Shown: piece after piece, positions 1 to 64,000 of the stretch
Layout of the letters: every line of letters starts with the position of its first letter
Numbering within the stretch: the stretch's first letter is position 1
NCBI RefSeq assembly: GCF_000344615.1
Contig: NZ_KB467824.1
Location: forward strand, 1,639,741 to 1,703,740
DNA length: 64,000 bases
Direction: 5' to 3'
Origin: Janthinobacterium sp. CG3
Lineage (GTDB): Bacteria; Pseudomonadota; Gammaproteobacteria; Burkholderiales; Burkholderiaceae_D
The notes under the pieces: model-generated
The model's database searches: none
Told to the model about the DNA's origin: nothing
The model's input: the letters and a program-made list of their open reading frames with translations, nothing else
Position numbers and translations under genes: made by a program

Positions 1-794
1 TCGGTAAAATTCTCTTGGGCGTCGGGCTTGGGTTCGCCGAACTTGTATTTAAAACGCGACTTCTTCTTTGGCTTGCCAGAGTCCTCGGGCGGCACATCTT
101 CGTCATCGCTACGGCCGCGCGCGATATCGGCCTGGCGTTGGCGATCTTCAAGACGCGCACGGGCAGCGCGGATGACGGCAAGGCGGTCCTCGCGCCTTGC
201 GATCTCCGCCGGGATATCGAGTTCCGGCTCGTTTTTTTCGGCGGCATCCGCCGCTCTGGCCCTGGCCAGCAACGCGTCGATTTGATCCTTGAGCTCACGC
301 TCGGCCTTTTGCATCCGGTCGTAGCTCATCGCTTTGTGGCGCGATGCGTTGGCCTTGATCTTGGTGCCATCGACACCGATCGTGCCAAGCTTGACCAAGC
401 CGCACTCTTTCGCCATCTTCACTACCTGTACGAACAGGTCCGACAGTTCCTTCAAGTGGATCGCGCGGAAATCGCAAATTGTTCGGTGCGCCGGATAGTT
501 GTCAGCGGCGAGCATACGCAACGCCACGTCCTCGTACAGCTTTCGGGCCAGCTTGCGTGATGAGAACACACCGGTTGCATACCCGTACACAAGTATTTTG
601 ACCATCATCGCCGGATTAAATGGCTGGTTGCGGGACCCGCCCCCTGCATACCGCGCGTGAAAGGCGGACAGGTCGAGCGAGTCGACAGTGTCGCTAACGA
701 AGTAGGCCAGGTGCCCCTCAGGGAGCCAATCTTGCAAAGCATGGGGAAGCAGCATCTGTTGATGCTGATTGTAGGGGAGGTAGCTCGTCGTCAT
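1..794 (-). mobile_element. IS1182-type transposase, N-terminal part (runs off the window)
   Basis: Reading leftward from ATG 794 the frame stays open to base 1, so at least 264 codons are present and the C-terminus lies outside the window. The product starts MTTSYLPYNQHQQMLL and continues with a DUF772-like region (GGGSRNQPFNPAMMVKILVY, then RTICDFRAIH), followed by GTIGVDGTKIKANAS, where the Asp would be the first catalytic acidic residue of a DDE transposase. After it comes a charged helical insert (about residues 155-240) ending in a Lys-rich stretch. This order is typical of IS1182-family transposases. The DNA between 795 and about 860 should hold the element's right end; without the other end I cannot define its terminal repeats. 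Whether the element is intact cannot be judged. Confidence 0.85.
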
Positions 795-888
795 TCGACA
801 AGTTTACCTCGTCCCCATTCCGATTGCATCAGTTTCTGCCGCGCAGACTCCTAGGTTACAATCTCGGTTTGGTGGTAGTGCCGATTTT

Positions 889-928
889 CGTCGGTCGGGT
901 TAGCCGGAACGGCGTGAGCCGACCGACG
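889..928. repeat. REP-like palindrome upstream of thyA
   Basis: Perfect 10-bp arms CGTCGGTCGG (889-898) and CCGACCGACG (919-928) flank a 20-base centre. The sequence matches, in reverse complement with few changes, the last 27 bases of the window, so it is a dispersed repeat and not a thyA-specific operator. It lies in the 5' leader region of thyA. Confidence 0.7.
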
Positions 929-955
929 ACGCGCTGACAGTCCGTTGGAGAATAC

Positions 956-1930
956 ATGCAGCAATACAAAGAATTGATCAAGACGGTGCTCGACACCGGC
1001 AGTTGGCAACACAACCGCACCGGCATCCGCACCCTCAGCGTGCCGGGCGCGATGATGCGCTTCGACCTGAAAAACGACGGCTTCCCCGCCGTGACGACCA
1101 AGAAACTGGCGTTCAAGTCCGTCATCGGCGAACTGGTGGCGTTTTTGCGCGGCTCGCGCAACGCCGCCGAGTTCCGCGCGCTGGGCTGCAAGGTATGGGA
1201 CCAGAACGCCAACGAAAACGCGCAATGGCTGGCCAACCCCTACCGCGAGGGCGAGGACGACCTCGGCCCGGTGTACGGCGTGCAATGGCGCGGCTGGCCG
1301 GCCTACAAGCTGATCGACGCCGCCAAGCCGCTGCAAATCGCCGACGCCGAAAGCAAGGGTTTCCGCGTGGTGGCCCCGGTGCAAGAGGCGGGCGTGACCA
1401 AGGTACTGTTGTACAAGGCGGTCGACCAGTTGCGCGAATGCCTGGACACCATCGTTAACGACCCGGGCAGCCGGCGCATCCTGTTCCACGGTTGGAATCC
1501 GGCCGACCTGGACGCGGTCGCCCTGCCGGCCTGCCATTTGCTGTACCAGTTCATTCCCAACGCCAGCACGCGCGAAATCTCGCTATGCCTGTACGTGCGC
1601 AGCAACGACATCGGCCTTGGCACGCCGTTCAACCTGGCCGAGGGCGCCGCGTTGCTGCACTTGGTGGCGCGGCTGACCGGCTACACGCCGCGCTGGTTCA
1701 CCTACTTCATCGGCGACGCCCACATCTACGAAAACCACATCGACATGGTGCAGGAGCAAATGACGCGCACGCCCTACCCGGCGCCGCGCTTCGTCATCTC
1801 CGACCGGGTGCCGGACTACGCCAAGACCGGCAAGTACGAGCCGGAGTGGCTGGAAAAGATCGAGCCGGGCGACTTTACGCTGGAAGGCTACCAGCACCAC
1901 GCGCCGATCACGGCGCCGATGGCGGTGTAG
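956..1930 (+). CDS. thyA: thymidylate synthase
   Basis: ThyA methylates dUMP to dTMP using 5,10-methylenetetrahydrofolate in the cytoplasm, giving dihydrofolate for FolA to recycle. The 324-aa product has the N-terminal arginine loop ([19 protein letters not shown]), the catalytic motif [10 protein letters not shown] with Cys193, and the nucleotide-binding region [17 protein letters not shown] followed by [13 protein letters not shown]. It is about 60 residues longer than E. coli ThyA (264 aa); the extra length is mostly a middle insertion (roughly residues 90-165), which is known in many proteobacterial ThyA proteins. A GGAG at 945-948 supports the start. In many relatives folA is close by; here folA is 3.9 kb downstream with three unrelated genes between them. 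Confidence 0.96.
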
Positions 1931-2116
1931 CCGCGGCGGCGCGGGCGGCAAGGGGCGCGCACACTGCGCGCGGAGTGGCCGCCCATCCAGGCGAGTCTAT
2001 TGACCTTCGATAGACCCAAGTCCGGCGCGTCCTCCGTCTCAATTTATTCATTGTGCTCGCCACCCCGCAATTCTCGCCAGGCCCGCCGCGCCAAACACGC
2101 CGCGGGCCTTGCCCGT

Positions 2117-3193
2117 TTATGGCAGCGCTGGCGTGTTCTCGCCGAAATACTCGTGGGAGTCGGCGTTGTCGGTAGCCTTGGCGGGGTCGCTGATGGCCAG
2201 ACTGGCCGCGGCCGATTGGCCGTAGGCCCAATCGTCGGTGGCGGCGACGACGTTGAAATGGCTCATTTCATGCACCAGCGTGCCACCCTTGGAATCGGTG
2301 CCGCTCATCGGCGCGCCCCAGAACGCGTTGCAGACGTAGATTTTGTACGGCTGGGTCGGGTACACATAGGCGAAGTAGGATTCCTTGCAGCCGCAATCGA
2401 CCGTCACCGCCTTGTTGTTGAGCGCGTCCTTGATAGCCGCAAAGTGCGATTTCACGGTTGTGTAGCGCGTCGAATTGTTCACGCCGAACCACTTGGTGTA
2501 GCGCGTGCCCGTGTTGCCGGCCGCCATGTAGGCGTCGCCGGCGCTGGCCATGGTTTTGGCGGCGGCGATGGCCGAGCTGACGGTGGTCTGCTGCGACGTG
2601 GTGCACTGGCTGAACGACAGGCTGCCGGCCAGCTCGTAGCTTGGGGCCGCCTTCTGCGTCGAGGTGCCGCGCGGCAGGTTGCCTTCGACCCACACCGCCA
2701 GCGGCTCCGATTGCAGCGTGTCGGCCTGCTTGTCGTCGCCGGCGCGTTCGCGCGCCTCGCCCTTGCTGAACAGACTGTACGACTTGGTCGCGAAGCGGAT
2801 CGAATAGTTGCCGGTGACGCTCATGTTGTACAGAGAGGACAATTCAACCGTCGCCGTGTGGGACTTGCCTGGCTGGAGCACGAAGTAGTCGGCCGAGGTC
2901 GGCGCCGCACGTTTCACGTGCTTGCCCTCGTAGGGCACCTGGACGCCGTCGCGGGTCACGTCGAACAGCGATTCCTCGATGGCGGCAAACGGCGTGTGCC
3001 ACTTCAGCACGTACTGCGGCGCCGCCGAGGTGTTGGTCATTGTCACCCGCACCACCACGTCGTCGGTATTGCCCAGCGATTGCTTGTCCATGCTGATGCT
3101 TGCCACCACGCCGTTCGAGGCTGCGCTGGCACTAAAGCAAACCGCCGCCGCAACGACCGAACCACCAAACTTGACCACATGATTCCAATTCAT
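2117..3193 (-). CDS. secreted M35-type (peptidyl-Lys) zinc metalloendopeptidase
   Basis: A 358-aa secreted protease precursor. The start at 3193 is chosen because AGGGAGA lies 6 bases upstream and a signal peptide follows (MNWNHVV…ASA/ASN); the longer reading frame to 3283 lacks both. Residues about 25-150 form an Ig-like N-terminal pro-domain, and the C-terminal half is the catalytic domain. It carries the aspzincin signature: HEMSH (His308, Glu309, His312) followed by ATDDWAYG, matching GTxDxxYG with Asp321 as the third zinc ligand and Tyr324. Several cysteines (QCTTSQQ, DCGCKES, VCNAF) suggest disulfides. Family members (Grifola and Aeromonas peptidyl-Lys endopeptidases) cleave before lysine; the Lys preference here is inferred. 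The next gene, divergent, encodes a homologue of its pro-domain. Confidence 0.88.
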   Translation of the reverse strand: MNWNHVVKFGGSVVAAAVCFSASAASNGVVASISMDKQSLGNTDDVVVRVTMTNTSAAPQYVLKWHTPFAAIEESLFDVTRDGVQVPYEGKHVKRAAPTSADYFVLQPGKSHTATVELSSLYNMSVTGNYSIRFATKSYSLFSKGEARERAGDDKQADTLQSEPLAVWVEGNLPRGTSTQKAAPSYELAGSLSFSQCTTSQQTTVSSAIAAAKTMASAGDAYMAAGNTGTRYTKWFGVNNSTRYTTVKSHFAAIKDALNNKAVTVDCGCKESYFAYVYPTQPYKIYVCNAFWGAPMSGTDSKGGTLVHEMSHFNVVAATDDWAYGQSAAASLAISDPAKATDNADSHEYFGENTPALP

Positions 3194-3532
3194 CCGTGTC
3201 TCCCTGAAGTGTGTGATTTCTAAAAATGAACCAGCCCGTCGGCAACTTGCATTAGGCCGGCTCATGCATACATCCTCACACATTAATTAACTTAAAGTAA
3301 ACATAGATTAAATTGAAAAGTGGCACTTTTTTCGAATTCTCAACGCTTTTATCGCTTGCGGACAACGCCGTGGCGACATGACTGAAGATAATATAAAGAT
3401 ATGGACAAAATGCGCGGCAATGTCCATATTTAGACTTTTCCAGCGGGGCTTCTTGCGGCGTCATCCTGGCGCGGCGGCGGCGTTTCGTGTGGCACAATGC
3501 AGCGTATGCCCCAATCGCGACAGGAGGATGAC
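3194..3532. other. A+T-rich divergent intergenic region
   Basis: About 340 bases without a gene between the divergent M35 protease and its pro-domain homologue. It is clearly more A+T-rich than the surrounding DNA between about 3280 and 3440 and probably holds promoters for both directions. The only firm structure is the inverted repeat at 3399-3429. I could not assign -35/-10 pairs with confidence. Confidence 0.5.
3399..3429. promoter_or_regulatory. 9-bp inverted repeat, candidate operator
   Basis: Perfect arms ATATGGACA (3399-3407) and TGTCCATAT (3421-3429) are separated by 13 bases. The repeat lies between the divergent protease and pro-domain-like genes, 206 bases from the first and 104 from the second. 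The symmetry and spacing suit a dimeric regulator. No regulator is encoded next to it. Confidence 0.5.
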
Positions 3533-4042
3533 TTGAACCAATTGATAATCGCAACGCTGGTCGGCGCGGTGTGCTTGCTGCTCGCCCCGATGGCCGCGCT
3601 AGCACGAGGAAACGGCATGACTGGATTTACCGAAACGCTGACGGTAACGTCGAGCCAAGGACGGGTACTGGTGAACGTCCTGCTCGACAATCGCAGCGGA
3701 CAGACGGTGTATGTGCCGCGCGCCATCGCAAGCGAAAAGCAATTGCTCGGGCGCTTGTTGGAGATCCGCGACACCGTCACCGGCGAGCCGGCCGACTACC
3801 AGGGCAGGATGGTCAAACGCGGCGCGCTGACGGCAGACGACTATTTGACGCTGAAGCCGAAGGCGACGCGCCGCAATACCATCGACATCACCGACAGCTA
3901 CGCCTTCAAACAGGGGACGCATACCTACCAGCTGAGGTATGACGGGTATTATCTGAAAGACTTGAAGGAGCTAGCCCAGGGCGTGGCGGCGCAGACGCCG
4001 GTTGCGGTTCCCCCGGCGACCTTCACGCACAGCGGCGAATAA
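3533..4042 (+). CDS. secreted homologue of the M35 protease pro-domain
   Basis: A 169-aa exported protein of unknown role. I choose the TTG at 3533 because GGAGG (3523-3527) lies 5 bases upstream and the product then begins directly with a signal peptide (MNQLIIATLVGAVCLLLAPM…ALA); an ATG at 3497 would add 12 residues before it. The mature part aligns with the N-terminal domain of the neighbouring M35 protease. Shared positions include YQGRMVKRGALTADDYLTLKP here against YEGKHVKRAAPTSADYFVLQP there, and GTHTYQLRYDGYY against GNYSIRFATKSY. No HExxH or other catalytic motif is present. It could be a stand-alone pro-domain acting as an inhibitor or folding helper of the divergent protease; that role is inference. 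Confidence 0.75.
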   Translation: MNQLIIATLVGAVCLLLAPMAALARGNGMTGFTETLTVTSSQGRVLVNVLLDNRSGQTVYVPRAIASEKQLLGRLLEIRDTVTGEPADYQGRMVKRGALTADDYLTLKPKATRRNTIDITDSYAFKQGTHTYQLRYDGYYLKDLKELAQGVAAQTPVAVPPATFTHSGE

Positions 4043-4080
4043 AAAAGCGGGGTCGCCGCCCAGCCAGACGGCCACCCCGC
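4041..4080 (-). terminator. rho-independent terminator, leftward
   Basis: Read leftward, GCGGGGT…GGCCG pairs with CGGCG…ACCCCGC (arms 4074-4080/4047-4053 plus an inner GGC/GCC stem) and is followed by six T (4046-4041). It would end transcripts of the TerF-like gene whose stop is at 4215. On the + strand there is no T-run, so it is not a good terminator for the rightward gene whose stop codon it overlaps. Confidence 0.65.
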
Positions 4081-4214
4081 ACCTGCTCTTGTTGCCGCAA
4101 CATCCTATACAACGGCGCATCAAGACATCGTCCCAGGTTCATGACCCGGAGTAAACGGCGATTTCATTAAAAAGACACATCTTTTCCGAATTAACAACGG
4201 TTTCATTGCCCACG

Positions 4215-5558
4215 TTATTGGGGGAGCAGGCCGTTGCGGCGCGCCAGCGCCAGCCAGCCCGGGTATTCGGTCATCAGCAGGTCGTAGAGTTCGGCGTCGC
4301 TGTGTTCGTCCGGCGAGCTGACGGAGAAGTAGTCGGCGTTGTCGATCAGGCGACCGCTGAGGTCGTCGAGCTTTTCGAGGAAGGGGAAGTCGCTGGCGCT
4401 GAAGGCCGAGAGTTTTTTGCTCTTCGATTTGCGCCCTTTGCCGATTCCCATGAATTGCCAGAATATCGCCTCGTTACTCCCCCAACGCAGTTGCTTTTCG
4501 GTCAGCGGCTGGTCGCTGGTGCCGCCGTCGGTCAGGAACATGACGTAGACCGGCAACGCCGCGGCCACCGGCTTGCTGCGCTCGCCCCCGGCCGCGTCCG
4601 GGAAGTAATGGGCGCGGATCGCTTGCATCGCGCGGCCGTAGCGGGTGTCGCCTTCCAGCGGATGGTGCTCGATGGCGTGTTTGACGTAGCTGGTGCAGTT
4701 GCTCAAGCTCATAGGCGCGGGCCGGTGCACGTCGCGGCCAAACAGGAAGACGTCGATGTCGCCGTCGTCGTCGAATTGGCAGCCCAGCGCCAGGATGCGT
4801 TCGGCGAACCGTTGCACCAGCCCGTCGCGGTACAGTTTGCCCATCGAGCCGGAGATGTCCAGGCACAGGCAGACTTTGGCGCGGTGCTGGCCCAGGCCGG
4901 CTTTTTGCAGCGACACCCCGGCCTGTTTAACCAGGTTGACCAGTTGCGGCGCCTCGCGTTCGACCCGCTTCTCCAACGAAATCCGGGCGGCCGGGGCCGC
5001 GGCCGCAGCGGCAACCGGGACGGCCGCGGCGGCGCTCGGCTCGGCCACGGCGCCGCCAAAGTGCCGCACCAGGGCGTCCATGCCGCCGTTGAAGCCCTGG
5101 CCGACGGCCATGAAGCGCCATTGTCCGTCTTTACGGTACAGCTCGCCCAGCATGACCGCCCGCTCCTGCGCGAAGTCGGCGCCACGGAAGGCGAAGCGGG
5201 CCGTTTCGCGGCGCCCGTCGAGCAGGCGCAGGTAGCCGGTGTCGAGGTGCGCCATGCTGCCTTCGCCGTCGATGGTGGCGGCGACGACGATGCGTTCGAC
5301 GCCCGCCGGCAGCCGCGCCAGCTGGAACCCGAAGCCGGCGTCGTCGCCCGGCAGCGTTTCCAGCTGCACCCCGCCGCACGGCGTGAGCGGCTGGTTGAAG
5401 AAGGTCATGTAGCGCTCGTCGGACAACTTACCGGCGGCGTCCAGCCCGAAGCAGGCGAAGTCGAGCGCGAGTCCGTGTCCGGCAAGGCCGAGGTGCAATG
5501 CGCCGCTGGGTGCCGCCTCGGCGATGCTCAGGCGCTGGCCTTTTGACAGGGTTTGCAT
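4215..5558 (-). CDS. TerD-domain plus vWA-domain protein (TerF-like)
   Basis: A 447-aa cytoplasmic protein. Residues 1-175 resemble the TerD fold of tellurite/stress-response proteins (FNQPLTPCGGVQLE, GAGFGFQL-type region, LGELYRKDGQWRF, ending GQGFNGGMDALVRHFGG). An Ala/Pro-rich linker (about 175-200) leads to a von Willebrand A domain with a MIDAS motif DISGSM at about residue 233 and a second segment FLTDGGTSDQP. This order is that of TerF. Ter proteins are linked to tellurite, phage and stress resistance, with metal binding by TerD; the specific role of a lone TerF-like protein is not known. No terZABCDE genes are near. CCGGAG before the ATG at 5558 supports the start. It interrupts the usual thyA-folA neighbourhood. 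Confidence 0.82.
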   Translation of the reverse strand: MQTLSKGQRLSIAEAAPSGALHLGLAGHGLALDFACFGLDAAGKLSDERYMTFFNQPLTPCGGVQLETLPGDDAGFGFQLARLPAGVERIVVAATIDGEGSMAHLDTGYLRLLDGRRETARFAFRGADFAQERAVMLGELYRKDGQWRFMAVGQGFNGGMDALVRHFGGAVAEPSAAAAVPVAAAAAAPAARISLEKRVEREAPQLVNLVKQAGVSLQKAGLGQHRAKVCLCLDISGSMGKLYRDGLVQRFAERILALGCQFDDDGDIDVFLFGRDVHRPAPMSLSNCTSYVKHAIEHHPLEGDTRYGRAMQAIRAHYFPDAAGGERSKPVAAALPVYVMFLTDGGTSDQPLTEKQLRWGSNEAIFWQFMGIGKGRKSKSKKLSAFSASDFPFLEKLDDLSGRLIDNADYFSVSSPDEHSDAELYDLLMTEYPGWLALARRNGLLPQ

Positions 5559-5822
5559 GTTGGCTCCGGTGGTTTGTCTGGGTTAATTGTATCCATGGGC
5601 GCGCCATCGCTACGGCACGCTGCCGCGTATGGTACATCGGCGCGGCGGTATCCGCTTTACCGCATAGCAAGCGCATTGATGCGGATCGAAAACTCCGCTG
5701 CGCGCCGTCCGGGAGGATTAACATGGCATGCGCATCAAAATGACCGATAATACCGCTCGCAGACCAGCCGGCCATCGTGCCCCCCGCACGCGGCTCTCCG
5801 TTTCACTCTATATATAATCGAT

Positions 5823-6323
5823 ATGACACAGATCACTATCATTGTTGCCACCGACACCCAGGGCGGCATTGGCATCAACAACGGCATGCCCTGGCGTTTG
5901 CCGGAGGATATGGCGCATTTCAAGGCGCTGACGACGGGCCATCCCGTCATCATGGGCCGCAAGACTTTCGATTCGATCGGCAAAGCGCTGCCGAACCGGC
6001 GCAATATCGTGATCACGCGCAACGCGCAGTGGCGCCAGGACGGCGTCGAGGCGGTCGCGTCGTTGCCCGAGGCGCTCGCGCTCGTCGGCCAGGCGCCCGC
6101 CTTCGTCATTGGCGGCGCGCAGATCTACGCGCAGGCGCTGGAATTCGCCGACACCTTGGTCATCACGGAAATTGGCCAACGTTTCGACTGCGACGCGTTT
6201 TTTCCGCAGCCCGACGCCGCGCTGTGGCAGGAAACCGCGCGCGCCCAGCACCATTCCGAGAAGGCGGGATTGGATTACGCTTTCGTCACGCTGCGCCGGG
6301 TTGGAAATTATCTCGCCGCTTAG
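5823..6323 (+). CDS. folA: dihydrofolate reductase
   Basis: Reduces dihydrofolate to tetrahydrofolate with NADPH, the partner step of thymidylate synthase. The 166-aa product has standard DHFR length and motifs: ITIIVATDTQGGIGINNGMPW at the N-terminus, WRLPEDMAHFK carrying the active-site acidic residue, the NADPH-binding GRKTFDSIG, ITRN and FVIGGAQIYAQAL, and the C-terminal strand TEIGQRFDCDAFFP. There is no clear Shine-Dalgarno sequence before the ATG; a TATAAT (5813-5818) lies only 4 bases upstream of it, which is odd for a promoter. The start is nevertheless firm because the first beta strand begins at once. Confidence 0.95.
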   Translation: MTQITIIVATDTQGGIGINNGMPWRLPEDMAHFKALTTGHPVIMGRKTFDSIGKALPNRRNIVITRNAQWRQDGVEAVASLPEALALVGQAPAFVIGGAQIYAQALEFADTLVITEIGQRFDCDAFFPQPDAALWQETARAQHHSEKAGLDYAFVTLRRVGNYLAA

Positions 6324-6470
6324 CGGCGTTTTACCCGTAGTTGCTAATTTTTTCACCGGATTGCCGTCATTTCTGCGAGAATCCGGTTTTTATTTTTTCG
6401 GCGCATTTTTGCGGCGAGCCGCCAGTCCCGGCCGATGCCATTGGACTGGCTTTTCCCTTTGGAGACTTCC

Positions 6471-8723
6471 ATGAAATTTCGTTTCCCTATCGTCATCATC
6501 GACGAGGATTTCCGTTCAGAAAACACGTCCGGCCTGGGCATTCGCGCCCTCGCCGCCGCGATGGAAAAAGAAGGCATGGAAGTGCTCGGCGTGACCAGCT
6601 ACGGCGACCTGTCGCAGTTCGCCCAGCAGCAGTCGCGCGCCTCGGCGTTCGTGCTGTCGATTGACGACGAGGAGTTCGGCGCCGGTTCCATCGAGGAAAC
6701 CGACCACGCGCTCAAGTCGCTGCGCGCCTTCGTCGAGGAAATCCGCTACAAGAACGCCGACATTCCGATCTACCTGTACGGCGAAACCCGCACCTCGCGG
6801 CATATCCCCAACGATATCTTGCGCGAGCTGCACGGTTTCATCCACATGTTCGAGGACACCCCGGAATTCGTCGCCCGCCACATCATCCGCGAAGCGAAGT
6901 CCTACCTGGACGGCTTGTCGCCGCCGTTCTTCCGCGCGCTGGTGCACTATGCCAACGACGGCTCCTACTCGTGGCACTGCCCCGGCCATTCCGGCGGCGT
7001 GGCCTTCCTGAAGTCGCCGATCGGCCAGATGTTCCACCAGTTCTTCGGTGAAAACATGCTGCGCGCCGACGTCTGCAATGCCGTCGAGGAACTCGGCCAG
7101 TTGCTCGACCACACCGGCCCGGTGGCCGCGTCCGAGCGCAACGCCGCGCGCATCTTCAACGCCGACCATTGCTATTTCGTCACCAACGGCACCTCGACCT
7201 CGAACAAGATGGTCTGGCACTCGACGGTGGCGCCGGGCGACATCGTCGTCGTCGACCGCAACTGCCACAAGTCGATTTTGCACTCGATCATCATGTGCGG
7301 GGCGATTCCGGTGTTCCTGATGCCGACCCGCAACCACCTGGGCATCATCGGCCCGATCCCGCTGGAAGAGTTCACGCCGGAAAGCATCGCCCGCAAGATC
7401 GAGGCGAACCCGTTCGCCCGCGAAGCGGCCAACAAAAAACCGCGCATCCTGACCATCACCCAGTCGACCTACGACGGCGTGATCTACAACGTCGAGACCT
7501 TGCGCGAAATGTTGGACGGCAAAATCGACACGCTGCACTTCGACGAGGCGTGGCTGCCGCACGCGACCTTCCACGACTTCTACAAGGACATGCACGCGAT
7601 CGGCAAGGACCGCCCGCGCGCCAAGGAATCGATGATCTTCTCGACCCAGTCGACGCATAAGTTGCTCGCCGGCCTGTCGCAGGCCTCGCAAATCCTGGTG
7701 CGCGAATCGGAGTCGGTCAAGCTCGACCAGGACGCCTTCAATGAAGCCTACCTGATGCACACCTCGACCTCGCCGCAATACTCGATCATTGCCTCGTGCG
7801 ACGTCGCCGCGGCGATGATGGAGGCGCCGGGCGGCACCGCGCTGGTCGAGGAATCGATCATCGAGGCGCTCGACTTCCGCCGCGCGATGAAGAAAATCGA
7901 CCAGGAGTGGGGCAAGGACTGGTGGTTCCAGGTCTGGGGTCCGGACACCTTCGCCGAGGAAGGCATCGGCGAGCGCGACGACTGGATGATCCGCGCCGAG
8001 GACGACTGGCACGGCTTTGGCAACCTGGCCAAGGGTTTCAACATGCTCGACCCGATCAAGGCGACCATCGTCAACCCGGGCCTGTCGCTGGACGGCAAGT
8101 TCGGCGACACCGGCATTCCGGCCTCGATCGTCACCAAGTACCTGGCCGAGCACGGCGTCATCATCGAGAAGTGCGGCCTGTACTCGTTCTTCATCATGTT
8201 TACGATCGGTATCACCAAGGGCCGCTGGAACACCCTGCTGACCGCGCTGCAACAGTTCAAGGACGACTACGACAAGAACCAGCCGATGTGGCGCATCCTG
8301 CCGGAGTTCGCGGCGGCCAACCCGCGCTACGAAAAAATGGGCCTGCGCGACCTGTGCCAGCAGATCCACGATTTCTACAAGGCCTACGACGTCGCCCGCC
8401 TGACCACGGAAATGTACCTGTCGGACATGATCCCGGCGATGAAGCCGTCGGACGCGTTCGCCAAAATGGCGCACCGCGAAATCGACCGCGTGCCAATCGA
8501 CGAACTGGAAGGGCGCATCACCTCGATCCTGCTGACGCCGTATCCGCCGGGCATTCCGCTGTTGATCCCGGGCGAGCGCTTCAACAAGACCATCGTCGAC
8601 TACCTGCGCTTTGCGCGCGACTTCAACGAGCGCTTCCCCGGCTTCGAGACCGACGTGCACGGCCTGGTCAAACGCGAAGTGGACGGCAAGCGCGGCTACT
8701 TTGTCGACTGCGTGCGCCTGTAA
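6471..8723 (+). CDS. PLP-dependent Arg/Lys/Orn decarboxylase (fold type I)
   Basis: A 750-aa inducible-type amino-acid decarboxylase that releases CO2 and forms agmatine, cadaverine or putrescine; these enzymes serve acid resistance or polyamine supply. I start at 6471 because GGAG (6461-6464) precedes it well; an upstream ATG at 6435 has none. Domain order: N-terminal wing/flavodoxin-like domain (1-130), PLP domain with SYSWHCPGHSGG, FVTNGTSTSNKMV, DRNCHKS and HFDEAWLPHATF, then STQSTHKLLAGLSQ with the PLP-binding Lys at about residue 397, and a C-terminal domain with TPYPPGIPLLIPGE. The substrate (Arg, Lys or Orn) cannot be fixed from sequence alone. It stands alone, with no antiporter gene beside it. 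Confidence 0.9.
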   Translation: MKFRFPIVIIDEDFRSENTSGLGIRALAAAMEKEGMEVLGVTSYGDLSQFAQQQSRASAFVLSIDDEEFGAGSIEETDHALKSLRAFVEEIRYKNADIPIYLYGETRTSRHIPNDILRELHGFIHMFEDTPEFVARHIIREAKSYLDGLSPPFFRALVHYANDGSYSWHCPGHSGGVAFLKSPIGQMFHQFFGENMLRADVCNAVEELGQLLDHTGPVAASERNAARIFNADHCYFVTNGTSTSNKMVWHSTVAPGDIVVVDRNCHKSILHSIIMCGAIPVFLMPTRNHLGIIGPIPLEEFTPESIARKIEANPFAREAANKKPRILTITQSTYDGVIYNVETLREMLDGKIDTLHFDEAWLPHATFHDFYKDMHAIGKDRPRAKESMIFSTQSTHKLLAGLSQASQILVRESESVKLDQDAFNEAYLMHTSTSPQYSIIASCDVAAAMMEAPGGTALVEESIIEALDFRRAMKKIDQEWGKDWWFQVWGPDTFAEEGIGERDDWMIRAEDDWHGFGNLAKGFNMLDPIKATIVNPGLSLDGKFGDTGIPASIVTKYLAEHGVIIEKCGLYSFFIMFTIGITKGRWNTLLTALQQFKDDYDKNQPMWRILPEFAAANPRYEKMGLRDLCQQIHDFYKAYDVARLTTEMYLSDMIPAMKPSDAFAKMAHREIDRVPIDELEGRITSILLTPYPPGIPLLIPGERFNKTIVDYLRFARDFNERFPGFETDVHGLVKREVDGKRGYFVDCVRL

Positions 8724-8939
8724 CTTCGCCGGCCGGTAACGCTCACGCTCAAGCTCGAGCCAAGGCACAGGTCCGGGCCCGGGGCGACGCCCTTGGTGCG
8801 AGCGACGGCGCCGGCTCGTTCGCCCCCCTAGCCCCCTCGCTGCGCGCGATTGGCGCATATCAAACGCGCGCGCCCGGCCCGCCTCTATAGTCCCTCACCA
8901 CCGCAGCAGTATTAATCAGTATCAGAAGACTCGCTCAGC

Positions 8940-10304
8940 TTGGATGGACGTTTCATGGCGCTCTCGGTTTGGCTGGATACCCCGCAGCAGACGCAGGCCG
9001 GCAACGGCAGCACGCTGGCCTCGGCCTTGAAGCAGGCTCAGGTAATTATCCAGGCAATGCCGCCCTGCCCCTCCGGCTACGGCGTGGTGTTGTTCGACCA
9101 GCCCGACGCGGCGCTGCTCGAGGCGCTGCGCCAGCGCTGCGCCCAAGCAACAGTGCTGGCCATTTCAACCTCGGCGCAAGCGCTGCCGGTGTCCGATATG
9201 CGCGCCGTGCTGGACGCCGGCGCCGCCGATTTGCTGCTGTGGCCGCCCGGCTCGGTCTGCGCCGAGCAGGTGCTGGCGCGCCTGAGCCGCTGGGACGCGG
9301 TGCAGCGGCTGGCCGATTCGAGCCAGGTGCGCGGCCGCCTGGTCGGCGCCAGCGCGCCGTGGCGCGCGCTGGTGCGCAGCGTGGTCGAGGCGGCGGCCTT
9401 CACCCAGGCGTCGGTGCTGATCACCGGCGAGACCGGCACCGGCAAGGATGTGATCGCGCAGCTGATCCATGCGCTGGGCGACTACAAGGGCGAGCTGACG
9501 GTACTCGACTGCACCACGCTGTCGCCGGAACTGGCCGGCAGCGAACTGTTCGGCCACGAGCGCGGCGCCTTTACCGGCGCGGCCAACCCGCGCGACGGCG
9601 CCTTCGCCATGGCCGACGGCGGCGTGCTGTTTCTCGACGAGGTAGGCGAATTGCCGTTGGCGATGCAGGCGCAGTTGCTGCGCGCGATACAGGAACGCAA
9701 GTACAAACGGGTCGGCAGCAACACCTGGCAACCGAGCCAGTTCCGCCTGGTCTGCGCCACCAACCGCGACCTGGAGGCGGAGGTGGCGGCCGGCGGTTTC
9801 CGCGCCGACTTGTATTACCGTATCGCCGGCTGGCGCTGCCGGCCGCCGCCGCTGCGCGAACGCCCCGGCGACATCCTGCCGCTGGTCGCGCATTTCCTGG
9901 CGCAACTGTCGGCCCAGGGCCAGGCTTGCGAGCTCGATCCGGCCGTGCGCGAGTATTTCCTCACCCGCGACTATCCCGGCAATGTGCGCGACCTGCGCCA
10001 GGCCGTCACCCGGGTCTGGCAGCGCCACAGCGGCCCCGGCCCGATCACCATCGGCGACTTGCCGCCGGACGAGCGGCAGGCCGCGGCGGCGTGGCCGGAC
10101 CGCTATTTCGAAGCGGCGATCGGCCACGCTATCGACCTGGGCATCGGCCTGTCGCGCATCAGCCAGACCGCCGCCGAGATGGCGATACAACTGGTGCTAC
10201 AGCAGGAAGGCGACAACAACCAGCGCGCCGCGCTGCGTCTGGGCGTGACCGACCGCGCCTTGCAGATCCGCCGCAAGGCCAGGGCGCTTGTGGCGAAGCC
10301 GTGA
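8940..10304 (+). CDS. sigma-54-dependent transcriptional activator (enhancer-binding protein)
   Basis: A 454-aa AAA+ activator that remodels sigma-54 RNA polymerase at -24/-12 promoters. The central domain has Walker A GETGTGKD (about 163-170), ELFGHERGAFTGA with the sigma-54-contact loop, Walker B VLFLDEVGELP, and the R-finger region FRADLYYRIAGW. The N-terminal 125 residues look like a receiver domain (ends LDAGAADLLLWPPG) but I see no phospho-acceptor Asp setting, so control is probably not by a standard kinase. The C-terminus (NNQRAALRLGVTDRALQIRRKA) fits a Fis-type helix-turn-helix. The start may be TTG 8940 or ATG 8955; neither has a strong ribosome site. It ends 11 bases from the convergent seven-gene operon that carries an exact sigma-54 promoter, its likely target. 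Confidence 0.9.
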   Translation: MDGRFMALSVWLDTPQQTQAGNGSTLASALKQAQVIIQAMPPCPSGYGVVLFDQPDAALLEALRQRCAQATVLAISTSAQALPVSDMRAVLDAGAADLLLWPPGSVCAEQVLARLSRWDAVQRLADSSQVRGRLVGASAPWRALVRSVVEAAAFTQASVLITGETGTGKDVIAQLIHALGDYKGELTVLDCTTLSPELAGSELFGHERGAFTGAANPRDGAFAMADGGVLFLDEVGELPLAMQAQLLRAIQERKYKRVGSNTWQPSQFRLVCATNRDLEAEVAAGGFRADLYYRIAGWRCRPPPLRERPGDILPLVAHFLAQLSAQGQACELDPAVREYFLTRDYPGNVRDLRQAVTRVWQRHSGPGPITIGDLPPDERQAAAAWPDRYFEAAIGHAIDLGIGLSRISQTAAEMAIQLVLQQEGDNNQRAALRLGVTDRALQIRRKARALVAKP

Positions 10305-10315
10305 TACCGCCGGCG

Positions 10316-10987
10316 TCACCAGTCGCCCATGACGACGATGTTGTTGCCGCGCCGGCGCCAGCGCCCGCTCTGCGTCTCGTCTTCGCCCTCTTGCTCGCCC
10401 CCGGTTTGCATGTGCGCCGCCGCGGCGTCGGGCACGTGCCGGCGCACCGCCTGCGCCAGCGCGTCCCGCAGCGCACTCGGGCTGCCGTCGCCGTCGGCCG
10501 CCAGGCGCGCCGCGCTGCCGGCGATGCGCACGAAACGGCGCGCCATTTCCATCTCCCGCTGCTCGTAGTCCATGCCTTCGAGTTCGACTTCCAGGGCCTG
10601 GCTGACGGCGCTGCCCAGTGCGCTGCCCAGCGCCGTGCCGACGCCGGGTATCGGGATCATGCTGCCGAGCGCGCCGCCGACCAGGGGCAGCGCTTGCTTG
10701 GCGATGGCCTTCAGGGCGCCGCCCAGCGGCTTGGCGACCTTGCCGACGAAGGAGCCGACTTTTTTGACGCCCTTCCAGATGCCCTTGAACATTTTTCCGA
10801 GGAATTGGTCGAGTTCAGCCTCGCTCGCCACCGACAGCAACTCCATCGCCAGTTCCATTTCCTCGGCTTCGCTGAACGGGCTTTCGTCGGCGACTTCGAG
10901 GAAGCCCCAGCTTTGCCGGCCGAACTCCAGCACTTCAAAGGCGCCGGTTTCGCGGCACGCGCCGCATGTGCAGTCACTCTTATGCAT
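10316..10987 (-). CDS. Gly-rich-core paralog 1 with CxCxxC N-terminus (last gene of the sigma-54 operon)
   Basis: A 223-aa protein of unknown function, one of three paralogs in this operon. Start at 10987 follows GGGAG with good spacing. Order: a CTCGAC cysteine cluster (6-11); a conserved acidic helix EEMELA…AELDQFLG (42-64); a cationic then Gly/Ala-rich core (65-132: GIWKGVKKVGSFVGKVAKPL, later ALPLVGGALGSMIPIPGVG); a second conserved block VELEGMD…MEMARRFVRIAG (134-157); a variable linker; and a C-terminal SGRW-R-RGNNIVVMG motif (207-221). The core looks amphipathic and glycine-zipper-like, as in membrane-inserting proteins. I recall similar uncharacterised proteins across bacteria but no function. 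Cytoplasmic, exported and membrane locations are all possible. Confidence 0.75.
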   Translation of the reverse strand: MHKSDCTCGACRETGAFEVLEFGRQSWGFLEVADESPFSEAEEMELAMELLSVASEAELDQFLGKMFKGIWKGVKKVGSFVGKVAKPLGGALKAIAKQALPLVGGALGSMIPIPGVGTALGSALGSAVSQALEVELEGMDYEQREMEMARRFVRIAGSAARLAADGDGSPSALRDALAQAVRRHVPDAAAAHMQTGGEQEGEDETQSGRWRRRGNNIVVMGDW

Positions 10988-11033
10988 GGTGCTACTCCCT
11001 GTTGTGGTGTTGATTCGAACCAAGCCAGATGCC

Positions 11034-11049
11034 AGGGCCGCCCGGCCCT
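11034..11049. terminator. GC hairpin before paralog 1
   Basis: AGGGCCG (11034-11040) pairs with CGGCCCT (11043-11049) directly at the stop codon of the GIY-YIG gene. There is no T-run in either direction, so it is more likely a processing or stability element within the operon than a strong terminator. A similar hairpin precedes paralog 2. Confidence 0.4.
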
Positions 11050-11860
11050 ACCATTCGTAGCCGAGGATTTCCTGCTCCATTTCGCGGCGCTGGTTGGTCA
11101 GCACGTTGGCGTTGTTAGCGAACATGTCGGTGTGGATGCGCCGTTCCAGCGCGCGCCGTTGCGGATCGCTGAGGGTCGGCATTTGCGCCACGTAGACCTT
11201 GTGCTTGGCCAGCGACAGCCCCATCATCCGCGCGCACAGCAGGTGCTGCTGCAGGCGCTGGCGCAGGTCCCTGGTCTGGCCGCTGTAGGCGCGCGGCTGG
11301 TTGTCGACGCTAAACTCGATCAGGTACAGGCCCGGTCCGCTGGCGGCGGGGTTGCGAAGCGCGCCGCCGATGGCGCCCAGCGCCTGGTACGGCGGGCGCT
11401 GGTGCGCCGGCAGGCGCGCCAGCGCCGGGGCGATGCTCGGCGGCGCCTCGCCCTGCTCGTCGGGCGCGTCAGCGTCGCCGCTGTCGGCGTCGTCCGCTTG
11501 CGGCTGCGGTTCGGGATACGGAAACGGCTCCGGATAGGCTTGCGGATACGCTGCCACCGGCACCGCGTACGGCCAGCCGGCGCCGTAGTAGGGGCCGAAG
11601 CCGGGCCGGGGCCGGCGTGGCCAGCCATGGCGCTGCGGTTGCAGCGGTGGCGGCGACTTCGAACGCGCCAGCGGCTGCGGGCGCGACTTCGGCCGCGACC
11701 GCGGCATGGCGCGCGGGCCGCGCCAAGCGCGTTCGAACTGCGTCTCGCTCTCCATTTCGCCGTCCATTTGCCATTCCCACTGCGTTTCGCATTCCGCTTC
11801 GCACTCCGTATGCAGCCCGCTTTCAGCCGCGAAGGGCAAGGTTTCGAATTGCTCGTTCAT
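11048..11860 (-). CDS. GIY-YIG nuclease-domain protein with acidic/aromatic N-terminus
   Basis: A 270-aa protein. The C-terminal third is a GIY-YIG domain: GLYLIEFSVDNQPRAYSGQT supplies the GIY-like (GLY) and YIG-like (YSG) strands about 10 residues apart, followed by RDLRQRLQQHL with the conserved Arg, and a late Glu in ALERRIHTDMF. Catalysis is therefore plausible. The first 45 residues are full of Glu and aromatic residues (ECEAECETQWEWQMDGEMES), followed by a basic Arg/Pro/Lys stretch and a Pro/Tyr-rich linker. Its start overlaps the stop of the PLP enzyme gene by four bases (ATGA). An alternative is a non-nuclease DNA-binding or structural use of the fold; typical UvrC, SLX1 or homing-endonuclease partner domains are missing. 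Confidence 0.78.
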   Translation of the reverse strand: MNEQFETLPFAAESGLHTECEAECETQWEWQMDGEMESETQFERAWRGPRAMPRSRPKSRPQPLARSKSPPPLQPQRHGWPRRPRPGFGPYYGAGWPYAVPVAAYPQAYPEPFPYPEPQPQADDADSGDADAPDEQGEAPPSIAPALARLPAHQRPPYQALGAIGGALRNPAASGPGLYLIEFSVDNQPRAYSGQTRDLRQRLQQHLLCARMMGLSLAKHKVYVAQMPTLSDPQRRALERRIHTDMFANNANVLTNQRREMEQEILGYEW

Positions 11861-12876
11861 GTCGCCTCCAGTAGATGATATTGAAGCGCCGCCACGGCGC
11901 CGTCGATGTCGGCCGGCGTGTGGTCGGCCCGCAGCAGGAAGGTCAGCGCGCCGCTGCCCAGCACGCTGTCGACGCCGCTGCGGCGCAGCCCGGCGTGCAG
12001 CGCGGCGGCGTCGACGGCGCGCTCGAGCGGCACGCTCTGCACCGGAAACGCGCCGCCGCGGCTGGCCACGCCAAGCCGCGCCAGCGCGCCGCGCCACTGC
12101 GCCACGCGCTGGCGCAGCAACGCGCGCAGCGCGTCGCCGCACTGCCGGTTCAGCCGCAGCGCGCGCGCGCCGGCGCGGATCGCCGCCGTCGACGGCGGGC
12201 TGGTGTGCACGCGCGTGCCGCTGTGCGCCTCGAAGCGCCGCAGCAGCGCCGCGCTGCCGGCCAGCACCGCCAGCGGCGCGCCGAAGCCCTTCGCCAGCGA
12301 GGCGCCGACGACCACGCCGGGGCCGGCCAGCCGGTGCAGCGGCACCGAGCCGCCGCCGCCCGGGCCGAGCAGGCCCAGCACCTGGGTGTCGTCGAGCACC
12401 AGGTAGCCGCCGCCTGCGCTGGCGATCGCGGCGTACTGCGCCAGCGGCGGCGCCCGCTCGGCGCCGGGGCAATAGCCGTCGGCCAGGATCAGCGGCCGCC
12501 GGCCGGCGTCGCGCCAGCGCCGCGCCAAGCGCCCGGCCGCCGGCGCGTCGCCGCGCCCGAACAGCTGCATCGGCAGGCCCAGCGCCGCGGCGCGCTCGGC
12601 GCCCCAGCGCGCAATCGGGTACGCGCCGGCGTCAACCAGCAGCGCCAGCCGCTCCTGCGCCAGCAGGCCGAACAAATCCCAGAACAGGTGCAGCGTCGAC
12701 GGCAGCAGGCTCGCCGCCTGGCAACCCTGCAGCGCCGCCAGCCCAGCCGCCAGCGCCACGCCGCCGGGCGGCTCTTGCAGCGCGGCCGGCTTGCCCAGCG
12801 TGAGCGCGTCCCAGTCGCCCAGCGCGGCGCCGGGATGGCGCAGCCCCAGGTACAGCGCGCTGGTGAAGTCGGCCAT
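11857..12876 (-). CDS. AONS/KBL-like PLP-dependent enzyme with altered active site
   Basis: A 339-aa fold-type I PLP enzyme resembling 8-amino-7-oxononanoate synthase and 2-amino-3-ketobutyrate ligase, which condense an amino acid with an acyl-CoA. The PLP lysine is in GASLAKGFGAPL (about residue 195) and the ring-nitrogen Asp in LVLDDTQVLGLLG (about 160). In AONS the latter motif reads DDAHGxG; here His is replaced by Gln. The usual SHAS motif that stacks a His on the cofactor appears as AGAYPI. It is also about 40 residues shorter than AONS, mostly at the N-terminus. Start ATG 12876 lies 11 bases after the upstream gene's stop. It is not beside any bio genes, so biotin synthesis is unlikely; the substrate is unknown. 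Confidence 0.75.
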   Translation of the reverse strand: MADFTSALYLGLRHPGAALGDWDALTLGKPAALQEPPGGVALAAGLAALQGCQAASLLPSTLHLFWDLFGLLAQERLALLVDAGAYPIARWGAERAAALGLPMQLFGRGDAPAAGRLARRWRDAGRRPLILADGYCPGAERAPPLAQYAAIASAGGGYLVLDDTQVLGLLGPGGGGSVPLHRLAGPGVVVGASLAKGFGAPLAVLAGSAALLRRFEAHSGTRVHTSPPSTAAIRAGARALRLNRQCGDALRALLRQRVAQWRGALARLGVASRGGAFPVQSVPLERAVDAAALHAGLRRSGVDSVLGSGALTFLLRADHTPADIDGAVAALQYHLLEAT

Positions 12877-12887
12877 GCGGCGCCGCC

Positions 12888-15035
12888 CTACAGGCTGCGG
12901 ACCTGTTGCGCCAGGCGCTGGCGCAACAGCACCGACGGCAGCGTCGCCTCGATGCTCGGGTCGACCGCGTCGACCGACAGGTCGACCCCGGTGGCGGCGC
13001 GGTAGCCGTGGATGTAGCCCTGCACCTGCGGGCGCCAGAAGCGCGCCCAGTTGAACGCCTGGGTCGGCTCGTAGATGTCGCTCCAGTTGCCATAGCGCAC
13101 GGACAGCAGCAACTGCTCGCCGAACATCGCCAGGCTGCGGAAGTGCATCACGCTGGTGTCGGTCCAGCCCTGCAGCTTTTTCATCGCGTCGACCCGGTCC
13201 ATCCACGGCTCCGGGTAGGCCACCATGACGCGGGTGGGCAGGAATTCGCGGAACTCGGGCCGCGCCAGCAGCCACTGCTGCATCAGCATTTCGATGCGCG
13301 CCGTCGACGGCAGGTCGCCGAACTGGTTGTGCGCCCCCTGCGACAGGATCAGGTGCACCTCCTTGAGGGCGTTCAGCACCGGGAAGGCGTCGGCCTTGAC
13401 GGTGGTGTCGTCGTCCTGCCGGTAGAACGAGGTGAGCAGGCGCAGCAGGTGGTGGAAGGCTTCCAGGAACTTCGAGCGGCTGTCGGCCGGGCGGAAGTTG
13501 CGCACCGCCTTGCCGTCCAGGCGCACGCCGTAGTGGTGGTCGTACTCGTAGTTGCGGCGCACCACGGTGAGGCGGTGCTGCTCGTCCTGGGTGTAGCCCC
13601 ACAACAGGTTGTTGAGCGGGCGCAGCATGTCGATCTCGGTGTTCGCCAGCGGGTCGTTCGACGGGCCGGGCGCGCGCAGGTTCTGGAAGCGCTGGGTGAT
13701 GGCGTTCATGGTTTGCACCAGCATGCCCTCCTCGTGCCAGTACGACCAGATCAGCTCGAGCAGGCAGGGGTTGGCCAGCTTTTCCTGGATGATGCCGAAG
13801 CACAGGTCGACCTCGCCCTCCTGGCCGCGCGGGATGCTGATGGGAATGTCGGGCAGCTTGCGGCGGATCACCGCCAGGTAGGGCAAGGTCTTAACGCCGC
13901 CGTCGATGCTCTCGAGGTAGTCGTTGCGCAGCACCGTTTCCAGGTCGCGCCCGGGGGGGATGTCGCGCCGGTCGAGGTAGGCGTTGTCCTCGGCCGGATT
14001 GAACGCCAGCGGCTGGTTCAGCACGCCGCAGTTGACCATCACGAAGGCCTCGGTGGCCACCTTTAAGACGCGGTAGGCGTCCGAGTCGGTGAACGGCAGC
14101 ACGCGCCGCTGCTTGAGCTGCTGGAACGCCTCGACCTTCTTGCCGAAGCGCTCCAGCTCGAAGCCGCGCAGGTTGGTGCCGGCCTGGTCGGGGCAAAACA
14201 GGCTGTCCATGAAATGCAGGTAGTTGGTAAACGACATCGCCTCGGTGCTGTTGCGGATCAAGGTCCACAGCGGCAAATCCTCGGTCGGCTCGGTCTCGGT
14301 GCGCGTCAGCGAGACGCCCACGTTGCCCGAGATCGGCTGCGGCACGCGCTCCTCGGCCTCGAAGTCGGCGCCCACCGCCAGCAGCGCGCGCGGACCGGTG
14401 CCGTCCGGGCCGTCTGGCAGGCCGGCCAGGCCGGCGATCAGCTCGGGCCGGCGCGCCAGCATCAGCTGGGCGGCGAACAGGTGGCGCCCGGGCCGCCGCA
14501 CGGCGCTGCCGAAGGTGCGCTCCTCGCCGTGCACCGGCTTCCACGGCGCCGCCGCGACCAGTTCGACCAGGTCGCGCCCGTCGACGCTCTGGTCGCCGGT
14601 GAAACCGATGGTGGCGAAGACCCGGTCGCTGACGCGGCCGGTGCGGCAGTGGCTGGGCTGGCAGTCGGCCGTCTCGAAGCGCAGCGTCACCTTCGGCGCG
14701 ATTTCCGGCTCGAAGCACACCAGCGCGCTGCAACCGGCGCGCACCTCGGCGCACTGGGCGTCGGTGCGCGGGAAGTTCTCGTACACCAGCACGTAGTTGC
14801 CCGGCGTCAGATTGGGAAACTCGGCGTTGCCGCTGCTGTCGGTCCAGTGGATGCCCAGCCGTTCGCCCGCCGCCGGCGCCCAGGCCGCCGCGTCGAACGT
14901 GCGGTAGTCCTGCAGCCCGCAGCCGTACAGGCTGACGGCGGCGTTGACGATGGCCGCCCCGCTGGCGCTCTCCTGCACGCACACCTGCACCGCGCCGGGC
15001 CGGATTTTCTTTGCCCCCGTGTTCTTGCTGCTCAT
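12888..15035 (-). CDS. 715-aa protein of unknown function with N-terminal Ig/prealbumin-like domain
   Basis: I do not recognise the family. The first about 115 residues look like a CNA-B/carboxypeptidase-regulatory beta-sandwich (VQVCVQESASGAAIVNAAVSLYG, then DSSGNAEFPNLTPGNYVLVYE). The remaining 600 residues are soluble and mostly helical, with conserved-looking aromatic segments such as MSFTNYLHFMDSLFCPDQAG, LLELIWSYWHEEGMLVQTMN and NYEYDHHYGVRLDGKAV, and a C-terminal WARFWRPQVQGYIHGYRAATG. There is no signal peptide, membrane segment or obvious catalytic triad. GAGGAG lies just before ATG 15035. It is the largest member of the operon, between the metallopeptidase and the PLP enzyme, so it may be the scaffold or effector of the system; that is a guess. 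Confidence 0.65.
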   Translation of the reverse strand: MSSKNTGAKKIRPGAVQVCVQESASGAAIVNAAVSLYGCGLQDYRTFDAAAWAPAAGERLGIHWTDSSGNAEFPNLTPGNYVLVYENFPRTDAQCAEVRAGCSALVCFEPEIAPKVTLRFETADCQPSHCRTGRVSDRVFATIGFTGDQSVDGRDLVELVAAAPWKPVHGEERTFGSAVRRPGRHLFAAQLMLARRPELIAGLAGLPDGPDGTGPRALLAVGADFEAEERVPQPISGNVGVSLTRTETEPTEDLPLWTLIRNSTEAMSFTNYLHFMDSLFCPDQAGTNLRGFELERFGKKVEAFQQLKQRRVLPFTDSDAYRVLKVATEAFVMVNCGVLNQPLAFNPAEDNAYLDRRDIPPGRDLETVLRNDYLESIDGGVKTLPYLAVIRRKLPDIPISIPRGQEGEVDLCFGIIQEKLANPCLLELIWSYWHEEGMLVQTMNAITQRFQNLRAPGPSNDPLANTEIDMLRPLNNLLWGYTQDEQHRLTVVRRNYEYDHHYGVRLDGKAVRNFRPADSRSKFLEAFHHLLRLLTSFYRQDDDTTVKADAFPVLNALKEVHLILSQGAHNQFGDLPSTARIEMLMQQWLLARPEFREFLPTRVMVAYPEPWMDRVDAMKKLQGWTDTSVMHFRSLAMFGEQLLLSVRYGNWSDIYEPTQAFNWARFWRPQVQGYIHGYRAATGVDLSVDAVDPSIEATLPSVLLRQRLAQQVRSL

Positions 15036-15072
15036 GTCAATCTCCTCAATGGAAAGTCATACGGTGTTCAAG

Positions 15073-16389
15073 CTAGAAGGCGCGGCGCCGGCGCCCGGCC
15101 GTGGCGCTGCAGATCAGCGAGATGTCGAGCGCGCTGCGCAGCGCCCAGTGGGTCAGCAGGCGCGCCAGCAGCGTGCCCTCGTCTTCCGGGTTAAGCTGGC
15201 CGCCGGCGCGGGCCTGGCCCAGCACCGCGAACACCAGCGACGGCGCGGCGCGGTACATCTGTTGCGGCGCCCGGTTCCAGGCGTGGAACAGGCGTTCGAG
15301 CCGGGCCGGCTGGCGCGCACGCACCCCCATCACCTCGACCAGCGAGGCGCCGCGCAGCGCCGGCGGGCGGTGGTTGGTCAGCACCCCGACCAGCGCCGGC
15401 ATGCTCGCCTGCAATTGCGCCAGCAACGCCAGTTGCCCCGGCTCCAGTCCCTGCGGCGGGTAGAACGCCAGCCACATGCGCTCGATGCGGTCCCATTGCG
15501 GGTGCGGATACAGCGCCCGCCCCATCGCGCAGCTCAGGCGCACGCGTATCCACGGCGCCGGGTGCGGGTCGTCCTCGTTGAGGCGGAAGACGAACACGCG
15601 CGGCAGGCTGACCACGCCGATCAGGCCCAGCGTGGCGACCACGCCGACCCGCGCCAGCGACCAGAAGTCGGCGACGATTTCGCTGATCCAGCGCTCCCAC
15701 AGGCGCCACGGGCGCGCCTGCCCGGGACCGCCGCGCGCCAGCGCCTGTAGCACCGGGCGCAGCGAATTGACCAGGTCGAGCAGGGCCGCGCCCTGGTGCC
15801 CGACCTCGTGGATCAGCGAGGAGGCGATGGCGCCGCCGATCATGCGCTCGCGTGGCACGCGGATGATGGCGACCGGGTTGTCGCCGCCCCCCGGCAGGCG
15901 GGTGCGGGCGCGGCGGATCGCCGCGCCGGGGCCGCGGTCGAGGTAGCAGATCACCGGCGGCGCCTGGAAGTAGCCGCCCGGCAGCGCCAGCGCGTCGGCC
16001 GAGACCACGTCCAGGCCGGCCAGCCAGACCCCGTTCTCGCTCTCGCTGCGCTGGGTGATGACGTCGTTGAACAGGTCGAACTGGGTCAGCGTGGCGTTGA
16101 ACTTCAGGCGCAGGAAGGTGAAGCGCCGCTGCGCCTCGGCCGCCGTGGCGCTGCGCGCCTGCGGCCCGTCCAGCCACAGCAGGAAGGCCGTCACCAGCGC
16201 CTGCAATTCGCGCCGCCCCAGCACCAGATGGCGCTCGATGGCCGACTGGGCGTCCGGCTGCAGCGCGGCGGCCGCCACGGTCGGCTCGATCAGCGCGAAC
16301 GGGCGCACCAGCGCCAGCCGGGCGCGCAGCGCGCGCGCCTCTTGCGCCAGCATCCACGAGGCGTAGGAGCCGATGGCCATGGCCGTCAA
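15073..16389 (-). CDS. HEVGH-type zinc metallopeptidase-like protein
   Basis: A 438-aa protein with a gluzincin-like active site: SLIHEVGHQG (His and Glu of HExxH near residues 193-197) and, about 40 residues on, SEIVADFWSLA, where Glu would be the third zinc ligand as in ExxAD motifs. The N-terminal half is helical (EARALRARLALVRPF, VTAFLLWLDG). The C-terminal half has a hydrophobic patch VVATLGLIGVVSLPRVFVF that could pack on membrane or form a core strand pair. No signal peptide. The start is either TTG 16389, overlapping the preceding stop as TTGA, or ATG 16380. Its place directly after paralog 2 suggests that it processes one or more of the paralogs, which is inference. Confidence 0.7.
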   Translation of the reverse strand: MTAMAIGSYASWMLAQEARALRARLALVRPFALIEPTVAAAALQPDAQSAIERHLVLGRRELQALVTAFLLWLDGPQARSATAAEAQRRFTFLRLKFNATLTQFDLFNDVITQRSESENGVWLAGLDVVSADALALPGGYFQAPPVICYLDRGPGAAIRRARTRLPGGGDNPVAIIRVPRERMIGGAIASSLIHEVGHQGAALLDLVNSLRPVLQALARGGPGQARPWRLWERWISEIVADFWSLARVGVVATLGLIGVVSLPRVFVFRLNEDDPHPAPWIRVRLSCAMGRALYPHPQWDRIERMWLAFYPPQGLEPGQLALLAQLQASMPALVGVLTNHRPPALRGASLVEVMGVRARQPARLERLFHAWNRAPQQMYRAAPSLVFAVLGQARAGGQLNPEDEGTLLARLLTHWALRSALDISLICSATAGRRRRAF

Positions 16390-17171
16390 GCGCCGTACAG
16401 GACGATTTTATGGCCCTGGCGGACCCAGCGCCCGCTATTGCCGCGCGCGCCGACGCCGCCGTAGGCGGAGGCGCCGACCTGGCTGCGCCCGGCCATGGCG
16501 CCGCCCTGCCCGACCATCTGCCCGGCCATCTGGCCGCCCATCTGGCCGCCCAGCCCCTGCCCGCCCGCCTGGGCGCCGACCATCTGGCCGCCGATCTTGC
16601 CCAGCAAGCCGGGCGCGAACTGGCGCGCCGCCGCCGCCGCGGCCGACTGCGCCACCGCGCGCGGGTCGCCGCCACGCGCCGAGGCGGCCCGGTTGACGGT
16701 GTCGGCGGCCAGCCGCACGAACTGGCGCGCGCCCTCGTATTCGCGGTCCTCGCCGGACATCTCGGCCTCCAGCCCGAGCGCGCCGCTGGCCGCCGAGGCC
16801 AGGCCGCTACCGATCTTGGCGCCCAGCGGACCGCCGAAGAAGCCGCCGACGGCGGTGCCGGCCAGCGGCAGCGCCTTCTTCGCCACGCCCTTGAGCACGC
16901 CGCCGATGGCCTGGCCGACCGGCGACTTGATGACGTTGCCGGCGAACGAGGCGGCCTTGCGCAGGAAGTTGCCGAGGAATTGGTCAAGCTCGGCCTCGTT
17001 GCTGACCGACAGCAACTCGTTGGCCATCTCCATCTCCTCCGATTCCGAAAACATGCCCTGCTGGCCGCTTTCGCCGCTCCACTCGCCCTGGCCGAACTCG
17101 AACTGCTGCTCGGCCTCGTAGCCGCCCATCTCCTGGCCGTATTCCAGCGTCGTACGATCGATGTCATGCAT
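16386..17171 (-). CDS. Gly-rich-core paralog 2
   Basis: A 261-aa member of the three-paralog family. Start at 17171 follows GGGGAG; the first bases ATGCATGA mirror paralog 1 (ATGCATAA). Order: acidic/aromatic leader (EYGQEMGGYEAEQQFEFGQG); conserved helix EEMEMA…AELDQFLG (45-67); cationic then Gly-zipper core (68-135: SPVGQAIGGVLKGVAKKALP, then VGGFFGGPLGAKIGSGLA); conserved block with GEDREYEGARQFVRLAAD; a Gln/Met/Gly repeat region (GGQMGGQMAGQMVGQGGAMA, about 200-225); and a C-terminal SGRW-VRQGHKIVLYG. The repeats are unique to this paralog. The core suggests membrane insertion or self-assembly. Function unknown. Confidence 0.75.
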   Translation of the reverse strand: MHDIDRTTLEYGQEMGGYEAEQQFEFGQGEWSGESGQQGMFSESEEMEMANELLSVSNEAELDQFLGNFLRKAASFAGNVIKSPVGQAIGGVLKGVAKKALPLAGTAVGGFFGGPLGAKIGSGLASAASGALGLEAEMSGEDREYEGARQFVRLAADTVNRAASARGGDPRAVAQSAAAAAARQFAPGLLGKIGGQMVGAQAGGQGLGGQMGGQMAGQMVGQGGAMAGRSQVGASAYGGVGARGNSGRWVRQGHKIVLYGA

Positions 17172-17204
17172 GATGAACTCCCCTTGTAGGTGAACCAAAC
17201 AATG

Positions 17205-17227
17205 CCGGGGCGGACCGCCCGCCCCGG
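17205..17227. terminator. GC hairpin between paralogs 3 and 2
   Basis: CCGGGGCGG (17205-17213) pairs perfectly with CCGCCCCGG (17219-17227) around a 5-base loop, immediately after the stop codon of paralog 3 and 33 bases before the start of paralog 2. Read leftward it is followed by CATTGTTTGG, a weak T-rich tail. It could be a partial terminator or stability hairpin that makes paralog 3 more or less abundant than the rest. Confidence 0.5.
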
Positions 17228-17854
17228 TCAACCATTCAGGACAATGATGCGATTGCCCTGCCGCTGCCAGCGCCCGCTGCGCGCCGGCGTGTCGGCGGCG
17301 CTGCGCAGCAGGCCGGGCGCGTGGCGCCTGGCCGAGCGCGTCAGCGCCGCCTGAACCTGGACCCGCGGATCGGCGTTGCCGGCGCCGGCCGCCCCGGCCC
17401 CCTTGGCGACGGCATCGGCGGCGTCGGCGGCGAAGCGCACGAACAGCCGCGCCACGTCGAATTCCTTGTCTTCCGGGCTGAGCCCCTCCAGTTCCATGCC
17501 GAAGATGCGCGCGGCGCGCGCCTTCAGGTCGCCGCGCCCGTCCGCGCCGGCAACCGCGCCGTTGCGGCCGACAGCGCCCGGGCTGCGAATCGGCAGCAGC
17601 ACCCGCGCCGCCGGCCGCAGCGCCGCCACCAGCGCGCCGCCCAGCGGCGTGTTCAGCAGCCCGGCGCCGCCGACCCGCGCCACCAGCGCCCCCAGGAAGG
17701 CGTCCAGTTCGGCGCTGCCGGCCACCTCCAGCAAGGCGGCGCCGAAGGCCATTTCGGTGTCCTCGTCGCCTTTCGGCGGGCGCGTCGGCGCCGGCGCCGC
17801 GGCGGCGGCGGCGATTTCAAGGTCGGGAATATAGTCCAGCAAACGACGCTCCAT
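17228..17854 (-). CDS. Gly-rich-core paralog 3 (first gene of the sigma-54 operon)
   Basis: A 208-aa member of the three-paralog family. I start at ATG 17854 (MERRLLDYIPDL), where the similarity to the other paralogs begins; the open frame extends to 18133, but that would run through the sigma-54 promoter. Conserved helix EMAFGAALLEV…AELDAFLG (34-55); hydrophobic core (56-95: LNTPLGGALVAALRPAARVL); conserved block MELEGLSPEDKEFDVARLFV; C-terminal SGRW-QRQGNRIIVLNG (193-208). The core is less glycine-zipper-like than in paralogs 1 and 2. No Cys cluster. As the first gene after the promoter it may be made in the largest amount. Confidence 0.72.
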   Translation of the reverse strand: MERRLLDYIPDLEIAAAAAAPAPTRPPKGDEDTEMAFGAALLEVAGSAELDAFLGALVARVGGAGLLNTPLGGALVAALRPAARVLLPIRSPGAVGRNGAVAGADGRGDLKARAARIFGMELEGLSPEDKEFDVARLFVRFAADAADAVAKGAGAAGAGNADPRVQVQAALTRSARRHAPGLLRSAADTPARSGRWQRQGNRIIVLNG

Positions 17855-17924
17855 GTGCGGCTCCGCTCGGAAAATGGGGGCAGGCGGCGCGTTGCCGCGC
17901 ATTGCTGCCGATAGCACTCGGTAT

Positions 17925-17940
17925 TGCAAGCGCCGTGCCA
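17925..17940 (-). promoter_or_regulatory. sigma-54 (-24/-12) promoter of the seven-gene operon
   Basis: Read leftward, TGGCACGGCGCTTGCA matches the sigma-54 consensus TGGCACG-N4-TTGCW at every defined position, with the preceding C and following G also favourable. The -12 GC is at 17927-17926, predicting a start point near 17914, 60 bases before the ATG of paralog 3. A sigma-54 activator is encoded at 8940-10304 at the other end of the operon. Confidence 0.85.
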
Positions 17941-18010
17941 GCGGCCGCCGCGGGCGCGCCGCGCCCGGCCCGGCCAGCGCCGGCGAAGCGCGCTTCGGAT
18001 TGGCCGCGGC

Positions 18011-18054
18011 GCCGGGCGGGGCCGCCGAAAACGCCTTCGGCGGCCCCGCCCGGC
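18011..18054. promoter_or_regulatory. perfect 19-bp inverted repeat, candidate enhancer (UAS)
   Basis: Arms GCCGGGCGGGGCCGCCGAA (18011-18029) and its exact complement (18036-18054) flank a 6-base spacer. The centre is about 119 bases upstream of the predicted sigma-54 start point, the usual range for activator sites. No T-run follows in either direction, so it is unlikely to be a simple terminator. Confidence 0.55.
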
Positions 18055-18148
18055 ACGCTATCGATACGCGTTTCACCCTGCCGGACATGGCATACGGGGT
18101 TTTGCATATCGATATAGCGCGGCAGCGCCACACTGCGACGAAAATTAG

Positions 18149-18177
18149 TTGCGCAAAAGGAATTTCATCGCTATGCT
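18149..18177 (+). promoter_or_regulatory. candidate sigma-70 promoter, rightward
   Basis: TTGCGC (18149-18154), 17-base spacer, TATGCT (18172-18177). It would drive the coiled-coil gene at 18428 with a leader of about 245 bases. Sequence match is fair but the long leader lowers confidence. Confidence 0.4.
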
Positions 18178-18427
18178 TCGACTATGACAAGCAATGTGGC
18201 GCCCGCGCCGGCCTGTCGGTCTCGCCCCCCGCCCCGTTGCCGAGACCCGTGTTACCCAGCCCGTTCCGCCGCCCTCCCCGCGCGGCAACCGTGTTACCCC
18301 TTCGGCCCCAATCCGCCGCGCAGCAGATGTTCCCAACATGCACAGAACCCGGCCGGCGCCGCGCCGACCACCCTGGGCAATGCCGCGCGCAAGTGTGTGC
18401 GCGCCAACGGACCGAAGGAGCCATGCC

Positions 18428-18937
18428 ATGACCGCCACCACCGCACGCAACAGCGCCACCGTTAACGCCAACCTCCCCGGCAGCAGCCTTGCGGCCCGCT
18501 TGCGTACCCTGTGGCACGCGCTGCGTCGCGAGCGCGGCGCCAGCGCCGACGCCGCCGCGGCGGCCGTGCCGCGCGCCGCGCTGGAGGCGGCACTGGCCGA
18601 GCAGCAGCGCAAGAACGCCGAACTGGCGCGCATCACGCTGCGCCAGCTCGACACCATTGGCGCCCAGGCCGGCCGCCTGCAGGCGATGGCGGCGGCGCAG
18701 GCCGCCACGGCCGGCGCCGCCGCCCGCCTCGAAGACCGGTTGGCGCTGGTCAGCCATGACAAGGCGCGCGAGCGGCGCGCCAGCGAATTGCTGGGCGCGG
18801 CGCTGGCGCGCGCCCACCAGCGCCTGGAAACCATCCCGCACTTGGAGGCCGACCTGAGCGCGCTACGCGACCGGCTGGCGCAGCAGCAGGCCGCCGAACA
18901 GCGCCCGACGGCGAGCCTGGCGCGCGAAGTCTCCTGA
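18428..18937 (+). CDS. coiled-coil protein of unknown function
   Basis: A 169-aa, Ala/Arg/Leu-rich protein that is almost wholly alpha-helical: residues about 45-165 form long heptad-like stretches (LEAALAEQQRKNAELARITL, RQLDTIGAQAGRLQAMAAAQ, LEADLSALRDRLAQQQAAEQ). No signal peptide, membrane span or enzyme motif is seen. GGAG at 18417-18420 lies 7 bases before the ATG at 18428; an ATG at 18423 is closed at once by a stop. It is divergent from the sigma-54 operon and could be a structural helper of that system or an unrelated gene. Confidence 0.65.
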   Translation: MTATTARNSATVNANLPGSSLAARLRTLWHALRRERGASADAAAAAVPRAALEAALAEQQRKNAELARITLRQLDTIGAQAGRLQAMAAAQAATAGAAARLEDRLALVSHDKARERRASELLGAALARAHQRLETIPHLEADLSALRDRLAQQQAAEQRPTASLAREVS

Positions 18938-18973
18938 CGCCGGCCAGCCGCCCGCCCTTGGGCGTGGCCGGCG
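18938..18973 (+). terminator. hairpin after the coiled-coil gene
   Basis: CGCCGGCCA (18938-18946) pairs with TGGCCGGCG (18965-18973), with a second CGCCC/GGGCG stem inside the loop. It starts at the base after the stop codon. No T-run follows, so its efficiency as a terminator is doubtful. Confidence 0.4.
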
Positions 18974-19158
18974 CCGTCTCGCTGCTGCTGGCGTGGATGG
19001 CGCAACTGATCCGGCGCTGCGCCGGCTGCAGTCGTCAACAGCGCTTCAAGGTCCGATGCCAAACCGTGGTGAGGTAATGCCGTGCCTACTCCATCCGCAC
19101 ACGCGTCGAGGCAACCGCCACGTTCGAATCAGACGAGGTCATCACCTGCTTTGACGGT

Positions 19159-19398
19159 TTGCCTTTTACACCGGCAATGCTGAAGGGATTGGCCGTGCCC
19201 ACATCGGTTTCGCTTGCATTGAACGAACAAAACTTCCAGGCGAAGCTGCTTGGTTTACGTTCTGCGCACTTCTCCGAGCCGATAGTATGGGGCGATTTCG
19301 CGCCATTAGATCTACGCGTGCGGATTTACGCCGCCTTGGACGAAGCCAGCGGCCTCGTCACTCCAGGAGTATTGTGGCAACCGGACTATGTGCGGTAA
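19159..19398 (+). pseudogene. fragment or small hypothetical protein
   Basis: The 79 codons from TTG 19159 encode MPFTPAMLKGLAVPTSVSLA… ending GVLWQPDYVR. The same frame is open back to a stop near 19077 with sensible residues (YSIRTRVEATATFESDEVIT) but no start codon there, which suggests the 3' end of a decayed gene. I see no known domain. The rest of 18974-19437 holds nothing I can support. Confidence 0.35.
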
Positions 19399-19437
19399 GC
19401 AGCGCCGGCAGGGGATGCCGGCGGTTTTTCGGGCAAC

Positions 19438-20004
19438 TTACGCCTTCGGCAGCGTGACGCCGCTCTGGCCCTGGTATTTGCCGTCGCGGTCTTTGTACGA
19501 GGTTTCGCACACTTCGTCGCTTTCAAAGAACAGCACCTGGGCGCAGCCTTCGCCGGCGTAGATCTTGGCCGGCAGCGGCGTGGTGTTGGAGAATTCCAGC
19601 GTCACGTAGCCTTCCCACTCCGGCTCGAACGGCGTCACGTTGACGATGATGCCGCAGCGCGCGTAGGTCGATTTGCCCAGGCAGATCGTCAGCACGCTGC
19701 GCGGAATGCGGAAGAATTCAATGGTGCGGGCCAGCGCGAACGAGTTCGGCGGGATGATGCAGACGTCGCTCTTGACGTCGACGAAGGAGTTCGAGTCGAA
19801 GTTTTTCGGATCGACGATGGTGCTGTTGATGTTCGTGAAGATCTTGAACTCGTCGGCGCAGCGGATGTCGTAACCGTACGAGGAGGTGCCGTAGGAGATG
19901 ACTTTTCTGCCGTCGACCGCGCGCACCTGGTTCGGTTCGAACGGCGAGATCATGCCGGTTTCTGCCGCCATACGGCGTATCCATTTATCGCTTTTAATCG
20001 TCAT
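19438..20004 (-). CDS. dcd: dCTP deaminase
   Basis: Deaminates dCTP to dUTP, which dUTPase converts to dUMP, the substrate of ThyA. The 188-aa length is standard. Motifs: [11 protein letters not shown] near the N-terminus, [47 protein letters not shown] with the Ser, Arg and catalytic Glu of the family (the Glu in EWEG region), and a C-terminal [13 protein letters not shown] that closes over the nucleotide. It is a single gene transcribed leftward, convergent with the fragment at 19159. Confidence 0.95.
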
Positions 20005-20171
20005 CGCACAGGCATTTTCTTAAGAATTTCAAGGGAGAGGCGGGGGCGGCGGGCGCCATGGCGGCATCCGGCCCGAATACCGCGATTTTACGCGAAAAAG
20101 GCCGCGCTTATGGCCCGCTGGACACATTTTTCGCGGTACCGCCCTGCCCCCCGGCGCTTTTCGCTGCGCAA

Positions 20172-20975
20172 TTACCGCTTCGACGCCAACAACGCCCCGA
20201 TCATCTCGCGCGTCTCCTTGGCGGCGCGCTCCGGCGACTCCATCGGGAACAGGTGGCCGCCCGGTATCTGGCGGAAGAAGCGCCCGACCAGCTTGCGCGT
20301 CGGCCCCAGTCCCGCCTGGCGGCATTCGACCGACTCGGTGCCGCCGATGAAGCCGATCGGCACCGGGTACTTGCCCGTCACCAGGCTACCGATGTGGTGC
20401 GGCAGACTGCGGTAGACGTCGGTTTCGATTTCGCGCGTGAAGCGTAGCTGCATGCCCTGCGGATGCGGCGCCAGGCCGCTGTCGATATAGTCGCGCAGCA
20501 CCTGCGGCGCCCAGGCCGCGAACATCTGCTTGGACGCGAAGTGCTGGTAGGCGGCCTCAGCGTCCGGCCACAGCTTGCGCCGGCGCACCGAAAAACGCGC
20601 CGGCGAGTAGCGCTCGCCCAGCGCGCTGTTGCGCAGCAGCCGCAGCACCATCGCGCGCCAGCCCGCCACCACCGGCGAGTCGAGCAGCACCACGCAGCGC
20701 ACCAGGTCGGGCCGCGCCTTCGCCACCATCAGGCTGAGCATGCCGCCCAGCGAGTGGCCCAGCAAAATCACCGGCTGCTGGTAGCGCAACTCCAGCTCGT
20801 CGATGTACTCCTGCACCAGCGCGCCCCAGCCGGTCTCGACCGGATACTCCGGGTTGTGGGCGTGCATGTCGAGCGCCTGGATGTGGAAGTCCCGACCCAG
20901 CAGGTCGAAAAAGCGGCGATAGGTGCCGGCCGGGTAGCTGTTGGCGTGGGCAAAGTGCAATTGCGGTTTCGTCAT
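20172..20975 (-). CDS. alpha/beta hydrolase
   Basis: A 267-aa alpha/beta-hydrolase-fold protein. It begins MTKPQLHFAHANSYPAGTYR, with the oxyanion region HANSYPAG in place of the usual HGxxxG. The nucleophile elbow is LLGHSLGGML (GHSLG), and the acid and base are likely Asp in CVVLLDSPV or later and His in IPGGHLFPMESPE near the C-terminus. I use ATG 20975; the open frame continues upstream but without similarity. The substrate is unknown. No signal peptide, so probably cytoplasmic. Confidence 0.82.
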   Translation of the reverse strand: MTKPQLHFAHANSYPAGTYRRFFDLLGRDFHIQALDMHAHNPEYPVETGWGALVQEYIDELELRYQQPVILLGHSLGGMLSLMVAKARPDLVRCVVLLDSPVVAGWRAMVLRLLRNSALGERYSPARFSVRRRKLWPDAEAAYQHFASKQMFAAWAPQVLRDYIDSGLAPHPQGMQLRFTREIETDVYRSLPHHIGSLVTGKYPVPIGFIGGTESVECRQAGLGPTRKLVGRFFRQIPGGHLFPMESPERAAKETREMIGALLASKR

Positions 20976-21094
20976 TTTTATAGTGGGCGCCCGGATCGCG
21001 GGCCGCCGTCTCCGATGTGTGGCAAGGTTGGCCCAATTGTAAGGGGCGGCGGCGGCCACAAATCAGAGGAAGCCCTCTAGATTGCCGCGTCCGC

Positions 21095-21751
21095 TCAGGC
21101 GACGAAGGACGCCAGCACCGTGCGCAGCTCGTCCATCGAGTCGACCACGCAAAAGGCGCCGTCGAAGGCGTGGCCTCGGGTCAAGTCGGTGCGCAAGACG
21201 ATGCATTCGAGCCCCGCCGCGTTGGCCGCGCGCAGTCCGCGCGGCGAATCCTCCACCGCCAGGCATGCGTGCGCCGGCAAGCCCAGGCGCTCCAGCCCCA
21301 TCAAATAGCTATCCGGCTCGGGCTTTTCGTTGATATACATTTCGCGCCAGACGACGAAGTCGAAATAGCCGGCCAGCCTGCTGTCGCGGTGGCTTTGTTC
21401 GAAGTGTTCGCGGAAGCTGCCGGTGACGACGCCCATCGGCACGCGCCGCCACAGGTCGGACAGGACGGCGTCGACGCTGGAGTTGATCAGATTGTCCGCC
21501 TGCGCCAACTTCTCGCCGAAACGCCGGTTGCGTTCCCGCCGCAGCGCCTCGATGCGCTGTTCGCTATACCCCTTTTGCTGCAGCAAATGCCAAGCGCCGT
21601 AGCTGTAACACAAAAACCAGTCGAAAAACTGTTTCCGCGTCAACGCAATGCCGTGCTCGAGCAGCACTTCCCGGTTGGTTTCATAGAACAGCTGTTCGGT
21701 ATTGACCAGAACGCCGTCGTTGTCCCACAGCACACCCTTAATCTTTTTCAT
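21095..21751 (-). CDS. HAD-superfamily hydrolase
   Basis: A 218-aa phosphatase-like protein. Motif I is LWDNDGVLVNTE (nucleophile Asp and acid Asp), motif II MGVVTGSF, motif III Lys in NEKPEPDSY and motif IV VEDSPRGLRAA. The cap domain lies between about 20 and 90, as in subfamily I sugar or glycolate phosphatases. Start is ATG 21751; a TTG at 21772 overlapping the preceding stop is possible but adds only seven residues. It lies directly after the TauE gene and is probably co-transcribed. Substrate unknown. Confidence 0.85.
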   Translation of the reverse strand: MKKIKGVLWDNDGVLVNTEQLFYETNREVLLEHGIALTRKQFFDWFLCYSYGAWHLLQQKGYSEQRIEALRRERNRRFGEKLAQADNLINSSVDAVLSDLWRRVPMGVVTGSFREHFEQSHRDSRLAGYFDFVVWREMYINEKPEPDSYLMGLERLGLPAHACLAVEDSPRGLRAANAAGLECIVLRTDLTRGHAFDGAFCVVDSMDELRTVLASFVA

Positions 21752-21768
21752 GGTCGAGGAAAATCCAA

Positions 21769-22533
21769 TCAATGGCCGGTGAGGACGTCGTAGCCGAGCT
21801 TGACGATCAGCGTGACCAGCAAAAACAGGAACAGCACGCGCACGAAGGCGGAGCCGCGCCGCACGGCGATCCAGGTGCCGGTCAGCGCGCCCAGGATATT
21901 GCAGACGGCCATGGGCACGGCAACGGCGTACATGACATTGCCGGCGGGGATGAAGAAGGCCAGCGCGGCGACGTTGGTGGCGATGTTGACGACTTTCGCG
22001 CAGGCCGACGCCAGCAGGAAGTCAAAGGCGAAAAAGCGAATGAACAGGAAAATTAGGAAACTGCCGGTGCCGGGACCGAACAGGCCGTCGTAAAAGCCGA
22101 TGACGCCGCCGATCAGCACCGTCAGCACGCGTTCGCGCCGGCCGAAGGCGCGCTCGACCTGGACGCTGCCGAAGTCCTTCTTGATGAAGGTGTAGACCGC
22201 CATCACCACCAGCAACACCAGCACCACCGGGCGCACCACGTGCTGCGGCACCGCCGACACCGCCATCGCGCCCAGGAAGGACATGGCGAAGGCCGCCGCC
22301 GCCGCCGGCAACACTAACTTCCACGGCACCCGCACCCGGCCGACATAGGACTTGGCCGCGAATATCGTGCCCCAGCAGGCGGCGAATTTATTCGTGCCCA
22401 TCAAGGGGGCCGACGCCATCGACGGCATCAGGTTGAACAGCGCCGGCATCTGGATCAGGCCGCCGCCGCCGACGGCCGCGTCGATCAAGCCGGCGAAAAA
22501 CGCGAACAGGCATAGCAGCGAAATGGTGACCAT
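21769..22533 (-). CDS. TauE/SafE-family membrane transporter
   Basis: A 254-aa inner-membrane protein with about eight hydrophobic spans. The family signature is a duplicated Gly-rich segment: FAGLIDAAVGGGGLIQMPAL near the N-terminus and GFYDGLFGPGTGSFLIFLFI in the second half. Family members move sulfite, sulfoacetate or other organosulfur anions; the substrate here is not known. AGGAAA precedes ATG 22533; the open frame upstream (to 23499) is not coding. The divergent LysR gene may control it. Confidence 0.88.
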   Translation of the reverse strand: MVTISLLCLFAFFAGLIDAAVGGGGLIQMPALFNLMPSMASAPLMGTNKFAACWGTIFAAKSYVGRVRVPWKLVLPAAAAAFAMSFLGAMAVSAVPQHVVRPVVLVLLVVMAVYTFIKKDFGSVQVERAFGRRERVLTVLIGGVIGFYDGLFGPGTGSFLIFLFIRFFAFDFLLASACAKVVNIATNVAALAFFIPAGNVMYAVAVPMAVCNILGALTGTWIAVRRGSAFVRVLFLFLLVTLIVKLGYDVLTGH

Positions 22534-22674
22534 GGTTTCCTGAAGTGATGTGGGGCAACGAAACGAGTATAGGGCGCCGCCATTGAATCTGGATGCAACG
22601 CCACGTTGCGGAAAACGCAAGCGTCTAAACTTGTACAATTGCGTCTTGAAACCAAACAGCGGAGCCGCGGCGGC

Positions 22675-23598
22675 ATGTCGATCAAACTGATGTGGGAAAT
22701 CGGGACCTTTTGCACGGTCGTCGACAAGGGCAGCTTCGTCCACGCGGCGCGCGCGCTGGGCTGTTCGCCAAGCGCGGTGACGCGCGCGATCCAGCACCTG
22801 GAAGAGGCCATTGGCGCCGAGCTGATCCTGCGTACCCAGAAGCAGCTGACCTTGACCGCCGCCGGCGACTGCTACTACGCCTTCGCCAAGCACCTGCTGG
22901 AGACCCAGGCCGAGGCGCAGGACCAGTTGGCCGAGCTGGGCAGCACCCCGCAGGGCTGGGTGCGCATTTCGGCGCCGGAGATCTTGGCGCTGGGATTCTT
23001 GCCAAAAACGGTGGCGCGCTTTTCCCGGGCCTACCCAAACGTGCAGATCGACATCCGTTTCTCCGACAAGAGCATCGATCCGATCGAGGAAAAGCTCGAC
23101 TTCGCGATCCGCGGCGCCTTCCCCAAGTCGAGCGAGCTGATCGGCTACCCGCTGTGGAACTACCGGCGCTATCTGTACGCCGCCCCGGACTACCTGGCGC
23201 GCAGGGGCACGCCGCGCGAGCCGGAAGAACTGGCCGGCCACGACGTTATCATGCACACCGCCCCGCGCATCCTGCGCGACTGGCATTTCGTTTCCGCCGA
23301 ACGCAGCCTGAGCAACACCATCAAGCCGCGCCACCGCTTCACCTCCGGCATCGCCACCTTCCAGGCGGCGACGGAGGCCGCCGGCATCGCCCGGCTGGCC
23401 AGCTGGCTGGCCGAGCCGGCGCTGGCCGCGGGCAAGCTGGTCAAGGTGTGCGCAGCGTACCGGCTGGCCTCGTCGAAGGCGGTAGACCCGAGCATGCACG
23501 CGGTGTACGGCTCGCCCCGGCTGAGCAAGGGCGCACGCCTATTCCTTGAGGAAATCCGCAAACAGGGGCTGGAAATCCCCGACGAGCGCGTTGCATGA
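22675..23598 (+). CDS. LysR-family transcriptional regulator
   Basis: A 307-aa regulator with an N-terminal winged helix-turn-helix (VDKGSFVHAARALGCSPSAV, then RAIQHLEEAIGAELILRTQK) and a periplasmic-binding-like effector domain (GWVRISAPEILALGFLPKTV, then DFAIRGAFPKSSELI). I start at ATG 22675 (MSIKLMWEIGTFCTVV), the usual position relative to the HTH; upstream codons to 22606 look non-coding. It is divergent from the TauE transporter with 141 bases between, the standard arrangement for a LysR protein and its target. Confidence 0.9.
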   Translation: MSIKLMWEIGTFCTVVDKGSFVHAARALGCSPSAVTRAIQHLEEAIGAELILRTQKQLTLTAAGDCYYAFAKHLLETQAEAQDQLAELGSTPQGWVRISAPEILALGFLPKTVARFSRAYPNVQIDIRFSDKSIDPIEEKLDFAIRGAFPKSSELIGYPLWNYRRYLYAAPDYLARRGTPREPEELAGHDVIMHTAPRILRDWHFVSAERSLSNTIKPRHRFTSGIATFQAATEAAGIARLASWLAEPALAAGKLVKVCAAYRLASSKAVDPSMHAVYGSPRLSKGARLFLEEIRKQGLEIPDERVA

Positions 23599-23805
23599 CG
23601 GCGTTGCCGCGCCGCCCGCCTGTGGTTTTATACACGAATCCAAACGAACATCGCGCCGCGCGACCAACGCCCGGGCGTGGCTCGCGCGGTCCGTAGGTTG
23701 GCTTGCAAGGCAATGATGAATTGCAGTTAACTTTTTTCGTTTATGTTGAACTCTGATTACTCGCTGATCAAATTTGATCGCGCGTAACCTTCTGAGGAGA
23801 CAAAA

Positions 23806-25158
23806 ATGATGACATTCGCATTGGCACGGACGGTAAAGCTGCTGGCAGGCATCGCAATTGGCGCATCGGCGCTGGCGTCGGCGCCACAAGCGCTGGCTGC
23901 CAACAATTACCCGGTGGTGCTGGTCCACGGCTTCCTCGGCTTCGGACCCGACGAATTGCAGGGCAGCGGCTTCCGCTACTGGGGCGGCAACAACGACGTC
24001 GCCGCGCATATGCGTAGCTTCAACGGCAACCACCAGGTGTTCGCGGCGGCGGTCGGCCCGGTCAGTTCCAACTGGGACCGCGCGGTGGAGCTGTTCTACC
24101 AGGTCAAGGGCGGTTGCGCCGACTACGGCGTGCGCCACACCGCCAGCTCGGCCGCGTTCGGCGCGCTGCAAAAGCCGGCCGGCAAATGCTGGGCGGCCGA
24201 CCCGGCCAACAATCCGAACCATTACCCGCTGGCGCTCTACCCCGCCTGGGACGCCAGCCATCCGATCCACTTGGTGGCGCACAGCCAGGGCGGCCAGACC
24301 GTCCGCACGCTGATCCAGTTGCTGGAAAACGGCCCGCCCAACGGCAGCGAGGGCGACGGCGCGCTGTACGCCGGCGGCAAGACCGGCTGGGTCAAGAGCG
24401 CCACCACCATTTCCACGCCGCACAACGGCACCACCTTGCGCGATGTCATTGTCGACTACGTGCCGAAGGTCTCGGAGCTGGCCGGCCAAATCGTCGAGGT
24501 CGCCGGCCTTGGCGGCAGCAACAATCCGATCTACAAGTTCCGACTGGAACAATTCGGCCTGGCGCAAGGCCCGGCCGAATCGTTCCGCGACTTCCTTGAG
24601 CGCATCAAGGGCGCGCCGTTCTGGGCGCTGGCCAACCACAACTCGGCGCAATGGGAACTGGGGCCGGACGGCGCCAAGGAACTCAACGGCTGGGTCAAGA
24701 CCTCGCCCAACGTCTATTACTATTCAGTCGGCGGCGACGCCACCGAACCGGGCGCGCCATGCTGCAACAATACCGACCGGGTCATCGCGCCTTTCCAGAG
24801 CGCCGCTTATCGCTACGCGCGCAACGACATGATTTTCTTCAGCAAACCCACCGCCGGCGAATGGGTGGTGCCGTCCATCCTGCAACCAGGCATGGGTTCG
24901 TACACCCAGTCGGGCAGCGGGCGGGTGCTGATCGACAGCAGCTGGTTCCCCAACGACGGCGTGGTCAACACTGTCAGCATGAAGGCGCCGTCCGGACAGC
25001 CGCAGCGCAACTACGACGGCAGCTCGGTGCGCGGCGCATGGAACTATCTGGGCTACTACCGCGGCTACGACCACTTTGACGTGATCGGCTGGCTCAATCC
25101 GTCCAGCGCCGTGTATCCGCTGTACGACGACGTCAGCACTATCATCTACGGCCTGTAG
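23806..25158 (+). CDS. secreted lipase, family I.5-like
   Basis: A 450-aa secreted triacylglycerol lipase precursor. A signal peptide (MMTFALARTVKLLAGIAIGA…ALA) leads into NNYPVVLVHGFLGFGPDEL with the oxyanion-hole motif. The nucleophile Ser160 is in AHSQGG, with Ala in place of the first Gly of GxSxG as in the Bacillus/Geobacillus/Staphylococcus lipases. Acid and base are likely Asp in PNDGVVNTVSM and His in GYDHFDVIGW. DYGVRHTASSAAFG and KCWAADPANN fit the zinc-domain insert of the family. GAGGAG precedes the ATG. It is a single gene, and the 207 bases upstream contain an A+T-rich stretch likely to hold its promoter. Confidence 0.88.
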   Translation: MMTFALARTVKLLAGIAIGASALASAPQALAANNYPVVLVHGFLGFGPDELQGSGFRYWGGNNDVAAHMRSFNGNHQVFAAAVGPVSSNWDRAVELFYQVKGGCADYGVRHTASSAAFGALQKPAGKCWAADPANNPNHYPLALYPAWDASHPIHLVAHSQGGQTVRTLIQLLENGPPNGSEGDGALYAGGKTGWVKSATTISTPHNGTTLRDVIVDYVPKVSELAGQIVEVAGLGGSNNPIYKFRLEQFGLAQGPAESFRDFLERIKGAPFWALANHNSAQWELGPDGAKELNGWVKTSPNVYYYSVGGDATEPGAPCCNNTDRVIAPFQSAAYRYARNDMIFFSKPTAGEWVVPSILQPGMGSYTQSGSGRVLIDSSWFPNDGVVNTVSMKAPSGQPQRNYDGSSVRGAWNYLGYYRGYDHFDVIGWLNPSSAVYPLYDDVSTIIYGL

Positions 25159-25361
25159 TGCGACCGGTGCCGGCGCGGCCGCCTTGGCCGCCGCGCCGGT
25201 ACCCTACCACTTGGCCTTCCCTGCAAGCAATCCCCCATGTAGTCAAGTACTTGCCGTACGTATCGATGATGAGGAACAATACCACTTCAATACCCATTGA
25301 CAGCCTATTTTTCGCCATGTAAAGTTGCTGAAAACTTAAGTCGAAGGCTGGGCGACCAGAT

Positions 25362-26027
25362 ATGAGCATGCAGACAACAACGCCGCAATTAATACTGTGG
25401 GACCTGGACGGCACCCTGATCGATAGCGAGCCGCTGCACCTGGAGTCGATTCGGCGCGCCTGCCTTGGCCTCGGCAAGGTGCTCGACGCCGAATTGGGCC
25501 TGCCGCCGGGCATGGACGCGCCGGGCACGTACCGGCATTTGTTCGGGTTGGCGCCGGCGCAGGCGCTGCCGCCGCAGTACACGCGCTGGTACGACGCGGC
25601 GATCGAGCATGTCGTCGCGCATCTGGGCGGCACCCGGCCGGTCGCCGGCGCGCTGGAGTGCTGCGCCTGGTTCACCGGGCGCGGGCTGGCGCAATCGCTG
25701 GTGTCCAATTCGCACCCGCGCGTCATCGAGGCCTCTGTGCGCCACCTCGGCATACGCGAACACTTCGCCCACCTGTGCAGCGGCGACGAGGTCGCGCTGG
25801 GCAAGCCGGCGCCCGACGTCTACCTGCGCGCGCTGGCGCTGCACGGCATGAGCGCCGACGCCGGCTTGGCGTTCGAAGACAGCCGCACCGGCATCACGGC
25901 GGCCAAGGCGGCCGGCCTGCGGGTCGTCGCGGTGTCGGACAGCGCCGAACTGGCCGCGCTGGCCGATTACAGCGTGTCGCCGTTGCAACCGGACTCCTGG
26001 CGCGCACTACGCCAACAGTTGTTCTAA
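25362..26027 (+). CDS. HAD-superfamily phosphatase (subfamily IA)
   Basis: A 221-aa hydrolase. Motif I is LWDLDGTLIDSEPLH; motif II SLVSNSHPRV; motif III with Lys in ALGKPAPDVYL; motif IV AFEDSRTGITAAKAAG. The cap (about 20-85) is of the helical C1 type found in phosphoglycolate phosphatase and beta-phosphoglucomutase. Start is ATG 25362 (or Met3). No partner genes; substrate unknown. Confidence 0.87.
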   Translation: MSMQTTTPQLILWDLDGTLIDSEPLHLESIRRACLGLGKVLDAELGLPPGMDAPGTYRHLFGLAPAQALPPQYTRWYDAAIEHVVAHLGGTRPVAGALECCAWFTGRGLAQSLVSNSHPRVIEASVRHLGIREHFAHLCSGDEVALGKPAPDVYLRALALHGMSADAGLAFEDSRTGITAAKAAGLRVVAVSDSAELAALADYSVSPLQPDSWRALRQQLF

Positions 26028-26102
26028 ACACATCCGCCCGCGCCTGGCTCGTAGCCGCCCCCCCCTATCCGACCAGCAGCCAAATTTACTATCAGGAAAG
26101 CC

Positions 26103-26795
26103 ATGACCAGCAAACTAGCGTTCAACCAAGGCGACCCGCAATTCATCCCCCTGACAAGCTACCGCGCCTATCCGCAAGAAGAGATGGAGCGGCGCGCCCT
26201 GCAGTTCTACCAGGACATGGCGCGCCGTAAAACCATCCGCGAGTTCTCCAGCGAGCCGGTGCCGCGCTCGGTTATCGAACAATGCCTGCTGACGGCCGGC
26301 ACCGCGCCCTCCGGTGCCAACCACCAACCCTGGCATTTCGCCGTGGTGTCCGATCCGGCGCTGAAGCGGCAAATCCGCATCGAAGCCGAAATCGAGGAAC
26401 GCGAATTCTACGAGCGCCGCGCGCCGCAGGAATGGAAGGACGCGCTGGCGCCGCTGGGGACCGACTCCAGCAAGCCGTTCCTGGAAGACGCGCCCCACCT
26501 GATCGTCATCTTCGGGCAAAAGAACACCGTCATGGACGATGGCGCCGTCGTCAAGAATTACTATGTGCCGGAATCGGTCTCGATCGCCACCGGTTTTTTG
26601 ATCGCCGCCCTGCACCACGCCGGCCTGGCGACGCTGACGCACACGCCCAGCCCGATGGGCTTCCTGAACCAGCTCGCCGGCCGGCCCGACAACGAAAAAC
26701 CCTACATCCTGCTGGTGGTCGGCTACCCGGCCCAGCACTGCATGGTGCCAAACATCCGCAAGAAGCCGCTGAACGAGATCGCCACTTTCCTTTGA
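26103..26795 (+). CDS. nitroreductase-family flavoprotein
   Basis: A 230-aa FMN-binding oxidoreductase. Typical features: [20 protein letters not shown] for phosphate binding at the N-terminus, [18 protein letters not shown] for the flavin, and the C-terminal [20 protein letters not shown] then [17 protein letters not shown]. The sequence resembles the iodotyrosine-deiodinase-like branch, which acts on halogenated or nitro aromatics; this is similarity only. AGGAAA precedes the start. It is convergent with comEC. Confidence 0.88.
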
Positions 26796-26861
26796 TCATC
26801 CACATGAAAATTTTCGAAACGGCGTCGTCGGGCAAACTGTGATTCAGGACGCTCGCGCAGC

Positions 26862-29276
26862 TCAGCGCCCGTACCAATACCGCGCGTGGCCCAAGCGGTA
26901 CTGCTCCACAGTTAACTGCGCCCCGAAGCGCAAGGTCAGCGCGCCCGATTCGTCGGTGCGCAGGCGTTCGATGTCCATCTGCCGATAACGCTCGTACACC
27001 TCGGCCTTGGGGTGGTGGTAGCGGTTTCGATATCCAAGCTGAAACAGCGCCAGCGCGGGTTTCACCGCCGTCAAAAAAACCGCCGTGGACGAGGTGCCGC
27101 TGCCATGGTGCGGCGCCAGCAGCACGTCGGCACGCAGCCGCTCGGGCGAATTGGCCACCAGCTGCGCCTCCTGCGCCGCCTCGATGTCGGCCGCCAGCAG
27201 AATCGCCCTGCCGCCGGAGCTGACGCGCAAGGTGCAGCCGCGCGCGTTCGGCTTCAGCGCCACGTCGTCGTAGCTGGCCGCCGGCGGGTGCAGCATCTCG
27301 AAGCGCACGCCGTCCCAAGTCCAGCCCTGCCCGGCCGCGCAACGCCGGTGCCGCGGCGCCGCCTTGACGATGGGGTGCTCCGGCCACATCGACGAGGACA
27401 ACCAGCCCACCCGCACGCCCTCCAGCAGCGACAGCGCCCCGCCTGAGTGGTCGGCGTCGCTGTGCGTGACGATCACGCCGTCGAGCGCGTCGATGCCGCG
27501 CGCCTTCAGGTACGGCAGGATGACGCGGTTGGCGCCGTTCGAACCGGGCGCGTAAAACGGCCCGGTGTCGTACAGCAGGCGGTGGCCGCCGGTCTCGATC
27601 AACAGCGCCATGCCCTGCCCGACATCGAACGCCGTGACCCACATCTGGCCGTCGGGCGGACGGCTGGGAAGCAAGGTCAGCAACGGTATCCAGCTGACGG
27701 CGCCAAGCCAGCGGTGCGGCCAACCGCGCGGCGCCAGCATCCACAGCGTACCCAGCATCGCCCAACAGAACATCCACGGCGGCGGCGCGGGCGCGCTCCA
27801 CACCGCGAGCGGCTGCGCGCTCAGCCATTGCAACACCTGGGCCAGCGCTTCCACGACGCCATGCGCGACCACCAGCAGCGGCGTTGACAGCGGCGCCGGC
27901 AGCAGGCTGCCGGCCAGCGCCAGCGGCGTCACGACCAGGCCGACGAGCGGAATCGCCAACGCGTTCGCCAGCGGGCTGACCAGCGACACCTGCGCGAACA
28001 GCAGCATGGTCAGCGGCACCAGGCCGAGCGTGACGACGTACTGCGTGTGCGCGCCCAGTTGCAGCGCTTCGCGCAGACGCTGGCGGCGGCCGCGCTCGGG
28101 GTCGCGCCGCGCCGCCGTGCGCCCGACGGTGGCGTACAGGATCACTGCGACGGCGCCGAACGACAGCCAGAATCCCGGCCACAGCACCGCCCACGGGTCG
28201 AGCAGCACGACCACGCCGAGCGCCGTGCACAGCACATGCGAGACGCTGGTGATGCGGCCCAGCCACACGGCCGCCGCCACCACGACCAGCATATACAGGG
28301 TGCGCTGGGCCGGCACGCCGAAGCCGGCCAACAGCACATACAGCAGCGCCACGGCGGCGCCGGTCAAGGCCGCGACCTTCTGCGCCGGCAGCAGCAAGGG
28401 CAATTGCATGCCGGTGAAGAAGGAATGGCGCCACAGGCCCGACGCCACCAGCGCGAATAGGCTGGCGATCATCGTAATGTGCAGGCCGGAAATGGAAATG
28501 AGGTGGCTGACGCCGGTGCGATTGAACACCTGCCAGTCCGACTGGTCGATGGCGCGCTGGTCGCCGACCACCAGCGCGACGATCACGCCGGCGTACTCCC
28601 TGCCCGCCAGGGCGCGCACTATGCGTTTGCGCAAGGTGGCCCGGCTGCGCTCGACCAGGTTGCCCAGGCCGAACACGAAGCTGTCGATGCGCTGGTTCTT
28701 TAGCGCCGCGCCCTTGTCGGGGCGCACGTAGCCGGTGGCGCGTAAGCCCTGCTCCAGCAGCCACACCTCGTAATCAAAACCGTGGGGGTTGGCGTTGCCG
28801 TGCGGGCGTTGCAAGCGCACCGTCAATTGCCAGCGCTCGCCGGGCTGGACGTCGCCGACGGCGGCCACCTCGTCGCGATAGCCCGAGTACCACGACAGCG
28901 CCACGCGCGGCGGCACCTTGACGGCGGCGCCGCGCACTTCCTCCACCGCGAAACTGAAGCGCACGCCCTGCTCGAAACGGTACGGCAGGCTGTCGATGGT
29001 GCCCACCAGCGTGACGTCGCGGCCCTCGTCGGCCTTGGCCAGTTGCGGCGCCAGCGCCGTTTGCGCCAGCAGCGCGGCCCAGAAAAAGCCGCAGGCAAGG
29101 CCGAGCAACAGCGCCAAGCCGGCGCGCAGCGGCGGCTGGCGTCCGCGCGCGATGAAGACGAGGAAACCGCCAACGAGAATAGCGGCGGCAAGCGACAGCG
29201 CCGGATACGCGGGCAAGGAGGCGCGCGTCTGCAAGCAGGCCGCACCGCCGACAAAGCCGAGGATACCCATGCGCAT
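26862..29276 (-). CDS. comEC: ComEC/Rec2 DNA-uptake channel protein
   Basis: An 804-aa inner-membrane protein that carries transforming single-stranded DNA into the cytoplasm. N-terminal membrane spans and the DUF4131 (OB-fold-like) region (about 1-220) are followed by the competence domain, with RKRIVRALAGREYAGVIVAL, FNRTGVSHLISISGLHITMI and many spans to about 520. The C-terminal metallo-beta-lactamase-like domain has VIVTHSDADHSGG and LLAPHHGSGTS, the residues expected for a nuclease degrading the other strand. Start is Met at 29276 or 29270. No other competence gene is in the window. Confidence 0.93.
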   Translation of the reverse strand: MRMGILGFVGGAACLQTRASLPAYPALSLAAAILVGGFLVFIARGRQPPLRAGLALLLGLACGFFWAALLAQTALAPQLAKADEGRDVTLVGTIDSLPYRFEQGVRFSFAVEEVRGAAVKVPPRVALSWYSGYRDEVAAVGDVQPGERWQLTVRLQRPHGNANPHGFDYEVWLLEQGLRATGYVRPDKGAALKNQRIDSFVFGLGNLVERSRATLRKRIVRALAGREYAGVIVALVVGDQRAIDQSDWQVFNRTGVSHLISISGLHITMIASLFALVASGLWRHSFFTGMQLPLLLPAQKVAALTGAAVALLYVLLAGFGVPAQRTLYMLVVVAAAVWLGRITSVSHVLCTALGVVVLLDPWAVLWPGFWLSFGAVAVILYATVGRTAARRDPERGRRQRLREALQLGAHTQYVVTLGLVPLTMLLFAQVSLVSPLANALAIPLVGLVVTPLALAGSLLPAPLSTPLLVVAHGVVEALAQVLQWLSAQPLAVWSAPAPPPWMFCWAMLGTLWMLAPRGWPHRWLGAVSWIPLLTLLPSRPPDGQMWVTAFDVGQGMALLIETGGHRLLYDTGPFYAPGSNGANRVILPYLKARGIDALDGVIVTHSDADHSGGALSLLEGVRVGWLSSSMWPEHPIVKAAPRHRRCAAGQGWTWDGVRFEMLHPPAASYDDVALKPNARGCTLRVSSGGRAILLAADIEAAQEAQLVANSPERLRADVLLAPHHGSGTSSTAVFLTAVKPALALFQLGYRNRYHHPKAEVYERYRQMDIERLRTDESGALTLRFGAQLTVEQYRLGHARYWYGR

Positions 29277-29823
29277 TGCTTACCTTCGGATCGGGTTCAT
29301 CACTTTTGGGGCAACCGTTATCGATATTACCCAGCATTCCCGGGCCGGATATGCTTTGATCGCATTGTGTTGAGACTGCGCAGTTGTCAGGCGCGTTGTC
29401 GTTGAATTGTGCGCAGCGATCAGCTTCCTCCAAGTCTGTTTTCACCTGCCCCGCCACTCGTGACGGTAACTGTTCGATATTGACTCTCAGTGGACGCAAT
29501 ATATAAGCAACTGGACGATCGCTACGCGCCATTAAAGATACAGTTCGATGCGACCGACGCACTCAATTTCCATCCTACATTTGACCATGCCTGCGCGATT
29601 TCCTGACGTCGAAGCAGAATGCGCAATCGCCACCACATTCAATGGGCGTGCTTTAAGTAAATTGCCGACGCCAAAGTCGGATAGGAGGACAAGGCGGCAC
29701 AAGGCGCGGCCCCGTTGAAACGTCTTGTTTTTGAGCCGCCTCAGCGAGAGGCGGCCGAACCGTCCATTCCCGGGCGGCGGGATATAATCGGCATCGATAC
29801 CACATTAACGCCCAGGTAAAAAA
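29277..29823. other. intergenic region upstream of comEC and the helicase gene
   Basis: About 550 bases between divergent genes with no convincing reading frame, tRNA or strong hairpin. Base composition is less G+C-rich than in the flanking genes. The only site I can point to is a TATAAT at 29783-29788, 35 bases before the helicase start. Confidence 0.5.
29783..29788 (+). promoter_or_regulatory. candidate -10 element for the SUV3-like helicase gene
   Basis: A perfect TATAAT, giving a predicted start point near 29795 and a 29-base leader with AGG before the ATG. No good -35 hexamer is seen at the proper distance. Confidence 0.4.
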
Positions 29824-31839
29824 ATGACTGCTGCCCCCTCTTCCCGATCCCAGCCGCAGGACAACGACGAGGGCGACGACGACTTCCTGAATCGTGAACT
29901 GAATCTGCATGCCCAAGGCGTTCACCTGGTCAAAATGGAGGGCCGGGTGTTCCTGCGCTTTGCCGGCACGGTCGATGCGGCGGGCTTGCAGGTGCCCTAC
30001 CAACTGGTGCCGGCGCAGGGCGTGCTGGCGCGGCCGACCAAATGGCGCAACATGGCGCGCGACGCCCGGCGCCAGCTGGTGCAGGAGCGCGCCACCGAGG
30101 CCGCGCTCGACGAGCTGCGCCAGCACGTCGCCGACTTTGCGCGGGACGTCGTCGAGCAGTGCGAAGACAGCGGCCTCGATCCCGCGCCCCTGCTGCAGAC
30201 GCTGGCGGACCTGCAGACCTCGGAGCCGGCAGGTGTGATCTTCGACCGCATCCGCCAGCGCATGGTCCACGCGGTCGAGCGCCACCAGGAGGAGCGCCAC
30301 GCCGCGCGCACCAAGCAGAGCATCAACCTGGCCGAGTATCCGGCCTCGTTCGAGCTGGCGCGGCGCATGCCGCGCAAGTTCATCGCCCTGCTCGGGCCGA
30401 CCAATTCCGGCAAGACCCACCGCGCCATCGAAGCGCTGGCGAAGGCGCAAAGCGGCATTTACCTGGCGCCGCTGCGCCTGCTCGCGCTGGAAAACTTCGA
30501 GCGCCTGCAGGCGGCCGAGCCGCATGGGAAGCCGCTGGCGGTCAGCCTCGTCACCGGCGAGGAGCGCCGCCTCGTCGAGGGTGCCACCCACGTCGCCAGC
30601 ACGGTCGAAATGCTCGACACCCGCACCGCCGTCGAGGTCGCGGTGATCGACGAGATCCAGATGCTGGCCGACCGCGACCGCGGCGCCGCCTGGACCGCCG
30701 CCGTCTGCGGCGCGCCCGCCAGCGTGGTCTACCTGGTCGGTGCGCCGGAGGCGCGGCGCGCCATCGAGGCGCTCGCCGACCGACTCGAATGCCCGCTGGA
30801 GGTGCATCTGCTCAAGCGCAAGGCGCCGCTGTCGATGGAGCCGGGCGCCGTGCGCAAGCTGCGCGGTTTGCGTCGCGGCGACGCGGTGATCGCCTTCTCG
30901 CGCCGCGACGTGCTGATGTGGCGCGACATGATCACCGAGGTCGGCCTGTCGGTCGCCACCGTCTACGGCAACCTGTCCCCGGAGGTGCGGCGGGCGCAGG
31001 CGCAGCGCTTCCGCGACGGCCTGGCCGATGTGGTGGTCGGCACCGACGCGCTGGCGATGGGCTTGAACATGCCGATCGCGCGGATTGTGATGACGACGAC
31101 GGTCAAGTTCAACGGCGTCGAGGAAGAGGAGATTTCGGCGGCGCTGGCCCGGCAGATCGCCGGGCGCGCCGGGCGTTTCGGCGTCCACGAGGAGGGGCTG
31201 GTGGCCGGATACGACGAGCAGACGCACGAGGTGATGCGTTCGCTGCTGAAGGAAAAGCTGCCGGCGCTGAACGCCAGCGGTTTTCCGGTGGCGCCGTCGC
31301 TGGAGCATTTGCACCGCATCTCCGCCGCCACCGGCGAGACCTCGCTGGGCAAGCTGCTGAAGCGCTTCACCCACAATATCGACGTGCCGGACGGCTTTTT
31401 CTATCCGCGCATCACCGAGGAGCAGTCGGAACGCGCGCTCTGGCTCGACACCCTGCCGCTGTCGGTCGCCGACAAGTTCACGCTGTCGTTGGTGCCGGTA
31501 TCGGCCAAGGTGCCGTCGTTGCAGAACGCCTGGGAGCACTGGGCTAAGGCGCTGTCGCGCCAGCACCCCACACGGCTGCAGCGGCACGTGGCCGACCTGT
31601 CGTGGCAAAACCTGCAGCAGGTCGAAGACACCTGCCGGCTGTACTCGGCCTACGCCTGGCTGGCCTACCGCTTGCCCGAGTATTTTCCCGACGTCGAGCT
31701 GGCGCGCGAGCTGGCGCGCGAGGCGTCGGACCGGGTCGACTCGATTCTGCACGCGCAAAATTCGGCGGCGCGCAAGCGCCAGGAACTGGGGCCGGTGGGC
31801 GGCGCCAAGAAAAAACCAGGGCGTAGATCGATGCGGTAA
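29824..31839 (+). CDS. SUV3-like DExH RNA helicase
   Basis: A 671-aa superfamily-2 helicase resembling mitochondrial SUV3. After a 170-residue N-terminal region come Walker A GPTNSGKTHRA (about 191), Ia YLAPLRLLALE, motif II VIDEIQML (DEIQ), motif IV-V VYGNLSPEVRRAQAQRF and GTDALAMGLNMPI, and motif VI QIAGRAGRFG. The C-terminal part has an SUV3-type helical region (LPALNASGFPVAPSLEHLHR) and ends in a basic tail (KKKPGRRSMR). SUV3 unwinds RNA for a degradosome; bacterial copies are little studied. It is a single gene, ended near a REP-like repeat. Confidence 0.88.
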   Translation: MTAAPSSRSQPQDNDEGDDDFLNRELNLHAQGVHLVKMEGRVFLRFAGTVDAAGLQVPYQLVPAQGVLARPTKWRNMARDARRQLVQERATEAALDELRQHVADFARDVVEQCEDSGLDPAPLLQTLADLQTSEPAGVIFDRIRQRMVHAVERHQEERHAARTKQSINLAEYPASFELARRMPRKFIALLGPTNSGKTHRAIEALAKAQSGIYLAPLRLLALENFERLQAAEPHGKPLAVSLVTGEERRLVEGATHVASTVEMLDTRTAVEVAVIDEIQMLADRDRGAAWTAAVCGAPASVVYLVGAPEARRAIEALADRLECPLEVHLLKRKAPLSMEPGAVRKLRGLRRGDAVIAFSRRDVLMWRDMITEVGLSVATVYGNLSPEVRRAQAQRFRDGLADVVVGTDALAMGLNMPIARIVMTTTVKFNGVEEEEISAALARQIAGRAGRFGVHEEGLVAGYDEQTHEVMRSLLKEKLPALNASGFPVAPSLEHLHRISAATGETSLGKLLKRFTHNIDVPDGFFYPRITEEQSERALWLDTLPLSVADKFTLSLVPVSAKVPSLQNAWEHWAKALSRQHPTRLQRHVADLSWQNLQQVEDTCRLYSAYAWLAYRLPEYFPDVELARELAREASDRVDSILHAQNSAARKRQELGPVGGAKKKPGRRSMR

Positions 31840-31854
31840 GTTGAGGCATCGTAG

Positions 31855-31932
31855 GTCGGATTAGCGGCAGCGTAATCCGACGCCGGGCCGCCGCCGACGC
31901 CAGTCGGGTTACGCGCTGTGCGCTAACCCGAC
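31855..31932. repeat. pair of REP-like palindromes
   Basis: Two inverted repeats side by side: GTCGGATTA (31855-31863) with TAATCCGAC (31873-31881), and GTCGGGTTA (31903-31911) with TAACCCGAC (31924-31932). They lie between the convergent helicase and sorbosone-dehydrogenase-like genes. The first palindrome recurs at 63896-63923. Confidence 0.75.
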
Positions 31933-31941
31933 CCACGAAAA

Positions 31942-32682
31942 TCAGCGCGCGGCGGCGCCGACGTATTGCAGCCGCAGAACCATGCCGTTGCGGTCGTCGG
32001 CGATGTAGACGTGGCCGTCCTGGCCCTGCTTGACGTCGACCGGGGCGCCCATGCCCTGCTTGCCTTTGCGGGTCCAGCCGCCGATCAACTCGACCGATTT
32101 GCCCAGTGGCGCGCCGGCCTTGTCGGGCAGCAGCGCCACCAGCCGGTGGCCGTGCTGGCGGTAGCCGTGGTAGCCGACGATCAGGCTGTTGCGGTACAAG
32201 GCCGGGAAGCCGCCGGCCGTGTAGAACATCATGCCCAGCGGCGCGGCGTGCGGCGGCAGCAGCCGCGCCGGTGCGCGATAGGCGCTGCAGCCCAGCGTCG
32301 GATATTCGGGGCTGGGCCGGTTGTCGTCGTAGCAGTATGGCCAGCGGTAGAATTGGCCGGGCTGGATCAACTTCAGTTCGTCGTGGGGTAGCTCGTTGTC
32401 GTTTTTCAGCGCCGGCATCGCGACCTGGATCGCGCCGCGCTTGAGTAGCCAGACGCCGCCCTGGTTCGGCTCCCAGCCGCCCATGTCGGCCACCAGGATG
32501 TCACCGTTCGGTAAGGCCAAACCGGTAGCGAGGACGGCGACGCAGAAGCCGTCCGGCGTCGTCACCGACAGGCGCGGCAGACCGTCGCAGCGCGCGCCGG
32601 AGGCCGCTGTGGGGACCGCGGCGTGCGCCGGCGCGGCGCACAGCAAGGCGGCGGCCACGCCGATGCGGCCCTGGCGCGTCAT
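31942..32682 (-). pseudogene. L-sorbosone/glucose dehydrogenase-like protein with internal deletion
   Basis: A 246-aa exported protein (MTRQGRIGVAAALLCAAPAHA signal) related to soluble PQQ-type beta-propeller sugar dehydrogenases, usually about 370-430 aa. The start (DGFCVAVLATGLALPNGDIL, then GGWEPNQGGVWLL) and the end (DELKLIQPGQFYRWPYCYDD, then KQGMGAPVDVKQGQDGHVYI) match the family. The middle blades, including the LDRPHGLA…-type segment, are missing between PALKNDNE and LPHDEL, apparently an in-frame loss of about 130-150 residues. The propeller is probably incomplete and the protein inactive. It overlaps the TatD gene by four bases and is last in the lol operon. Confidence 0.7.
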
Positions 32683-33485
32683 GCCGCCGCTCCGTTGGCC
32701 GCCATGCGCGGCAGCGCGGAGCGGGCGTTGGCGCTGGTCGCCGCGGCGATGGCGGCCACGTCGACGCCGCGCAGCTCGGCCAACACCTGGCCGATGCGCG
32801 GCAGTTGTTCCGGGCTGTTGCGGGCCGGATGCAGCCAGCTCGGCGAGATGTCCGGCGCGTCCGTCTCCAGCACGATGGAGGACAGCGGCAGTTCGCTGGC
32901 CATGCGGCGGATTTGCAGCGCGCGCGTAAACGTCATGGCGCCGCCGAAGCCGAGCTTGAAGCCGAGGTCGATGTAGCCCCGCGCCTGCTGGAAGCTGCCG
33001 TTGAAGGCGTGGGCGATGCCACCGGCCGGGCGGATCTGGCGCGCGTGTTTCAGCACCACGTCCTGCGAGCGGCGCACGTGCAGCAGCACCGGCAGCGCGA
33101 AGTCGCGGGCGATTTTCAGCTGCTCGCGCAGGAAGTGCTCTTGCTTGGCGCGCATGGCCGGCTCCGCCAGCGTTGGAATAAAGAAGTCCAGGCCGATCTC
33201 GCCGATGGCGACGAAGCGGCGCTCGTGCAGCGCCGCCTCGACCGCTGCGCGCAGCGCCAGCAGGTCGGCCTCGTCGGCCTGCGGCACGTAGATCGGGTGG
33301 ATGCCGAGCGCGTAGCTGGCGTTGCCGACGCCGGCGGCCAGCTGCGCCACGACGGCGAAGTTGGCCCGTTCGACGGCCGGTATCACGATCATCGACACGC
33401 CCTGGGCGGCGGCGCGCGCGGCCACCTGCTGCGACTCGCTGCCAAATTCATGCGCGTCCAGGTGGCAGTGCGTGTCGATCCACAT
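32679..33485 (-). CDS. TatD-family metal-dependent DNase
   Basis: A 268-aa TIM-barrel hydrolase. Metal ligands appear in MWIDTHCHLDAHEF (HxH), AIGEIGLDFF (Glu), LPVLLHVRRS (His), GGIAHAFNGS (His) and SIVLETDAPD (Asp). TatD proteins act as 3'-5' exonucleases or on damaged DNA ends; the family also includes D-aminoacyl-tRNA deacylase-like forms. The gene lies 2 bases after lolD and overlaps the next gene by four bases, so it is part of the lolC-lolC-lolD operon, an arrangement seen in other Betaproteobacteria. Confidence 0.9.
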   Translation of the reverse strand: MWIDTHCHLDAHEFGSESQQVAARAAAQGVSMIVIPAVERANFAVVAQLAAGVGNASYALGIHPIYVPQADEADLLALRAAVEAALHERRFVAIGEIGLDFFIPTLAEPAMRAKQEHFLREQLKIARDFALPVLLHVRRSQDVVLKHARQIRPAGGIAHAFNGSFQQARGYIDLGFKLGFGGAMTFTRALQIRRMASELPLSSIVLETDAPDISPSWLHPARNSPEQLPRIGQVLAELRGVDVAAIAAATSANARSALPRMAANGAAA

Positions 33486-33487
33486 GG

Positions 33488-34198
33488 CTAGTCCAAGTAC
33501 GGTTGCAGTCCCTCGTCGGTCAGGCGCAGCACGCGATCGCAGCGCTTGGCCAGCTCGATGTCGTGGGTGACGATGATGAAGGCGGTGCCCAAGGTGCGCG
33601 ACAGCTCCAGCATCAGGTCGAAGATCTGCTCGGCGGTGGCGTGGTCGAGGTTGCCGGTTGGCTCGTCGGCCAGCACGCAGGCCGGCTGCGTCACCAGCGC
33701 GCGCGCCAGGGCCACGCGCTGGCGTTCGCCGCCGGACAATTCGCCCGGCGTGTGGATGACGCGCTTGGCCAGGTTGACCCGGGTCAGGATCTGCAGCGCC
33801 AGGCCCTGCGCCTCGACGCGCTTCATGCGCCGTATCATCAGCGGCATGGCGACGTTGTCGAGCGCCGAGAACTCCGGCAGCAGGTGGTGGAACTGGTAGA
33901 CGAAGCCGAGCGAGGCGTTGCGCAGGTCGCCGCGGGCTTTCTCGTTGAGGCTGGCGAAGTCCTTGCCGAGCAAGGTGACGCTGCCGCTGGTCGGCGTGTC
34001 AAGCCCGCCCAGCAGGTGCAGCAGGGTCGATTTGCCCGAGCCCGAGGCGCCGACGATGGCGACCCGCTCGCCGCGGTGGACGTCGATGTCGATGCCGGCC
34101 AAAACCTTGACCTGGTAGTCGCCCTGGACGAAGGTTTTGCCCAGGCCGCGGCACGACAGCACGGCCGCGCCGTTGTTGTTGTCAATGGTGTTATTCAT
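33488..34198 (-). CDS. lolD: lipoprotein-releasing ABC transporter ATP-binding protein
   Basis: A 236-aa ATPase that powers release of outer-membrane lipoproteins from the inner membrane to LolA. It has Walker [13 protein letters not shown], the LolD-type [19 protein letters not shown] segment, signature [15 protein letters not shown] and Walker [13 protein letters not shown]. It overlaps the permease gene by eight bases (ATGAATAA). Confidence 0.94.
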
Positions 34199-35456
34199 AA
34201 CGCAGCGCCTCCGCAGGTTTCACGCGGGCGGCCCACAAGCTTGGGTAGATCGTGGCCAGGAAGGCCAGGACCACGGCCAGCACGCCGATTTTCGAGACGT
34301 CGGCCCAGCGCAGGTCGGACGGCACGGTGCTGATGAAGTAGATATCCTTCGACAAGAACTGCACTCCTAATAAATGTTCGATAAACGGGACGATGACGTC
34401 GACGTTGAGGGCCACCAGCACGCCGCCGGCCACGCCCAGCATGGTGCCGAGTATGCCCACCAGCGCGCCCTGGATCATGAAGATCTTCATGATCGAGCCG
34501 GGCGCGGCGCCCAGCGTGCGCAGGATGGCGATGTCGGCCTGCTTGTCGGTCACCGTCATCACCAGGGTCGAGACCAGGTTGAAGGCGGCCACCGCGATGA
34601 TCAATGTGAGGATGATGAACATCATGCGTTTTTCGGTTTGCACGGCGGCGAACCAGTTGGCGTTGAGCTGCGACCAGTCGCGCATCCACAGCTCGCCCGG
34701 CATGCTTTTCTTCAGCTCCAGCGCCACCTGCGGCGCGCGGTTCATGTCGCCCAGGCGCAGGCGCAGGCCGGACGGGCCTTCCAGGCGCAGCAGCCGCTCG
34801 GCGTCGCCGATGTGGACGAAGGCCAGGCCGGAGTCGAATTCGTTGTGGCCGGCCTCGAAGATGCCGGTCACGGTGAAGCTGCGCATGCGCGGCAGCACGC
34901 CGGCCGGGGTGACTTGGCCCTGGGCCAGCATCAGCGTGACTTTTTCGCCCAGGTTCACGCGCAGCGCGCGCGCCAGCTCGACGCCGAGCACGATGTTGAA
35001 GGCGCCCGGTTTGAGCGCGTTGAAGCTGCCCTGTTTGACCTGCGCGGCCACGTCGGAGACCTTCGGCTCCTCCTCCGGCAGCACGCCGCGGATGATGGCC
35101 GGGCGCAGCGCCTCGTCGCGCAGCAGCATGCCCTGGGTTTCGACGAAAGGCGCGGCGCCCTTCACTTGCGGGTTCTTGAACGCCTCGCGCGCGGCGCCCT
35201 GCCAGTCGGGCATGGCGCCGCGCGGGTCGAACACCTCGACGTGCGCCAGCACCGACAGCATGCGGTCGGTGACCTCCTTCTGGAAGCCGTTCATCACCGA
35301 CAGGACGATGATCAGGGCGGCCACGCCCAGGCCGATGCCGGCCATCGAGATGAGCGAGATAAACGAGATGAAGCTGTTGCGGCCACTGCGCTTGCCGGCG
35401 CGCGTGTAGCGCAAGCCGACCAGCCATTCGAAAGGCAAATTCTGGATAATACTCAT
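34191..35456 (-). CDS. lolC: lipoprotein-releasing permease, LolC/E type (copy next to lolD)
   Basis: A 421-aa inner-membrane protein with four spans: one at the N-terminus ([27 protein letters not shown]), a large periplasmic domain (about 50-270), and three at the C-terminus with the FtsX-type [14 protein letters not shown]-like region and [20 protein letters not shown], which couples to LolD. Start ATG 35456 ([20 protein letters not shown]). It is clearly a close tandem duplicate of the next gene, the two being the same length and alike along their whole length. Whether they form a LolC/LolE-like heterodimer or one is redundant cannot be told. Confidence 0.9.
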
Positions 35457-35570
35457 GAGTTCCGGCGTTCTAATACTGTTGAGCCCGCAGTGTGCCATAC
35501 AAATGGCTTGTCGGGCTGAAACACCACGCGCAAGGCTCCGGCCGGGCTTGCTCGCGGGCGTGGCTTGTGC

Positions 35571-36836
35571 CTATTCGTAGCGCAGCGCCTCGGCAGGCTT
35601 GACGCGCGCCGCCCACCAGCTCGGGTACAGCGTCGCCAGCAGCGCCAGCCCGAAGGCGATCAGGCCGATGGTGCTAACGTCGGCCCAGTGCAGGTCGGAC
35701 GGCACCGCGCTGATCTTGTAGATTTCCTTGGACAGGAAATGCATGCCGAACAGGCGCTCGATCACCGGCACGATGACGCCGATATTCAACGCCAGCACGG
35801 CGCCGCTGAGCACGCCGAGGGCGGCGCCGAGCAGGCCCACCACCGCGCCCTGGATCATGAAGATCTTCATGATCGACGCCGGCGAGGCGCCCAGCGTACG
35901 CAGGATGGCGATGTCGGCCTGCTTGTCGGTCACCGTCATCACCAGCGTCGAGACCAGGTTGAAGGCGGCCACCGCGATAATCATGCTGAGGATGATGAAC
36001 ATCATGTTCTTCTGGCTCTGCACCAGCGCGTACCAGCTGGCGCTGACCTTGGACCAGTCGCGCATCCACAGCTCGCCGCTCATCGACGCCTTCAGCTCGC
36101 GCACCACCTGCGGCGCGCGGTCCATGTCGGCCAGGCGCAGGCGCAGCCCGGACGGGCCGGCCAGGTTCTGCAGGCCCTGGGCGTCGTCGATATGGATGAA
36201 AGCCAGTCCGGAGTCGAGTTCGTTGTGGCCGGCGTCGAAGATGCCGGCAACGGTGAAGGCGCGCATGCGCGGCAGCACGCCGGCCTTGCCGACCGGCTCG
36301 CGTTCGAGCATCAGCGTGACGTTCTGGCCCATCTCGGCGCCCAGCGCGCGCGCCAGTTCGACGCCGAGGACGATCTTGAAGGAACCGGCTCGCAGGTCGT
36401 TGAAGTCGCCTCGCTTGACCTGGGCGGCGACGTTGGAGACCTTGCGTTCCTCTTGCGGCAGCACGCCGCGCACGATGACGGGACGCATGGCCTCGTCGCG
36501 CAGCAACATGCCCTGGGTTTCGACGAAGGGCGCGGCGGCGCGCACCTGCGGGTTTTTGAAAGCGGCCTGGGCCTGCTCGCGCCAGTCCGGCATGGCGCCG
36601 CGGATGTCAAACACCTCGACATGCGCCAGCACCGACATCAAGCGGTCGGTGACCTCCTTCTGGAAGCCGTTCATTACCGACAACACGACGATCAACGCGG
36701 CCACGCCGAGGCCGATGCCGGCAACCGAGATCAGCGAGATAAAGGAGATGAAGCTGTTGCGCCCGCTGCGTTTTCCGGCGCGGGTATAACGCAGGCCGAC
36801 CTGCCATTCAAACGGTAATTTCTGGAAAATGCTCAT
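35571..36836 (-). CDS. lolC: lipoprotein-releasing permease, LolC/E type (upstream copy)
   Basis: A 421-aa paralog of the downstream permease, starting [20 protein letters not shown]. Residues identical in both copies cover nearly all of the membrane regions ([51 protein letters not shown]), while the periplasmic domain differs more ([18 protein letters not shown] here, [18 protein letters not shown] there). The 114 bases between them contain no gene. The operon order is this gene, copy two, lolD, tatD-like, sorbosone-dehydrogenase remnant. Confidence 0.9.
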   Translation of the reverse strand: MSIFQKLPFEWQVGLRYTRAGKRSGRNSFISFISLISVAGIGLGVAALIVVLSVMNGFQKEVTDRLMSVLAHVEVFDIRGAMPDWREQAQAAFKNPQVRAAAPFVETQGMLLRDEAMRPVIVRGVLPQEERKVSNVAAQVKRGDFNDLRAGSFKIVLGVELARALGAEMGQNVTLMLEREPVGKAGVLPRMRAFTVAGIFDAGHNELDSGLAFIHIDDAQGLQNLAGPSGLRLRLADMDRAPQVVRELKASMSGELWMRDWSKVSASWYALVQSQKNMMFIILSMIIAVAAFNLVSTLVMTVTDKQADIAILRTLGASPASIMKIFMIQGAVVGLLGAALGVLSGAVLALNIGVIVPVIERLFGMHFLSKEIYKISAVPSDLHWADVSTIGLIAFGLALLATLYPSWWAARVKPAEALRYE

Positions 36837-36964
36837 GCGCTGGGACGATCAAAAGACGTTCAAGTGCGCAGTGTGCCATAGAATCAACAGGCGATGCGGC
36901 CCCCTTCGACGCGCGCCGCGCGCAACGCGCCGAATCCGCTGCTCGTTAGCGCTCAGTTTTCCGC

Positions 36965-37894
36965 TCAGCGGGAAGAAAACACCTCGTCCACGCTTTGCGC
37001 ACGCAACAAGGCTTTGGCCCAGGCCAGCAGTTGCGTGTCGCTGGCCGAGGCCAGCCTTTCCCGGGCTTCGTCCGGCAGCGCGCCGAAACGTTCTTCCAGT
37101 TGCATCGCAAGCAGGCTCTGCTGCCCCTTGCGCATGCCTTCGCCGCGGAACTTACGCTCAAAATAACTCATGTAAGGCATCGCATTGCTCCTTTCCATCG
37201 CAGGGATGTCGGCCCACAATTCATTGTCCAACTCGGCGGGCAATTGCATCATCCAGTCTATGACGTTGAGGAAGTCGATGATACGTTGTTTGTCCCAATT
37301 CCGCTGGAATAGCAGCGCAAAAAGACGGCGCTTCGCCGCCGCCCGGCGCGCCATGTCGCCCTTGGTCTGGCGCGTCAGCAGGTGCGCCGCCGTCACCAGC
37401 GCGAACGGGTTTTCGTCCTGCAACAATTGCTCGATTTGGCCGGCGTAATCGATCAGTTTCACCACCGGAAAGCTGAACCGCATCTCGCAGCCGAACAGGC
37501 GATAGCCGAAGGTGTCCGGCTTCCAAGACGCGCTGCCGTCGGCCAGCAGTGCCAGGCTGGAGACGGGCCGCCGGTAGTGGTCGTAGATGCGGTAGTTGCA
37601 GGCGAACATGCGCTCGGCGAAGCGACCCTCGCGCCGCCCCTGCACTTCCAGATGTACCAGCACCCAGCGCTCGGCGCCGCCGTGCAAGGTGACCTTGACC
37701 AGTTTGTCGGCCAGGCGCTTGCCCAGCTCGGCGTCGCGCGCTACCTGCGCCAGTTCCTGCTCCAGGAATTCCGGCTCGCGCGACCAGTCGATCTGCGCGT
37801 GCGCGGACGGGAAATAGAAAGCCATAAACGCCGAGAAATAGCGCGTGACGGCATCCTTCCAGGGCGTGTCGTAATCGTCGTGTGGCGTGGCCAT
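36965..37894 (-). CDS. Rpn-family recombination-promoting nuclease / transposase-like protein
   Basis: A 309-aa protein of the PD-(D/E)XK Rpn (YhgA-like) family. The N-terminal part has the expected WREPEFLEQEL-like segment (SREPEFLEQELAQV), the Lys-containing strand ADKLVKVTL, and the core VLVHLEVQGRREGRFAERMF with the catalytic Glu-x-Gln. The middle is helical, and the C-terminal part has a LEERFGALPDEARERLASAS region common in these proteins. Family members in E. coli cut DNA and promote RecA-independent recombination. No terminal repeats are seen, so it is a lone gene and not a complete mobile element. Confidence 0.82.
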   Translation of the reverse strand: MATPHDDYDTPWKDAVTRYFSAFMAFYFPSAHAQIDWSREPEFLEQELAQVARDAELGKRLADKLVKVTLHGGAERWVLVHLEVQGRREGRFAERMFACNYRIYDHYRRPVSSLALLADGSASWKPDTFGYRLFGCEMRFSFPVVKLIDYAGQIEQLLQDENPFALVTAAHLLTRQTKGDMARRAAAKRRLFALLFQRNWDKQRIIDFLNVIDWMMQLPAELDNELWADIPAMERSNAMPYMSYFERKFRGEGMRKGQQSLLAMQLEERFGALPDEARERLASASDTQLLAWAKALLRAQSVDEVFSSR

Positions 37895-37969
37895 GGCCCA
37901 GTGTAGCGGCGCGGCGGCGACGCATTGCCGTTTGAATCAAAGGTCGCGCCGGCCGGCGCCGGCGTGGCG

Positions 37970-39298
37970 TTACGGCGCCAGGCCGAAGGCCGGCAGCAGG
38001 CGGCCGGACAGGGCCAGTTGCCGCATCCGCGCCAGGATCAGCCGGTGCGACTGGTCGATGCGGCGCTGCTGCACGACGAAATAGCTGTCGCGGGTCTGGA
38101 TGATCTGTTGCAGGTTGCGCCGCCCGGCCTCGAACTGGATCGCCCCGCCGCGCACCAGCAGCGCCATCTTCTTCTCCTGCTCGGCCAGCAAGGCCAGCGA
38201 ACGCTCGGCGTTGGCGATGCGCGGCCCCAGCCCGGCCAGGTCGGCGCCGGCGGCCTGCTCGGCGCGCGCGAGGTCGGCGTCGGCCGCCTCGGCCCGGCTG
38301 ACGCCCTCGTCGCGCCGCGCCAGGCCCTCGCCGCCCAGCGGGAAGTCCCAGCTGACGCCGATCGACCAGCCGCGCCGCTGGATCGTCGACGGCGGCGGCG
38401 TGGTGTGGTTGTTGACCAACCGGCGCAAGTCCAGGTCGACCTTGGGCGCCAGCGTCGCGGCCAGGTTGCGCACCCGCAGGCGGGCGGCGGCGGCGCGCTC
38501 GCGCGCCGCCAGCAGCGGCGCGTGGCCGGCGGTGTCGCCGGCCGGCGCCGGCGCGCCGAAGTCGAAATCGATGAACTCGCCGACCGCTTCGGACGCCAGC
38601 GCGGCCAACTTGATCTGCGCCGTCAGGCGGTCGCTCAGCAAGCCGTCCTGGGTCAGTTCGGCGTCCAACTGCGAGCTTTGCGCCAGTTGCGCGTCCAACT
38701 CGGAAGCCTTGCCCAGCTCGGTCTGGCGGCCAACCTGGGCCACCAGTTGCGCCACCTCGACCAGCCGCGCCGCCGAACGCAGCAGCGTGCGGTCCAGCCG
38801 TTGCACGTCGAAATACGCCTCGGCCAGGCGTTCGGCGCCCTCTTCACGGGCGCGCCGCAGCTCCGCCTCGGCGGCTGCCACCTCGTGCCCGGCGGCGGCC
38901 ATTTCGGCGCGGTCGGCGCCGCCGTTGTAGACGTTCCAGCGCAGGCTCGCTTCGACTTGCTGGGTACGCCGCTCGACGTCCATCGCGCCGTCGAGGTCGT
39001 TGCTGCGGCCGCGGCTGGCCTGGATGCCGGCGTTCGGCAGCAGCCGCGAACGGGCCTGCCGGTAGCGCGCCTGCGCGCCGGCCAGCGCGGCATGGGCGGC
39101 GCGCACCTGCGGGTCGCGCCCCAAGGCGCGCGCCAGCAGGGCCGGCAAGCCGCGCGCCGGCTGCGCGGATGGCATAGGCGTGGTGTCGGCCGGGCCGGCG
39201 TAGGCGGCGGCGCCGCTGTCGGCGCCGGCCAGGCAGGCGCCGCCGGCCAGGGCCAGCGCCAGCGCCACGGCGGCTGAGGTATGCAGGGCGCGCCGCAT
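37970..39298 (-). CDS. TolC-family outer-membrane channel of a type I secretion system
   Basis: A 442-aa outer-membrane protein. Signal peptide MRRALHTSAAVALALALAGG…, then the two helical-hairpin repeats of TolC: RDPQVRAAHAALAGAQARYR and SRLLPNAGIQASRG in the first, LRVRNLAATLAPKVDLDLRR and IGVSWDFPLGGEG in the second, then RIANAERSLALLAEQEKKMA. It starts with a one-base overlap (TGATG) with the HlyD-type gene, so the three secretion genes are translationally coupled. It forms the exit duct for the adhesin encoded at 43760-48643. Confidence 0.9.
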   Translation of the reverse strand: MRRALHTSAAVALALALAGGACLAGADSGAAAYAGPADTTPMPSAQPARGLPALLARALGRDPQVRAAHAALAGAQARYRQARSRLLPNAGIQASRGRSNDLDGAMDVERRTQQVEASLRWNVYNGGADRAEMAAAGHEVAAAEAELRRAREEGAERLAEAYFDVQRLDRTLLRSAARLVEVAQLVAQVGRQTELGKASELDAQLAQSSQLDAELTQDGLLSDRLTAQIKLAALASEAVGEFIDFDFGAPAPAGDTAGHAPLLAARERAAAARLRVRNLAATLAPKVDLDLRRLVNNHTTPPPSTIQRRGWSIGVSWDFPLGGEGLARRDEGVSRAEAADADLARAEQAAGADLAGLGPRIANAERSLALLAEQEKKMALLVRGGAIQFEAGRRNLQQIIQTRDSYFVVQQRRIDQSHRLILARMRQLALSGRLLPAFGLAP

Positions 39299-40614
39299 CA
39301 GCGCTCCTGCAGCGACGATTGCAAGCCGCGCAGCACCGGTTTGAACACGTATTGCATGACCGAGCGCTTGCCGGTCAGGATGCCGACGTCGACCGGCATG
39401 CCGGGCGTGATCGGCAGCACCCGGCCGTGCGCCGTCAGCTGGCTGCGGTCGGTGCTCAGCTGGACTTCGAAGTACGGCTCGTTGCGCTCGTCCGGAATGG
39501 CGTCGGCGCCGACCCGCGTTACCTGCGCCTTCAGGCGGCCGTAGGTGGTCGCGTCGTACGCCAGCACGCTGGCCGAGGCGCTCTGGCCGACGTGGATGAA
39601 GCCGATATCGGCCGGTTTGACGCGCACCGAAATGACCACTTCGCTGTCGGCCGGCACGATTTCCAGGATCGCCTTGCCGGGCGGCGCCACGCCGCCGACA
39701 CCGGGCACCAGCACGCGGTTGACCACGCCGTCCACCGGCGCGCTGATATCGCGCCGCGTGACCTGGTCCTGCTGGCCCTTGACGGTGCTGGCCAGCGCGC
39801 CGGCCTTGGTTTCGTATTCGCTGCGCTGGGCGCCCCACTGCGCGCGCATGCGCGCGTCGGCCTCGCTGGCGGTGGCCTGCGCTTCGGCCAGGGTGGCGTT
39901 CAGGCGCGCCAGCGAGTTGCGCAGCGCCTCCAGTTCGGTGCGCTGCTGCAGCAGCCGCTGCTGCGCGCTCAGGTAGTCGCCGCGCGAGCCGGCGCCCTCT
40001 TTATACAGGCGCTCCTCGATCGACAGGCTGTCGGCGCCCAGCTTGACGCCGGCTTCGAGCTGGGCGATGCGGCCCTGCGCCTCGGCCAGTTCGCCGCGCC
40101 GGCGCAACACGCCCTCGCGCCCGGCCGCGCCGGCCGCCGCGTGTTCGCGTTGGCCGTCGCGCCACAACTGGGTTTCCTTGTCGATCAGCTCGGGCGCCTC
40201 GCGCCGCCAGGCCTCGTCGAACCGCGGCGCGACGCCGGCCAGCAGCGCGTCCAGGCGGGCCCGCCCGGCCAGCGCCGCCAAGCGGTTCTGCCGGCTCGCG
40301 CCCAGGTTGGCGTCGTACTGCGCCGTGTCCAGGCGCACCAGCAGCTGGCCGCGGCGTACCGATTGGCCGGGGCGCGCCAGCATCTCGCGCACGATGCCGC
40401 CCTCCAGGCTCTGCACCTCCTGCAGGCGGCTCGGCGGCGTAATGCTGCCGCGGCCGTTGACGGCGACGTCGAGTTCGGCGAAGGTGGCCCAGGCCAGGGC
40501 CAGCACGATGATGAGCGCGACCAGCGCGATCATGTTGACGATGATGCGCTTCGGTTCGCGCTCCGGGTCCGGGTGGCTGGCAGGCAGCGGGCGCGCCTGG
40601 TTCGGCTTGCTCAT
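39298..40614 (-). CDS. HlyD-family membrane-fusion protein of a type I secretion system
   Basis: A 438-aa periplasmic adaptor anchored by one N-terminal span (MIALVALIIVLALAWATFAE). Then the lipoyl-like half (GGIVREMLARPGQSVRRGQL), a long coiled coil (about 110-280), the second lipoyl half (RRDISAPVDGVVNRVLVPGV) and the beta-barrel region to the end (GMPVDVGILTGKRSVMQYVF). This is the LapC/HlyD type. It overlaps the ABC gene by four bases. Confidence 0.92.
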   Translation of the reverse strand: MSKPNQARPLPASHPDPEREPKRIIVNMIALVALIIVLALAWATFAELDVAVNGRGSITPPSRLQEVQSLEGGIVREMLARPGQSVRRGQLLVRLDTAQYDANLGASRQNRLAALAGRARLDALLAGVAPRFDEAWRREAPELIDKETQLWRDGQREHAAAGAAGREGVLRRRGELAEAQGRIAQLEAGVKLGADSLSIEERLYKEGAGSRGDYLSAQQRLLQQRTELEALRNSLARLNATLAEAQATASEADARMRAQWGAQRSEYETKAGALASTVKGQQDQVTRRDISAPVDGVVNRVLVPGVGGVAPPGKAILEIVPADSEVVISVRVKPADIGFIHVGQSASASVLAYDATTYGRLKAQVTRVGADAIPDERNEPYFEVQLSTDRSQLTAHGRVLPITPGMPVDVGILTGKRSVMQYVFKPVLRGLQSSLQER

Positions 40615-42764
40615 GCGGATACCTCCGGGCTGATGGCGGGCGCCGCCGCGGCGCCCGGCTGGGCCGCCAGCACGCGCAGGATCTCGTCGCGCGGGCCGTC
40701 GGCGACGATGCGGCCGCGGTCGAAGACGATCAGGCGGTCGACCAGCGCCAGCATCGCCATGCGGTGCGTCACCAGCACGATGGTGGTGTCGCGCAGGCTG
40801 CGCAGGCGCCCGATCAGGCGCTGCTCGGTGGCCGGGTCGAACATGCTGCTCGGTTCGTCCAGCAGCAGGATGGGCGGCTTGGCCAACAGCGCGCGCGCCA
40901 TCGCGACGGCCTGGCGCTGGCCGCCGGAGAGACGCTCGCCGCGCTCGCCGACCTCGGTGGCGACGCCCTGCGGCAGCTGGCTGACGATGTCGTCCAGGCA
41001 GGCCAGGCGGATCGCCTCGAGCAGGCCGGCGTCGTCGGCCTGGCTGCGTCCCAGTTCGATGTTTTCGCGCAGCGTGCCGTGGAACAGCGTAACGTCTTGC
41101 GGCACGTAGCCGATCTGCCGGCGCAGGCTGAGCGGATCAAGCTGGGTGCTGGCGAGGTCGTCGAACAGCACGCCGCCGCTGCTCGGGCCGTACTGGTTCA
41201 GCAACAGGCGCAGCAAGGTGCTCTTGCCCGAACCGAGTTTGCCGATGACGCCGACGCGCTGGCCCGGGGCTATCGTCAAATTCAACTTCTCCAGCAGCGG
41301 CGCCGATTGCGGATAGGCGAAGCCGACGTCGCGAAATTCGATGCGCCCGCTCAGCGGCGGCGCCTGCAGGCTGGCGCCGTCGTCGTCGGTGGGCGCCTGC
41401 ATGATCTTGTTGAGCGCCTCGTACGACAGCTTGGTCTGCTCCCAGCGCATGATCAGGCCGGCGATCTGGCTGACCGGCGCCAGCGCCCGCCCGGTCAGCA
41501 TGCTGACGGCGATCACCTGGCCCAGCGTCAGCAGCTTCTCGCCCATCAGCAGCGCGCCGACCGCCACCACGGCGGTGCCGGCCAGCGCCAGCACGGCGGT
41601 GTTGATGTAGTTGACGCGGCTGACGATCTCGCGCGTCTCGACGCTGTTGGCGGCGATGGCCACGGTCAGGCCCTCCCACTTGCGCCGGCTCCAGGCTTCG
41701 GCGCCGAGCGCCTTGATGGTGTCGAGCCCGTTCATGCTTTCAAACAGGTGGGCGGTGCGCTGGCCGCTCTCCTGCATCGAGGCCGCCACGTGCCGCGCCA
41801 GCGGGCGCTTGGCCGCCAGCGCCACCAGCAGCAAAATTGGGATCGCCGCCAGCGGCACCAGCGCCAGCCAGCCGCCGACCAGCGCGATGACGCCCAGGAA
41901 CAGCAGCAGGAAGGGCACGTCGCCGAGCGCGGTCAGGGTGCTGGAGGCGAAAAATTCGCGCACCGACTCGAAGTCGCGCACGGTGTTGGCGAGCGCCCCG
42001 CCGGAGGCCGGCCGGCTGGCCGCGCGCAGGCGCAGGCACTGGGCGAAAATGCTCGCCGACAGCGCCACGTCGATGCGCCGCGAGGCCGTCTCCACCAGTT
42101 CGCCGCGCAGCAGGCGCATGGCCAGCTCGAAGCCGGTCAGCGCGACGGCCGCCACCGTCAGGACCGCCAGGCTGGCCGTGGCGTTGTTGGGGATGACGCG
42201 GTCGTACACGGCCATCGCGTAAAACGGCACCAGCGCGCCGATCACGTTGAGCACCAGGGTGCCCAGCAAGGCCCAGCGGAAGACCCAGCGGTTGCGGTTG
42301 AAGACGTCCCAGAACCAGCGGCCGTTGACGGGCAGACTGTAGAGCAGGCTGCGCTGGTCGAAATACATCAGCGGGCGCACCGCCACCCAGCGCCCGGCCG
42401 GCACCTCGCCGGCCAGCGCCGCCGCGTCGAGCCAGCAACTGCCGTCGATGCCGGGGACGTGGCACTGGTATTTGCCGGCGTCGATGGCCAGCACCACCAG
42501 CGCCTGGCCGGCGTCGTTGAGCAGCAGCGCCGGCATCTCGGTCGGACGGCGCGCGGCGCCGGTCGCCAGCGCGGTGCCGACCAGGCCGGCGTGCGCCAGC
42601 GCCTCGTCGAGCGCGCCGTCGGCGCCGGCGGCGTCGAACGCCGCCAGGCTGGCGCGCAGGCGCTCGTGCTGGACGGCGGCGCCGAAAAAGCGCGACAGGA
42701 ACACCACGGCTTCGCACACGGCGACGGCGCCGGCGGCGCTGGCCGGCTGGGGGGATGGCATCAT
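40611..42764 (-). CDS. type I secretion ABC transporter, LapB-like
   Basis: A 717-aa permease-ATPase. The N-terminal 130 residues are a C39-peptidase-like domain without the catalytic Cys, as in LapB/HlyB-type exporters for adhesins. Six spans follow (about 165-430; FRWALLGTLVLNVIGALVPF, MAVYDRVIPNNATASLAVLT). The ATPase has Walker [14 protein letters not shown]-loop QIGYVPQDVTLF, signature LSGGQRQAVAMARAL and Walker B PILLLDEPSSMFD. It is the first gene of the secretion operon. In the whole-set context the 1627-aa repeat adhesin upstream is its probable cargo. Confidence 0.92.
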   Translation of the reverse strand: MMPSPQPASAAGAVAVCEAVVFLSRFFGAAVQHERLRASLAAFDAAGADGALDEALAHAGLVGTALATGAARRPTEMPALLLNDAGQALVVLAIDAGKYQCHVPGIDGSCWLDAAALAGEVPAGRWVAVRPLMYFDQRSLLYSLPVNGRWFWDVFNRNRWVFRWALLGTLVLNVIGALVPFYAMAVYDRVIPNNATASLAVLTVAAVALTGFELAMRLLRGELVETASRRIDVALSASIFAQCLRLRAASRPASGGALANTVRDFESVREFFASSTLTALGDVPFLLLFLGVIALVGGWLALVPLAAIPILLLVALAAKRPLARHVAASMQESGQRTAHLFESMNGLDTIKALGAEAWSRRKWEGLTVAIAANSVETREIVSRVNYINTAVLALAGTAVVAVGALLMGEKLLTLGQVIAVSMLTGRALAPVSQIAGLIMRWEQTKLSYEALNKIMQAPTDDDGASLQAPPLSGRIEFRDVGFAYPQSAPLLEKLNLTIAPGQRVGVIGKLGSGKSTLLRLLLNQYGPSSGGVLFDDLASTQLDPLSLRRQIGYVPQDVTLFHGTLRENIELGRSQADDAGLLEAIRLACLDDIVSQLPQGVATEVGERGERLSGGQRQAVAMARALLAKPPILLLDEPSSMFDPATEQRLIGRLRSLRDTTIVLVTHRMAMLALVDRLIVFDRGRIVADGPRDEILRVLAAQPGAAAAPAISPEVSA

Positions 42765-42996
42765 GGCGGTTCCAGGTGAAGACGAATACGGTAAAGGCGA
42801 CGGCGCGCATCCCCGGCCGACAAGGAACGGGGATTAATATTGTGCCACAGTAATATGGGTCGCGGCGGCAAAAATCGGCGCGCGACGCGGGCGGCACGGA
42901 CGTGCCAGGGAGAAATGGCAACGGCCGCGGCGCAAGGCGCGGCGGCCGCGGCCGGCGGGGCGCGCGCCGGGAACCGGCCGCGCCCCTGTGCGACGA

Positions 42997-43656
42997 TTAA
43001 GCCTGGCGGCGACGCATGAAGCCCAGCAGGCCCAGGCCGGCCACCAACATGGCCCAGGTTTGTGCCTCAGGCACGGCCGACACGCTCAGCAGGTTTTGCG
43101 AGACGCTGCCGACGCCGGCGCTGCTCAGGCTGGTGTAGTTGAAGGTGTTGTGGATCGCGCCCGAACCGAGGGCGGTGCCCAACATGGTGTTGGCGTTGAG
43201 CACGATGGCGTTGTTCAAGTTCTTGAACTTCAAGGCGCCGCCCAGCAGGTTGCCATTGTCGTTGTTCAATTCCCACAGCGCCAACTGGAACGCCTGGGCC
43301 GCCGCGTAGCTGGTTGCCAAGTTTGCCACCGAGCTGGTGTAGTAACCCTCGTACAGGCGCTTGATCGAATCGGACGCGGCGAACGCGGCCGAGCCGTAGT
43401 GGTTGTTCGAAGCGTTCAGCGCCACGGTTGGCTGCAGGCAGAACGCCAGGAAGGTGTTGCTGTCGTAGGTGGCTTCCCACACGCCCGGGGTGACCGAGTT
43501 GCCCGGACCGAAGGCGCCGCCGCTGGCGGTGAACATGCCGGCGCCGTGCAAGGTGGCGGTCAGGTTGCTGCCGGCGGCGCTGGCGCCGGCGCTGGCCAGG
43601 GTCAGGACGGCGGCGGCGACGCCGGCGCGCAGGATAGCGGTCATTGCTGTTTTCAT
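42997..43656 (-). CDS. PEP-CTERM sorting-domain protein
   Basis: A 219-aa exported protein. Signal peptide MKTAMTAILRAGVAAAVLTL…ASA and a C-terminal VPEAQTWAMLVAGLGLLGFM followed by RRRQA, the PEP-CTERM tail used for exosortase-dependent sorting (the first residues are PEAQ, not the common PEPS/PEPAT). Between them lies a domain with SVTPGVWEATYDSNTFLAFC and LALWELNNDNGNLL, a pattern common in surface PEP-CTERM proteins. It stands between the adhesin gene and the secretion operon, all leftward, but uses a different export route (Sec plus exosortase). No exosortase gene is in the window. Confidence 0.85.
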   Translation of the reverse strand: MKTAMTAILRAGVAAAVLTLASAGASAAGSNLTATLHGAGMFTASGGAFGPGNSVTPGVWEATYDSNTFLAFCLQPTVALNASNNHYGSAAFAASDSIKRLYEGYYTSSVANLATSYAAAQAFQLALWELNNDNGNLLGGALKFKNLNNAIVLNANTMLGTALGSGAIHNTFNYTSLSSAGVGSVSQNLLSVSAVPEAQTWAMLVAGLGLLGFMRRRQA

Positions 43657-43759
43657 GATGATTGTCTTCTTTAAATAGTTATAGTGAAAAATACTGCCAC
43701 GGTTCCGGCGCCGGCCGCACTGGCGCGGCGCCGTACCCGCACTGCAAACGCAAACTTCT

Positions 43760-46700
43760 TTACGCTGCCATTTCCGGCGCCGCGGCATGTGCCAGCACCC
43801 GGCGCAAGGTCTCGGCGACGTCGCACTGGACACAGGCGTCGGCCGGCGCGGCCAGCGGCGCCGGCGCCGGCGCCACGCCCTGGCCGACCACCTGGTCGAG
43901 CGCGTTGTCGTCGCGCAGCAGGTCGGCCATGTTCGGCAAGGCCACGCCGGCCTTGGCCGCGTCCTTGGCGTCGACGTTGAAATACACGTCCGTCATGTCG
44001 ACCGACTTGCCGCTGGCCAGCGTCGCGCTGCTGCGCTCCAGATGCAAGTTGTTGTTGGCGTCCAGGAACGGCAATTCGGTGAAGCTGACCGTCAGGCTGC
44101 TGACGCCGGCGTCGTGCAGCGACAACAATTCGCCGGCGTCGGTGTGGCCGTTGCTGTTGGCGTCGCGCCAGATGCGCAGTTCGGCGAACTTGTCGTCGTT
44201 GACGTCGACCACGCCGTCGCTGTTGGAGTCGAAGCTGGCCAGCTTGGCGAAGCCCGAACCCTTGCTGGCGCCGCCGAACAATTCGCCGATGCCGTCGATG
44301 CTGCCGTTGCCGTTGGCGTCGACCGCCAGGAAGCCGTCGTTGCCCGAGACCCAGCCGGACTGGATCGCCTGGCCGTCGCCCAGCAGGTCGAAGCTGCCGT
44401 GGAAGTCGGCGCGGGCGATGGTTTGGATGCCGTCGCCGCCCAGATCGATGACGATCGGCGTGATGCTCGCGTCCCAGCTCATGTCGTTCTCGCCCGACTC
44501 CAGGAAGGTCCTATCGGTGTAGGTGACGTTGGCCTTGGAGACGCCGTCGCCGTTCACGTCCGAATCGATCTGGTCGTTGGAGCCGACGTTTTTCACGCCC
44601 CACTTCCAGGTTTCCATGTCGTAGCCGGCGAACTTGACGCCGGACTTGTCGAATTTCAGGTAGAACGAACCCGGGTCCAGGTTGCCGAAATTGTAGTTTC
44701 CGTTGCTATTCGTGTAGGTCGTTGCCAGCAACTGGTTGGCGTTGTTGTACAGCATAACCTTGATGCAGGCGATGCCCTCTTCGTTGCTGTCCTGCACGCC
44801 GTCATGGTCGCGGTCGCGCCAGACCTTGTCGCCGATGCTGGCCTTGCGGTACAGGCCGGCGTCCCAGCTCATGTCGTTTTCGCCGTAGCCGAGGTTGGTC
44901 AGCGCGCTGCGGCCGCTGCTGGTATCGACGTCGGAGTCGATGGCGTCGGAACCGACGTTGCCCCTGGTGTAGTAGTAGCCGGACGGCTTGACCACTTCGA
45001 CCTTGTAGTCGCCCGCGTTCAAGCCGCTAAACAGGTAGTTGCCGCTGGCGTTCGTGGTGGTCGTGCCCAGCACCTGGTTGTAGGCGTTGAGCAGCTTGAC
45101 GGTGACGCCGCCGATGCCGCTCTCGCCGGCGTCCTGCACGCCGTTGAAGTTCTTGTCTTCCCACACCTTGTCGCCGATGCTGGCGGTTTGCCTGACCAGG
45201 CCGGCGTCCCAACTACGGTCGATTTCACCCGAGCTCAGTTCGGTCTGGATGGTTTTGCCCAGCGCGTTGGCGTCCGAGTCGGCGCTGTCCGAGCCGACGT
45301 CCTGCGCCGTGAACTTGTAGCCGGCCGGGGCCACGAAGGCCACCGAGTAGACGCCCGGGGTCAGGTTGGTGAACAGATACTTGCCATAGCTATCGGTGGT
45401 GGCGCTGGCGACGACCGCGCCGGCGCTGTTGAGCAGGTTGACGGTGACGCAAGCGACGCCGGACTCGCCGGTGTCCTGCACGCCGTTGCCGTTGCAGTCG
45501 CCCCAGACCCGGTCGCCGATCTGCGCTTTTTGATACAGGCCGGCGTCGAGCGTGTTGTTGGTCTCGCCGGCGGCGACGGCGAACTGCGCGGTGTTGCCGG
45601 CGCCGTCGATATCGCTGTCGGCGGCGTCGTTGGCGCCGGCGTCGCGCGGCGACGTGAAGTAGCCCGACGGCGCTTTGACGGCCACCGAATAGGTGCCCGC
45701 CGCGACGTCGAAGTGGTAATTGCCGGTGGCGTCGGTGGTGGTGCTGCCGACCACGCCGCCGAGCGCGTTTTTCAGTTGCACGGTGACGCCGGCAATACCG
45801 GCCTCGCCGGCGTCCTGCACGCCGTTGGCGTTGGCGTCGAGCCAGACGCGGTCGCCGATGTGGGCGTCGGGCGCCTGCACGCCCATGTCCAAGCTGCGCT
45901 CGCTTTCGCCCGATTCGAGCACCGTCTGGGCGGTGCGGCCGTCGGCCTGGTTGGCGTCGGAGTCGGCGCCGTCGTCGGCGCCGACGTCGCGGCCGGTGAT
46001 GACGTAGCCGGCCGGCAGGCTGGCCTTGTCGAATTGCACGCTATAGCTGCCCGGCACCAGGTTGGTAAACAGGTAGTTGCCGTTGGCGTCGGTGGTCAAC
46101 GGGCTGCCGACGGCCACGCCATAGGCGTCGAGCAGCGTCACCTTGACGCCGGCCACGCCGGCCTCGCCGGCGTCCTGCACGCCGTTCTTGTTCAGGTCGA
46201 GCCAGACGCGGTCGCCCAGCTCGGCCGTTTTATACAGGCCGGCGTCCAGGTCGGGATGGTTCTGGCCGGCGGCCAGCGTTACCTGGGCGCTGTTGCCGCT
46301 GGCGTCGATATCGCTGTCGGCGGCGGCGTTGCCGCCGGCGTTCAGGGCGGTGGTGACATAACCGGCCGGCGCCAGCACGGCCACCGAATAGGTGCCAGGA
46401 TCGACGCTGAAGCCGTAGTTGCCGTTGGCGTCGGTGACGGTGCTGCCGACCACGGCGCCGGCGGCGTCCTTCAATTGCACGGTGACGCCGCCGATGCCGG
46501 CTTCGCCCGCGTCCTGCACGCCGTTGGCGTTCTTGTCTTCCCACACCCGGTCGCCCAGCGTGGCGGGGGTGGCGACGATGCCGGCGTCCAGGCTATGGTT
46601 GCTCTCGCCGGCCAGCAACACCACTTGCGCGGTGCCGCCGTCGACGACGCTGGCGTCGGAGTCGGCGCCGTCGTCGGCGCCGACGTCGCGGCCGGTGATA

Positions 46701-48643
46701 ACGTAGCCGGCCGGCAGGCTGGCCTTGTCGAATTGCACGCTATAGCTGCCCGGCGCCAGGTTGGTGAACAGGTAGTTGCCGTTGGCGTCGGTGGTCAACG
46801 GGCTGCCGACGGCCACGCCATGGGCGTCGAGCAGCGTCACCTTGACGCCGGCCACGCCGGCTTCGCCGGCGTCCTGCACGCCGTTCTTGTTCAGGTCGAG
46901 CCAGACGCGGTCGCCCAGTTCGGCCGTTTTATACAGGCCGGCGTCCAGGTCGGGATGGTTCTGGCCGGCGGCCAGCGTTACCTGGGCGCTGTTGCCGCTG
47001 GCGTCGATATCGCTGTCGGCGGCGGCGTTGCCGCCGGCGTTCAGGGCGGTGGTGACATAACCGGCCGGCGCCAGCACGGCCACCGAGTAGGTGCCCGGAT
47101 CGACGCTGAAGCCGTAGTTGCCGTTGGCGTCGGTGACGGTGCTGCCGACCACGGCGCCGGCGGCGTCCTTCAATTGCACGGTGACGCCGCCGATGCCGGC
47201 TTCGCCCGCGTCCTGCACGCCGTTGGCGTTCTTGTCTTCCCACACCCGGTCGCCCAGCGTGGCGGGGGTGGCGACGATGCCGGCGTCCAGGCTATGGTTG
47301 CTCTCGCCGGCCAGCAACACCACTTGCGCGGTGCCGCCGTCGACGACGCTGGCGTCGGAGTCGGCGGCGTCGTTGGCGCCGGCGTCGCGGCCGGTGAAGA
47401 CGTAGCCGGCCGGCAGGCTGGCCTTGTCGAACTGCACGCTATAACTGCCCGGCGCCAGGTTGGTAAACAGGTAGTTGCCGTTGGCGTCGGTGCGCAAGGG
47501 GCTGCCAACGGCCACGCCGTGGGCGTCGAGCAGCGTCACCTTGACGCCGGCGACACCGGCTTCGCCGGCGTCCTGCACGCCGTTCTTGTTCAGGTCGAGC
47601 CAGACGCGGTCGCCCAGTTCGGCGGTTTGATACAGGCCGGCGTCGAGGCGCGGGTTGGTTTCGCCGGGCGCCAGCGTCACCTGCGCGCTGTTGCCGCCGG
47701 CGTCGACGTCGCTATCGGTGGCGGCGTCGCCGCCCTGGCCCTGGGCACTGATGGCGTAGCCGGCCGGCGTCACGATCGCCACCGAGTAGGTACCCGGATT
47801 GACGTCGAAATGGTAGGCGCCGGCGGCGTCGGTGGTGGTGCTGCCGACAACGTTACCGCCGGCATCCTTCAATTGCACGACCACGCCGGCAATACCGGCT
47901 TCGCCGGCGTCCTGCACGCCATTGGCGTTGGCGTCGTTCCAGACGAAGTCGCCCAGGTGCGCCATCGGCACGTTGAAAACCAGGTGGTTGGGGGTGGCGC
48001 TCAGGTCGCTGGCGTTGCAGCCGACGGTGCCGCCGTCGTCGCGCACCTGGAAGCCCAGCGCGAAGCTGCCGGCCCGGTCCGGCGACGGCACAAACACCAA
48101 ATGGCCGGCGCGGATGTCGGCGATGCCGATTTCGGCGCCGGCGGCGACGGCGGCGCCGTTCAGCAGCAAGGTGCCGGCGACCGGCATGGTGGTGATCAGC
48201 ACCGACTGGAAGCCGTTGCTCTCGACGACGTCGTGGAAGCCGAAGTCGGCTTCGCCCAAGACCACGGCGTTGCCGTTGAGCAGGTCGAACGACTTGTCGG
48301 CGCCTTCGGGGGCGTCGTTGACCGGATCGACGATCACTTGCAGGAACAACGAAATGGTATTGCCGTCGCCGTTGTTGACGACCACTTCGATGGTTTCAAA
48401 ACTGCCGTTGTAGTTGGCCGCCCAGGCGCCGGGACGCACGTACAGCGTGTCGTTGTCGAGGCGGCCGAACAGCGGGATGTTGCCGGTGGCTTCTTCATCG
48501 TCCGGCTGCAGCACGGTGATCGCGCTGATGTTCAGTGCGCCGGCGACCGTGTAGCCGGCCTGGGCCAGGATATCGCGGATGTCGACGTTCTTTTCGGTGT
48601 CTTCGCAGACGTGAATGACACTGGAAAGGTTAATGGTTGACAT
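43760..48643 (-). CDS. large repeat adhesin with ten SdrD-B-type domains, likely type I secretion substrate
   Basis: A 1627-aa surface protein. There is no N-terminal signal peptide. Residues about 1-230 resemble cadherin-like/tandem-95 repeats (VIVDPVNDAPEGADKSFDLL). From about 228 to 1385 there are ten SdrD-B (CNA-B-like) domains, each opening LGDRVW-D-N-NGVQDAGE-G. The C-terminal region has a Ca-binding-like LGGDGIQTIARADFHGSFDL and EF-hand-type loops (DANGNGSIDGIGEL, DSNSDGVVDVNDDKF, DANSNGHTDAGEL), as in RTX-type exported proteins, and an Ala-rich acidic tail that could hold the secretion signal. I do not see nonapeptide RTX repeats. GGAG precedes the ATG. It probably aids attachment or biofilm. 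Confidence 0.85.
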   Translation of the reverse strand: MSTINLSSVIHVCEDTEKNVDIRDILAQAGYTVAGALNISAITVLQPDDEEATGNIPLFGRLDNDTLYVRPGAWAANYNGSFETIEVVVNNGDGNTISLFLQVIVDPVNDAPEGADKSFDLLNGNAVVLGEADFGFHDVVESNGFQSVLITTMPVAGTLLLNGAAVAAGAEIGIADIRAGHLVFVPSPDRAGSFALGFQVRDDGGTVGCNASDLSATPNHLVFNVPMAHLGDFVWNDANANGVQDAGEAGIAGVVVQLKDAGGNVVGSTTTDAAGAYHFDVNPGTYSVAIVTPAGYAISAQGQGGDAATDSDVDAGGNSAQVTLAPGETNPRLDAGLYQTAELGDRVWLDLNKNGVQDAGEAGVAGVKVTLLDAHGVAVGSPLRTDANGNYLFTNLAPGSYSVQFDKASLPAGYVFTGRDAGANDAADSDASVVDGGTAQVVLLAGESNHSLDAGIVATPATLGDRVWEDKNANGVQDAGEAGIGGVTVQLKDAAGAVVGSTVTDANGNYGFSVDPGTYSVAVLAPAGYVTTALNAGGNAAADSDIDASGNSAQVTLAAGQNHPDLDAGLYKTAELGDRVWLDLNKNGVQDAGEAGVAGVKVTLLDAHGVAVGSPLTTDANGNYLFTNLAPGSYSVQFDKASLPAGYVITGRDVGADDGADSDASVVDGGTAQVVLLAGESNHSLDAGIVATPATLGDRVWEDKNANGVQDAGEAGIGGVTVQLKDAAGAVVGSTVTDANGNYGFSVDPGTYSVAVLAPAGYVTTALNAGGNAAADSDIDASGNSAQVTLAAGQNHPDLDAGLYKTAELGDRVWLDLNKNGVQDAGEAGVAGVKVTLLDAYGVAVGSPLTTDANGNYLFTNLVPGSYSVQFDKASLPAGYVITGRDVGADDGADSDANQADGRTAQTVLESGESERSLDMGVQAPDAHIGDRVWLDANANGVQDAGEAGIAGVTVQLKNALGGVVGSTTTDATGNYHFDVAAGTYSVAVKAPSGYFTSPRDAGANDAADSDIDGAGNTAQFAVAAGETNNTLDAGLYQKAQIGDRVWGDCNGNGVQDTGESGVACVTVNLLNSAGAVVASATTDSYGKYLFTNLTPGVYSVAFVAPAGYKFTAQDVGSDSADSDANALGKTIQTELSSGEIDRSWDAGLVRQTASIGDKVWEDKNFNGVQDAGESGIGGVTVKLLNAYNQVLGTTTTNASGNYLFSGLNAGDYKVEVVKPSGYYYTRGNVGSDAIDSDVDTSSGRSALTNLGYGENDMSWDAGLYRKASIGDKVWRDRDHDGVQDSNEEGIACIKVMLYNNANQLLATTYTNSNGNYNFGNLDPGSFYLKFDKSGVKFAGYDMETWKWGVKNVGSNDQIDSDVNGDGVSKANVTYTDRTFLESGENDMSWDASITPIVIDLGGDGIQTIARADFHGSFDLLGDGQAIQSGWVSGNDGFLAVDANGNGSIDGIGELFGGASKGSGFAKLASFDSNSDGVVDVNDDKFAELRIWRDANSNGHTDAGELLSLHDAGVSSLTVSFTELPFLDANNNLHLERSSATLASGKSVDMTDVYFNVDAKDAAKAGVALPNMADLLRDDNALDQVVGQGVAPAPAPLAAPADACVQCDVAETLRRVLAHAAAPEMAA
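45960..47640. repeat. 699-bp near-identical tandem units inside the adhesin gene
   Basis: Sequence at 46021 recurs at 46720 and again, with more changes, at 47419: two nearly identical units of 699 bases (233 codons, two SdrD-B domains) and a partial third. The differences between units are scattered single bases. This is recent duplication that may vary in copy number between strains. Confidence 0.85.
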
Positions 48644-48984
48644 GCGGACTCCGAATACAAAAAAAGTGATGGATAGGCCCGCGCAGACGCGAACCGCCGA
48701 ATATGGAAATGGGTACTACAAACTTGGGAATACCATGACGGGAACGTAAAGCAGACGCTGTGTACGCGGAGTTAAGGGATACACAGGGCGCGCGAGGCAG
48801 AAATCCCAGAATATGGGCATTTCTTACGATGCATCAAAGTTATCCATATTATACGGAAGATTTCTTTGCGGTAGTTATTTTTTTTACTATCAAGATGTTG
48901 TTTCAATAATTGGCTTATTCGCGTGGAAATTTTGCCACGGCGTCGAATTTCTCTTCGGCAGGCGCAATGCCCTACAATCTCGGC
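48644..48984. other. A+T-rich intergenic region upstream of the adhesin gene
   Basis: About 340 bases between divergent genes, with a marked A+T-rich stretch at roughly 48830-48940 unlike the surrounding DNA. It should contain the promoter of the adhesin gene and of the recJ operon. I find no clear inverted repeat or terminator. Confidence 0.5.
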
Positions 48985-50031
48985 ATGAAACAACTTACCC
49001 TCGCTTTACCGTTCGCCCTGCCCCCCGCCGAACTGGCCGCCGACTTGCAAAGGGCGATGCAGGCGCCGGCGCTGGCGGCCCTGCTGTCGCGCACCCACGA
49101 ACACCGGCTTACCGCCTTCGACAACAGCACCCGGGTGTTGCCGCACGAAGCCTGGCTGGCGCACGCGCTCGGCCTGGCGGGCGCGCCGGACGGCCCGGCC
49201 GCCGGCGTGCCGCTGGCGCCGGCGGTCATGCGCGGCTTCGGCCAGGCGCCCGCCGCCGGCTACTGGCTGCTGGTGCACCCGGTGCACGTGCAAATCGCCC
49301 GCAACCACCTGCTGATGAGCGACCAGCGCCAGCTGCCGCTGGACGAGGCCGACGCGCGCGCGCTGTTCGACGCCGCCCGCCCCTATTTCGACGAGATCGG
49401 CAAGCCGCTCCTGTACGGCGACGCGCACACCTGGTTCGTGCGCGCCGACGACTGGGGCGGCCTGCGCACGGCCTCGCCGGACGCGGCCACCGGCCAGAAC
49501 CTGACGGCTTGGATGCCCGAAGGCGAGCAGGCGCGCGCCTCGCGCAAACTGCAAAACGAAGTGCAAATGCTGTGGCACGAGCACCCGGTGAACGTGGCGC
49601 GGCAAGCCCGCGGCCTGGCGCCGGTGAACTCCTTCTGGCTGTGGGGCGGCGCCGACGCGGCCCCGGCCGCGGCGCCGGCGCCGCTCTTGCTCAGCGCCGA
49701 TTGTCCGCCCTGGCTGGCGGCGCTGGCGGCGCCGCCGCGGCGCCCCGCCGAGCTGGCGGCCGTGCTCGGACGGGCCGACGAGCGGACCCTGGTCGCGCTT
49801 GGCGGCCTGGTCGGCGCCGGCCTGGGCGCCGACTGGTCCCACTGGCTGCTGCAGATGCAGCGCCTGGAACAGGAATGGTTCGCGCCGCTGCTGGCGGCGC
49901 TGAAAAACGGCAGCCTCGGCCAGTTGACGCTGATGCTGAGCAACCGCGACGCCTATGCCGAATTTAGCGGCAGCAAACAGGCCCAGCGCAAATTCTGGCG
50001 CAAAATCACCTTGAACAAGCTCTCCACATGA
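48985..50031 (+). CDS. conserved hypothetical protein upstream of recJ
   Basis: A 348-aa soluble protein that I know as the usual neighbour of recJ in Betaproteobacteria, sometimes labelled phosphoglycerate-mutase-like; the label is not supported by motifs I can see. Features: GYWLLVHPVHVQIARNHLLM, DARALFDAARPYFDEIGKPL, then SRKLQNEVQMLWHEHPVN and a C-terminal SGSKQAQRKFWRKITLNKLS. Start is ATG 48985 (MKQLTLALPFALPP); ATG 48967 is an alternative. It overlaps recJ by four bases (ATGA) and so is translated with it. Confidence 0.8.
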   Translation: MKQLTLALPFALPPAELAADLQRAMQAPALAALLSRTHEHRLTAFDNSTRVLPHEAWLAHALGLAGAPDGPAAGVPLAPAVMRGFGQAPAAGYWLLVHPVHVQIARNHLLMSDQRQLPLDEADARALFDAARPYFDEIGKPLLYGDAHTWFVRADDWGGLRTASPDAATGQNLTAWMPEGEQARASRKLQNEVQMLWHEHPVNVARQARGLAPVNSFWLWGGADAAPAAAPAPLLLSADCPPWLAALAAPPRRPAELAAVLGRADERTLVALGGLVGAGLGADWSHWLLQMQRLEQEWFAPLLAALKNGSLGQLTLMLSNRDAYAEFSGSKQAQRKFWRKITLNKLST

Positions 50032-51728
50032 CACTGACCCGCATCGCCACCCGCCCCTGCCCCTACCGGGAATCCGAAATGTTGCGCCAGGGCGGCATCC
50101 ACCCGGTGCTGGCGCGCCTGTACGCGGCGCGCGGCCTGACCCAGGCCAGCGAACTGTCGAGCGAACTGGCCGCCTTGATGCCGCCGGCCGGCCTGCTGCA
50201 CATCGGCGCCGCCGCCGTGTTCCTGGCCGACGCCATCGGCGCCGGCAAGCGCATGGTCATCGTCGCCGACTACGACTGCGACGGCGCCACCGCCTGCGCC
50301 ACGGCGCTGCGCGGCCTGCGCGCGATGGGCGCGCACGTCGACTTCATCGTGCCGAACCGCTTCGAGTACGGCTACGGCCTGACGCCGGAGATCGTCGAGC
50401 TGACCGCGCGCGAAAAGGCGCCCGACATCATCATCACCGTCGACAACGGCATCGCCAGCGTCGACGGCGTGGCCGAGGCCAACCGCCGCGGCATCGAAGT
50501 GGTCGTCACCGACCACCATCTGCCCGGCGACACCCTGCCGGCGGCGCGCGTGATCGTCAACCCGAACCAGCCCGAGTGCGGCTTCCCCAGCAAGCACCTG
50601 GCCGGCGTCGGCGTGGTGTTTTACGTGCTGCTGGCGCTGCGCGCGGAGCTGCGCCGGCGCGGCGTGTTCGACGCCCAGAGCCAGCCCAAGCTCGACCACC
50701 TGCTCGACCTGGTGGCGCTGGGCACGGTGGCCGACGTGGTGCGGCTCGATTCGAACAACCGGATTTTGGTGGCGCAGGGCCTGAAGCGCATGCGCGCCGG
50801 CCGCATGCACGCCGGCGTGGCGGCGCTGTTCCGCGTGGCCGGGCGCGAGGCGCGCAGCGCCAGCCCGTTCGACCTCGGCTTCGCGCTGGGGCCGCGCCTG
50901 AACGCCGCCGGGCGCCTGCAGGACATGTCGCTGGGGATCGAATGCCTGATCACCGACGACGAGGGGCGGGCCTGGGCGCTGGCCCAGCAGCTCAACGACA
51001 TCAACCTGAAACGGCGCGAGATCGAGGCCGAGATGCAGGACACCGCGCTGCTGCACCTCGACGAGTTCGAGCCGGCCAACAGCAGCACCATCAGCGTGTT
51101 CGACGCCGGCTGGCACCAGGGCGTGATCGGTATCGTCGCCTCGCGTCTGAAGGAAAAGTTCTTCCGCCCGACCATCACCTTCGCGCCCGGCGCGGACGGC
51201 TGGATCAAGGGCTCCGGGCGCTCGATTCCCGGCTTCCACCTGCGCGACGCGCTCGACCTGGTGTCAAAGCGCGCGCCCAGCCTGATCGACAAGTTCGGCG
51301 GCCACGCGATGGCGGCCGGCCTGACCATCCGCGCCGACGCCTTCGACGCGTTCTCGGCGGCTTTCGAGGCGGTCGGCCAAGCCTGGCTGAGCAAGCAGCA
51401 GCTCGAACGCGTCATCGAAACCGACGGCCCGCTGGAGGACGCCTACTACACCACCCAGTTCATCGAGTTGATGGACGGCCAGGTGTGGGGCCAGGGCTTC
51501 GCGCCGCCGGTGTTCTGCGACGAGTTCCGCGTGGTCAGCCAGCGCATCCTCAAAGAGCGCCACCTGAAGCTGCTGCTGGAAAAGAACGGCGCGCGCTTCG
51601 ACGCCATCTGGTTCGGCCACACCGACGCGGTCGGCGAGCGGGCGCGGGTCGCCTTCCGCCTCGACGCCAACGAATACAACGGCGTCACCAAAGTGCAATT
51701 ACTGGTCGAGCACGCCGAAGCGGCGTAG
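50028..51728 (+). CDS. recJ: single-stranded-DNA-specific exonuclease RecJ
   Basis: A 566-aa 5'-3' exonuclease for recombination and mismatch repair. DHH-family motifs: MVIVADYDCDGATACATALR, EIVELTAREKAPDIIITVDN, VVVTDHHLPGDTLP, and the DHHA1 domain with GRSIPGFHLRDALDLV and KFGGHAMAAGLTI. The C-terminal OB-like part (VWGQGFAPPVFCDEFRVVSQ) binds DNA. Length is normal. Confidence 0.95.
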   Translation: MTLTRIATRPCPYRESEMLRQGGIHPVLARLYAARGLTQASELSSELAALMPPAGLLHIGAAAVFLADAIGAGKRMVIVADYDCDGATACATALRGLRAMGAHVDFIVPNRFEYGYGLTPEIVELTAREKAPDIIITVDNGIASVDGVAEANRRGIEVVVTDHHLPGDTLPAARVIVNPNQPECGFPSKHLAGVGVVFYVLLALRAELRRRGVFDAQSQPKLDHLLDLVALGTVADVVRLDSNNRILVAQGLKRMRAGRMHAGVAALFRVAGREARSASPFDLGFALGPRLNAAGRLQDMSLGIECLITDDEGRAWALAQQLNDINLKRREIEAEMQDTALLHLDEFEPANSSTISVFDAGWHQGVIGIVASRLKEKFFRPTITFAPGADGWIKGSGRSIPGFHLRDALDLVSKRAPSLIDKFGGHAMAAGLTIRADAFDAFSAAFEAVGQAWLSKQQLERVIETDGPLEDAYYTTQFIELMDGQVWGQGFAPPVFCDEFRVVSQRILKERHLKLLLEKNGARFDAIWFGHTDAVGERARVAFRLDANEYNGVTKVQLLVEHAEAA

Positions 51729-51760
51729 GCGGCGCGGGCGCGGGCGCGCGCCCGCGCCGC
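51729..51760. terminator. GC hairpin between convergent recJ and dockerin gene
   Basis: GCGGCGCGGGC (51729-51739) pairs with GCCCGCGCCGC (51750-51760) just after the recJ stop. No T-run in either direction, so the effect on termination is uncertain. Confidence 0.4.
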
Positions 51761-51768
51761 TACACCGC

Positions 51769-53799
51769 TCAAGGCAGGTCTTGCTCGGCATACGCGCACC
51801 ACGCGTGGTCGCAACGGCCCACCAGTTCGCGCGCGTCGGCAATGGTGATGCGGCCGTCGTGGTCGAGGTCGCGCGGGTCCTCGGCGCCGTACGCGTCGGT
51901 GTTGAGCGACGCCATGATGATGCCGAGGTCCCAGCGGTTGACCGCCATGTCGCCGTTCAGGTCGCCCGCAGGCGCCCGCGCCACGGTGTACGTCAGCGTC
52001 AATTCCGAATAATCGAGCGCCGTGCCGTCGCCGAACAGCAGGTCCAGGCGGTTCTGCGCACGCAGCATCGGCAACAGGTCGCGCACGCCATCGGGGCGGC
52101 CGAGATAGGCGGCGGCCAAGCGCGCCCGCAGCGGCACTTTGGCCAGGTTCACGCTGAGATTATAGGTCTGGCCGGGCTGCGGCGGCGCGCCCAGCAAGTC
52201 GCCCAGCGCGATCACGTTGCTGGAATACGGCTCGGCGACGGTTGGCAGCGCGCTCTCGTTATACAGGATGAACTGAGCGCCGGCGGCGGCCCCGGTCACG
52301 CGTACCCGGGCCTTAAGCGTGGCCGAGGTAATCAGCGGCGCACCCTGCAGCCAGGTAATCTCGTGCGTCAGGCCGACCGTGTTGCGGGGCGCGACGACGT
52401 CCATGTCGACGGCCGGCGCGCCGGCCTCGCCGGCGAAGTAGGCGATCAGGTCGGCCACATGCGCCGATTTCGGCGCGGCGTCGGCCGCGTCGCCGGCGTG
52501 GAAATTGTCCTGGTCGCCGATCAGCTGGCGCATCCATGTGTCCACGTCGAATTGCTTCAGGACCAAGCTGGAATAGTCGACCATGGTGTCGTCGGTGAAC
52601 ACCAGGTCGAGGCGCCGGCGGCTCACCGCGTGGGGCAACATATTGCGATAATTGTCCGGCACGCCGGAATAACTGTCGGCGCTGAAGTCGCGCGTGGGAT
52701 AACTCTGCACGTCCAGCTTCAGGGTGTAGGTTTTACCCGCGACGGGCACCTCGCGCAGCAGGTCAACCAGCGCAATGACACTGTGGAAACGCCGGTCCGA
52801 GCCATATGGCGGCAGGGTTAAATTGTTTAAGATGAAGTCGTTGCCGGCCACCTCGCCGCTCATGCGGATACGCACGTCGACATTGGCCGCTTCGATCGGA
52901 TAGCCGCGCGGCACCGCCATGAAATGGCTGACTGCAACCGGATTGTGGTGCGCCGGCACATCCAGATTGCGTACCGGCCCCTGTCCCGGCGCCGCCTGTA
53001 GATACTCGACGAAGCTGCGCGCCAGCGGCGACAGGGAGACCACGTCGGCCGCGTCGCCCGGATGGAAGTCGTCGCGGTCGCCAACCAGGCTGTCGATGAA
53101 GCGGCCGGGGTCGCCCGACAGCGCGAAGTGTCCCTCGACCCCCTCGGCGCTGGCGCAGACCGACAGCGCGGCGGCCATGGCCTGCGTGTCCAGCAAGACC
53201 CGCTCCCAGAAGCAACTGAACACCGCTTGCGACTTGGCGCTTGGCGTCGGCAAGCCGGCCCGGATGAAGGTGCGCGCGCCCGCCGCCATGACGGCGGCCG
53301 GCATGGCGGCATCGACCCGGGTAGTGAAGAAAACCACCTTGTGTTCGAGCGCCCCGGCGGGAAGGCGCTGGAAATACGGCGTGTCCAGCGCCCCGCCGTG
53401 CACTTGGACCGGCGACGCGTTGCCGACGCCCACCACGCCGACGGCCAGGATGTTCGGTGCTTCCAGTACCGCGTGCACGGCGGGAAGGGCGGCCCGGGCC
53501 CCGACCAGGGTGTGGCACAAATAACGGGCCAGGCGAGCGCGGTCGCAGGAAGCGGCAACGGCGTCGCTCAGCGCCGACGACGCCGTGATGAACACCATGT
53601 CGGTGTCGGGCGCCTGCGTCGAGGGTGGCGGCGCAGTCCTCGGCGGCGGGCCACCGATAAAATTGGCGGCGGCCGCGCCGGCGACACGGGCGGCGGGCGG
53701 CGCCGGCTCGCTTGCCACCGCAACCAGCGGGTTGAGGAATATAGTCAGAAGCAGCGCGGCGGCGGCCGGCACTCCGGCCAAGGGGGCGATCGTATACAT
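51769..53799 (-). CDS. secreted protein with duplicated domain and C-terminal dockerin-like repeat
   Basis: A 676-aa exported protein of unknown function. Start at 53799, since GGAG lies 6 bases before this ATG and touches the alternative at 53805. Signal peptide MYTIAPLAGVPAAAALLLTI…. Two similar units follow: one with DRDDFHPGDAADVVSLSPLA (about 245-265), the other with DQDNFHAGDAADAAPKSAHV (about 420-440), each leading to a beta-rich domain (VIALVDLLREVPVAGKTYTL, NVIALGDLLGAPPQPGQTYN). The C-terminus has two calcium-loop repeats, DLNGDMAVNRWDLGIIMASL and DLDHDGRITIADARELVGRC, as in type I dockerins. No cohesin or glycoside hydrolase is nearby, so the binding partner is unknown. Confidence 0.72.
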   Translation of the reverse strand: MYTIAPLAGVPAAAALLLTIFLNPLVAVASEPAPPAARVAGAAAANFIGGPPPRTAPPPSTQAPDTDMVFITASSALSDAVAASCDRARLARYLCHTLVGARAALPAVHAVLEAPNILAVGVVGVGNASPVQVHGGALDTPYFQRLPAGALEHKVVFFTTRVDAAMPAAVMAAGARTFIRAGLPTPSAKSQAVFSCFWERVLLDTQAMAAALSVCASAEGVEGHFALSGDPGRFIDSLVGDRDDFHPGDAADVVSLSPLARSFVEYLQAAPGQGPVRNLDVPAHHNPVAVSHFMAVPRGYPIEAANVDVRIRMSGEVAGNDFILNNLTLPPYGSDRRFHSVIALVDLLREVPVAGKTYTLKLDVQSYPTRDFSADSYSGVPDNYRNMLPHAVSRRRLDLVFTDDTMVDYSSLVLKQFDVDTWMRQLIGDQDNFHAGDAADAAPKSAHVADLIAYFAGEAGAPAVDMDVVAPRNTVGLTHEITWLQGAPLITSATLKARVRVTGAAAGAQFILYNESALPTVAEPYSSNVIALGDLLGAPPQPGQTYNLSVNLAKVPLRARLAAAYLGRPDGVRDLLPMLRAQNRLDLLFGDGTALDYSELTLTYTVARAPAGDLNGDMAVNRWDLGIIMASLNTDAYGAEDPRDLDHDGRITIADARELVGRCDHAWCAYAEQDLP

Positions 53800-54002
53800 G
53801 CGCATCTCCAGTGGTCCGGCCGCAACAACACGTCATTGCCGGCGCGACGAAGCGCACGCAAGACTCGCGCCAAGCGCTGGAAAGGGTTGGGAAAAGCCGT
53901 TAAATCAAGCACTTGCGGCAAGCGTCCGGGGCGCTGCGGGAGCGTGCATGGACGCGGCGTCATTTTTTCCGACAGCGGAAGTTGGAAAGGCCACGCCGCC
54001 CA

Positions 54003-55322
54003 TTAAAGGCTGAGGCCGGCAAGGGTCGGTTTTTTTCGCGGCGCCGTGACGGCGTGCCAATTGAGCCGGTCGGCGTTGGCGCGCACCAGGTTCGCGCCAC
54101 TATTGCACGGCGCGCAGCGCAACACCTCCTCACCGCTGCGTTCGCAAACCAGCCGCAATTCGATAAAGCCGGCGGGGTCGACATGCTCGCCGAGAAACGC
54201 CGCCATCGCCTCGGCGAAGGCGTGCAGCCCGTGGCCGGCGAAGCCCGGGGCATCGAGCGTCATGCGCACGCCGACGCCGCGTACCAGGGCCACGCCGTCG
54301 CGGCCGCGCAGCCATGCCTCCGCCGGCCGATGCACCAGCCGCGCGATGGCGGAAATCACCCATTGACGCAGCGTCGGCTGCGCCATGTCATACAAGGTCA
54401 GCATCTGGGCGAACGCCGGCGCCCCGCGCTCGGTCGAACATTGGAGCTGGCAGACGCCGGCGGGCGCGGCCAGCGCGAAAACCGGCGTGCAACCCAACAG
54501 CAGATTCTTGCTCGACAGGCGAGCCAGTCGGCGCGCCATGTCGGAGTCGGCCGGCACGCGCGTCAACGCCAGATGCAGGGTCAGAACGCGGCCGCCGGGG
54601 GGCAGATATTTGCGCAGCGCCGCGACGTCGATGTCGACGAAGTTGAATTTTTCGGGAAAGGCAAGGTATTCCGCCAGCAGGCGGCCGGATGCGGCCGGCA
54701 GCAGCGCGTCGGCGGCGGCGAAGCCCACCGGGCCCAGCGGAATGCGGTCGAGCAGACTCCAATGGCCGCTGCCGCTGATCTCGACGTAGGCGCAAACGGT
54801 GTGCGCGAACAAGGCGTCGCGCAGCGCGGCGCAGAACTCGGGTTCGCCATCGAGATAGACGCGCAGCGCCGGCAAGCCGAGCCGGTCCAGCGCCGGCGCC
54901 TCGGCGCAGCTTTCAATGACCAGGCTGATGCACGCGGACACGCCGGACGGCAGGCCCGGCGCGGCGGCCGGCGCCAACATGGCGAAGCGGGCCTGCGACA
55001 GCAGCACGGGCGCCAGCGTGACGTCGTAGGCGGTGCGCCAGCCGCTTGCCTCGAACGAGCCGGACAGCGGCGTCAATACGCTGCCGCGGGCGACGGTGGT
55101 GGCGCCGCCGCACCGGCGCGCCGCGTCGCCGTTGCCATCGATGTGGGCGATCGCGCAGGCGCGAAGCGGGCGCCCACCACCCTGCTGCAGCCATGCGGGC
55201 GGCGCCGTCGCGCCAGACCGCATGCCGGTCTCCGCGCTGGTGTTGGCGCGCACGAGAAATTCGCGGCAGGCGCCGCGCAGTTGGTCCAGCGCCCGCTCGG
55301 CATACGGCAGCAACTGCTCCAT
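54003..55322 (-). CDS. orphan, shortened TssF-like (type VI baseplate) protein
   Basis: A 439-aa protein resembling TssF/VasA/ImpG, normally about 580-620 aa. Shared features: N-terminal MEQLLPYAERALDQLRGACR, middle YLDGEPEFCAALRDALFAHT, LLAEYLAFPEKFNFVDIDV (the family hallmark), KNLLLGCTPVFAL and C-terminal FAEAMAAFLGEHVDPAGFIE. The region usually preceding LGPVGF… is compressed and the N-terminal third altered (HIDGNGDAARRCGGATTV). GGGAGGGG before ATG 55322 supports this start. There is no tss gene beside it. It may be a decayed relic of a lost type VI cluster or a protein with a new role. Confidence 0.72.
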   Translation of the reverse strand: MEQLLPYAERALDQLRGACREFLVRANTSAETGMRSGATAPPAWLQQGGGRPLRACAIAHIDGNGDAARRCGGATTVARGSVLTPLSGSFEASGWRTAYDVTLAPVLLSQARFAMLAPAAAPGLPSGVSACISLVIESCAEAPALDRLGLPALRVYLDGEPEFCAALRDALFAHTVCAYVEISGSGHWSLLDRIPLGPVGFAAADALLPAASGRLLAEYLAFPEKFNFVDIDVAALRKYLPPGGRVLTLHLALTRVPADSDMARRLARLSSKNLLLGCTPVFALAAPAGVCQLQCSTERGAPAFAQMLTLYDMAQPTLRQWVISAIARLVHRPAEAWLRGRDGVALVRGVGVRMTLDAPGFAGHGLHAFAEAMAAFLGEHVDPAGFIELRLVCERSGEEVLRCAPCNSGANLVRANADRLNWHAVTAPRKKPTLAGLSL

Positions 55323-55421
55323 CGTCCCCTCCCCATCTGGCGCGTTCAGCACGCTCTTCATACTGGCAGGAAACTTCGTCGCCTTCCTTGAGCGGCAACA
55401 AGGGTGCGTGGCGCGCGTGGC

Positions 55422-55450
55422 TTGCAATCCATCCTATAACGGAGTATAAA
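55422..55450 (+). promoter_or_regulatory. sigma-70 promoter of the RES/Xre pair
   Basis: TTGCAA (55422-55427), 17-base spacer, TATAAA (55445-55450), 22 bases before the antitoxin start. Two similar blocks, CATCCTATAACGGAG and TATCCATTACCGGAG, lie in and after the spacer and could be antitoxin-binding sites. Confidence 0.65.
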
Positions 55451-55472
55451 TTATCCATTACCGGAGCCAATC

Positions 55473-55910
55473 ATGAGCCTAGCCTACGCCTACCCAAAAA
55501 GCCACTTCGAACCGACCGTGTTGGTGGATTTGACCGCCAAGAGCGAGCGCGAACGCCTGTCCAAGTCCGCGCTGAAGGGCTTCTTCAAGCTTGCCGCGGC
55601 GTGGAAGCTGCGCGACGACGACGCCCGCGAACTGCTTGGCGGCCTCTCCAGCAGCGCCTACTATGAATGGAAAAAGAACCCCGACCGGGTGCTCGACGTG
55701 GACCGCATCACGCGCGTTTCCTACCTGCTGGGCATCTACAAGGCGCTGCACATCCTGTACGGCGACAAGCTCGCCGACGAATGGGTGACGCTGCCGAACA
55801 GCAACCAGATCTTCGCCGGGCGCACCCCGCTGGCGCACATGCTGCGCGGCGGCCTGTTGGCGATGCAGACGGTGCGCAAACTGCTCGACGCCCGCCGTGG
55901 AGGCCTGTGA
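55473..55910 (+). CDS. Xre/MbcA/ParS-type antitoxin
   Basis: A 145-aa antitoxin. It has an N-terminal helical DNA-binding part (SKSALKGFFKLAAAWKLRDD, ELLGGLSSSAYYEWKKN) and the C-terminal MbcA/ParS toxin-binding domain (YLLGIYKALHILYGDKLADE, NSNQIFAGRTPLAHMLRGGL). It overlaps the RES toxin gene by four bases (GTGA), so the pair is coupled. Confidence 0.9.
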   Translation: MSLAYAYPKSHFEPTVLVDLTAKSERERLSKSALKGFFKLAAAWKLRDDDARELLGGLSSSAYYEWKKNPDRVLDVDRITRVSYLLGIYKALHILYGDKLADEWVTLPNSNQIFAGRTPLAHMLRGGLLAMQTVRKLLDARRGGL

Positions 55911-56602
55911 CCTTGGCCATATCCGCGCTACCCCCGCTGTCGTTGCTGCGCCAGTTCGACACCTGCCGCCTGATCCAGTCGCGCTTCGCCGACGTCGAGG
56001 ACTCGGTGCTGGCGCCGCTGGCCGACGACACCGGCCATCTACGCGACCTGTTCGACCTCGACAACGCCACCAACGCCCGTCTGATCGCCGAATCGGGCGG
56101 CGCGGCCGGCATCGGCGTCGACGAACTGGTGTCCCGCGTACCCAACTTCCGCATCGTCAACGCCGCCTTTACCTACGCCAGGCCGGAAGGCAGCCGCTTC
56201 AACGACAGCGAGCGCGGCGCCTGGTACTGCGCCTTCGACGCCGCCACGGCCCTGGCCGAAATCACCTTCCACAAGAGCGTCGAATACCAGGAAATTCAGC
56301 GTTTCGACGACAGCGTCAGCTACCAGTTGATGCTGGCCGACTTCAGCGCCGAGTTCCACGACCTGCGCGGCCTGGAGGCGTTCCGCGCCTGCCTGGCCCC
56401 GGCCAGCTACCTCGACTCGCAACAACTGGCGGCGCGCCTGCTCGACGCCGGTTCGCTGGGCCTGATTTTCCCCAGCGTGCGGCGCGACGGCGGCACCAAC
56501 CTGGCCTGCTTCCGGCCTGCGCTGGTGGGCAATGTTCGCAAAGGCGACGTCTATCGGTTAACATGGGAGGGTACGCCGACGCCGCGCATCGACATCGTCT
56601 GA
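55907..56602 (+). CDS. RES-domain toxin
   Basis: A 231-aa RES toxin, a fold related to ADP-ribosyltransferases; characterised members break down NAD+ and halt growth. Start is GTG 55907, after GGAGG at 55899-55903. Conserved polar residues of the active site lie in RPEGSRFNDSERGAWYCAFD (Arg, Ser, Arg, Tyr), ALAEITFHKSVEY (Glu) and GLIFPSVRRDGGTNLACFRP (Ser, Arg). These are all present, so the toxin is probably active and needs its antitoxin. Confidence 0.9.
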   Translation: MTLAISALPPLSLLRQFDTCRLIQSRFADVEDSVLAPLADDTGHLRDLFDLDNATNARLIAESGGAAGIGVDELVSRVPNFRIVNAAFTYARPEGSRFNDSERGAWYCAFDAATALAEITFHKSVEYQEIQRFDDSVSYQLMLADFSAEFHDLRGLEAFRACLAPASYLDSQQLAARLLDAGSLGLIFPSVRRDGGTNLACFRPALVGNVRKGDVYRLTWEGTPTPRIDIV

Positions 56603-56641
56603 GCGCGCCGGACTCCCCTATGACATCGAACGAGTACCAAC

Positions 56642-56962
56642 ATGCAAACCAAACCCGAGAACGATACCGACCTGCGCATCAAAGTCAACCGAGAAACCGC
56701 GCGGCTGCCATGGAGTGAGCTGGAGAAGCATTTCGCACAAGGCAACGTGGTGTTCGTCACCAGCGATCTCGACCTGGTCGAGGTGGCGGTGCGCATTTCG
56801 CACGACGACAAGGCCACCATCGTTCAATGGATGGCCGAGCGCAAGGTGATGAAGGCGTCGGACCAGCAGGCGCAAAGCTGGCAGCAGGCCGACGCCGCGC
56901 TGTGGGCGGTGGTGGTCAGCCCGTTTATTCTGGTACAAGAGGAAAAGCCGGCCGTGCATTAA
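56642..56962 (+). CDS. DUF2288 protein
   Basis: A 106-aa small soluble protein of the uncharacterised DUF2288 family: ETARLPWSELEKHFAQGNVV, SDLDLVEVAVRISHDDKATI and DAALWAVVVSPFILVQEEKP. It follows the RES toxin by 39 bases but is not a known partner of it. Function unknown. Confidence 0.82.
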   Translation: MQTKPENDTDLRIKVNRETARLPWSELEKHFAQGNVVFVTSDLDLVEVAVRISHDDKATIVQWMAERKVMKASDQQAQSWQQADAALWAVVVSPFILVQEEKPAVH

Positions 56963-57088
56963 GCAGTCGCCATTCACGGCGCGCGCGCGGCGGCAAGTCG
57001 AATCCAGGATAAAGGGAGTCGGCAGCATAACACCAAGGTTTACCTGGCGTTGTTGTCGATTGGCGCGGGGTTCGGCCGCGCGCTCGGG

Positions 57089-57094
57089 TATAAT
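57089..57094 (+). promoter_or_regulatory. candidate -10 element for prfB
   Basis: A perfect TATAAT 35 bases before the prfB start, the same distance as the one before the helicase gene. No matching -35 hexamer. Confidence 0.4.
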
Positions 57095-57129
57095 CCAAGG
57101 TTTGATTTTCACTATAAGAAGACACCATC

Positions 57130-58234
57130 ATGGAAGCCGAACGCATCAACTCCCTCTCCGCCCTGCTCGCCGATCTGACGATCCGCGAAGCCGAACTTCG
57201 GAGGTATCTTTGACTTCGATACGAAGTCAGAGAAGCTAGAGCAAGTCAATGAAGAATTAGAGGATCCGACCGTCTGGAACGATCCGAAGCGCGCCCAGGA
57301 CCTCGGCAAGGAGAAGAAGGCGCTGGAGTCCATCGTCTTTACGCTGACCAAGGCCGACGCCGATCTGCGCGATACGAACGATCTGTTCGCCATGGCGCGC
57401 GAGGAGCAGGACGACGAGACGCTCGAGGCGGTCATCGCCGACGTCGACGCCATCAAGTTGATCATCGAGGGCATGGAGTTCCGCCGCATGTTCAACAATC
57501 CGATGGACCCGAACAACTGCTTTATCGATATCCAGGCCGGCGCCGGCGGCACCGAGGCGCAGGATTGGGCCTCGATGCTGTTGCGCCAGTATCTACGCTA
57601 TTGCGAACGCAAGGGCTTCACGGTCGAGATCCTGGAGCAGTCCGACGGCGAGGTCGCCGGTATCAAGACCGCCACGCTGAAGGTCGAGGGCGACCACGCC
57701 TATGGCTTCCTGCGCACGGAAACCGGGGTCCATCGCCTGGTGCGCAAGTCGCCCTTCGATTCCGCCAACGGCCGCCACACCTCGTTTACCAGCCTGTTCG
57801 TGTATCCGGAAGTCGATGATTCGATCGAGATCGACGTCAACCCCGCCGATATCCGCGTCGACACCTACCGCGCGTCCGGCGCCGGCGGTCAGCACATTAA
57901 CAAAACCGACTCCGCGGTCCGTATGACGCACGCGCCCACCGGTATCGTGGTGCAGTGCCAGAACGACCGCAGCCAGCACCGCAACCGCGCCGAGGCGATG
58001 GAGATGCTGAAGTCGCGCCTGTACGAGCATGAGCTGCGCAAGCGCATGAGCGAGCAGCAGAAGCTGGAAGACTCGAAGACCGACGTCGGCTGGGGCCACC
58101 AGATCCGCTCCTACGTGCTGGACCAGTCGCGCATCAAGGATTTGCGCACCGGTTTCGAAACCGGCAACACCAAGGGCGTGCTGGACGGCGATATCGACGA
58201 GTTCATTTCGGCTTCACTCAAGCAAGGCGTATAA
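57130..58234 (+). CDS. prfB: peptide chain release factor 2, programmed +1 frameshift
   Basis: RF2 ends translation at UGA and UAA. The gene is read as 57130-57210 joined to 57212-58234, giving 367 aa, the usual length. Codons 1-27 run from ATG to CUU, then UGA at 57211-57213 stops the zero frame unless ribosomes slip +1. The long frame has the GGQ motif [20 protein letters not shown] and the SPF anticodon-like tripeptide in [15 protein letters not shown]. Low RF2 favours slippage and restores RF2, an autoregulation known across bacteria. Confidence 0.96.
57199..57213 (+). other. prfB +1 frameshift site
   Basis: CGGAGG (57200-57205 region) acts as an internal Shine-Dalgarno sequence 3 bases before CUU-UGA-C (57208-57214). 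This is the classic RF2 site with CGG-AGG in place of the E. coli AGG-GGG. Confidence 0.9.
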
Positions 58235-58237
58235 ACG

Positions 58238-58924
58238 ATGACTTCTCCCCAGCGCGCGTTCATCTTCGACATGGACGGCACGATCGTCGACAACATGGCC
58301 TTCCACACCGAGTCCTGGATGACGTTTTTCCAGCGCCGCGGCCATGTGCTCGACGCCGACGATTTTTTCCTCAGCACGGCCGGGCGCCAGGGACACGAGA
58401 TTATCCGCTCCTACCTGGGCGACGTTTTCAGCCCGGCCGAGCACGTCGCGCTGATGGCTGAGAAGGAGTCGGTTTACCGCGAGCTGTACGCGCCGCACCT
58501 AGCCACCGTGGCCGGTTTCGACGCGCTGGTCAAGGCCGCCCGCGGCGACGGCGTCGCGCTGGTGGTCGGCACCGCCGCGCCGAACGAGAACATCGTCTTC
58601 ACGCTCGACGGGCTCGACCTGCGGCGCCATTTCGACGCCGTCGTCGGCGCCGCCGACGTCCAGCGCGGCAAGCCCCATCCGGACGTGTTCCTGATGGCGG
58701 CCGAGCGCGCCGGCGCGCTGCCCGAGAACTGCATCGTGTTCGAGGACGCGCCGCTGGGCGTGGAGGCGGCGCGCCGCGCCGGCATGCGCGCGGTGGTCCT
58801 GAGCACCACCCTGCCGGCCGAGGCTTTCGCGCAGTTCGACAACGTCATCTGCGTCGCCCGCGATTTCCGCGAGCTGTCGGTCGAGGCGCTGTTCGCCAGC
58901 AGCCCGGCCGCACCCATCATTTAA
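58238..58924 (+). CDS. HAD-superfamily hydrolase, beta-phosphoglucomutase-like
   Basis: A 228-aa phosphatase of subfamily IA: motif [21 protein letters not shown], motif [12 protein letters not shown], motif III Lys in [10 protein letters not shown], motif [18 protein letters not shown]. It is 3 bases after prfB and 23 before lysS, so it belongs to that transcription unit. Substrate unknown. Confidence 0.87.
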
Positions 58925-58947
58925 TTAGACAGACAAGACAAAACACT

Positions 58948-60477
58948 ATGACGACGGATATCCAAGAACAAGCCGCAGCACCGGACGAAAACAAGATCAT
59001 CGCCGAACGCCGCGCCAAGCTGGCCGCGCTGCGCACCCAGGGCGTCGCCTTCCCGAACGACTTCCGCCCCCTGCACAAGGCCGCCGACCTGCATCTGCAA
59101 TACGGCGCCAAGACCCGCGAAGAGCTGGAAGCCGAGCCGGTCACCGTGGTACTGGCCGGGCGCATGATGTTGAAACGCGAAGCCGGCAAGAAAGCCGCCT
59201 TCGCCACGCTGCAGGACGCCTCCGGCGCCAAGGCCGATGGCCGCATCCAGATCTACGCCACGCTCGACCTGACCGGCGAAGCGGCCATGGCCGCGCTGCA
59301 CCACTACGACCTGGGCGATATCCTGGGCGTGACCGGCACGCTGTTCAAGACCAAGACCGACGAGCTGACCATCAAGGCCACCGAACTGCGCCTGATCACC
59401 AAGTCGCTGCGTCCGCTGCCGGACAAGTTCCACGGCCTGGCCGATCAGGAAACCAAATACCGCCAGCGCTACGTCGACCTGATCATGAACGAGGACACGC
59501 GCCGCACCTTCAAGGCGCGCACCGCCGCGATCTCGTCGATCCGCCGCTTCATGGAGAAGAACGAGTTCATGGAGGTGGAAACGCCGATGCTGCACACCAT
59601 CCCGGGCGGCGCCGCGGCCAAGCCGTTCACCACCCACCACAACGCGCTCGACATGCAGATGTTCCTGCGCATCGCGCCCGAGCTGTACCTGAAACGCCTG
59701 GTGGTGGGCGGTTTCGACCGCGTCTTCGAGATCAACCGCAACTTCCGCAACGAGGGCGTGTCGATCCGTCACAATCCCGAGTTCACCATGATGGAGTTCT
59801 ACGCCGCCTACACCGACTACAAGTGGCTGATGGACTTCACCGAGGCGGTGATCCGCCAGGCCGCCGTCGACGCCCACGGCACCGCCACGCTGACCTACGG
59901 CGGCCGCGAGCTGGACCTGGCCAAGCCGTTCCACCGCCTGACCATCGTCGGCGCGATCAACAAGTACGCGCCGCACTACAGCAACGAGCAGTTGCACGAC
60001 GCCGGGTACATCAAGGCCGAATTGCTGAAGTTCGGCGTCAAGCCGCACGCCCACTCCGGCCTGGGCGCGCTGCAACTGGCGCTGTTCGAGGAAACCGCCG
60101 AGGCGCAGCTGTGGGAACCGACCTACATCATCGACTATCCGGTGGAAGTGTCGCCGCTGGCGCGCGCCTCCGACACGGTGGCCGGCATCACCGAGCGCTT
60201 CGAGCTGTTCATGGTCGGGCGCGAGATCGCCAACGGCTTCTCCGAGTTGAACGACGCCGAAGACCAGTCGGCCCGCTTCCTGGCGCAGGTGGCGGCCAAG
60301 GACGCCGGCGACGAAGAGGCGATGTACTACGACGCCGACTACATCCGCGCGCTGGAATACGGCATGCCGCCGGCCGGCGGTTGCGGTATCGGCATCGATC
60401 GCCTGATCATGATCATCACCGACTCGCCGAACATCCGCGACGTGCTGCTGTTCCCGCACCTGCGCCGCGAAGACTAA
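58948..60477 (+). CDS. lysS: lysyl-tRNA synthetase, class II
   Basis: A 509-aa enzyme that charges tRNA-Lys. N-terminal OB-fold anticodon-binding domain (about 60-160; [20 protein letters not shown]). Class II motif 1 in [20 protein letters not shown], motif 2 [20 protein letters not shown], motif 3 [20 protein letters not shown]. Length is normal. The prfB-lysS link is common in Proteobacteria. A strong terminator follows at 60497. Confidence 0.96.
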
Positions 60478-60496
60478 TCGCGACGCCAGCAAAAAA

Positions 60497-60527
60497 GCCG
60501 CCCGGCGCGAACCGGGCGGCTTTTTTT
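60497..60527 (+). terminator. rho-independent terminator of prfB-HAD-lysS
   Basis: GCCGCCCGG (60497-60505) pairs with CCGGGCGGC (60512-60520) around a 6-base loop, then seven T (60521-60527). Confidence 0.9.
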
Positions 60528-60599
60528 ATGGCTGGCGCGCGCGGCGAAGGCGCCGGCGACGTCGATTAAAACCAAGGGCGCGCCGGCGCCACGCGTCCC

Positions 60600-61970
60600 C
60601 TACTGGATCACGCGGTAGCACGGCGTGTACGACTTGCCGGCCAGCTTCATGCGGTGCTGCGCCACGAACGAGGCCAGCAGCGCGTCCATCGGTCCCATCA
60701 CGGCGGCGTCGCCATGGATCTCGAAGTGGCCGTATTTCTCGATCGCGCGGATACCCTCGTCCTTGACGTTGCCCGCCACCACGCCCGAAAACGCCCGCCG
60801 CAGGTTGGCCGCCAGCAGATGCGTTTCCTGGTTCTTGTGCAGGCTCAGGTTGCGCATGTTCTCGTGCGTCGGCGAGAACGGCTTCTGGAATTCGCGGTCG
60901 ATCTTCAGCAGCCAGTTGAAGTAATAGGCGTCGCTGTGGGCCTTGCGGAATTCGCGCACCTGTTTGATGCCGTCCAACATTTCGCGCGCCACCAGTTCCG
61001 GGTCGTCGATGATGATTTTATAGCGCAGTTGCGCCTCCGGCCCCAGCGTGTCGCTGATGAACTGGTTGATTTGCACGAAGTAGTCGCGCGACGCCTCCGG
61101 CCCGGTAAACACCAGCGGGAACGGCATGCCGGCGTTGTCCGGATGCAGCAGGATGCCGAGGATGTAGAGGATCTCCTCGGCCGTGCCGGCGCCGCCCGGG
61201 AACACGACGATGCCGTGGCCGGCGCGCACGAACGCCTCCAGGCGCTTTTCGATGTCCGGCATGATCACCAGGTCGTTGACGATCGGGTTCGGCGATTCGG
61301 CGGCGATGATGCCCGGCTCGGTGATGCCCAGGTAGCGCCCGGCGTGCAGGCGCTGCTTGGCGTGGCCGATGGTGGCGCCCTTCATCGGACCCTTCATCGC
61401 GCCCGGGCCGCAGCCGGTGCAGATGTCGAGGCCGCGCAAGCCCATCTGGTAGCCCACTTCCTTCGAGTAATTGTATTCGGCGCGGTTGATCGAGTGGCCG
61501 CCCCAGCACACCACCAGGTTCGGATTGAGCTGGGTCTGCAACACGTTGGCGTTGCGCAGGATGTGGAACACGGCGTCGGTGACGCCCTCGGTGCTGTTGA
61601 GGTCGAATTTCGGGTTGCCGGTCACCTCGTCGCTGACGAAGATAATGTCGCGCAGCACCGCGAACAGGTGCTCGTGGATGCCTTTGATCATTTTACCGTC
61701 GACGAAGGCGATCGCCGGCGCACCCTTGATGTCCAGCTTGATGCCGCGCTCGCGCTGGATGATACTGATGTCGAACGATTCGTAACGTTCCAGCAGTTCC
61801 TTGCCATCGTCGATGGTGCTGCCGCAGTTCAGGACTGCGAGCGCGCAATTGCGGAAGGTGTTGTAAAGGCCGCCCTGACTGGTGTCGAGCAGCTTGTTGA
61901 CTTCCGTTTTGGAGAGCACGTCCAAACGGCCCTCCGGCGAAACCAGGGTATCGACAACGTCATGTTCCAT
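60600..61970 (-). CDS. ppnN: nucleotide 5'-monophosphate nucleosidase PpnN (LOG family)
   Basis: A 456-aa enzyme that splits nucleoside monophosphates into base and ribose 5-phosphate and is stimulated by (p)ppGpp in E. coli. The central Rossmann-like LOG domain has CTGCGPGAMKGPMKGATIGH, then the signature IVVFPGGAGTAEEILYILGI. N- and C-terminal extensions of PpnN are present (NTFRNCALAVLNCGSTIDDG; TPCYRVIQ at the end). Start at ATG 61970 gives the standard length; the upstream open frame is not coding. Confidence 0.92.
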   Translation of the reverse strand: MEHDVVDTLVSPEGRLDVLSKTEVNKLLDTSQGGLYNTFRNCALAVLNCGSTIDDGKELLERYESFDISIIQRERGIKLDIKGAPAIAFVDGKMIKGIHEHLFAVLRDIIFVSDEVTGNPKFDLNSTEGVTDAVFHILRNANVLQTQLNPNLVVCWGGHSINRAEYNYSKEVGYQMGLRGLDICTGCGPGAMKGPMKGATIGHAKQRLHAGRYLGITEPGIIAAESPNPIVNDLVIMPDIEKRLEAFVRAGHGIVVFPGGAGTAEEILYILGILLHPDNAGMPFPLVFTGPEASRDYFVQINQFISDTLGPEAQLRYKIIIDDPELVAREMLDGIKQVREFRKAHSDAYYFNWLLKIDREFQKPFSPTHENMRNLSLHKNQETHLLAANLRRAFSGVVAGNVKDEGIRAIEKYGHFEIHGDAAVMGPMDALLASFVAQHRMKLAGKSYTPCYRVIQ

Positions 61971-62309
61971 GATGCGAAAATCCTTTAAAAATACGGTGCC
62001 GGGAGGGCGCCATGCGGCACCGCCCTCCGAGTGATGAGCTTGCAATGCCAATATACGACAAGTCGACAAGTTTGTGGCCGCCAAATTCGCAAAAAACCAA
62101 CGGCTGCGCGCCGCCGCAAGGCTATTCGGGTTGATATGAATAAGACATACTTGTTTATGCAAATCGAACTGTTCGCTTGCGGCAATTTGTAGATTAGAAT
62201 GCCTCCCTATTGGAATTCCCCGGACATTACGGCGCCCTACCCGGGCGCCAGCGGAACCGGGTGGCTCCATATTTTTTATCCATTATAAAAATTTTTCAGG
62301 AGAAACCGC
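61971..62309. other. intergenic region between ppnN and the POT transporter
   Basis: About 340 bases between divergent genes, moderately A+T-rich from 62040 to 62210. It should hold both promoters; I cannot fix hexamers. No RNA gene or repeat seen. Confidence 0.5.
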
Positions 62310-63815
62310 ATGAGCGGTGCTACTACGTTGAACAAGGAAGCCACCCTTCCCGAGTTTAAGCAGATCATGGGCCACCCGAGCCCACTGTGGATGTTATTTA
62401 TGACCGAATTCTGGGAACGCTTCGCGTTCTACGGCATTCGCTGGGCCCTGGTGCTCTACATCGTCGCCCAATTCCACGGCGGCGACGCCTCCGGCCAGGC
62501 CGTTGCCAACCTGACCTACGGTTCCTACCTCGCGCTGGTGTACGCCGGCGCCCTGTTCGGCGGCTACGTCGCCGACCGCGTCATCGGCTACCAGCGTTCG
62601 ATCCTGATCGGCGCCTGCTTCATGGCCGCCGGCCTGTTCATGATTTCGATCCCCAACCCGGACGTCTTCAAACTGGGCTTGGCCACCATCATCGTCGGCA
62701 ACGGCATGTTCAAGCCGAACATTTCGACCATGGTCGGCAAGCTCTACAGCGTCGCCGACACCCGCCGCGACAGCGGCTTCACGATCTTTTACATGGGTAT
62801 CAACATGGGCGCCTTCTTCGCCCCCATCTTCACCCAGGTACTGGCGCAAAAAGTCTTCGGCACCGACGCCATGCCCGCCTACAAAATCGTCTTCATCGCG
62901 GCCGGCATCGGCATGCTGGTCAGCCTGGTCTGGTTCGCCATCGGCCGCAAGTCGCTGAAAGGCATCGGCGCGCCGGAGCCGGAGGCGCAAAGCCGCCTGC
63001 GCATGGTCTACGTGACCATCGGCGCGCTGGTGGTGATTCCGCTGGTATACTTCCTGCTGGCCGTCGGCGCCACCAACCTGCAATACGTGTTGTCGGTGCT
63101 GTTCGTCGGCCTGAGCATCATGTTGATGATCGAAGGCATCAAAAACGGCAAGGTCGCGCGCGACAAGGTCATCGCCATGTTGCTCATCTTCGCCTTCAAC
63201 ATTTTGTTCTGGATGTTCTTCGAACAGGCCGGCAGCTCGTTTACCTTCCTCGCTGAAAACATCGTCGACCGCCAACTGGGCGGCTTCGTCTTCCCGACCG
63301 CCTGGTTCCAGAGCGTCAATTCGATCGCCATCATCGCCTTCGCGCCGATCGTCGCCTTCGCCTGGATCTTGCTGGGCCGGCGCGACGCCAATCCGTCGAT
63401 CCCGCGCAAATTCGGCCTGGGCCTGATCGGCAACGCCATCGCCTTCGGCCTGCTGATCTACGCACTGTCGAGCCTAGTCGACGGCAACGGCAAAATCCCG
63501 TTCTGGACCCTGTTCATGGTCTACGTGATCCAATCGGTGGGCGAACTGTGCCTGTCGCCGATCGGCCTGTCGATGGTCACCAAGCTGGCGCCGGTGCGCC
63601 TGGTCGGCCTGGGCATGGGCGGCTGGTTCCTCTCCACCGGTATCGGCAACAACCTGTCGGGCATCTTCGCCAGCCACGTCAGCGGCGAAAGCGGCCTGTC
63701 GGTGGCGTCGGCGCTGGACGGCTACTCCTTCGGCTTCTGGTCGCTGCTGGGCGCCGGCGTGGTGCTGTTCCTGATCGCACCGCTGATCAACAAGCTGATG
63801 CACGGCGTCAAATAA
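62310..63815 (+). CDS. POT-family proton-coupled oligopeptide transporter
   Basis: A 501-aa inner-membrane protein with about 12-14 spans that imports di- and tripeptides with protons. The family signature ExxERFxxYG is present as EFWERFAFYG near the N-terminus; then GGYVADRVIGYQRSILIG, IIVGNGMFKPNISTMVGKLY and the second signature region FTIFYMGINMGAFFAP. A late FWMFFEQAGSSFTFLAE matches the substrate-binding segment. AGGAG precedes the ATG. A terminator follows at 63844. The exact paralog (dtpA, B or other) cannot be named. Confidence 0.92.
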   Translation: MSGATTLNKEATLPEFKQIMGHPSPLWMLFMTEFWERFAFYGIRWALVLYIVAQFHGGDASGQAVANLTYGSYLALVYAGALFGGYVADRVIGYQRSILIGACFMAAGLFMISIPNPDVFKLGLATIIVGNGMFKPNISTMVGKLYSVADTRRDSGFTIFYMGINMGAFFAPIFTQVLAQKVFGTDAMPAYKIVFIAAGIGMLVSLVWFAIGRKSLKGIGAPEPEAQSRLRMVYVTIGALVVIPLVYFLLAVGATNLQYVLSVLFVGLSIMLMIEGIKNGKVARDKVIAMLLIFAFNILFWMFFEQAGSSFTFLAENIVDRQLGGFVFPTAWFQSVNSIAIIAFAPIVAFAWILLGRRDANPSIPRKFGLGLIGNAIAFGLLIYALSSLVDGNGKIPFWTLFMVYVIQSVGELCLSPIGLSMVTKLAPVRLVGLGMGGWFLSTGIGNNLSGIFASHVSGESGLSVASALDGYSFGFWSLLGAGVVLFLIAPLINKLMHGVK

Positions 63816-63843
63816 ACGCCGCGCTGTAAAGCGTCAATGAACA

Positions 63844-63869
63844 CGGCGGCCCGCGGGCCGCCGTTTTTT
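63844..63869 (+). terminator. rho-independent terminator of the POT gene
   Basis: CGGCGGCCC (63844-63852) pairs with GGGCCGCCG (63855-63863) around a minimal loop, followed by six T (63864-63869). Confidence 0.88.
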
Positions 63870-63895
63870 ATGGGTGAAGCGTTAGCGTGTCGTAG

Positions 63896-64000
63896 GTCGG
63901 ATTAGCGGGACGCGTAATCCGACCATGTTGGCCGAAGCGAGCCGCGCCGCTCCAGGCCAAGCTTGTCGGCTTGCGCCGTTCCGGCCAACCCGACCGACGC
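63896..64000. repeat. REP-like palindromes at the window edge
   Basis: GTCGGATTA (63896-63904) pairs with TAATCCGAC (63915-63923), as at 31855-31881. The last 27 bases of the window are nearly the reverse complement of 889-915, so another member of the same repeat family begins here and continues past the edge. Confidence 0.7.

What the first reader, a model, noticed from the sequence alone, without database searches (positions are those of the whole stretch)
10316..17940. Seven-gene sigma-54-controlled operon of unknown function with its own activator
Seven leftward genes with overlaps or short gaps encode three paralogous Gly/Ala-core proteins, an HEVGH peptidase, a 715-aa unknown, an AONS-like enzyme and a GIY-YIG protein. 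An exact -24/-12 promoter (17925-17940) precedes them and a GAFTGA activator lies convergently at 8940-10304. Sigma-54 systems usually govern costly, conditional functions. The mix of putative membrane-active proteins, a peptidase, a nuclease and a PLP enzyme fits no pathway I know. It may be an exported antagonistic or assembly system.
Basis: partly seen in the sequence, partly recalled or inferred. Interest (0 to 1): 0.88.

Follow-up and report, generated by a model that had tools for sequence, protein, structure and literature searches.

The report
Sigma-54-switched cell-wall-attack gene system
A block of seven bacterial genes with its own on-switch recurs, with interchangeable cell-wall-cutting, protein-cutting or DNA-cutting partners, in distant environmental bacteria, and looks like an undescribed system for attacking other cells or for controlled lysis.

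Summary
Seven leftward genes (10316-17854) follow a sigma-54 promoter (17925-17940); a convergent GAFTGA activator faces them. The neighbourhood recurs in most of 80 fetched loci from six phyla: first paralogs, HEVGH peptidase, 715-aa protein, PLP enzyme, variable gene, third paralog, usually an amidohydrolase (absent in the window), activator. Peptidase and 715-aa protein occur in the same 28 of 149 genomes.

New here: a paired upstream site, CGAA-N6-TTCG twice, 41-43 bp apart, in 67 of 77 loci and once in the window's genome. The GIY-YIG protein is a short form of a family whose relatives join a tail, peptidoglycan-binding, amidase and GIY-YIG domains; other loci hold muramidase, glucosaminidase or trypsin-like proteins. 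The paralogs are glycine-zipper proteins with a C-terminal GRWxRxGxxI motif. Peptidase, helical core of the 715-aa protein and paralogs lack a convincing match in Pfam, NCBIfam, PHROGs or PADLOC; the peptidase model has no PDB match at E<=0.001.

Most likely an antagonistic effector system; programmed lysis is the main rival. Export, targets and function are inferred. No conserved immunity or transporter gene was recognised.

The parts
18026..18039 (-). distal upstream activator dyad CGAA-N6-TTCG
   Evidence: pair spaced 41-43 bp in 67 of 77 loci
17984..17997 (-). proximal upstream activator dyad CGAA-N6-TTCG
   Evidence: the pair is the only one found in the genome
17925..17940 (-). sigma-54 -24/-12 promoter TGGCACGGCGCTTGCA
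17228..17854 (-). parA, glycine-zipper paralog 1 (208 aa)
16386..17171 (-). parB, glycine-zipper paralog 2 (MHDIDRT..., C-terminal GRWVRQGHKIVLYGA)
15073..16380 (-). zinc-peptidase-like protein, HEVGH plus downstream E and D; no known family, no PDB fold match at E<=0.001
12888..15035 (-). 715-aa protein: two N-terminal beta domains (CnaB/prealbumin-like) and a highly conserved helical core (about 245-714)
11857..12876 (-). BioF/AONS-like PLP enzyme; Lys196 and Asp162 (roles by motif, recalled) conserved
11048..11860 (-). tailed GIY-YIG protein, short form of a family with PG_binding_1, Amidase_2 and GIY-YIG domains
10316..10987 (-). parC, glycine-zipper paralog 3 (MHKSDCTCGAC..., C-terminal GRWRRRGNNIVVMGDW)
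8955..10304 (+). sigma-54 activator (AAA+, GAFTGA) with an N-terminal domain of no assigned family, convergent

Best explanation
A dedicated activator bound to two CGAA-N6-TTCG sites switches on one sigma-54 promoter. The operon makes glycine-zipper proteins, a tailed effector (in the window a GIY-YIG nuclease; elsewhere amidase, muramidase, glucosaminidase or trypsin-like proteins) and maturation enzymes (peptidase, 715-aa protein, PLP enzyme, usually an amidohydrolase). I propose that the glycine-zipper proteins assemble with the tailed effectors and carry them across membranes or onto the cell surface, where the effectors attack the walls, proteins or DNA of other cells. Shown by sequence: co-inheritance, promoter and paired sites, shared tails and C-termini, effector domains. 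Inferred: activator binding to the dyads, assembly, export, the peptidase acting on the paralogs, killing.
For: Conserved order in most of 80 fetched loci; same 28 of 149 genomes for peptidase and 715-aa protein, par in those 28 plus one. Promoter 51 of 66 against 108 of 1843 controls. Dyad pair in 67 of 77 loci; two or more dyads in 57 of 71 against 9 of 4374 control stretches; pair in 26 of the 28 genomes that hold the 715-aa protein against 5 of 121 that do not. Of 68 variable genes scanned (chosen by hand from 117), matches include PG_binding_1, Amidase_2, trypsin, VanY, NLPC_P60, muramidase, papain, GIY-YIG and HNH (single proteins). FExxPF-type tail in 26 of 117 against 2 of 612 control ORFs. 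A crude hydrophobic N-terminus test is positive in 2 of 117 variable genes against 86 of 612 controls, so they seem to lack ordinary signal peptides. GxxxG motifs in paralog cores 7.6 against 3.2 in shuffles.
Against: No transporter was recognised in the operon or in ten flanking families scanned, so the export route is unknown. No conserved immunity gene was noticed, though ORFs under 60 aa were not examined. Some variable genes have domains with no attack role: M20 peptidase, nitroreductase, GNAT, TPM. A looser tail pattern is less specific: 51 of 117 against 56 of 612, and the 26 strict matches include many related GIY-YIG proteins. The PLP enzyme and amidohydrolase are not explained by toxin export. 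Nothing shows secretion or killing.
Confidence: 0.45

Rival explanations
1. Programmed self-lysis or release: the glycine-zipper proteins act like holins, opening the inner membrane so that wall hydrolases and nucleases made without signal peptides reach the wall and DNA. The cell bursts and releases DNA or public goods.
For: Hydrophobic glycine-zipper proteins are encoded with a peptidoglycan-binding amidase, as in holin/endolysin pairs (the analogy is recalled). Variable genes mostly fail a crude signal-peptide test. No conserved immunity gene was noticed. Single-promoter control suits a lethal function.
Against: Three paralogs with long acidic tails and a conserved C-terminal motif are more elaborate than holins. 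Trypsin-like, PLP and amidohydrolase genes are unexplained. No match of the 715-aa protein in 50,697 phage records.
Confidence: 0.2
2. Own-envelope remodelling or surface assembly: the system builds a surface or matrix structure and tailored enzymes trim the producer's own wall under a stress.
For: CnaB/pilin proteins lead the fold matches of the 715-aa model; PG_binding and OmpA domains occur in variable genes.
Against: Variable nuclease and protease domains are not needed for own-wall remodelling. The N-terminal part of the 715-aa protein is poorly conserved, and some relatives are only about 500 aa long.
Confidence: 0.15
3. Biosynthesis of a modified peptide or small molecule, with paralogs as precursors and the PLP enzyme, amidohydrolase and peptidase as tailoring enzymes.
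For: PLP enzyme with conserved active-site residues, amidohydrolase in 63 of 81 loci, peptidase strictly co-occurring.
Against: Wall-hydrolase/nuclease slots; the PLP enzyme was not detected in 2 of 6 further loci with the 715-aa protein, and the amidohydrolase has only a weak 31% match in the window's genome. The window proteins hit no RiPP family in Pfam or NCBIfam.
Confidence: 0.1

Closest known systems
Cdz contact-dependent glycine-zipper bacteriocins (Caulobacter; PMC5380434, passages seen)
   Same: Small glycine-zipper proteins encoded together, aggregating and acting on neighbours
   Different: Cdz toxins are 84-86 aa, exported by an encoded type I secretion system, with immunity protein CdzI; here the paralogs are 208-261 aa, no such transporter or immunity gene was recognised, and the passages mention no peptidase, 715-aa protein, PLP enzyme or sigma-54 activator
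Polymorphic toxin systems (PMC3482391, passages seen)
   Same: Shared N-terminal region with interchangeable effector domains; weak PT-TG and PT-VENN pre-toxin matches below cut-off
   Different: Those systems typically have a linked immunity protein; none was noticed here
Holin/endolysin lysis cassettes (recalled)
   Same: Membrane-active small proteins with a peptidoglycan amidase
   Different: No phage match; three paralogs, protease and nuclease variants, sigma-54 control
BioF/AONS alpha-oxoamine synthases
   Same: Match over residues 125-303 (bioF, E 1.4e-10); PLP-binding lysine and aspartate conserved by motif
   Different: 40.5 bits against an equivalog cut-off of 426

Membership tests
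Sigma-54 operon with dedicated bEBP | -24/-12 promoter upstream of the first gene | tested here: met
Sigma-54 operon with dedicated bEBP | AAA+ activator with GAFTGA | tested here: met
Sigma-54 operon with dedicated bEBP | upstream activator sites | tested here: met
   conserved paired dyads; binding by the activator untested
Cdz-type bacteriocin system | glycine-zipper proteins | tested here: met
Cdz-type bacteriocin system | type I secretion genes in the cluster | tested here: not met
   none among the operon proteins or the ten flanking families scanned; other flanking genes were not annotated
Cdz-type bacteriocin system | immunity protein | tested here: inconclusive
   no conserved extra gene noticed; ORFs below 60 aa not examined
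Polymorphic toxin system | linked immunity protein | tested here: inconclusive
   none conserved
Polymorphic toxin system | interchangeable effector domains behind a shared N-terminus | tested here: met
   the tail is short and strict matches are in 26 of 117
Known anti-phage defence system (PADLOC) | match of core proteins to PADLOC models | tested here: not met
   only the activator's AAA+ region, weak GIY-YIG hits and one weak parC hit (E 0.033)
Known zinc-peptidase family | HExxH zinc motif | tested here: met
   H191 E192 H195 E234 D238 in 35 of 35
Known zinc-peptidase family | family profile or fold match | tested here: not met
   best fold hit E 0.22, a zinc metallopeptidase (4l7a) only at E 2.1
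GIY-YIG nuclease | conserved GIY/YIG, Arg and Glu residues | tested here: met
   G177 Y179 Y192 G194 R202 E239 in at least 95% of 33 rows; the window protein's Pfam score of 20.0 is just below the 22.6 cut-off; nuclease activity untested

The most novel reading that the evidence does not exclude
A previously undescribed class of bacterial weapon or release machine: glycine-zipper carrier proteins with a C-terminal GRWxRxGxxI signal, matured by a metallopeptidase of new fold and a 715-aa helical enzyme, deploying tail-tagged interchangeable wall hydrolases, proteases and nucleases, under one sigma-54 promoter with a paired activator site fixed at about 42 bp across phyla.
Probability: 0.35. Interest if true: 0.92.

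Novelty: categorically new. Interest (0 to 1): 0.74.

Why it matters
If true, environmental bacteria as distant as Janthinobacterium, Nitrosomonas, Nitrospira, Methylomirabilis and Bacteroidota share a regulated effector system that the family libraries searched here do not contain. It brings three protein families without names in those libraries, a peptidase with no detectable PDB match and a clean regulatory code, so regulon and function can be tested directly in culturable Janthinobacterium or Massilia.

Tried and rejected
Rejected: anti-phage defence (core proteins match nothing convincing); phage origin (no phage record; parC alone had weak hits, best E 2.5e-4 to an endolysin family, probably Gly/Ala composition); a plain BioF pathway (one search scores far below cut-off; effector domains beside it); chance overlap of ORFs (conservation). 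The 715-aa core stayed unidentified: the model is low-confidence in 396-417, 426-519 and 567-618, and the top Foldseek hits are pilin/CnaB proteins, aligned range not shown. Solved-structure profile searches gave nothing useful. The ten paper searches listed no paper that I recognised as describing this system; most subscription papers are not held. Plasmid records showed no annotated gene at three homologous places. In a phylum-wide sample the 715-aa protein is in 3 of 299 genomes, the window's own included, so the system is sporadic.

Caveats on counts: the 80 loci are the best of 183 found with the 715-aa protein, so they are biased to it; Janthinobacterium relatives are near-copies, and several contigs are short. 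Family F1 wrongly merged other genes, so counts use profile assignments. ORF choice for variable genes was mechanical and includes some false ORFs (145 candidates, 117 kept). The alignment scanned held 71 proteins: 68 of those 117 (recounted) picked by hand for variety, the window GIY-YIG protein and two amidohydrolases. The strict tail and dyad patterns were chosen after looking at the same loci. In these six: par, peptidase and 715-aa protein 6 of 6; activator, dyad pair and a promoter scoring >=10 beside it 5 of 6 each; amidohydrolase 5; PLP enzyme 4.

Full report
What is there. The window lies in a genome whose nearest fetched locus is Janthinobacterium fluminis (89% for the 715-aa protein). 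The seven leftward genes, the promoter and the convergent activator are as described. I call the paralogs parA (17228-17854), parB (16386-17171) and parC (10316-10987). One profile of the family finds exactly these three in the whole genome at E<=1.

Conserved system. Of 183 relatives of the 715-aa protein found in genome contigs, the best 80 were fetched. In the window plus these 80 (81 loci) the peptidase is seen in 78, paralogs in 76, PLP enzyme in 74, activator in 66 and an amidohydrolase (F4) in 63; several contigs end early. In the 65 loci where a convergent activator is in view downstream of the 715-aa protein, paralogs occur in 65, PLP enzyme in 63, peptidase in 62 and F4 in 60. The hosts include Janthinobacterium, Massilia, Duganella, Variovorax, Nitrosomonas, Methylococcaceae, Microvirga, Nitrospira, Methylomirabilis, Chloracidobacterium, Schekmanbacteria and Bacteroidota. 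A tree of the 715-aa core places Methylococcaceae among Nitrosomonas and Microvirga beside Lautropia, which suggests transfer but does not prove it. In 149 genomes (the window's own included) the 715-aa protein and the peptidase occur in the same 28, and par in those 28 plus one. That extra genome (G031) keeps a lone parC between flanks that match other Janthinobacterium loci, so the operon looks deleted there.

Regulation. Promoter scores are far above background (51 of 66 loci against 108 of 1843 random stretches). Upstream lies a dyad CGAA-N6-TTCG, usually twice: two or more copies in 57 of 71 loci against 9 of 4374 random stretches. Start-to-start spacing of the pair, sought at 36-48 bp, is 42 bp in 55, 41 in 9 and 43 in 3 of the 67 loci that have it, out of 77 tested. 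The distance from the proximal dyad to the best -24 box is 44-48 bp in 25, 55-59 in 22 and 122-127 in 10 of the 66 loci with a box scoring 8 or more; the other 9 are scattered. The pair occurs once in the window's genome, at 17984-18039, in 26 of the 28 genomes with the 715-aa protein and in 5 of 121 without it. The genome thus shows one candidate target for the activator. That the activator binds these dyads is inferred. RpoN is encoded once.

Proteins. The paralogs share an acidic, aromatic N-terminal tail, a segment like ELLSVxxEAELDQFLG, a glycine-zipper core (GxxxG 7.6 against 3.2 in shuffles, mean of 30 sequences) and a C-terminus GRWxRxGxxI. The peptidase has HEVGH with a downstream E and D, invariant in 35 of 35. 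Its model is confident (mean pLDDT 89.4), yet the PDB gives no match at E<=0.001; the best is E 0.22 and a zinc metallopeptidase appears only at E 2.1. The 715-aa protein has two N-terminal beta domains, for which some relatives match CarboxypepD_reg or SpaA (13 and 9 of 47), and a helical core whose fold is unresolved, although best-segment identity over that core is 68-71% to named Nitrosomonas loci L087, L092, L094, L098 and L100. No convincing Pfam, NCBIfam, PHROG or PADLOC match explains the peptidase, that core or the paralogs. The PLP enzyme keeps a lysine and an aspartate in at least 95% of 73 rows; their roles are recalled from the family.

Effector slots. Between the PLP enzyme and parC, and between parC and the activator, the genes vary. 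Pfam finds PG_binding_1 in 22 of 71 proteins scanned, Amidase_2 in 11, and trypsin, OmpA, GIY-YIG, VanY, NLPC_P60, muramidase, papain and HNH in fewer; M20 peptidase, nitroreductase, GNAT and TPM matches, with no obvious attack role, also occur (68 of the 71 are variable genes). Methylomicrobium (L080) and Limnobacter (L101) proteins join PG_binding_1, Amidase_2 and GIY-YIG in one chain; L072 and L073 show the last two (several GIY-YIG scores are just below the Pfam cut-off). The window's tailed GIY-YIG protein is thus read as a short form. Among the six further loci, Ensifer (L151) and the unnamed family relative L157 have PG_binding plus GIY-YIG, and Rhizobium (L153) has PG_binding, DUF2272 and glucosaminidase; an L155 protein in the slot has no Pfam match. 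A tail of the type FExxPF occurs in 26 of 117 variable genes against 2 of 612 control ORFs, a looser pattern in 51 against 56; many of the 26 are related GIY-YIG proteins, but trypsin-like (L108), OmpA (L073) and muramidase/amidase (L102) proteins carry it too. By a crude hydropathy test 2 of 117 variable genes and 86 of 612 controls have a hydrophobic N-terminus.

Mechanism. Wall hydrolases, proteases and nucleases without recognisable signal peptides, encoded with glycine-zipper proteins under a tight switch, fit an antagonistic effector system or programmed lysis. I favour antagonism at 0.45 and lysis at 0.2. The absence of a noticed immunity gene weakens antagonism against kin but not against other species; the polymorphic-toxin review makes that distinction (PMC3482391, passages). 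No transporter was found among the operon proteins or in ten flanking families, so the exit route is open. The PLP enzyme and the amidohydrolase remain unexplained; the latter has only a weak match elsewhere in the window's genome, so it seems dispensable there.

Comparison. Cdz is the nearest functional analogue (PMC5380434, passages) but carries its own type I secretion genes and an immunity gene, which were not recognised here. By the features tested this is not a Cdz system, and membership of polymorphic toxins is undecided. No description turned up in the libraries and papers searched.

Noticed in passing
L052:15392-18235, L055:15408-17841; L053:16034-18231 in part: In three Massilia loci extra genes sit between the amidohydrolase and the activator: an ORF of HHPSLA repeats (L052, L055), and conserved genes of 371-372 aa that look SagB/nitroreductase-like and, in L052 and L053, 161 aa that look GNAT-like (by eye; one search counts one nitroreductase and one GNAT match among its members). 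It may be a small peptide-modification cluster.
   Followed up: partly
   Followed up: partly
L153:4962-6269 (-): In a Rhizobium plasmid a 435-aa ORF upstream of and divergent from the operon also matches the par profile weakly.
   Followed up: no
L072 (Polaromonas), L046: Profile or tblastn matches to the activator, amidohydrolase, peptidase and a paralog (L072) or the amidohydrolase (L046) are split in pieces, suggesting decayed or misassembled copies.
   Followed up: no
L086:12988-14076: One ORF holds the end of a GIY-YIG protein fused to a parC-like protein.
   Followed up: no
window:18014-18051: The distal dyad lies at the centre of a perfect 16-bp GC-rich inverted repeat (read by eye).
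   Followed up: no
upstream flanks, e.g. L047:3602-5041 and L046:5012-6793: In several Janthinobacterium loci a DUF1501 and a DUF1800 gene lie side by side upstream of the operon; not in the window.
   Followed up: no
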